Shown piece by piece: positions 1 to 25,000 of a stretch of 25,000 nucleotides of DNA. The notes beneath the pieces are model-generated. The model had not been told where the DNA came from, did not search any database, and saw only the letters and a list, made by a program, of their open reading frames with translations. The translations under genes were made by a program, and so were the position numbers. Numbering within the stretch: the first letter of the stretch is position 1; each line of letters begins with the position of its first letter. The stretch lies in IMG/VR virus record IMGVR_UViG_3300017733_000044, positions 1-25,000 of that record; one strand, 5' to 3'. The DNA comes from a virus.

Positions 1-2652
1 AGAAAAATATATTCCAAGTTTTTTACTGTCTAATGGGGCTTTGTCAAATTGACTTCGTTCTGCTCTTGTTTTTGGATCTAATATTCCAATTAATTCATTG
101 TCTTCAATTCGTATCTTATTATCATCAAAGGTTCCAGCTCCTATAGAAATACCATCATAATAATATGTTTCTTCAATTGAATCATATGGATTATCAGAAC
201 TCCACCCAATAAATGATGCTGAAATACTAGAAGAAATTGGTTCTACTCCTCCCAAACTAGAAGTTATTGAATGATTTATATTTTCTGTTAATGGTAATCT
301 AAATACTAATTCATCATATGCACTATTGTTTCCATCGTATGCAGAAGGAGCTTTTGTATGATTAGTAAATGGATCATCTTGCAAACTAGAAGTCCATAAT
401 CGTAGTTCTTGTAATTGTCCTTCTAATCTAGAACCGCCTGCAGTTCCTCCTATAGTCAATGTTCCAGTATTAGCAAAATTTGCTGTTGCTGAAGAAGAAA
501 CAGCAGCTACAATTTTTCCAAATTTTGATTTTTGTACTACTAATTCTAATGTTCCTAATGACCCACTTCTTAATATAGTATTTAAATATTCTCCATTATA
601 ACATTCAATTTGTTGTGTAGCACTTCCATTTATACTTAATGTACCTAATGTTCCACGTACAAAATCAATAGTAACATTATTAGATCCGATAGAATATAAG
701 TTCATTGAACTTGGTACTGTAGGATTTTTTATTACATCATCTACTTTAAATCTTAATTCAACTGAATTAATTGGTTGCTTATAATCTACTTGTACAATAC
801 CAGCACTATTATCTATTAAATCTAATGCATAATCAAAATTTAGTTTTTCGTATACTGGTTTTCTTGCAATTCTAGGACCGCCATATTCTTTTATTGTTAT
901 TAATGATTGTGGTACACCATAACATGCTAATAATGCTTGAATACTTCGTTTTGTTCCTTTTGACTTTAATAATGCTGGTATATTATTTACAATTCTACGC
1001 CATACTAAATAAGTCATTTCTCGGCCTGGTAATGAAGGTTCTCCAACAGTATTAGATCCAGTTAAAGGAGTTCCAGATTCGTCAGTGCCTAATATATATT
1101 CCCATAAATTTTGATATTGATGTCCATTTGTTAAAGTCCAACCAAATTGTTTTGCAACTGAATATAATAATTCATTTGGCATTCCAACTTGAGGATGTTC
1201 ATCTCTATTATGTATTTTCATCATTTCTTTTGTATATGTATACAATAAGTCATAATGATGTCCTAACATATTTACAAATGTTTCTAACTGTTCATTTTTT
1301 TCATCTAATAAAATAAATTCTGGTACTGTTCTTGTTAAACGATTATTATTACGTTTATCATATAACGATGCAGAAGAATATGTTCCAGAATACCAATTTT
1401 CAAAATTGCTACTAGAAACAGAATACAATGTATATGGTCTATTCAAATTACCTTTTGGTACTGGTGTTATATAACTACCCGTTATGAATGATACATTCGG
1501 ATCAATTAATGGAATATCATTAGTAAATAATCCTGATTCAGATTTGTAATATAAAAAGTTTTCAAAATGATCAAATGTTCCAATTAAGTTATCATGTAAT
1601 GATTTAAAATCAGCTGCGTTTGTTGTAGATGTTCCTCCACTTAATGCAGAATTAGATGCAGATTGTTTTGTATAATATTCTAGAAGTTCTAATTTATATT
1701 TAAAATTTGATAATCGCTCTGTAGCTGAACTATAAAAAACAAAATTATTAAAATCAGTATAATCAATATTTAAATTTACTCCTGATAATGATCCTGAAAA
1801 ATAAGTATCAATAATTTGCTGAGATGTTTGTAATGATGATCCTAATAAGTCATTCCAATTTTTTAATGTAGTTTCAGATGACATGAATGCATCATCATAC
1901 GCTTGCCAATTAACACCTTGTAAAGTATTAAATTGCTCTATAACGGCTGCTGGTGTAATTGATACTGAATCTACATATGGTAATTTAAGTTCTTTAGATA
2001 CCCAACATTTAAAATTCTTTTTAAATATTGATTCATCAACTGGATCTAATGTTTTGACAAATAAATATTTACCTATTACTACACTATTAACAAAATGTAT
2101 AGTTTGATTACGTCCAAAATTCAATACATATGTTTCATGGGGTTGAGTATTAAATGCAGTTTGATTTATATTTGCTGCCCAATTAGACATTCCTTGTAAA
2201 TGTTGTCCATTTTGATCATCAATTAATCGTAAACGTATTTCTTTTTTATTTGGAGCTATTTTATCAATAGCTAATGCTGGTGAATTGTAATTACCAATTT
2301 TATTTTCAAAGAAATTTAATATAAATCTATAATTACCAGCTGTTAAACCTAGATCATTAAATTGTTCAAATAAATCTAATTTTAAAGGAAAATTACTTAG
2401 TATTATATTATTATTTTCATCAACAAAATTTGATTTATTAATTATATTAAATAAATTTACAGAATCATATTTTCCAGTAATCCAATCTTCTCCTGCATAT
2501 ACATGAAACTCTACGTCAGGAAAAGATTGATTTAAAATAAATTGATTAATATTTCTAATAAATGTATTCTTATCAACACCAGAATATCGTTGTGCTTCTA
2601 TAGCACTTGGAGCATCTATTATTTGTTTGTTATTTGAATATTGTTTTAACAT
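1..2652 (-). CDS. Large baseplate wedge/tail structural protein, gp7/gpI-like with lectin-like domain (3' end outside window)
   Basis: The frame is open for 884 codons from an ATG at 2652 and reaches the window edge in frame, so the C-terminus is missing. Around residues 550-580 it reads IPALLKSKGTKRSIQALLA and then CYGVP. This KGT-R-x(3)-LL-x-YG pattern is typical of phage tail proteins related to P2 gpI, the counterpart of T4 gp7 in the wedge heterotrimer with gp6. Residues about 620-750 look like a concanavalin/LamG fold: beta-rich, with a VELRFKVDD strand, IDFVRGTLGTLSING, and LQELRLWTSSL. It follows gp6 and two structural genes in the baseplate operon. I infer a wedge or fibre-attachment protein that also binds glycan. 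The structural role is fairly sure; gp7 equivalence is tentative. Confidence 0.6.
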   Translation of the reverse strand, partial: MLKQYSNNKQIIDAPSAIEAQRYSGVDKNTFIRNINQFILNQSFPDVEFHVYAGEDWITGKYDSVNLFNIINKSNFVDENNNIILSNFPLKLDLFEQFNDLGLTAGNYRFILNFFENKIGNYNSPALAIDKIAPNKKEIRLRLIDDQNGQHLQGMSNWAANINQTAFNTQPHETYVLNFGRNQTIHFVNSVVIGKYLFVKTLDPVDESIFKKNFKCWVSKELKLPYVDSVSITPAAVIEQFNTLQGVNWQAYDDAFMSSETTLKNWNDLLGSSLQTSQQIIDTYFSGSLSGVNLNIDYTDFNNFVFYSSATERLSNFKYKLELLEYYTKQSASNSALSGGTSTTNAADFKSLHDNLIGTFDHFENFLYYKSESGLFTNDIPLIDPNVSFITGSYITPVPKGNLNRPYTLYSVSSSNFENWYSGTYSSASLYDKRNNNRLTRTVPEFILLDEKNEQLETFVNMLGHHYDLLYTYTKEMMKIHNRDEHPQVGMPNELLYSVAKQFGWTLTNGHQYQNLWEYILGTDESGTPLTGSNTVGEPSLPGREMTYLVWRRIVNNIPALLKSKGTKRSIQALLACYGVPQSLITIKEYGGPRIARKPVYEKLNFDYALDLIDNSAGIVQVDYKQPINSVELRFKVDDVIKNPTVPSSMNLYSIGSNNVTIDFVRGTLGTLSINGSATQQIECYNGEYLNTILRSGSLGTLELVVQKSKFGKIVAAVSSSATANFANTGTLTIGGTAGGSRLEGQLQELRLWTSSLQDDPFTNHTKAPSAYDGNNSAYDELVFRLPLTENINHSITSSLGGVEPISSSISASFIGWSSDNPYDSIEETYYYDGISIGAGTFDDNKIRIEDNELIGILDPKTRAERSQFDKAPLDSKKLGIYFS

Positions 2653-2664
2653 ATATACATTCTA

Positions 2665-4851
2665 TTAGTTTATAAATCCACTATATACTCCATTTCCATT
2701 AGGAACTTTTTTAATACTAGTAGCATTATTCCAATCATTTACTAAATAATCTGAACCATCTGAATTTGTTGCTCTCCAATTTCTAAGGTTATCAACTCTA
2801 TCCCAATTTTTACCGTAATCTTGTATATTAGAATCCCACATTTGATTTCCAGAACTTGGAGTTTCAAACAGAATAGTATTTGGAACAACTTTGATGTCGT
2901 TAGTCGGAATATCAGATCCATCTGAATTTGAAGTTCCACCAGACCATCTATTTAATCCAACAAATATAAATGATAAGTCTACAGTTCCACCAGCTGGTGA
3001 AAACGTGTCAATTTCAATTTCAATATTTTTTGTAGAATTTTTAGGAAATGAATTGTTTGGAAATACTTCATTCATATCTAAGAAAAATCCACTACGATCA
3101 TTTGAAAGATTTGTAGTATCTTCAAAAGGAACTCCAGAATTAGCTGCAATATTTGCATGCGTTTTAGCTCGAATTCCAGTACTCGTTGTCAGCAAATGAG
3201 TAATATCTCCTGAACTTCTATATACTCTATAACTATATCCGTTATTTGTTAGTGCAGTTGATGGAATTGGAATTCTAAGTCTATATAATCTAGTTTTTTC
3301 ATCCTCTTCATCTAATCTACCAGATTGCATTCTATAATATGTTACATTTCCACCCCACCCTGAATTACCGGATGGATCGCCAGGACTTTTTAATCCATCT
3401 AAAAAGTTTTTAGGTTTTTTATCTCTTTCAGCAATTTGTTGAATATCCCATCCTTGACTATTCCCTGCAACAAAATTTCTAAATGCATTTTGCACAAAAT
3501 TAAGATAAGAAGACCCATTTGTTAAATCTATGCTTACATTATTAAATAGATAGTTTGCATATGAGTCATTATATATACCAGTAAAACTTGAATCATCTGG
3601 TAAATTACTATTAATTTGTATAGTACTGTTTAACATTTCATCAATATCAAATTCAGTAAGTCTTGTTGTTTTGTTTCTCCTTACAGAGTCGACATCTGAA
3701 GGATTAAAGGTATCAGGTTTAATATCACTATATTTTATCTTACCAAAACTACTACCTATTATTTCAATTTCATATTTAGGAGAAGGTTGTGATGGTAATG
3801 GTAATCCTGTATATCGTTCTGTTAGTGTAACTTGTATCTTTCCATATACATTTCCTTCTGCAAATGCATCTTCTGGATAATATGGATCTAAAATTTCATA
3901 TCCATCAAAAATTCCCGGAGATACATTTAAAAATGTATTATCTAAAACGCCATCATCGCCTGTATCATTTCTTTGGCCAGCATCTTTACCATCTATATTA
4001 TCATTTATATTTGAAAATGGTTTCAAATTATTTTTTAATGCCCATATACTATTAGCTTTTATTTCAAATTTTCGTTTTCCTGTTCCTTGTACAAGATAAA
4101 GTCCTTTACTAAAGTCTGCTTGATTTCTAATTAATTTACCTTGATATGGATCGCTTAATATACCAGCTTGTACATCAATATCTAATGCTGATTCATCAAA
4201 TTCTAAATCTTGAACAGTGGTCGATATTTGTGCTGGAAATTTAAAAAATGTAAATTGAGTATCAATTGCAGATAAAACAGATCTATTTGTAAAATTATTT
4301 GAAATTGGTTCGAATACTAATTTTTCATTGATATTACCAGATATTAAACTAGCACTTTCATTTAATTGTATATTTCCTTTTAAATCACGATCATTAAATG
4401 ATTTAATATTTGATTTATATACAGATCCACTAACACGATATTTTTCATATTCTAAATCAGATAGCATAGTAGGAGCTATTGGTGGTGGAGGAGCCATTCC
4501 GGTATTAGATCTTCCTACTAATGCTCCGCCGACAGTTGTAGTTGGTCTATTAGTATTTACAGGAGTAATTGGTCTATTAGAACTTAAAGTGCTAATTGAA
4601 GTTAATGAAGCATGTGCACCACTCGAATGAGTAGCTCCAACCATGGGTCCTTGTACTGGATGAATATGATAATCTCCTATGAATTCAGTTCCATCAGGCA
4701 ATTCATATTCACCACCAGCTGTATATAAATTTTCTTGTACTGCATTACTTACAGCTTGATTTACAATCCCTTGAGCATTTCCTAATATATTACTAATATT
4801 AGATCCCAATTGGGACTGTTTTGGATATTTTTTTAAATTTTTTATTAACAT
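2665..4851 (-). CDS. Virion structural protein with YHIHP-GPMVGA motif (728 aa)
   Basis: Large protein in the baseplate operon, 1 bp after the preceding gene and 12 bp before the next. The N-terminus (about 1-45) is helical, followed at residues 43-75 by a Gly-rich motif: LYTAGGEY, DGTEFIGDYHIHP and GPMVGATH. I recall similar motifs in structural proteins of marine T4-like phages. A short proline run (APPPPIAP) lies near residue 120. The rest is a long Asp/Asn/Ser-rich, beta-type sequence without transmembrane segments, as in tail-fibre or baseplate-periphery proteins. The YHIHP motif lacks the spacing of a JAMM metalloprotease, so I do not assign catalysis. The exact baseplate role is unknown. 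Confidence 0.6.
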   Translation of the reverse strand: MLIKNLKKYPKQSQLGSNISNILGNAQGIVNQAVSNAVQENLYTAGGEYELPDGTEFIGDYHIHPVQGPMVGATHSSGAHASLTSISTLSSNRPITPVNTNRPTTTVGGALVGRSNTGMAPPPPIAPTMLSDLEYEKYRVSGSVYKSNIKSFNDRDLKGNIQLNESASLISGNINEKLVFEPISNNFTNRSVLSAIDTQFTFFKFPAQISTTVQDLEFDESALDIDVQAGILSDPYQGKLIRNQADFSKGLYLVQGTGKRKFEIKANSIWALKNNLKPFSNINDNIDGKDAGQRNDTGDDGVLDNTFLNVSPGIFDGYEILDPYYPEDAFAEGNVYGKIQVTLTERYTGLPLPSQPSPKYEIEIIGSSFGKIKYSDIKPDTFNPSDVDSVRRNKTTRLTEFDIDEMLNSTIQINSNLPDDSSFTGIYNDSYANYLFNNVSIDLTNGSSYLNFVQNAFRNFVAGNSQGWDIQQIAERDKKPKNFLDGLKSPGDPSGNSGWGGNVTYYRMQSGRLDEEDEKTRLYRLRIPIPSTALTNNGYSYRVYRSSGDITHLLTTSTGIRAKTHANIAANSGVPFEDTTNLSNDRSGFFLDMNEVFPNNSFPKNSTKNIEIEIDTFSPAGGTVDLSFIFVGLNRWSGGTSNSDGSDIPTNDIKVVPNTILFETPSSGNQMWDSNIQDYGKNWDRVDNLRNWRATNSDGSDYLVNDWNNATSIKKVPNGNGVYSGFIN

Positions 4852-4852
4852 A

Positions 4853-6013
4853 TTATCTTACAACTTTAAAAAATAAATCATCTTCAATAAATTCTTCATA
4901 AAAACCAGAAACTACTTTAAATGCTAATCTATAATATCGCTCGGGCATTAAACCTGTCATATCAATATTAATAAAATTTCCTATAGAGTCACAACTTATT
5001 TTTGTATATTGAGAATCATATGGTATAACAACTTCTTCAGTTCCTGCGTCAATAACTGAATATAATGTATCTGCTGGTAAATATTTTACGGTTTGTTGCG
5101 GAAATAAATTAGTTGGAGATTTTTGTGGATATTTATCTCGAGCATAAATTCTAATTTTATTTACACTAGTATCTTTATATTCTTTTTGTAAATTTGTATA
5201 TATTTTATATGAATCTAAATCAAATTCTGATAGTGATCCTGTATCAAATGATGATTTGTCAAATAACATTAATATTCTAGGAACATATATAGTATGAGTA
5301 TCTCTACTAAAAAATCTTACAAATCCAGAAACATTTGTGCTAGCTTCATCTTCTTCTGAAAATTTTAATAAAAATCCATAATTAGGAATTGTTTTATTAT
5401 CTGATCCACTTATCCAAGTAACAATTGCTCCTGTAACATCTATATTAAGATCAGTAGGTCGTAAATCAAATGACTCAGAGACATTTAATCCAGGCTGATC
5501 AAAAAATGATTGTGAGAAAAAACTAGAACTATAAACTCCAGATCCTGATTGATATAACCAACTACCACCTTTTCCAGATCCGCTTATATATAAACTTGTT
5601 TCATTTACTTGTTGTAATTGAGATCCAGAAGTCCAAAAGAATGATCCTGATTTAGGATTATCCCAACAACATCCATCAATAATCGGAGTTGTTACATTTT
5701 GGAATCCTGTTCCATTATCCCAATCATCTCCTACTAGATTTGCATCTATTGTATATGCTGCTGGTAAATTTTTTGCATGAGTCGTATAAAGTTTTAACAT
5801 AAATTTACAACTATTTAAATCAACATTATATTTGTCGACTGCATTAGTTACATCATTCATATCAAATTTAATTAACGATCTTGACTTTAAAAAATTACTT
5901 CCAGACGTACTTAATCGTTTTCCTACTTCTAATACTTCATCTAATCCAGTATTATATGTTGATAATGATTCATATAATGTTGCGTCAGCTGATGGATATA
6001 TTATTTTAAACAT
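4853..6013 (-). CDS. Baseplate/tail structural protein with DNRLRE-like beta domain (386 aa)
   Basis: The gene starts 8 bp after gp6 ends and stops 1 bp before the next gene, so it belongs to the baseplate operon. The N-terminus has the pattern PSADATLYESLSTYNTGLDE...GKRLS, then SRSLIKFDM. This resembles DNRLRE-type adhesive domains, in which a 'D-x-T-x-Y' start is followed by 'xRSLIKFDL'. Ser/Gly-rich turns (SGSGKGGSW, SGSGVYSSSFF) are frequent between about residues 120 and 170. There is no signal peptide or transmembrane helix. Its place beside gp6 suggests a wedge-periphery or fibre-connector protein in the position of T4 gp8/gp9, but I see no sequence match to those. Confidence 0.5.
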   Translation of the reverse strand: MFKIIYPSADATLYESLSTYNTGLDEVLEVGKRLSTSGSNFLKSRSLIKFDMNDVTNAVDKYNVDLNSCKFMLKLYTTHAKNLPAAYTIDANLVGDDWDNGTGFQNVTTPIIDGCCWDNPKSGSFFWTSGSQLQQVNETSLYISGSGKGGSWLYQSGSGVYSSSFFSQSFFDQPGLNVSESFDLRPTDLNIDVTGAIVTWISGSDNKTIPNYGFLLKFSEEDEASTNVSGFVRFFSRDTHTIYVPRILMLFDKSSFDTGSLSEFDLDSYKIYTNLQKEYKDTSVNKIRIYARDKYPQKSPTNLFPQQTVKYLPADTLYSVIDAGTEEVVIPYDSQYTKISCDSIGNFINIDMTGLMPERYYRLAFKVVSGFYEEFIEDDLFFKVVR

Positions 6014-6021
6014 TTTTTACC

Positions 6022-7902
6022 TTAATAATTTACTACTTTTCCTTTAATGTCTTGATTAGGATATTTAATTTCAAATATTGCAGGATCTAATGGAGGATAT
6101 ATTACTCCTTGTTTTGTAGCTCCTACTAAATCATATACATTTCCTGAATATCCGACATTTAAGTCATATACATTTTTAAAATCTATTCCAACAACGTTTT
6201 GTACTCCGCCTACAGCTCCTAAAACGTTCATTACCTCAGCTTTTAGAATTGGTTGGTTAATTTGCCAATTATCAACATTAAAATATGATTTAAGAACATC
6301 AATACATTGTAATAATACTTCGTTTGAATTATAATTATTTCTAATTATTATTTCAAAATCTATAGCTACATTAACAATTAATGCATCTGCAATATTAACA
6401 GCATCTGTTAACATTCTATAATATGATAAATAATTTTTCAAGTTATTTTTAACTGCATCATTTAGTTGTGTTAAATTTTTATTTTGATTATAACCTAATA
6501 CATATAAATTTAATGCTAATGGATTAGGAACACGATTTGAAACAAATTTTCCTTGGGATAATTGATCATCTGGAACTATATATGCTTTTGCAACTGATCC
6601 AAATTTAGAAGGCATTGCATATGATCTAATAATATAATCATTTTTTGTTACTGTACGATTTTGAGTTGCAAAGTTTGACATTGCATTATTTTTAATATCT
6701 TGAGTAGTGTCTGCAGTTTTACCTCCAGTAGCTGGATTGGGATTATTTATTGCTAAACTAGATTTGACAAAATTTAACATTGATGCACTAGATGTGCTAT
6801 TAGGATCATCATAAAATTCTACAAATTGTATATCGGTTACTATTCCTGAAGTAACATTGTCATTTACTCCTTCTCCGGTTGAATATGTAACTGTTAACGT
6901 TGTATTTGAAGGAGCTTGTCCATATGCTCTTGTATATAAAAAATTGGATGGATCTATATCAACATCTAGATTTCTTGAAAATCCTTGTAATCCATTTCCA
7001 ACATTCTTTGGATTAGGAATAATTTCTTCATCATTATTATCACTTATACCAGCTCCAAACTGTATTTCAAAAGTATTATTACTTCGTAATCTACAAACAT
7101 ATCGTTTTGATGTTTTTCTTAATTTTAATAAAAATGGAGATGAGTCTCTAAATTGTGCAAAATCTGGATCATTTTCTGCTAAATTAGGTAATTCAGTAAA
7201 AACAGTATCTTGTGCTAAATATGGAACTTTAGTCCATGCATCTCCGTCAGATTCAGTTATACTAATGATATCTATAACATTAGAATCATTAATAACAATT
7301 TTATCATATGGTTTAGGAGATCCAAATGTAAACGTTGCTGTTTTAACATTTCCTGACACTGCAGGAGCTTGTTTTTTTAATAAATAATAAGTAGGCTCAC
7401 CAGTAGCATCATCACTTTCATATACTGTTACTTCAGTTGTGTCTAAAGAAGATGAAAATGTAAAATCTACATCTTGTAATGTTCTAAATTGTGTAGGTCC
7501 ATTATTTTGTTTACCACGAAGTCCAGACTTAATACTTAATGCAAATGTATAATCTGGACGATTATTAACTCCTGATCCAATTGCTGGTACTAATTGAAAT
7601 ACGTCTAATGTAGTATATGATGGAATAACATTTCTAGCATGATATCCTAATGTTTTTGCTAAGTCATATATATTTTTTCTTTCTGCAGCTTGTTCTAATA
7701 ATGATTCTTTTAAATTATTATCAGAATAATAACTTAATACATCACCAACATAAGATGCCATTTCCATAAACAACATACCAGGAGATGATTCATTGAAATC
7801 TGTATAATCATTTGGAAAATATTGTTTTGTAAAATCTATTAAATTTTTTCTAAATTGACCAAAATCTTTTCCTAAGTATGATATATCTTTTTTTATCTCC
7901 AT
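6022..7902 (-). CDS. 6: Baseplate wedge subunit gp6 (baseplate J-like)
   Basis: Matches T4 gp6, the scaffold subunit that forms the continuous inner ring of the baseplate wedge. At 626 aa it is close to T4 gp6 (660 aa). The diagnostic N-terminal stretch is at residues 36-87: FNESSPGMLFMEMASYVGDV, then YYSDNNLKESLLEQAAERK and IYDLAKTLGYHARN. The middle holds the baseplate J-like region, including NRTVTKNDYIIRSYAMP and the downstream beta strands. The C-terminus carries the usual wedge dimerisation-type helix and strands (YFNVDNWQINQPILKAEVM). It lies 8 bp after gp25, the usual 25-6 gene order of T4-like phages. Confidence 0.93.
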   Translation of the reverse strand: MEIKKDISYLGKDFGQFRKNLIDFTKQYFPNDYTDFNESSPGMLFMEMASYVGDVLSYYSDNNLKESLLEQAAERKNIYDLAKTLGYHARNVIPSYTTLDVFQLVPAIGSGVNNRPDYTFALSIKSGLRGKQNNGPTQFRTLQDVDFTFSSSLDTTEVTVYESDDATGEPTYYLLKKQAPAVSGNVKTATFTFGSPKPYDKIVINDSNVIDIISITESDGDAWTKVPYLAQDTVFTELPNLAENDPDFAQFRDSSPFLLKLRKTSKRYVCRLRSNNTFEIQFGAGISDNNDEEIIPNPKNVGNGLQGFSRNLDVDIDPSNFLYTRAYGQAPSNTTLTVTYSTGEGVNDNVTSGIVTDIQFVEFYDDPNSTSSASMLNFVKSSLAINNPNPATGGKTADTTQDIKNNAMSNFATQNRTVTKNDYIIRSYAMPSKFGSVAKAYIVPDDQLSQGKFVSNRVPNPLALNLYVLGYNQNKNLTQLNDAVKNNLKNYLSYYRMLTDAVNIADALIVNVAIDFEIIIRNNYNSNEVLLQCIDVLKSYFNVDNWQINQPILKAEVMNVLGAVGGVQNVVGIDFKNVYDLNVGYSGNVYDLVGATKQGVIYPPLDPAIFEIKYPNQDIKGKVVNY

Positions 7903-7910
7903 AATTTACC

Positions 7911-8354
7911 TTATTCAATAGTTACTATTCCATCTTCTCCTGCAAATATTGTTATTACTTGTTCTGATCCTGTACCTGTTACTGAAAATGTTATTTTAAT
8001 TTGAATTTTATGTATTAGTAATGGATCATCTTCTTGTGTTGCAATATCTAAATCAACTATTTCAATATATGGTAACCAAAAAGCAACTGCAGTTGTTATT
8101 GTTTCTTCAATAAACGTTTTTAATTCAGACGTATTTGGTTCAAATAATGCATTTAATAAATCAGTACCAAAGTTTGGTTGTTCAAATCGTTCTCCTTTTC
8201 TAGTTAGTAATAAACTTTTTATATTAGTAGATGCTTGTTCATCGGTTGTAAATGATTTTTGAAATATTCCTTTTCCGTCAAAAGGAAATTTTACACCAAT
8301 TGCAACATTTGGAGTTAAGTTTATATCGTTTATAGGAAGAACTTTGTATCCCAT
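7911..8354 (-). CDS. 25: Baseplate wedge subunit gp25 (gpW/gp25 lysozyme-like fold)
   Basis: This 147-aa protein (T4 gp25 is 132 aa) has the family core LLLTRKGERFEQPNFGTDL at residues 48-66, followed by LLNALFEPN. The 'R-x-GER...PxFG' segment is the conserved sheath-initiator motif of gpW/gp25 proteins in contractile phages, R-type pyocins and type VI secretion. gp25 sits on the wedge and begins tail-sheath assembly. The C-terminal half (IEIVDLDIATQEDD..., IQIKITFSV) matches the ending strands of the family. It is followed directly by gp6, as in T4-like genomes. The family carries the name lysozyme-like, but no catalytic activity is expected. Confidence 0.92.
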   Translation of the reverse strand: MGYKVLPINDINLTPNVAIGVKFPFDGKGIFQKSFTTDEQASTNIKSLLLTRKGERFEQPNFGTDLLNALFEPNTSELKTFIEETITTAVAFWLPYIEIVDLDIATQEDDPLLIHKIQIKITFSVTGTGSEQVITIFAGEDGIVTIE

Positions 8355-8357
8355 TTA

Positions 8358-8810
8358 TTATCTTACTTTCTTACTATCTATTGCTTTCATTAACGCAGAA
8401 TAGTCTCTTGTCATTGCCTTTTGTATACTAGGATCAACTTGCATTTGTCGTCCTGACTCAGGATCTGCTATTGTAGCTACCTGACTCATATTTCTTTGCA
8501 TTCCAAATCCTTGTGCATTTTTAGAAGTCATGACAATATCTTCATTCATTAAATCTGCATAATCAGCTGATGTTCTACTTTCTACTAATTTTTCAGTTTC
8601 ATTTAAAATATTTGCAAATTTATTTTCTTTAAATGTATTTTTAGAATTTATTTTATGAGACGATTTTGATTTATTTATATTGTTATTTTTTATCTCATTA
8701 ACTGTAGTTTTTAATCCTTCTGACAAAATTTCAGTTAATTCGCTTTTTATAACCGTTTTTAATTCTTCTCTTATAACTTTACGTAATATTGTAATAAATT
8801 TTTGTTCCAT
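8358..8810 (-). CDS. Unknown helical protein between baseplate genes (150 aa)
   Basis: I do not recognise the family. Residues 1-45 are strongly helical and charged (FITILRKVIREELKTVIKSE). A Lys/Asn/Ser-rich linker follows at about 42-65, then a conserved-looking C-terminal half with SRTSADYADLMNEDI, GFGMQRNMSQVA and MTRDYSALMKAID. There are no membrane segments or cysteines. It stops 3 bp before gp25 starts and is preceded by a 31-bp gap holding an ATATTTAT box. Its place in the baseplate operon suggests a small baseplate or assembly component. This rests on context only. Confidence 0.55.
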   Translation of the reverse strand: MEQKFITILRKVIREELKTVIKSELTEILSEGLKTTVNEIKNNNINKSKSSHKINSKNTFKENKFANILNETEKLVESRTSADYADLMNEDIVMTSKNAQGFGMQRNMSQVATIADPESGRQMQVDPSIQKAMTRDYSALMKAIDSKKVR

Positions 8811-8828
8811 AATTTTTCTTCTTTTTTT

Positions 8829-8836
8829 ATAAATAT
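8829..8836 (-). promoter_or_regulatory. ATATTTAT box, candidate late promoter or initiation element
   Basis: Coding strand ATATTTAT, 18 bases before the ATG of the 150-aa protein in the baseplate operon, inside its 31-bp gap. Confidence 0.35.
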
Positions 8837-8841
8837 TAACA

Positions 8842-9861
8842 TTAATAATTTACGGGCGTTGGCCAGCCAGTATTTATTTTAGGTCCGTATATTTTTTTAT
8901 TAGCAGTGTCGACATAATAGTCTCCAATTTTACCTAAATCATTAGTTGGAGGGGTTGTTCCATTAAATGATTGAGCAGGTGCTTCTTGTAACGATGTTAA
9001 TAAATCTTGTTGTGATGATACTAATTGTGTTATTGATGCTAGTTGTTGTTTCATATCATCAATTGAAACATTTTGTTCAGTATAAAATTCAGTACCAATT
9101 GTAGCATCTTCGTTTCTACTTTGTTCTGATCCCCAACTAATACCATTTGGATTATCATATCCTATACCCGAATATAACCATGTTCCATCGCCATCGTTAA
9201 ATGGACTACTAGGATTTGGAGGAACACTAGTTGGTGATCCCTGAACGCCTGATCCAGATATTAATATCCATCTGCCTCCCGGATATCCTGGTATAGTATC
9301 TCCATAATCTAAATCATTAATTGCATTTTGTAAATTTTGAGTACCTGATAATGAAGACGCATCTTCATTACATGTTTGACTTATAATATTAGCTACAGGA
9401 ACTAAACTAGCAACTGCGTCTTGTAAACTAGCATTTATTTTAGGTGCTAGAGTAGTTATTAATTCTTTAACAGCTGTATTTGCGTTTGCTATAGTTAAAT
9501 TTTGGGCTAATATTAATTCAGGTATTAATACTAATGGAGCTGTTACTGGATTTAATAACTGTAATGCTTTTATTGAATTTGCTATTCCAATAATAGTATT
9601 TAGTCCACCTGTTATCTTATCAATAATTGGTATAATTTCTTGTAATTTTTGAATTAATGCGTTAACGGCTTCAATTCTTTTTCTAAGTGCGTCTATTCTA
9701 GGATCATCACATTTAATATCATCTGGTAATGCAATTGCTTCAGAAACAGCTGTTGTTACTTGTAATAATATTTGATCTAAATATTTTGTAATTTGTTTGT
9801 CTAATATACCCGTTAATTGATTTGGTATAATTGGTATTTTATTTAATGGTGGTGTTAACAT
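8842..9861 (-). CDS. Tail/baseplate protein with hydrophobic helical N-half and fibre-tip-like C-terminus (339 aa)
   Basis: The N-terminal half (about 1-170) is a run of hydrophobic amphipathic helices (IEAVNALIQKLQEIIPIIDK, TAPLVLIPELILAQNLTIA), suggesting a helical bundle or coil. The middle is Gly/Ser/Pro-rich (WILISGSGVQGSP..., DGDGTWLYSGIG). A short coil at about 265-290 leads to a C-terminal tip: FNGTTPPTNDLGKIGDYYVD, then TANKKIYGPK and W. The 'GDYYVDT-x-IYGPK' block is common at the ends of phage tail-fibre and collar-type proteins. It lies between the gp5-like hub gene and gp25. A hub-associated or short-fibre protein is the best inference. Confidence 0.5.
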   Translation of the reverse strand: MLTPPLNKIPIIPNQLTGILDKQITKYLDQILLQVTTAVSEAIALPDDIKCDDPRIDALRKRIEAVNALIQKLQEIIPIIDKITGGLNTIIGIANSIKALQLLNPVTAPLVLIPELILAQNLTIANANTAVKELITTLAPKINASLQDAVASLVPVANIISQTCNEDASSLSGTQNLQNAINDLDYGDTIPGYPGGRWILISGSGVQGSPTSVPPNPSSPFNDGDGTWLYSGIGYDNPNGISWGSEQSRNEDATIGTEFYTEQNVSIDDMKQQLASITQLVSSQQDLLTSLQEAPAQSFNGTTPPTNDLGKIGDYYVDTANKKIYGPKINTGWPTPVNY

Positions 9862-9862
9862 A

Positions 9863-10921
9863 TTATATATCTAAAAAATGATTTTTACTGTTTATATTAT
9901 TTAGTTTAGCTCGTATATCTAATAATTTTTGCTTTTGTTTAGGTGTAGATGTTATTCCAGCTGGTTCATATATTACACCTGCTAATATAGCATTTATTAA
10001 ATCTGCTAAAATTTCTTTTAATTCTTTTCCTTTTACTATAGGATTACTAGCATCATCTTTACCTAATCTAGTACCTTCTCTTGAAATTAATGATATTCTT
10101 TTAGATCCATTTAATATAATAGAATCTGTTTTAGCAGATAATACAATTCTATTTGCAGATCCAATTAATTGAGAAGTATCAAATTCAGATATAGAAGTAT
10201 GTTTATTTAATTCTAAATTAATACCAGCGTCAGAAACTTGTTGTGTTGAAGTTAAATATAAAGAAGCTTGATCTGTATCAAATGATTCGACTACAAATTC
10301 TTTATTTTTTTTGTTTACTTGGCCATTTGCCAATATAATAATTGGATCTGAATTTAAATTACCATTCCAACTCGGTGATATTGTATATCTTGATGAATTA
10401 GATGCATCTTGTATGGTACTTCCTAATCGTATACTATTTCCAAATCTACCTTCAATTAAAATATCTCCTTCATATGGTTGTAGTGGTGATACAACTTGTT
10501 CTTCAAATGTTTCGCCTAATGGTTTTTCTGCAATATTTTGTGGAACTTCATTAACATCATTACCTCTATTTCTAGCAATACCAGGAAGTGAATTATTATT
10601 AACTGCAGATTGTATTGATATAGCAGGAAAATAATACCATTGGCCTCTTCTTTTATCAGTTGTAGATTCTTGATTAATTGCTCTAAAAACTAAAACGTGT
10701 TCCCCAACTAATGGAATTTGTTTAATATTAGAATTACAAGGTCTTGCTAAAAAAGGCCGACCTTCTTCTTCATTATATGTTCTAACTCGTATACTAAATA
10801 AATCATCTGTTGTTGATTTGTCAATTTTTTGCGAAGCATCTGTTGGAATCCATTGGTATGTTTTATTATACGTTTCTAATACTTCAGCTAACTCAAATTC
10901 TACTGAATTCTCAGTTATCAT
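9863..10921 (-). CDS. Baseplate hub/spike protein, gp5-like OB-fold without lysozyme domain (352 aa)
   Basis: Residues about 38-105 look like the gp5/VgrG-type OB barrel: LFSIRVRTYNEEEG, IKQIPLVGEHVLVFRA and GQWYYFPAISIQS. Residues 148-172 carry the phage-conserved YEGDILIEGRFGNSIRLGST, which introduces beta-helical stem repeats. The C-terminal helix VKGKELKEILADLINAIL resembles the end segment in T4-like spike proteins. T4 gp5 has a lysozyme domain between OB fold and needle; none is visible here, and the protein is shorter (352 versus 575 aa). It overlaps the upstream gene by 11 bp. The hub/spike family is fairly sure; the gp5 name is by analogy. Confidence 0.7.
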   Translation of the reverse strand: MITENSVEFELAEVLETYNKTYQWIPTDASQKIDKSTTDDLFSIRVRTYNEEEGRPFLARPCNSNIKQIPLVGEHVLVFRAINQESTTDKRRGQWYYFPAISIQSAVNNNSLPGIARNRGNDVNEVPQNIAEKPLGETFEEQVVSPLQPYEGDILIEGRFGNSIRLGSTIQDASNSSRYTISPSWNGNLNSDPIIILANGQVNKKNKEFVVESFDTDQASLYLTSTQQVSDAGINLELNKHTSISEFDTSQLIGSANRIVLSAKTDSIILNGSKRISLISREGTRLGKDDASNPIVKGKELKEILADLINAILAGVIYEPAGITSTPKQKQKLLDIRAKLNNINSKNHFLDI

Positions 10922-11345
10922 TATTTTTCTCCAATGATTCTTTTACGTTTGAAATTTTTTCTTGTAATTCTTTTTCTTCATTATCTAGTTTTTCAATTTC
11001 TTCTGTTAATTCTTCTTCAAAATCTTTAGATGCCATTTCTAATAATTGTTTTTTTTCATCATCACTTAACAAAGAAGATTCACCACTTATAGTTTGAGTA
11101 GTAGATATATATCGTTGTGTAATAGCAGTTAATTTAACTAAATGATCATCATTTTTAACAGCAACATCTAAATATTCTTTAATTAAAGGAACAATTATAG
11201 TAGCATCAGACGCTGTTCGTATAAGTGGCTGTAATTGTGATATTAACTGATTTATTTGTCTATCTTTCTTTTTTGAATTGTGATAGACGTCTGACATTAA
11301 ATCAGAAAAACTAGTACCTTTAAATAAATGATCTTTAATATCCAT
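10911..11345 (-). CDS. Conserved-looking coiled-coil phage protein (144 aa)
   Basis: I do not recognise a named family. Residues 1-90 form a compact helical domain (GTSFSDLMSDVYHNSKKKDR, then LISQLQPLIRTASDATIIVP, with KEYLDVAVKNDDHLVKLTAI next). Residues 93-144 are Glu/Lys-rich coiled coil (FEEELTEEIEKLDNEEKELQ). It has no membrane segment. It starts 24 bp after the late sigma gene and overlaps the hub gene by 11 bp, so it is probably cotranslated with the baseplate. It might be a transcription accessory or an assembly factor; the sequence does not decide. Confidence 0.55.
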   Translation of the reverse strand: MDIKDHLFKGTSFSDLMSDVYHNSKKKDRQINQLISQLQPLIRTASDATIIVPLIKEYLDVAVKNDDHLVKLTAITQRYISTTQTISGESSLLSDDEKKQLLEMASKDFEEELTEEIEKLDNEEKELQEKISNVKESLEKNNDN

Positions 11346-11362
11346 AATGGATCCTTTTAATA

Positions 11363-11370
11363 ATAAATAT
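11363..11370 (-). promoter_or_regulatory. ATATTTAT box, candidate late promoter or initiation element
   Basis: The coding strand reads ATATTTAT, 17 bases before the ATG of the 144-aa coiled-coil gene, with an AAAAGGA ribosome binding site between. One of seven such boxes in short gaps. Confidence 0.35.
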
Positions 11371-12071
11371 CAAAAGGGTAAATTCACGTATTCTGTACGT
11401 TCATATTCTTCAAACTTTTCTACGTATAATTTTTTTAAGACTTTAATTACCCTTGTAATATTGTTAGTTTGTAATCCTGTACGCTCTCTAATAAATACAT
11501 ATAATGCTTTTTTATTATATTGTTCTATATTTTGACGATTTTCAAATATATGCAATATCGAATCAGCAACATGTATATCTGATTCATTTGTAAAAATAAA
11601 ATTTAAATTATCATAACAATATTGTACATATGCATCCATGAACTGTCGTAATGTGTCTTTCATTTCATTATTATGTATTTCTATTTGAACATTACGTTGT
11701 TCGTCAATATTTATTGGTTCTGTAGTCTTTTTTAATTTAGAATATCCCTTTTGATTTTCAGCTATTAAATAATTAAAAGCAGTTCTAGTGTAATACGAAT
11801 ATGCTTTACCAGCATTTGGATTAAATTTATCTAATCTCATAGTTAAATACGTAACTAAATCGTTTTGTAAGTCTGTAAATGAAGAATCTATATATTCTGG
11901 TTTCATTTTATTAATTAAGTTTTCTGTTAATTTAATAAAAGCTGGAAATATAAATCTACGATATATTCGTTCTTTAAGAATTTGCTTATCGTTACATCGA
12001 TTATATGATGCAACAGCATATTCTGTTATCTTTGTCCAATATCTATTACTTTTTTTCTTCCGTCTCGGCAT
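11370..12071 (-). CDS. 55: Late-transcription sigma factor, gp55-like
   Basis: Resembles the divergent sigma-70 family factor gp55, which directs host RNA polymerase to late promoters in T4-like phages. At 233 aa it is longer than T4 gp55 (185 aa). It has a basic N-terminus (MPRRKKKSNR) and the region-2-like segment at residues 33-105: KERIYRRFIFPAFIKLTENL, FTDLQNDLVTYLTMRLDKFN, then AGKAYSYYTRTAFNYLI. The 'LDKFNPxxGKAYSYY' part is the best family signature. The C-terminus (RVIKVLKKLYVEKFEEYERT) may hold the clamp-binding tail. It overlaps the upstream gene by 26 bp. With the baseplate genes just downstream, it fits a late-gene operon controlled by its own product. Confidence 0.85.
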   Translation of the reverse strand: MPRRKKKSNRYWTKITEYAVASYNRCNDKQILKERIYRRFIFPAFIKLTENLINKMKPEYIDSSFTDLQNDLVTYLTMRLDKFNPNAGKAYSYYTRTAFNYLIAENQKGYSKLKKTTEPINIDEQRNVQIEIHNNEMKDTLRQFMDAYVQYCYDNLNFIFTNESDIHVADSILHIFENRQNIEQYNKKALYVFIRERTGLQTNNITRVIKVLKKLYVEKFEEYERTEYVNLPF

Positions 12072-12339
12072 TAAATTCCTTTTCTAAATTTATTACTACG
12101 TCTTTTAATAATGTAAATGTAGTACCTGCTTCATCATCTTCTGCAAAAGATCCTTTATGATCAATTCTTTTCATTTGATTATATGATTCTTTGATTTGAT
12201 CATACATGTATTGAGACATATCTTCTAATTCTTGAATATATTCTTCTTGATCAGCAACTGTACCAGCTAATATATACGCTCTATAAACAAAATAAGATAA
12301 TGTTCCTGATAATAATATTAATAATACAATTTCAATCAT
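12046..12339 (-). CDS. Small membrane-anchored coil protein (97 aa)
   Basis: Residues 3-22 are one transmembrane helix (EIVLLILLSGTLSYFVYRAY). A coil of about 45 residues follows (ADQEEYIQELEDMSQYMYDQ), then the segment MKRIDHKGSFAEDDEAGTTF. The 'IDxxGxFxxDDExGxxF' pattern is one I associate with a conserved uncharacterised protein near gp55 in marine T4-like phages, but I cannot confirm this. The ATG overlaps the HD gene's stop (ATGA), and its own end overlaps gp55 by 26 bp. It is probably an inner-membrane protein with the coil in the cytoplasm. Function unknown. Confidence 0.65.
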   Translation of the reverse strand: MIEIVLLILLSGTLSYFVYRAYILAGTVADQEEYIQELEDMSQYMYDQIKESYNQMKRIDHKGSFAEDDEAGTTFTLLKDVVINLEKEFNAETEEKK

Positions 12340-13112
12340 GATGCATCAAATGTTTTAAATATATCTGTAATTGATTTATCGATGTCAGGATTTTGTTCTG
12401 CTAAATTTTTTATAGCTGACTTTTTCGTAGCTTTTGATTTAACATTAACAGGCTTAGCAGAATTATTTTCTTTATTTCTCCATCTTTCATATTCAATTTG
12501 AGATGCCATATGATCTGCGTGATGTAATATTAATGGTAAATTATTTTTTAATTTAGCTTGTGCTGATCTAGCAATAAAATATGGTTTATTTGCATCATCA
12601 TATATACCGTCGTGTATTCTTATAGCTTGATATTCATTCCAAGATAATTTTATATCATATTTTTGTAGCAAATAAATAGATAAATCTGGCACCATTGTGA
12701 AAGGAATATTTTGATTATGTTTATACATTCTTCCCATATTTTTTCTATGCCAATCAGATGTTTCTACTTGATATACTTCTCTTCCTTTTCCTGGAAATCC
12801 ACATTTTCCTAAATCGTGATGCATAGCAGCAAACATCATTTCTTGTATAGAATATCCAGACATATCAGATCCCATACTTTTCCAAGAATCATATAATTTT
12901 TCTACACAGTCCATTACTCTAAGTACATGATCTATATATCCTCCGGCAAATGCATTATGATAATGTGCAACTGACGAAGCTGGCATCATAACTATTCTTT
13001 CTTCGTATTCATCATATAGTTTATTTAATTTATCCGCTCTATCTGGAAATAACGTATTAACTCTTTTTCTATATTCATCCCAATTGGATTTAATTTTTTC
13101 AGCTTCTAACAT
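12336..13112 (-). CDS. HD-domain phosphohydrolase (258 aa)
   Basis: Carries the metal-binding HD superfamily pattern: H62 in GGYIDHVLRV, the H99-D100 doublet in FAAMHHDLGK, H167-D168 in AIRIHDGIYDD, and D200 in LILHHADHMAS. This H...HD...H...D order is that of two-metal phosphohydrolases acting on nucleotides, cyclic nucleotides or RNA ends. The lead-in MMPASSVAHYHNAFAGG is typical of small phage and bacterial HD hydrolases. The C-terminus (about 215-258) is Lys-rich and probably disordered. It is the first gene after a 23-bp A/T-rich gap and is coupled to the membrane protein below it. The substrate cannot be read from sequence. Confidence 0.8.
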   Translation of the reverse strand: MLEAEKIKSNWDEYRKRVNTLFPDRADKLNKLYDEYEERIVMMPASSVAHYHNAFAGGYIDHVLRVMDCVEKLYDSWKSMGSDMSGYSIQEMMFAAMHHDLGKCGFPGKGREVYQVETSDWHRKNMGRMYKHNQNIPFTMVPDLSIYLLQKYDIKLSWNEYQAIRIHDGIYDDANKPYFIARSAQAKLKNNLPLILHHADHMASQIEYERWRNKENNSAKPVNVKSKATKKSAIKNLAEQNPDIDKSITDIFKTFDAS

Positions 13113-13135
13113 AACTTTTTATTTATTATAATAAA

Positions 13136-13282
13136 TTATTTGGAATATTCCAATATGCCTTCTGCCATTTTAAATGTGCAAAAAGAACATACTACTGACA
13201 AAGATGTTTTTGCAACTTCTACTATATTAGTACAGTCTTTACATCTACATTGTAACTTTTTTGTCGATTTTTCTTTTTTCAT
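13136..13282 (-). CDS. Zinc-ribbon mini-protein (48 aa)
   Basis: The start overlaps the stop of the membrane protein gene as ATGA, and the frame ends at 13136. The protein begins MKKEKSTKKLQCRCKDC and later has VVCSFCTFKM. The knuckles C12/C14/C17 and C32/C35 fit a small zinc ribbon. The basic N-terminus suggests nucleic-acid or protein binding. It is 23 bp upstream of the HD-domain gene. Many phages carry such tiny ribbon proteins as regulators, but the function here is unknown. Coupling and paired cysteines make a real gene likely. Confidence 0.7.
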   Translation of the reverse strand: MKKEKSTKKLQCRCKDCTNIVEVAKTSLSVVCSFCTFKMAEGILEYSK

Positions 13283-14310
13283 GATTTTATTATTGTTCTT
13301 CCTGGTGGTGGAGATGGTGGAGATTCATCCTCATAATGTAATCCTTCATTTCCATTTTGACCTATAATATCCATTCTTCTTTCAGCTTCTTCTTCAAGAA
13401 AATCTTTGGTATCAGAATAAGGTGCTGCAGCTGCATCTGATGGATGTGGAGGCCTAAAAGCTTCCGGATTACTATTTTTTATAACTTGTTCGCCATATAT
13501 ATTTTCTTTTATAATTGGTCTAACTATTTCAAATGCTTTATTAGCAGCAATTAATAAAACTACAGCTAATGGATCAAATACAAATATAAAAATTAATATA
13601 AACCAATTTACTACTTGATTCATAGGTTTGTTTAAAAGCTCAGAGACATACTTTAAAGGTCCTACCTCATTAGCTACTTCTGAATTAGATTGAATATCTA
13701 AAACTTGTAAATCTAATTTAGTTACCGAGTCGGTAAGATTTTCAATCTTTAAAGATACTTTACCTTTTTGTGTTTTAAAGTCATTTAATTGACTCTGTAG
13801 TATTTTTCTTGTTTTACTTGAAGTGGATGTAATAATTTGACCAGTTTCTTTATCTTTCCATTGAATCTTATTATTAGATAACCCTTTTGTTAGTTCGGTA
13901 ATAGAACTAGCTAATTGTGATTTTTCAGAAATATATCCAGTTAATTGTTCATTATATCTAGATTTTTTCATTTCTATTACGGCTACTTGTTTATCCATTA
14001 CGAATAATTCATTAGCCGTAGTTTGATATGCAGCTGTTAAAAATCCATATATACCTATAGATGTTATTATCATTAAGATCAGTACAGCTGATGTTAAATA
14101 TAATTTAAATAAAAAATTTATTTTTTTCCAATATCTATGAAGATAAGTTGCAGCAATAAGTTTTGAAGCTTCTAATGTTCCTGCCATTATAGCAACTGAT
14201 ATTGCTGCAGCTGAAAATAACTTACTAATTCCGTAGACACTATAATATGCAGCAGACGAAGCTAATGATAACGCCGCTACTAGTACAATGAACGGAAATA
14301 TTTTTTTCAT
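13279..14310 (-). CDS. Multi-pass membrane protein with long periplasmic or cytoplasmic coiled coil (343 aa)
   Basis: Predicted layout: transmembrane helices at about 5-25, 31-57 and 68-92 (LTSAVLILMIITSIGIYGFL), a coiled coil at about 103-205 (ELFVMDKQVAVIEMKKSRYN through LKIENLTDSVTKLDLQVLDI), and a fourth helix at about 233-260 (VVNWFILIFIFVFDPLAVVL). The tail is Pro-rich (DESPPSPPPGRT). I recall the same arrangement in conserved uncharacterised proteins of large T4-like phages. The ATG overlaps the stop of the gene above, and its own stop overlaps the zinc-ribbon start. It may act in the host envelope during infection. No enzymatic motif is visible. Confidence 0.75.
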   Translation of the reverse strand: MKKIFPFIVLVAALSLASSAAYYSVYGISKLFSAAAISVAIMAGTLEASKLIAATYLHRYWKKINFLFKLYLTSAVLILMIITSIGIYGFLTAAYQTTANELFVMDKQVAVIEMKKSRYNEQLTGYISEKSQLASSITELTKGLSNNKIQWKDKETGQIITSTSSKTRKILQSQLNDFKTQKGKVSLKIENLTDSVTKLDLQVLDIQSNSEVANEVGPLKYVSELLNKPMNQVVNWFILIFIFVFDPLAVVLLIAANKAFEIVRPIIKENIYGEQVIKNSNPEAFRPPHPSDAAAAPYSDTKDFLEEEAERRMDIIGQNGNEGLHYEDESPPSPPPGRTIIKS

Positions 14311-14489
14311 GATTTTCTTAAATGATCAGTGGCAATTTCTAACTTTCTTAAAGCTGATGCTAAATTATTTAATGCAGATGCTGGATCTACTTTTCCATTT
14401 TCAATACTTCTACCTAATGATCGAACTATATCTGCAGTGTCTACTACTAAATCTAAAACTTGTTCTTTTTTTGTAAATCTTGATGACAT
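14307..14489 (-). CDS. Small helical protein (60 aa), unknown
   Basis: The frame is short but well formed: basic start MSSRFTKKEQ, then two amphipathic helices (VLDLVVDTADIVRSLGRSIE and ASALNNLASALRKLEIATDH). It has no cysteines or membrane span. Its stop overlaps the membrane protein start as ATGA, and the gene above ends 19 bp upstream with an AAAGGTTAC sequence before the start. It may be a partner of the membrane protein it is coupled to. I recognise no family. Confidence 0.6.
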   Translation of the reverse strand: MSSRFTKKEQVLDLVVDTADIVRSLGRSIENGKVDPASALNNLASALRKLEIATDHLRKS

Positions 14490-14508
14490 TTTGTAACCTT
14501 TCTTATTT

Positions 14509-14664
14509 TTATTTTTTAAATGCTAATAAAAACTCTCTTACTGCAATACCAAATGCAATACCGGAGTAAAATATATTTTTATCTAATAATAGTAAAAGAC
14601 CTATACCACCTATAGCAGCTGCTTTAAACCATGATGAATTAACTATGTTTTTTATTTTATCCAT
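14509..14664 (-). CDS. Small membrane protein (51 aa)
   Basis: ATG at 14664 is preceded by AAAAAAGGAAAATT, a usable ribosome binding site, and by an ATATTTAT box. The protein begins MDKIKNIVNSSWFKAAAIG and has hydrophobic stretches at about 12-27 and 31-49, joined by a LDKN turn, so it is probably a two-helix hairpin in the membrane. It ends LLAFKK. It lies just upstream of the coiled-coil membrane protein gene set. Holin-like size and topology are possible but unsupported by context. Confidence 0.6.
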   Translation of the reverse strand: MDKIKNIVNSSWFKAAAIGGIGLLLLLDKNIFYSGIAFGIAVREFLLAFKK

Positions 14665-14679
14665 AATTTTCCTTTTTTA

Positions 14680-14687
14680 ATAAATAT
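14680..14687 (-). promoter_or_regulatory. ATATTTAT box, candidate late promoter or initiation element
   Basis: Coding strand ATATTTAT, 15 bases before the ATG of the 51-aa membrane protein, with AAAAAAGGA between. It sits in a 27-bp gap. Confidence 0.35.
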
Positions 14688-14691
14688 TAGA

Positions 14692-15192
14692 TTATGTAAA
14701 TCTTCGCAGAAAATTTTTCTGTTTTTCAAATTCATTATCTAATTCTGTTGTTTTAATTGTTGTTGTGCTTCTTGAATCTGTTTTAGTGTGTTGTCCATTG
14801 CCATTCCCAATACCATTCTTTGACCTACTGTTAGATCTTGTATTTGATATTGTGTTGCTATCAGATCCAGAAAGTTGTTTCCTTGTTTTATTACTAGTTC
14901 GTGTTTTAGTTGTTGAAACTCCGGCTTTGACATTATTTGATCTATTTTTTGAAGTCTCATAGTCGATTGATCCGGCGTAATAACTTGAGTATTCTTTGAT
15001 TTGAATACCACAAGGATACGTATACTTGCTCGTTTTAACCATGTAAGTAATTTTATCATTTGCTTCTAGTATTTTTTTAACAATCCCCCAACCAGATTCA
15101 CCTAAAAATTCCCATTTAACAGTGTCACCAATTTTAAATTGTTGTTTTTTAAATATGTCTTGTACGTACTTTGGTAATTTCTTTTTTTTCAT
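14692..15192 (-). CDS. SH3/Tudor-like domain protein with low-complexity tail (166 aa)
   Basis: Residues 16-80 form a small beta barrel-like domain: QQFKIGDTVKWEFLGESGWG, KKILEANDKITYMVKTSKYT, then PCGIQIKEYSSYYAGSIDYE. The 'IGDxVxWxxxGxxGxGxV' start resembles DUF2945/Tudor-like phage proteins that are thought to bind nucleic acid or protein. From residue 81 the sequence becomes a Ser/Thr/Asn/Arg/Lys-rich low-complexity tail ending DNEFEKQKNFLRRFT. That tail is read over a second, more protein-like frame (14739-14960), so part of it may be a by-product of overprinting. Its ATG overlaps the stop of the gene above. Confidence 0.7.
   Translation of the reverse strand: MKKKKLPKYVQDIFKKQQFKIGDTVKWEFLGESGWGIVKKILEANDKITYMVKTSKYTYPCGIQIKEYSSYYAGSIDYETSKNRSNNVKAGVSTTKTRTSNKTRKQLSGSDSNTISNTRSNSRSKNGIGNGNGQHTKTDSRSTTTIKTTELDNEFEKQKNFLRRFT
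14739..14960 (-). CDS. Candidate overprinted gene inside the Tudor-like gene (73 aa)
   Basis: In the +1 frame relative to the 166-aa gene, an ATG at 14960 opens a 73-residue protein: MRLQKIDQIMSKPEFQQLKH, then LDLIATQYQIQDLTVGQRM and VLGMAMDNTLKQIQEAQQQL. It has regular amphipathic helix character and ordinary composition, unlike the Ser/Thr/Asn-rich reading of the same DNA in the host gene. The same frame stays open further upstream to an ATG at 15059, but the protein-like part begins where the Tudor-like domain ends. It could be an overlapping gene, the product of a +1 frameshift, or the sign of an insertion error in the A-run near 14950. Confidence 0.45.
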   Translation of the reverse strand: MRLQKIDQIMSKPEFQQLKHELVIKQGNNFLDLIATQYQIQDLTVGQRMVLGMAMDNTLKQIQEAQQQLKQQN

Positions 15193-15392
15193 TCTTCAAA
15201 TATTTCTACAGCTGTAATTTCAACTAAAAACCATAAATATCCATCTTTACGTAAAACGGTATCATGTTCGATAATATTTTTCCAAAATTCTATATTTTCA
15301 TTTGGATCTTCTTTAACTAATCTTCGTACGTTAAATCTTTTATGCTGAAATTCTATTGTTGGTAGAAAACATAATGAGTTGGTAGGTCTCAT
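15189..15392 (-). CDS. Small unknown protein (67 aa)
   Basis: The protein runs from MRPTNSLCFLPTIEFQHKRF to LWFLVEITAVEIFEE. It is mixed alpha/beta without a signal peptide, membrane span or cysteine pair. Its stop overlaps the start of the Tudor-like gene (ATGA), and it begins 22 bp after Hsp20. I recognise no family. The tight coupling suggests a role with the Tudor-like protein. Confidence 0.6.
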   Translation of the reverse strand: MRPTNSLCFLPTIEFQHKRFNVRRLVKEDPNENIEFWKNIIEHDTVLRKDGYLWFLVEITAVEIFEE

Positions 15393-15414
15393 ATAACTTA
15401 TTTTTTATTGTAAC

Positions 15415-15828
15415 TTATTTAATTGTTAATCGCTTTGGTGCTCTATCTTTAGCATATGGAATAGTAATGGTTAATAATCCTTTATCCATTGTAGCATTTG
15501 CTTTTGTTAAATCTAATTCTTTAGATATTTTCCAAGCAAAGTCAAAAGCCCGTTTAGCAATTCCTTTGTGAATAAATTCACGCTTTGTTTCTATTTCTTT
15601 ATCATATCGAATTCTTAACGTCTCTCCTTCAGTTAAAATTTCAATATCTGCTTTATCTTTTCCTACTGCAGCAATTTCAAACTGTATTCCATTATCGGTT
15701 GAAAATATATCAACTGGATAATTCATTTTATTTGATGTTACTGGTAAAAATTTAGATGTTTGATCGAAAAAGTTTTTCCAAACTAAGTCGAAATCATTGA
15801 GTAATAATGTTTCTTTAAAATGTGTCAT
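15415..15828 (-). CDS. Small heat-shock protein Hsp20/alpha-crystallin family
   Basis: An ATP-independent holdase chaperone of 137 aa. The alpha-crystallin domain spans about residues 38-130: MNYPVDIFSTDNGIQFEIAA, then VGKDKADIEILTEGETLRIR, REFIHKGIAKRAFDFAWKIS, and NATMDKGLLTITIPYAK with the conserved GLLTI/IP beta-9 region. The C-terminal I-x-I-like tail is replaced by RLTIK. Similar Hsp20 genes are widespread in T4-like cyanophages and other marine myoviruses, where they are thought to help virion protein folding. The gene has a textbook AGGAGG Shine-Dalgarno site seven bases before the ATG, unlike its neighbours, and a 71-bp leader gap. Confidence 0.92.
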   Translation of the reverse strand: MTHFKETLLLNDFDLVWKNFFDQTSKFLPVTSNKMNYPVDIFSTDNGIQFEIAAVGKDKADIEILTEGETLRIRYDKEIETKREFIHKGIAKRAFDFAWKISKELDLTKANATMDKGLLTITIPYAKDRAPKRLTIK

Positions 15829-15834
15829 TTTAAA

Positions 15835-15840
15835 CCTCCT
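15835..15840 (-). promoter_or_regulatory. Strong AGGAGG ribosome binding site for hsp20
   Basis: On the coding strand, AGGAGG lies before TTTAAAATG. It is the only perfect Shine-Dalgarno core I noticed upstream of a start in this window; neighbours have AAAGGA or plain A-rich leaders. High Hsp20 translation is a reasonable inference. Confidence 0.7.
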
Positions 15841-15882
15841 GTGTTTTATGGTTGCATTAGCTAACCGTTATTAATTTAATTT

Positions 15883-15903
15883 TTGAGACCTACCGTATCT
15901 CAA
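15883..15903. other. Short inverted repeat at gene end upstream of hsp20
   Basis: TTGAGA and TCTCAA enclose a 9-base loop and overlap the stop codon of the gene above. On the coding strand it is followed by A-rich, not T-rich, sequence, so it is not a classical terminator. It could be a processing or attenuation hairpin in the hsp20 leader. Confidence 0.3.
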
Positions 15904-16373
15904 TTATAACATAAGTGGGATGCCCTACCTATGATTTTATATACCCTAAGGTATTTTGTTATTTTTCCATTGCGAAATAATTTTTCATCAATCTTATCAC
16001 GCATTAATAAATATCCATTATCTAAAAATTTATCTCGAATACTTCGTACTGCTTTTAAACTATTGGATTCAACTACCAAATTTTCTTTATCAACAAGAAT
16101 ATCTACACGATTAGTATTATTTCCAGCATTGATATCATAACTTTCAAAAAACGGCATTTCATCATATTCATCTTCTGATATTTCGTTAAAAAAGTCTTGT
16201 AAACCTTCTTGCAATGTTGTGCTAGAAAAATTTGTTGAATGTATTGTAGTTTCAAATAATTCTAAAAAATACGATATTTTATCTTTATATAATAACTGTT
16301 GAAAATAATTTAATTCTGGTAATCTAATAGTTATATTTTCAAGTGTATTATACATTAATTTGTTCGACATCAA
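15900..16373 (-). CDS. Unknown acidic phage protein (157 aa)
   Basis: Possible starts are Met1 (16373), Met2 and Met7 (16355). The 16355 start would overlap the upstream stop by only 8 bp and gives MYNTLENITIRLPELNYFQQ. The middle is acidic (FFNEISEDEYDEMPFFESYD). The C-terminal half looks like a small alpha/beta domain (NRVDILVDKENLVVESNSLK, then RSIRDKFLDNGYLLMRDKID). No signal peptide, membrane span or catalytic motif is visible. It is the last gene before hsp20. Function unknown. Confidence 0.6.
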   Translation of the reverse strand: MMSNKLMYNTLENITIRLPELNYFQQLLYKDKISYFLELFETTIHSTNFSSTTLQEGLQDFFNEISEDEYDEMPFFESYDINAGNNTNRVDILVDKENLVVESNSLKAVRSIRDKFLDNGYLLMRDKIDEKLFRNGKITKYLRVYKIIGRASHLCYN

Positions 16374-16512
16374 ATAATTCTTTAAAATGCATTGGAGCTA
16401 ATTTTTTAATATATGATGCTTTAATATAAGCTTCGCTTAAATCTTTAGCAGTAACATTTCCTATAGATTCTTTTGATGTATCGGATTTAAAAAAGTATTT
16501 ATATTTATTCAT
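16348..16512 (-). CDS. Small unknown protein (54 aa)
   Basis: ATG at 16512 lies after AATAAAGAAAA and an ATATTTAT box, and the stop at 16348 falls inside the start region of the next gene. The protein reads MNKYKYFFKSDTSKESIGNV, then a helix KDLSEAYIKASYIKKLAPMH and FKELFDVEQINV. It is well formed, with balanced charge and ordinary composition, and the overlap fits the coupling seen across the window. No family recognised. Confidence 0.6.
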   Translation of the reverse strand: MNKYKYFFKSDTSKESIGNVTAKDLSEAYIKASYIKKLAPMHFKELFDVEQINV

Positions 16513-16521
16513 TTTTCTTTA

Positions 16522-16917
16522 TTATAAATATAGACCTAACTTATAAGATTTCATAATTGTATCACAAGAATCTGAAATAGTTTCTGATAATTTTGTTACT
16601 TCATGTTTCTTTAAATATAATGTATTATTAAAAATACTTACTGCAATTGTTTCATCTTTTTTAGGTTTATTAAAAAATATATCTGCAATATATTGATCCA
16701 TTACCGTAGTAGAATTTATCAATTGTTTATATTTTAATGAGATTCTTTTACCACATATTAATAATGTTCCAACCGTTGTGTTTAATGGATCATTTCTAAA
16801 CATGTAGTTAGATAATTTTGGATTTATTTCAAAATCAATTTCTGCCCATGTTTTTCCATATCTTTCAATAAATTTTTCTGGTATTGCCCAGGATTGATTA
16901 ATTGTTTTAGGTATCAT
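16522..16917 (-). CDS. Unknown protein (131 aa)
   Basis: The protein begins MIPKTINQSWAIPEKFIERY and has an alpha/beta look: TVGTLLICGKRISLKYKQLI, then VSIFNNTLYLKKHEVTKLSE. Pairs of short strands in the middle suggest a small barrel. There are two isolated cysteines and no membrane span. Its ATG overlaps the stop of the basic protein gene above (ATGA), so it belongs to the chain of coupled small genes from 17709 down to 15900. No family recognised. Confidence 0.6.
   Translation of the reverse strand: MIPKTINQSWAIPEKFIERYGKTWAEIDFEINPKLSNYMFRNDPLNTTVGTLLICGKRISLKYKQLINSTTVMDQYIADIFFNKPKKDETIAVSIFNNTLYLKKHEVTKLSETISDSCDTIMKSYKLGLYL
16524..16531 (-). promoter_or_regulatory. ATATTTAT box, candidate late promoter or initiation element
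   Basis: Coding strand ATATTTAT, 11 bases before the ATG of the 54-aa gene. It overlaps the stop codon of the gene above. Confidence 0.3.
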
Positions 16918-17216
16918 ATTTTTCTTATTCTTCTAGTTATACGTTCTTTATTTTGATTTTTTTGTTCTTGCGACATTAATGCTTTTAAAGGATGTGTTCT
17001 ATTGATATGTTGTTCGTGTTTAGCTGTTATAGTAGCTTGTTTCCACGCTTCTATTTCAGAAGAACTATTTTCCATTAAGAATGTATCATTTAAATTTTCT
17101 GATTGCCATTCTATATAATATTCTCCTATAGAATTTTGAACACAATAAGAGCCAGGATATCTTTTCCTGACTCGTTTTTTTAATTTGTCTATTTCTGGTA
17201 ATTTTGGTCTAGCCAT
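16914..17216 (-). CDS. Basic unknown protein (100 aa), start set by TAATG overlap
   Basis: The frame is open further up, but the ATG at 17216 overlaps the preceding stop as TAATG and gives the natural start MARPKLPEIDKLKKRVRKRY. An ordered segment follows (YCVQNSIGEYYIEWQSENLN), then helical and basic sequence ending KNQNKERITRRIRKI. Basic ends and small size suggest nucleic-acid or protein binding; no family is recognised. It sits inside a run of coupled small genes. Confidence 0.65.
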   Translation of the reverse strand: MARPKLPEIDKLKKRVRKRYPGSYCVQNSIGEYYIEWQSENLNDTFLMENSSSEIEAWKQATITAKHEQHINRTHPLKALMSQEQKNQNKERITRRIRKI

Positions 17217-17512
17217 TACGCAATCATTATAGGAAGTTCTTCCATTTCTAACATTTGCTTGAATGGTATAGTGCATTCTATACTATCAGAATCTATTAAT
17301 TTAGTAGTAAGATCTCTGTTAATATATGCTAATTTTGAAGTCTTTGCTGTATTCAGAAAGGATAATCCTGTTCTTCTTTCTAATAGCACATCATAAAATA
17401 TTTGTTTTTTATGAACAAATGATTTCATAATAACACCTACTGAATGTTTAACCTCTTTAGTTTTTTTGTCTATGTTTTCTGTAACAATTACTGTTTCTCC
17501 TTGAGTATACAT
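17216..17512 (-). CDS. Small beta-barrel-like protein (98 aa)
   Basis: The N-terminal part reads like a KOW/SH3-type barrel: YTQGETVIVTENIDKKTKEV, then HSVGVIMKSFVHKKQIFYDV. The next segment is LERRTGLSFLNTAKTSKLAY. The end (FKQMLEMEELPIMIA) may be a peptide tail. The start codon abuts the DUF4494-like gene with a one-base overlap at 17512, and its stop overlaps the next start. It may bind nucleic acid or a protein partner. No firm family assignment. Confidence 0.6.
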   Translation of the reverse strand: MYTQGETVIVTENIDKKTKEVKHSVGVIMKSFVHKKQIFYDVLLERRTGLSFLNTAKTSKLAYINRDLTTKLIDSDSIECTIPFKQMLEMEELPIMIA

Positions 17513-17709
17513 TATTCAATAATTTTAATAATTTTACTTGATGAAACTGCTTTCACTTCATATTCCAATGTAGTAGATCCGAAATCTTTAACTACTTTTG
17601 CTTCTGCTTCTGTAACAGACATAGCTTCGACAAGATACATTTCTGTAACTTTCTTCTTTTTGCCAGTTGAATCATCTGATAACTGGACTTTGGCTGTATA
17701 GTAACCCAT
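17512..17709 (-). CDS. DUF4494-like protein (65 aa)
   Basis: The sequence GYYTAKVQLSDDSTGKKKKV followed by TEMYLVEAMSVTEAEAKVVK matches my recollection of DUF4494: a leading strand, 'KKVTExYLVxAxSxTEAEAxV', then an ending strand pair. That family is uncharacterised and typical of Bacteroidetes and their phages, so the gene supports such a host. It is shorter than chromosomal members I recall. It starts after a 57-bp pure A/T gap downstream of the CAP-domain gene and leads a chain of coupled small genes. Confidence 0.65.
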   Translation of the reverse strand: MGYYTAKVQLSDDSTGKKKKVTEMYLVEAMSVTEAEAKVVKDFGSTTLEYEVKAVSSSKIIKIIE

Positions 17710-17766
17710 ATTTATTTGTTTTATTTATTTATTATATTATAAGAAAAAATTTTTATTATTCAAATG

Positions 17767-18378
17767 TTATTTATAAAAAGTATATGTTGCATATCTTGTA
17801 TTTTCATACTTATTTGGAAATATTTCATTTGCTTCACAATGTGAATGAATTATAAATAGATTAGCATATCCAGATACATACTTATATTCTGGTGTTAATA
17901 TAATAGAATTATGACCTGGTGATGTTTTCCATGTTTTTAAAAATCCTTTTGCTATTTCAAGATCAGAAGCTAATGCAAATTCATTTAAATCAATTCGATA
18001 TGCAGTAAAATAACTACCAGCAACTATTTCTGCTTTTGCTTTGTGGTATCTATCCCATGGTTCTTTACCACGATAAAATTTATTTCTTCTATTATACTCA
18101 TCATGATCAATTTTACTGTTATTTTCAAACATGTATTTGTTATGAGTTTCACACGCAGAGTTGCCTTTTGGATCAATAATTAATTTAGATAACCCATTTT
18201 CTCTACGATATTCATTAATTAAATTAAATAAAATATTAGTAATGTTTTTAGATCTAGAATATAAACTATCGCTATCAGCATAATCAATACCAACAAGTTT
18301 ATAATTATGATAAGGATTTTTTTGAGAATAACATGTAATGCAAGTAAATATAAATATCAAATAAATTATTTTTTTCAT
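17767..18378 (-). CDS. Secreted CAP-domain (SCP/PR-1, YkwD-like) protein (203 aa)
   Basis: Residues 1-18 are a signal peptide (KKIIYLIFIFTCITCYSQ), of the flavobacterial type ending near CYSQ. The rest fits a CAP domain: NLINEYRRENGLSKLIIDPK, a helix with H79, H92 in KIDHDEYNRR, E117 in AEIVAG, and the signature FLKTWKTSPGHNSIIL with H156. H92, E117 and H156 would line the CAP cavity. CAP proteins are secreted proteins whose bacterial members are linked to cell-wall or envelope functions. A phage copy would be exported to the periplasm or cell surface. It stands alone, with A/T-rich gaps of about 55 bp on both sides. Confidence 0.8.
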   Translation of the reverse strand: MKKIIYLIFIFTCITCYSQKNPYHNYKLVGIDYADSDSLYSRSKNITNILFNLINEYRRENGLSKLIIDPKGNSACETHNKYMFENNSKIDHDEYNRRNKFYRGKEPWDRYHKAKAEIVAGSYFTAYRIDLNEFALASDLEIAKGFLKTWKTSPGHNSIILTPEYKYVSGYANLFIIHSHCEANEIFPNKYENTRYATYTFYK

Positions 18379-18433
18379 ATCTTTTTATTTTTCTTTATAA
18401 TAAGAAATTAATATGAAAAATCCAACCTTTATT

Positions 18434-19579
18434 TTACATTCTTCCCATTGGAGTTTTAATACCAGGATTCAATCTACTTTTTTTGCCAGTTTTTTTAGTA
18501 AATCTAGGACACGATACTGAAGCTGTTGTTGAAAATAATCCATTTCCTCGTAATCCTAAGCCTTTACAAAACATAAAGCATTTTTTCTTTCGTCTTCCAC
18601 CATCATAGGAAACTCTTTTAATGACTTTAAACATCCATTCATATAACTCACCTGAATCAATTTTTGGTTTTCCTGACTCAATTTTATTTACTGTATAACT
18701 AACACTTAATGCAACTTGACCGCTAGCAAATCTATATCTTGAATATTCATTTTGATATGCTTTTGTTCTAGCGCCTGGTTTACCATATTTTTTAGTATCG
18801 TTTCTTTGCTTTTCGCCCCATTCTGGACCTTGATTTGGTTTTTCGGTGATAACATAATTCTTCCCACCTGCTTGTATGCAATCATCAATACCTACAACGC
18901 CATTTGCCTTTAAGGCTTCAATAAACGCTGTTTGCATTGCTGCTACACGATCTTTACATAATGGAATATTATTGTCTGCAGAATAAGTTGTACTATTATA
19001 CTTACTTCTAACCTGACTAGTACCTGCTGCAAAATTTAAAACTCTAGGAGCAATTTCTATATCATATGCATTTTCCTCTAATGAAGCTCGAGCTTTTTCA
19101 ACTTGCTGTTTCACCATTCGATTAATTAAACCAATTGCGTCTGAAGTTAATGTAGCTGAATCATCTGGAAATAACTTTACTTGTCCATTACCCATTCCTA
19201 ATTGTATAGGTCCTATTTCAGTTTCTGTTATAACAGGTTCTGGTTTTGGAGTTTCAATTTTAAAAGTGCCTTTTCTAGCTATACGTACCGCTATATAGCG
19301 TTTTTTGCTATCTAAATCATTTTTTATTTCTGGTGGTAAAGCTGCTATATATGCATTAAAATCATCAAAAAATGACATTAATTCTTGATCGCTTAATTTT
19401 CGTAATGTATTAATCCTACTAGGATTATTTTTTGAACCTTGTTTACCCGCATATTTTAACATATAATTATACGCATCTCCATAATTGATATCAGGCTTGG
19501 TTTTTGGTAATGACTTGTACCATTTAATACTATCTGACGATTGCTCGTTTAAGTTTAATAAGTCTTTTAATTTAATCAT
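18434..19579 (-). CDS. MIKLK-leader protein 7, large internal head protein candidate (381 aa)
   Basis: Begins MIKLKDLLNLNEQ, the shared leader, with likely processing after LNE. The body is helical up to about residue 105, has a Pro-rich hinge (ETPKPEPVITETE), then an alpha/beta domain at about 120-300. The stretch NIPLCKDRVAAMQTAFIEAL, with FAAGTSQVRSKYNS before it and FASGQVALSVSY after it, faintly recalls OmpA-C domains, but I would not rely on it. The last 50 residues are very basic with cysteines (RRKKKCFMFCKGLGLRGNG) and may bind DNA. It overlaps the Lys-rich protein gene by 8 bp. Confidence 0.7.
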   Translation of the reverse strand: MIKLKDLLNLNEQSSDSIKWYKSLPKTKPDINYGDAYNYMLKYAGKQGSKNNPSRINTLRKLSDQELMSFFDDFNAYIAALPPEIKNDLDSKKRYIAVRIARKGTFKIETPKPEPVITETEIGPIQLGMGNGQVKLFPDDSATLTSDAIGLINRMVKQQVEKARASLEENAYDIEIAPRVLNFAAGTSQVRSKYNSTTYSADNNIPLCKDRVAAMQTAFIEALKANGVVGIDDCIQAGGKNYVITEKPNQGPEWGEKQRNDTKKYGKPGARTKAYQNEYSRYRFASGQVALSVSYTVNKIESGKPKIDSGELYEWMFKVIKRVSYDGGRRKKKCFMFCKGLGLRGNGLFSTTASVSCPRFTKKTGKKSRLNPGIKTPMGRM

Positions 19580-20294
19580 TGTTATCCTTGATGATATTTG
19601 CCAATCTATTTTGCGATTTATAATAAATATAAGAACGATATACTTGTTTAGGTGTTAAACCAAAGTTATGAGATAGGTTATCAAGTATATCTGCAACCAA
19701 TTGCTCTCTTTCACGCACATTATGAAGCTTAGATCCTAATATTTGTATAATTTTTTCTAGATAAGTGACATATCCCTTAGGTAATCGCTTTAATGTTCTC
19801 GATTTACTGGTATGTACCTTATTTTTTTTCTTTTTTTTTGACTTTTTTGACTTTTTTGCTTCTGATATCAATAAATTTGCTAAATCTTTCGAAGATTCCA
19901 CGGATTCTTCAGTTGCAACCGGTGGTTCTTCTCCTTCAGGAGCATCTCCAGAGCTAAGTCCTTCAAGATCTTCAATTGAAATGTTTAATTTTAATGTATA
20001 ATCTTCATTTCTTGCATACCCACCATATGGTACTATTGAAATAGTACCTTGTTTTAGCAAACTATGCAATATATTTGGTGTTAAATTGAAGTCTTTACCA
20101 CTTCTGTTAAGAAATTCACGAACTCCAGTAGCATCCTTTGCATATAATATACCTATACTGTTGGTTTTTAATTCAAAAAACTTGGCTAAGAACTTTTCTT
20201 CTTCAGGAGAAAATGGAGAAACTTCAATATCTTGTTCAGATAATGTTTTTTCTATATATTCACATATAATATTTCTTAACTCTTGCTCGTTCAT
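19572..20294 (-). CDS. Lys-rich linker protein with two helical domains (240 aa)
   Basis: The N-terminus is a helix (MNEQELRNIICEYIEKTLSE) whose LSE at residues 18-20 resembles a prohead-protease site, but it lacks MIKLK. A domain at about 25-110 (FSPEEEKFLAKFFELKTNSI, TGVREFLNRSGKDFNLTPN) is followed by an acidic linker (EGEEPPVATEESVESSKDLA), a polylysine patch (KKSKKSKKKKKNK) and a C-terminal helical domain (YLEKIIQILGSKLHNVRERE). It is coupled at both ends: ATGA with the H1-like gene, and an 8-bp overlap with MIKLK protein 7. It may be a second internal or core protein type. No family recognised. Confidence 0.6.
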   Translation of the reverse strand: MNEQELRNIICEYIEKTLSEQDIEVSPFSPEEEKFLAKFFELKTNSIGILYAKDATGVREFLNRSGKDFNLTPNILHSLLKQGTISIVPYGGYARNEDYTLKLNISIEDLEGLSSGDAPEGEEPPVATEESVESSKDLANLLISEAKKSKKSKKKKKNKVHTSKSRTLKRLPKGYVTYLEKIIQILGSKLHNVREREQLVADILDNLSHNFGLTPKQVYRSYIYYKSQNRLANIIKDNND

Positions 20295-20476
20295 ATTTCT
20301 TTTGATTCAGCTAAACATGTACTTCTATATTTTGTAGCTAATTTTTTTATTTCATTGATTGCTTTTCTAGCTCTTACACCAGCTGCTTTAACTTTTTTTT
20401 CATTAAATCTTTCATGATTTTCTAGAAATGTTTCCCAATATTGTTTCATTTCTTCACAAATTTCATACGATGTCAT
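20291..20476 (-). CDS. Histone H1-like (Hc1-type) protein (61 aa)
   Basis: The core KKVKAAGVRARKAINEIKKL followed by ATKYRSTCLAESK matches the bacterial histone-H1-like Hc1 pattern of Bacteroidetes ('NKAAGxRARKxxxEIxKLxKxFR'). The N-terminal helix (MTSYEICEEMKQYWETFLEN) is acidic and amphipathic. Hc1-type proteins bind DNA and compact the nucleoid. Similar short proteins occur in phages of Bacteroidetes, so the gene supports that host. It sits inside the MIKLK-leader cluster, so the virion could carry it, but it has no leader itself. A ribosome binding site (AAAGGAAAAC) precedes the ATG. Confidence 0.75.
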   Translation of the reverse strand: MTSYEICEEMKQYWETFLENHERFNEKKVKAAGVRARKAINEIKKLATKYRSTCLAESKEI

Positions 20477-20496
20477 GTTTTCCTTTATATTGATAT

Positions 20497-20664
20497 TTAC
20501 TTGTTAAGATTTTTTGTTTTAAATCTTACCATTGCATTTGTAAAATCTATTTTTTTATTTTTTTGAGTATCTTCAAATTCAGTTAATGGTTTATCCATTG
20601 TTTTAGACCAACGCTTAGGTTGATTTTTAAATGATCTATCTGTCCATTCATTTATTTTACTCAT
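20497..20664 (-). CDS. Small basic unknown protein (55 aa)
   Basis: ATG at 20664 follows AAAAGGATTTCAA and an ATATTTAT box. The protein reads MSKINEWTDRSFKNQPKRWS, then KTMDKPLTEFEDTQKNKKID and ends KTKNLNK. It is hydrophilic, basic and mostly disordered-looking, with no cysteines. It sits between MIKLK protein 6 and the H1-like gene. It is too small to classify, but composition and ribosome site make it credible. Confidence 0.6.
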   Translation of the reverse strand: MSKINEWTDRSFKNQPKRWSKTMDKPLTEFEDTQKNKKIDFTNAMVRFKTKNLNK

Positions 20665-20679
20665 TTGAAATCCTTTTAT

Positions 20680-20687
20680 ATAAATAT
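20680..20687 (-). promoter_or_regulatory. ATATTTAT box, candidate late promoter or initiation element
   Basis: Coding strand ATATTTAT, 15 bases before the ATG of the 55-aa gene, with AAAAGGA between. It directly follows the stop of MIKLK protein 6. Confidence 0.35.
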
Positions 20688-20963
20688 CTACATATAACGT
20701 TTAATAGGATATTCTGTAACTGTTTGGTCATTAGGAAAAAATAAATTAGGTCCACCAGGTATTCCTATTTTCTTTTGTCCGCTTTGATCTCCTATAATTA
20801 ATAATATATGTTGAATAGGCTTTCCTGTCCTAGGATCAGGTTGCATTGTTATTTGATTGCTTGGTATTCTTGTTATTCTACCAGGATATTCCCACTGTCC
20901 AAGATGCGATTCAATTATTTCTTGATTTGGAATGCTTTTTAATATAGATTCTAATTTTATCAT
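20688..20963 (-). CDS. MIKLK-leader protein 6 (91 aa), start at internal Met
   Basis: The open frame extends six codons further to 20981, but the ATG at 20963 overlaps the preceding stop as ATGA and restores the leader MIKLESILKSIPNQE, so I choose it. The body is small and beta-rich: IESHLGQWEYPGRITRIPSN, then QPIQHILLIIGDQSGQKKIG and a VTEYPIKRYM end. No family recognised. The leader is the most diverged of the seven (E for D at position 5), and the expected E cut is at residue 15. Likely a small internal virion protein. Confidence 0.7.
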   Translation of the reverse strand: MIKLESILKSIPNQEIIESHLGQWEYPGRITRIPSNQITMQPDPRTGKPIQHILLIIGDQSGQKKIGIPGGPNLFFPNDQTVTEYPIKRYM

Positions 20964-21613
20964 GCTTTTACTCGTAACCATCGTATTGGCGAATTTGTAT
21001 TAGAACATATTTGTTTTTCTAAATATACATCATTTGATAAACCTTCTTCTGCAGGTTTACATTTAAAAATCTTTTTTGAGAATTTATTTAATATTCTATT
21101 TAATCCAGGTGCACTAACACCAGCTGCTCCATATACTGTAACTCCTAATGTATTAGCAGCATGAACCAAAATATTAAGTTGATCTGCACCATAACATGCA
21201 GTAAAAAATACATTAGTAGAAGAGTTAATTAAATCTTTACATGCTATTAATAAAGCTTCATCATAATTATGCCATTTTTTTGATCCATCTTCATATTCAA
21301 AATCTCTACCAATAGTTTGATCTTTGGCAGCTGAACCTACTAATTTTGTACCTGTTTTTGTCCCATGGGAACCAATAACCAATTCTTCTAAATTAGAAAC
21401 TCCTTGATCTCGTAATTCTATAACATATTTAATTGCATCTGCTATAGAGGTAAACGTTTTTGTAACAAGTCCTAATCGTACAAATAATCCAGATAATGCT
21501 TTTTCAATTTTTGTATCATTTGCAAAAACAATACGAAGCTTTTTAATTTTTGTAGGATCTTCTGTTTGTACTATCTGATCTTTTTCTAATAATATGTCTT
21601 TGAGTTTAATCAT
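20960..21613 (-). CDS. MIKLK-leader protein 5, candidate His-Cys (clan CD-like) peptidase (217 aa)
   Basis: Leader MIKLKDILLE, with likely processing after E10. The rest looks like an alpha/beta caspase-type fold: a strand then His in LEELVIGSHGTKTG (H83), and a strand then Cys in NVFFTACYGADQLNILVHAA (C140), followed by TLGVTVYGAAGVSAPG. This 'strand-(S/G)HG ... strand-xxCxGA' pair is how caspases, CHAT and DUF4347-type proteins arrange their catalytic dyad. The spacing of 57 residues is plausible. The family is not certain; a non-enzymatic relative is possible. Its stop overlaps the start of protein 6. If packed in the head it would enter the host cytoplasm as an early effector. Confidence 0.65.
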   Translation of the reverse strand: MIKLKDILLEKDQIVQTEDPTKIKKLRIVFANDTKIEKALSGLFVRLGLVTKTFTSIADAIKYVIELRDQGVSNLEELVIGSHGTKTGTKLVGSAAKDQTIGRDFEYEDGSKKWHNYDEALLIACKDLINSSTNVFFTACYGADQLNILVHAANTLGVTVYGAAGVSAPGLNRILNKFSKKIFKCKPAEEGLSNDVYLEKQICSNTNSPIRWLRVKA

Positions 21614-21981
21614 TTTTTTGTTCTAGAATAAGCTTTACTTCTTTTTTTCCTAGCTGCTTTAGTATCTTTCTTTTTTCTGCCTTCGCCCCAATTTGCTGCA
21701 CCTACTTGTCTACATTTGGATAATGCTAAAGATGCATATGCACTAGGCCATACTTTATAACGTCCTTTAACTTTGTAATAACATTTATCACGTTTTGCTT
21801 TTTTCTTTTTCTTTTTTTCAGCTAATTCGACTTCGTCTACTTTATCAGGAAGATTTTCATAATCATTTTTAGTCATTTTACTAGCTAATTTTTCTGCTGC
21901 TTCTTTATCAGTTGCAAACATATAACCTTGTTGAGCTTTTGACGCAAATTTTTCTGATAATAAATCTTTTAACTTAATCAT
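21610..21981 (-). CDS. MIKLK-leader protein 4, basic protein with WPSAYAS motif (123 aa)
   Basis: Leader MIKLKDLLSE, with likely processing after E10. Next comes a short helical segment (TDKEAAEKLASKMTKNDYEN), a lysine run (EKKKKKKAKRDK), then CYYKVKGRYKVWPSAYASLA with LSKCRQVGAANWG. The 'YKVWPSAYAS...CR' block with C67 and C90 recurs in cyanophage, marine phage and giant-virus proteins of unknown function. The tail is Lys/Arg-rich (RKKKDTKAARKKRSKAYSRT). The basic charge suggests DNA binding in the capsid. The start and stop overlap both neighbours. Confidence 0.75.
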   Translation of the reverse strand: MIKLKDLLSEKFASKAQQGYMFATDKEAAEKLASKMTKNDYENLPDKVDEVELAEKKKKKKAKRDKCYYKVKGRYKVWPSAYASLALSKCRQVGAANWGEGRKKKDTKAARKKRSKAYSRTKK

Positions 21982-22411
21982 GACTTTTTTTCTTTTTACG
22001 AGATGTAGCTACATTTTTAGCTTTACCTTTTCTATCTGGATTTGGGTCTTCTCTTCTCTTTCTTCTAGCTGCTGATGCTCTTTTCTTTTTACCCATTGCT
22101 CTTGCTTTAGCTAATGGTAAACACTTAGGTTTGCCTTCTCCTTTTTTCTTTCCGCCGCAAGATCCTCTAATTTTACCATCAGGTCCCATTCTAACCCATT
22201 TTTGTTTCAACCACTTTCTTAAATCTTCCCCTAATTCATCCTCATACATAATCATATCTTCTGGATCTGAAAATCCTTCGTCTGGTAACTTAGCTTCACG
22301 TTTAACACAGTTTGGAACACGTTTTCCAAACATTGTTTTCATTCCTTTCTTCTTATATCCTTTCCAACACCGAGTACCTTCATACATTAATATGTCTTTG
22401 AGCTTGATCAT
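21974..22411 (-). CDS. MIKLK-leader protein 3, very basic Cys-containing protein (145 aa)
   Basis: Leader MIKLKDILMYEG, with a possible cut after E11. A first Cys block is CWKGYKKKGMKTMFGKRVPN with C15 and C35. After an acidic spacer (DPEDMIMYEDELGED) comes RKWLKQKWVRMGPDGKIRGS and a second Cys pair (C85, C97), then KARAMGKKKRASAARRKRRE. The 'KWVRxxxxGxIxGxCG...CLPxxKAxxM' part resembles DUF5872-like small proteins of large phages and giant viruses. It ends in a Lys/Arg tail. It is probably a DNA-binding internal protein related in kind to protein 4, which it overlaps by 8 bp. Confidence 0.75.
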   Translation of the reverse strand: MIKLKDILMYEGTRCWKGYKKKGMKTMFGKRVPNCVKREAKLPDEGFSDPEDMIMYEDELGEDLRKWLKQKWVRMGPDGKIRGSCGGKKKGEGKPKCLPLAKARAMGKKKRASAARRKRREDPNPDRKGKAKNVATSRKKKKSHD

Positions 22412-22416
22412 TTTAT

Positions 22417-22424
22417 ATAAATAT
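22417..22424 (-). promoter_or_regulatory. ATATTTAT box close to start
   Basis: Coding strand ATATTTAT, only 5 bases before the ATG of MIKLK protein 3, between the zinc-ribbon stop and that start. As a promoter it would give a leaderless message, so an initiation-region role is as likely. Confidence 0.25.
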
Positions 22425-22428
22425 TACA

Positions 22429-22569
22429 TTATAATGAATTACCAGTTATATCTTCATGTTTACATTTGGGACATGTATTCTTAACAAAATATCCTTTTGT
22501 ATACCATTTATTTTTGCACTTTCCGCACAGTATGTATGTAAGGATAGTTTTCATTCTCTTATGTTTCAT
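22429..22569 (-). CDS. Zinc-ribbon mini-protein (46 aa)
   Basis: From ATG 22569 the protein reads MKHKRMKTILTYILCGKCKN and later VKNTCPKCKHEDITGNSL. The CGKC (C15/C18) and CPKC (C33/C36) knuckles are 15 residues apart and form a rubredoxin-like zinc ribbon. It lies in the 181-bp gap between MIKLK proteins 2 and 3, on the same strand. Met6 is an alternative start. Role unknown; such ribbons often bind nucleic acid or a polymerase. Confidence 0.7.
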   Translation of the reverse strand: MKHKRMKTILTYILCGKCKNKWYTKGYFVKNTCPKCKHEDITGNSL

Positions 22570-22592
22570 GGTGATATGTTCCTAGATTAGTT

Positions 22593-23108
22593 TTATCGTT
22601 TAAATCCTGCAGGAGAAATTTCAGGAAATATTTGTATGATAAAACCACGTATGAATTCTAATTGTCCTAGTAACTGTTCCATTATAGCGACAGCATTTTC
22701 TATCATGCCGGAGTTGATACTCGAATCAATTTGATTGTCGTACCAAAGTAATTGTTCAAATTCAATTGAATCATCAGCATCCATTTCTGAATTAACATAA
22801 CTAAATAATTTTTCCGCAACATCATCGTCGCTTATTTGTCTTGTATGTAATTCATCTTGAATGTCGATTGCTACTTTCTCCATTTCATTTAATATTTGAG
22901 ATGCTTTTTCTTTTACTTCATCAGGTGCATCTGATCTCATTATTTGCTCAGCATAACCTGAAATAGCAGTTTTAGTACTACCAGCTTCAAAATTATTGAA
23001 AAATTTAGCAAATTCCTGACGTGTCTTACGACCAATATTTTGTTGTTTAGGAGTTCCTGGAACTTGGAATCCTATTTGTTCTATTAATATGTCTTTGAGT
23101 TTAATCAA
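22593..23108 (-). CDS. MIKLK-leader protein 2 (171 aa), TTG start
   Basis: The start is TTG at 23108, in TTGA overlap with the preceding stop; the coding sequence that follows is nearly identical to that of the other leaders (IKLKDILIEQ). Likely processing is after E10. The body is helical and acidic: RKTRQEFAKFFNNFEAGSTK, MRSDAPDEVKEKASQILNEM, then ISDDDVAEKLFSYVNSEMDA, ending with hydrophobic helices (AVAIMEQLLGQLEFIRGFII). No family recognised. It is probably a structural internal protein rather than an enzyme. Confidence 0.7.
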   Translation of the reverse strand: MIKLKDILIEQIGFQVPGTPKQQNIGRKTRQEFAKFFNNFEAGSTKTAISGYAEQIMRSDAPDEVKEKASQILNEMEKVAIDIQDELHTRQISDDDVAEKLFSYVNSEMDADDSIEFEQLLWYDNQIDSSINSGMIENAVAIMEQLLGQLEFIRGFIIQIFPEISPAGFKR

Positions 23109-23248
23109 ATTTCAATACCAAAGTTTAATATCATTATTTTTAATTTAGGCGAAGTTACTATTTCTAATATAGTTAATGTACCTATTCTAATATTAATTTC
23201 AAATACACTTTTTTTATTATATGCTTTCCAACTATTTATCCAATTCAT
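23105..23248 (-). CDS. Small unknown protein (47 aa) bridging two MIKLK genes
   Basis: ATG at 23248 overlaps the stop of MIKLK protein 1 (ATGA), and the stop at 23105 overlaps the TTG start of MIKLK protein 2 (TTGA). The protein reads MNWINSWKAYNKKSVFEINI, then RIGTLTILEIVTSPKLKIMI and LNFGIEI, a small beta-rich sequence. Perfect coupling on both sides argues for a translated gene, or at least for a coupling frame. Composition is ordinary. Function unknown. Confidence 0.55.
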   Translation of the reverse strand: MNWINSWKAYNKKSVFEINIRIGTLTILEIVTSPKLKIMILNFGIEI

Positions 23249-23793
23249 TCTGAGGTTCCCCATTGTTTTAACATATCCATTTTTGCATCATTGGCATCTT
23301 TTTGATCCTGTGTGAATCTTTCATCATCAACTTTTACTTTTTCCCAATGTTCTTCTGCATCTGGATCTAATATTACTTTGACATTACCAAAACGTCTTTT
23401 AGTTTTTTCTTTCCAATTTTCCAATGACTTCATATCAGCAACAATTGAAGATGCATCAGAAGGATTTGGAAAACTTAATCCATCTCTATAATATGGACCT
23501 TCTTTACCGTCTGGTTGCATTCTATTAAAATGTACATCATTATAATAATCTTTAGTTCTAAATAATTTTACAAGATCATCAAATTTCAATTGATCTAATG
23601 ATAGTTCTTTATAATTTAAATTAATATTACCGCCAGCTCCTCCAGGCATAGGATTTCCAGTTAATGGATCTCTATTTAATCCTTGAGCTAAATCTGTCGC
23701 AGACGCGTCAGGTAATTGTTGTTCTTTAACCTTGCCAGCTCCTAATCCAAAGCCTAGGTATTTTTCAGATAGTAATGATTTTAGTTTGATCAT
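23245..23793 (-). CDS. MIKLK-leader protein 1 (182 aa)
   Basis: First member of the leader set, MIKLKSLLSEKYLG, with likely processing after E10. A Gly/Pro-rich segment at about 35-58 (DPLTGNPMPGGAGGNINL) precedes an acidic alpha/beta part: ELSLDQLKFDDLVKLFRTKD, DVHFNRMQPDGKEGPYYRDG, then ENWKEKTKRRFGNVKVILDP. It ends DAKMDMLKQWGTSE. No family recognised and no catalytic motif seen. It follows an ATATTTAT box and an 8-bp tandem repeat, so it may lead the cargo operon. Confidence 0.7.
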   Translation of the reverse strand: MIKLKSLLSEKYLGFGLGAGKVKEQQLPDASATDLAQGLNRDPLTGNPMPGGAGGNINLNYKELSLDQLKFDDLVKLFRTKDYYNDVHFNRMQPDGKEGPYYRDGLSFPNPSDASSIVADMKSLENWKEKTKRRFGNVKVILDPDAEEHWEKVKVDDERFTQDQKDANDAKMDMLKQWGTSE

Positions 23794-23808
23794 GATTTTA
23801 ATTTATTA

Positions 23809-23816
23809 ATAAATAT
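23809..23816 (-). promoter_or_regulatory. ATATTTAT box at head of the cargo operon
   Basis: Coding strand ATATTTAT, 15 bases before the ATG of MIKLK protein 1 and just downstream of the tandem 8-bp repeat. Best placed of the seven boxes to be a real promoter. Confidence 0.4.
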
Positions 23817-23819
23817 AGC

Positions 23820-23845
23820 GTTAGTACGTTAGTTCGCTAGTACGC
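23820..23845. repeat. 8-bp tandem repeat, three copies
   Basis: On the + strand: GTTAGTAC, GTTAGTTC, GCTAGTAC, then GC. The three units differ at one or two bases and lie in the 66-bp gap between the 58-aa membrane protein and MIKLK protein 1, directly upstream of its ATATTTAT box. The array is less AT-rich than its surroundings. An operator or protein-binding array is the natural reading. Confidence 0.55.
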
Positions 23846-23859
23846 CCTTCCAGGCCATA

Positions 23860-24036
23860 CTATTGACGTTTCCTCCATTCTTCAAATAAATACACTATAA
23901 TCATAGGCCATAGTAGCAAATTAAATATAATGGTTTCGGTATCTAGCTCATCATCCGGTAAAGTGTACACAGAATATTCCAATACAAGAATCCATATTAA
24001 ACCAATTCCTAGATATATACCTATCCCGGTAAGCAT
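23860..24036 (-). CDS. Small two-helix membrane protein (58 aa)
   Basis: The ATG at 24036 directly follows the TAA of the preceding gene. The protein begins MLTGIGIYLGIGLIWILVLE, a transmembrane helix, then YSVYTLPDDELDTET, a short acidic loop, then IIFNLLLWPMIIVYLFEEW, a second helix, and a basic end RKRQ. This hairpin topology with acidic loop and basic tail occurs in small holin-like and exclusion proteins. It is the last gene of the three-gene membrane cassette before the cargo operon. Function is inferred only from topology. Confidence 0.6.
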   Translation of the reverse strand: MLTGIGIYLGIGLIWILVLEYSVYTLPDDELDTETIIFNLLLWPMIIVYLFEEWRKRQ

Positions 24037-24300
24037 TTATTTTCCATGTAATTTTAGCAGAACATATACATTGCTATATATAATAGCAGAAAGAATTATG
24101 CTAGCATATATAACTATGTTATCGATATAAGGCTTAGATAAAAGCGTAAATGCTCCTAAAGCGAACATCTTAACGCCTAACGATCCATATATTAAACCAA
24201 ACCCTAAACGAGGAAACCGCTTGTATAAGAGCAATACGCTGCGGGTTATGCCTATCACAAAACTAGATGCTACTATACCATATATTAAAGAGTCTATCAT
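24037..24300 (-). CDS. Three-helix membrane protein, holin-like in size (87 aa)
   Basis: Hydrophobic stretches at about 4-26 (SLIYGIVASSFVIGITRSVL), 33-54 (GFGLIYGSLGVKMFALGAFT) and 62-83 (IVIYASIILSAIIYSNVYVL) give three likely transmembrane helices, with a basic patch LLLYKRFPR between the first two and KLHGK at the end. Size and topology fit a class I holin, but many phage membrane proteins look alike and no endolysin is visible here. It is abutted by the 58-aa gene downstream and lies 53 bp from the lipoprotein gene upstream. Confidence 0.6.
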   Translation of the reverse strand: MIDSLIYGIVASSFVIGITRSVLLLYKRFPRLGFGLIYGSLGVKMFALGAFTLLSKPYIDNIVIYASIILSAIIYSNVYVLLKLHGK

Positions 24301-24353
24301 ATGTTTATATATATTATACTGAAATACTTTATATATTCAAAGAAGTATTAGAG

Positions 24354-24572
24354 TTATTTAGTGGGATATGAGGTATATGATGCGTGGCCTTTAACCAGAC
24401 GTACCCGTTTAAGAGTGGCCTTGTCATGATATGAACTTCTAGGGGTAGTATGGGTAATTTTGTGTTCTATGTGACTTTGCCAGGCGCTCTGCTTTTGTGG
24501 AAACTTCTTGGTGCTACACGATAAAGTGATTCCGTATAAACACAGAATCGAGATTAGGATGGGGGTTTTCAT
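24354..24572 (-). CDS. Small lipoprotein (72 aa)
   Basis: Signal sequence MKTPILISILCLYGITLSCS has a hydrophobic core and a lipobox-like TLSC, with C19 as the lipidation site. The mature part is short, hydrophilic and basic (STKKFPQKQSAWQSHIEHKI, then KATLKRVRLVKGHASYTSYP). It might be an outer spanin or surface-exclusion lipoprotein, but it lacks the Pro-rich stretch of many Rz1 proteins. It opens a cassette with two membrane proteins. Base composition is richer in G+C than the phage late genes further left. Confidence 0.6.
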   Translation of the reverse strand: MKTPILISILCLYGITLSCSTKKFPQKQSAWQSHIEHKITHTTPRSSYHDKATLKRVRLVKGHASYTSYPTK

Positions 24573-24687
24573 ATATTATTAAATATAATATGTACTAGAA
24601 TGTATATACACTGTATATCTAATAAAGAGCACCTATATAGCAAAAAATCTATGCTCACAATAAAATTTGATATATCAGCACCTTCTA

Positions 24688-24812
24688 GGAGCGGAGGGAG
24701 GGGGGCGTTAATGAAACCCACCCCTACCCCCCCTTTTAACCCCTTTAACCCCCTATTTGCCCCACCCTCCCCCTTGTTCTACCCCATACCCCTTTGTTAT
24801 ACCCCTATACCC
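24688..24812. other. G-run block followed by twelve C runs (G-quadruplex/i-motif candidate)
   Basis: On the + strand, 24688-24705 is purine-only apart from one C, with runs GG, GG, GGG and GGGGGG. From 24717 to 24812 there are twelve runs of three to seven C. The minus strand, which is the transcribed-sense strand here, therefore carries twelve closely spaced G runs. The surrounding genome is about 70% A+T by eye, so this is a sharp anomaly. It could form G-quadruplexes in DNA or in the lipoprotein-operon leader RNA, or mark an origin or packaging signal. Confidence 0.7.
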
Positions 24813-24825
24813 TTAGAACGTAGAA

Positions 24826-24862
24826 TAGACCCGGGGTCTTATTAAAAGGAGTCCCGAGTCTA
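24826..24862 (-). terminator. RNA hairpin, 10-bp stem, possible terminator of the right-hand gene
   Basis: The minus-strand RNA reads UAGACUCGGG, a 17-base loop, then CCCGGGUCUA. All ten pairs form in this RNA, one as G-U; on the other strand the same position is a C-A mismatch, which hints that the RNA of the minus strand is the functional form. It lies about 60 bases after the stop codon of the right-hand gene. Only a weak U-run (UUCU) follows, so it may be a leader or stability element instead. Confidence 0.45.
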
Positions 24863-24922
24863 TCCTTGCCCTTGCTCATGACTTATATATAATATAGTCC
24901 AGGCGTCTTGTTATAATATGTG

Positions 24923-25000
24923 TTAAGCGGCTTTCTCTATATGAGTATAGTCTTTACCTTCTACGTCTTGTTTAATATAGAAGAACGAATCAATACTATC
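24923..25000 (-). CDS. C-terminal end of an unidentified gene (cut by window edge)
   Basis: The minus strand from the edge is open for 25 codons to a TAA at 24923: DSIDSFFYIKQDVEGKDYTH, then IEKAA. The sequence is protein-like with ordinary composition, and the position fits the common direction of all genes here. The fragment is too short to identify. It is followed by the gene-free region, so it probably ends a separate transcription unit. Confidence 0.5.
   Translation of the reverse strand, partial: DSIDSFFYIKQDVEGKDYTHIEKAA

Follow-up and report, generated by a model that had tools for sequence, protein, structure and literature searches.

The run-rich block at positions 24688–24812 is the variable right-hand part of a larger noncoding element that extends over about 24600–24870 (roughly 200–270 bp) of the window, the 25,000-nucleotide stretch of IMG/VR record IMGVR_UViG_3300017733_000044 analyzed here. 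It most probably acts in cis, as noncoding DNA, and large uncultured T4-like phages of one clade carry a single copy per genome. The best single reading of its function, which we put forward tentatively, is that of a replication origin; a transcription boundary, a structured RNA and a packaging or terminus site follow in that order.

The block holds 12 runs of at least three cytosines within 125 nt (CCC, CCCC, CCCCCCC, CCCC, CCCCC, CCCC, CCC, CCCCC, CCCC, CCCC, CCCC and CCC; lengths 3–7) with a G-run block adjoining, as described in the original prediction. Nine of the 17 C runs of four or more in the window fall in this segment. The maximum number of C or G runs (at least 3 long) per 125 nt is 13 in the window, compared with no more than 6 (mean 3.9) in 300 simulated sequences having the same dinucleotide make-up, and in four relatives of ~160–173 kb the element is the sole cluster of at least three G/C runs of length four or more in the genome. 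The block is located in an intergenic gap running from 24573 to about 24922. The genes on both sides of the gap are all on the minus strand, which is called the sense strand in what follows based on their orientation. The coordinates first assigned to the feature describe the right-hand part of the element correctly, but omit its most conserved half (24600–24716) and a hairpin at 24822–24866.

Read from left to right, the element starts with a hairpin-forming inverted repeat (P1) and the motif AATAAAGAGCACCTATATAGCAAA. Next come an AT-rich stretch and then TTAAYGAAACCC with a C block after it; a variable tract of C and G runs and a strong hairpin complete the element. The features in and next to the element are as follows:

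24580–24587, minus (sense) strand: late-promoter-like motif TATATTTA, close before the start of the first late gene, whose ATG is at 24572.
24604–24618, no strand assigned: P1 inverted repeat ATATAC-ACT-GTATAT, from covariation among 34 copies.
24621–24644, plus strand: near-invariant core AATAAAGAGCACCTATATAGCAAA, single-copy in 25 virus records.
24627–24660, no strand assigned: weak putative stem P2, GAGCA (24627–24631) with TGCTC around a TATATAGC loop, from comparison of copies.
24645–24682, plus strand: AT-rich stretch (AAAAACATATATAACC in relatives), from alignment A2.
24687–24705, plus strand: G-run block, with GGAGGGAGGGGGG at 24693–24705, from aligned copies.
24708–24733, plus strand: conserved TTAATGAAACCC and core C block CCCACCCCTACCCCCCC (sense strand GGGGGGGTAGGGGTGGGTTTCATTAA), from 33 aligned copies.
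24711–24845, plus strand: proline-rich open reading frame of 44 codons, starting MKPTPTPPFNPF; judged not coding.
24734–24812, plus strand: variable run tract, of the C class in the window and of the G class or mixed in other phages.
24822–24866, minus strand: strong hairpin with a stem of 14 bp, lying past the 3′ end of the upstream gene (DNA MFE −9.9, z −2.5).

The core 24-mer AATAAAGAGCACCTATATAGCAAA is perfect in 24 of the 25 virus records and carries one mismatch in the other. Part of this motif served as a search pattern and conservation of that part was therefore selected for; variants of AATAAAGAGCACCTATATAGCAAA are seen in copies found via the neighboring AAA+ gene. Positions 24604–24682 are AT-rich across the aligned copies, with the AT-rich stretch terminating in ATATAACC in most of them. 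At the position of the G-run block most relatives have GGGGGT...TACCCC, a small hairpin (P3). All 33 aligned copies have the TTAAYGAAACCC motif and C block (24708–24733) at 86–90 nt from AATAAAGA, and the intervening sequence varies.

An initial search with an exact 24-mer from the C tract retrieved two IMG/VR contigs, and their alignment showed conservation over a longer element, which begins some 90 bases leftward. A pattern for this left conserved part matched 26 contigs; a stricter pattern matched 24 of the same contigs. Contigs were also retrieved independently, by means of the neighboring AAA+ ATPase gene (alignment A1). The element is present in nearly all of those where the AAA+ protein is at least 64% identical and the contig reaches far enough, including variants beyond the reach of the first pattern. 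A possible exception, L082 (AAA+ 64%), is a contig that stops about 1.9 kb past the AAA gene. Divergent copies occur at the same place in L083 (AAA 62% identical; nhmmer E = 8e-4) and L088 (51%; E = 0.02), and an nhmmer scan of the collected sequence produced no further matches.

Altogether, the IMG/VR scans yielded about 35 distinct copies, all in T4-like phage contigs, one per genome and in a constant position, with the conserved region of an AAA+ ATPase gene on one side and the late 'MIKLKDLL' operon on the other. Exactly one copy of AATAAAGAGCACCTATATAGCAAA is found in 25 of 25 virus records, among them contigs of 173, 169, 160 and 141 kb. The second motif (TTAATGAAACCC with the C block) is single in 9 of 10 genomes, with G004 having one extra two-mismatch match elsewhere. 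One copy per genome rules out a dispersed repeat or a multi-copy promoter. None of the cultured phages in INPHARED carries the element, and the sole GTDB match, in the Sulfurimonas MAG L036, agrees with the pattern but not with the synteny and was taken as chance. The feature is thus kept in many related phages as a single-copy noncoding element, and the doubt that it might be an assembly artefact is removed, since about 35 contigs carry it and these come from many separate metagenomes.

The run tract is C-rich in 16 copies and G-rich or mixed in the rest, with one copy cut by a contig end. It contains indels among the close relatives L002, L003, L008 and L009, and its polarity changes between L069 and L070/L071. 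The middle of the tract is in opposite polarity (G versus C runs) among the close relatives L069, L070, L071 and L012, where these segments appear as if inverted or exchanged. Nearly all copies have, on the sense strand, a core G block of three runs, GGGGGGT[A]GGGG[A/T]GGG; of four genomes scanned, G002 and G003 alone have a strict quadruplex motif at the element. Several tandem quadruplexes had been envisaged for the sense strand. The core G block supports this in part, but a long one-strand quadruplex array is not conserved because the polarity of the longer tract differs between relatives.

The reading as an origin is supported by the conserved anatomy, the single copy, the fixed place where the middle-gene region ends on one side and the late promoter lies on the other, the strand-neutral P1 and a step in silent-site AT skew at or near the element. 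In such an origin, P1 and the AT-rich core would open the helix, the G/C-run tract would keep the strands apart by forming hairpins or G-strand quadruplexes, and the element would be the place where replication proteins are loaded. Priming could involve an R-loop, as at T4 oriF; in many relatives a terminator-like hairpin lies before the G tract and counts against the sense-strand transcript as the primer. No initiator-binding repeats were found in the element. A bolder proposal, which we consider doubtful, is that the element represents a single, deeply conserved origin of a new type, supporting one-way replication in large T4-like phages with genes almost all on one strand. Its design would combine a palindrome conserved in structure, an invariant AT-rich core, a fixed spacing from the G-run block and a tract of changing polarity.

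Strand composition bears on the origin reading in two ways. Whole-sequence GC skew has a step near the element, but the step vanishes at fourfold-degenerate sites; it therefore reflects amino-acid make-up and was rejected as an origin signal. Fourfold-site AT skew, on the other hand, steps at or near the element in five large genomes, based on 20-kb windows, with the step at the element ranked among all positions and the contigs assumed to be circular. The ranks are 29/173 (G002), 1/170 (G004), 1/160 (G003), 2/160 (G026) and 3/197 (G031), and the corresponding block-permutation p-values are 0.06, 0.0002, 0.005, 0.002 and 0.002. The step is thus significant in four of the five genomes, and its position is that of the boundary between the middle and late gene classes. 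AT skew rises with distance from the element, which is the best starting point in four of the five. Combining the tests gives p of about 1e-8, which is too strong a figure: the genomes are not independent, AT skew was looked at second, after GC skew, and the step falls on the middle/late boundary. Gene class could itself cause the step, since the element marks this boundary and, in the two genomes mapped in full, nearly all genes are on one strand. At fourfold sites a step is seen for AT but not for GC, and the missing GC step, the shared gene-class boundary, the relatedness of the five genomes and the assumption of circular contigs all weigh against the origin reading.

Assignment of gene families (Pfam/PHROG) places the element between an AAA+ ATPase/sigma-factor region and the late operon. 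In G002 and G004 (~170-kb phages), the genomes mapped in full, one strand carries almost all genes, and the sense strand of intergenic DNA contains the motif ATATTTAT 17 and 20 times, respectively, versus one reverse complement in each. A late-promoter motif is found on the sense strand just beyond P1 in about 25 of 32 loci, with no late-type motif on the plus strand at that position in the loci compared, and this promoter is directed away from the element. The element itself was therefore rejected as the late-operon promoter, given the separate motif beyond P1. Inside the element, no promoter motif of the TAnnTTT type was found on either strand, and sigma-70-like matches are no more frequent than in shuffled sequences. 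The promoter motifs resemble the flavobacterial −7 box, TAnnTTTG (PMC9723704), which makes a Bacteroidetes host likely for these phages.

This gene arrangement could also be explained if the element marked an operon boundary, acting as a terminator together with an insulator or enhancer for late transcription. We regard this as a serious alternative, though an unlikely one. The distal hairpin would end middle-gene transcripts, G runs in the non-template strand would stall read-through polymerase and the conserved AT-rich core would bind a factor acting on the adjoining late promoter. The location between the last middle gene and the sense-strand late motif (about 25 of 32 loci) fits this explanation, and the AT-skew step could simply reflect gene classes. 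Most relatives have a G6..C6 hairpin in place of the distal hairpin of the window, and in many of them, including L011–L015, L021 and L023, a T7 run comes next on the sense strand. An intrinsic terminator, a GC-rich hairpin directly followed by a T run, is thus recognizable by inspection in several relatives, but no T run follows the 24822–24866 hairpin in the window, and the run is weak in several other copies. Moreover, a terminator has no need of a near-invariant 24-mer, a covarying palindrome or a fixed 87-nt spacing, and the element is single in genomes that hold many promoters.

Two questions for any functional model are (i) whether the conserved pairings belong to DNA or to RNA and (ii) whether a transcript would include them. 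P1 forms 12 distinct stems in 34 copies; 70 of 72 pairs are Watson–Crick and none is G.T, with up to four pair types at one position and a loop of 2–4 unpaired bases. The stem in each copy was taken as the best local hairpin, a choice that favors pairing, and its pairing of 0.97 compares with a mean of 0.45 and a maximum of 0.79 when the 3′ arms are shuffled. P2 differs in register and pairs between subgroups, which eliminates it as a strong helix, and its mismatches fit neither strand better. P3 scores higher when G.U is allowed on the plus strand (205.5 versus 173.0, summed), but its C-rich/G-rich make-up biases this test. Fold z-scores are about −2 on both strands (DNA parameters).

A structured RNA, either a trans-acting small phage RNA from the plus strand comprising P1, P2, P3 and the G6/C6 hairpin or a sense-strand leader, would account for the covariation of P1, the P3 scores and the fold z-scores, but we consider it improbable. 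The Rfam 15 covariance models gave chance-level matches only in the window and none to the element in seven relatives, and known RNA families were rejected on this basis. No plus-strand promoter motif was identified. The late promoter is on the far side of the element, which is therefore excluded from the late messenger, and a regulatory RNA leader, one of the roles suggested at the outset, becomes less likely. The lack of G.T pairs in P1, the strand-neutral mismatches of P2 and the different run-tract polarities of close relatives (L069 versus L070/L071) all make the element look like a DNA site rather than an RNA, and it most likely acts as DNA. The suggestion that the gap houses an origin, packaging signal or regulatory site has thus gained a conserved single-copy noncoding element at or near a step in strand composition, but has lost ground as regards RNA.

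A packaging, terminus or recombination site is quite improbable. Ten of the 26 contigs have an end no more than 3 kb from the element, where 4.6 would be expected (P = 0.005), and a physical end at this place keeps a small probability. The breaks are, however, located on both sides at scattered distances (98–2845 bp), as hard-to-sequence G/C runs would give, and probably reflect poor assembly across these runs; the G004 and G006 contigs cross the element by tens of kb. T4-type phages use headful packaging, which also counts against a packaging site.

Finally, a small proline-rich protein encoded at 24711–24845 (plus strand) can be dismissed as extremely improbable: the frame is open in the window and a purine-rich block precedes the ATG, but the frame is changed in L002 and stops early in L003, the start is ACG or ACT in most relatives, and Bacteroidetes mRNAs, relevant if the host is one, naturally lack Shine–Dalgarno sequences (PMC6847099). 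The block had been described as free of coding sequence; one plus-strand frame does cross it, but the description is right in effect because neither frame nor ATG is conserved. Just left of the G block in L002 and L003, CACCTCCTTCTAG resembles the 16S rRNA 3′ end (anti-Shine–Dalgarno), a similarity that is probably due to chance and is absent from the other copies.

We also note that the products of six neighboring genes at 18434–23793 (minus strand) begin with a common N-terminal tag, (M/L)IKLK(D/S)(I/L)L, with xE after it in most cases, and that relatives have MIRLKxLLxE at the same place. The tag resembles the capsid-targeting leaders of T4 internal proteins, which are removed by the prohead protease, and by this analogy the products of the six genes may be packaged, injected proteins. 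Genes for an Hsp20/alpha-crystallin small heat-shock protein and a CAP-domain protein (Pfam) are located at 15415–15828 and 17767–18378 (minus strand).

To our knowledge, very few large virulent phages have origins that were identified by experiment. If the element is an origin, a single feature recognizable in metagenomes would allow origin calls across the whole clade and direct testing. Even as a transcription or RNA element, it is a noncoding feature that a widespread phage group strongly conserves and that is absent from Rfam and from the cultured-phage records searched.

Comparison with known systems reveals partial likenesses. Intrinsic (Rho-independent) terminators are like the distal G6-loop-C6 and T7 of several relatives, a similarity limited to the distal edge of the element, the window hairpin being without a T run. 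The sense-strand GGGGGGT[A]GGGGAGGGTTT resembles the G tract of mitochondrial conserved sequence block II (CSB II). There is no homology between the two, and the element differs in being without a demonstrated light-strand-type promoter, in having a terminator-like hairpin before its G tract in many relatives and in the unconserved polarity of its longer tract. At CSB II, a hybrid quadruplex stabilizes the R-loop that primes replication (PMC8455175).

T4 offers a further parallel to an origin: only about 100 bp are needed for oriF or oriG, and several T4 origins are located at shifts in compositional bias (PMC3016281). Like oriF (uvsY) and oriG, the element has an AT-rich stretch suited to unwinding (24604–24682 in aligned copies); at fourfold sites, AT skew but not GC skew shifts at or near it. 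T4 oriF and oriG include a middle-mode promoter, whereas no promoter was found within the element; a distant upstream promoter might serve instead. T4 switches gene strands, whereas G002 and G004 have nearly all genes on one strand. Furthermore, the several origins of T4 have no sequence motif in common, whereas these phages have one highly conserved element per genome and, unlike the T4 origins, this element has a covarying palindrome and a G/C-run tract.
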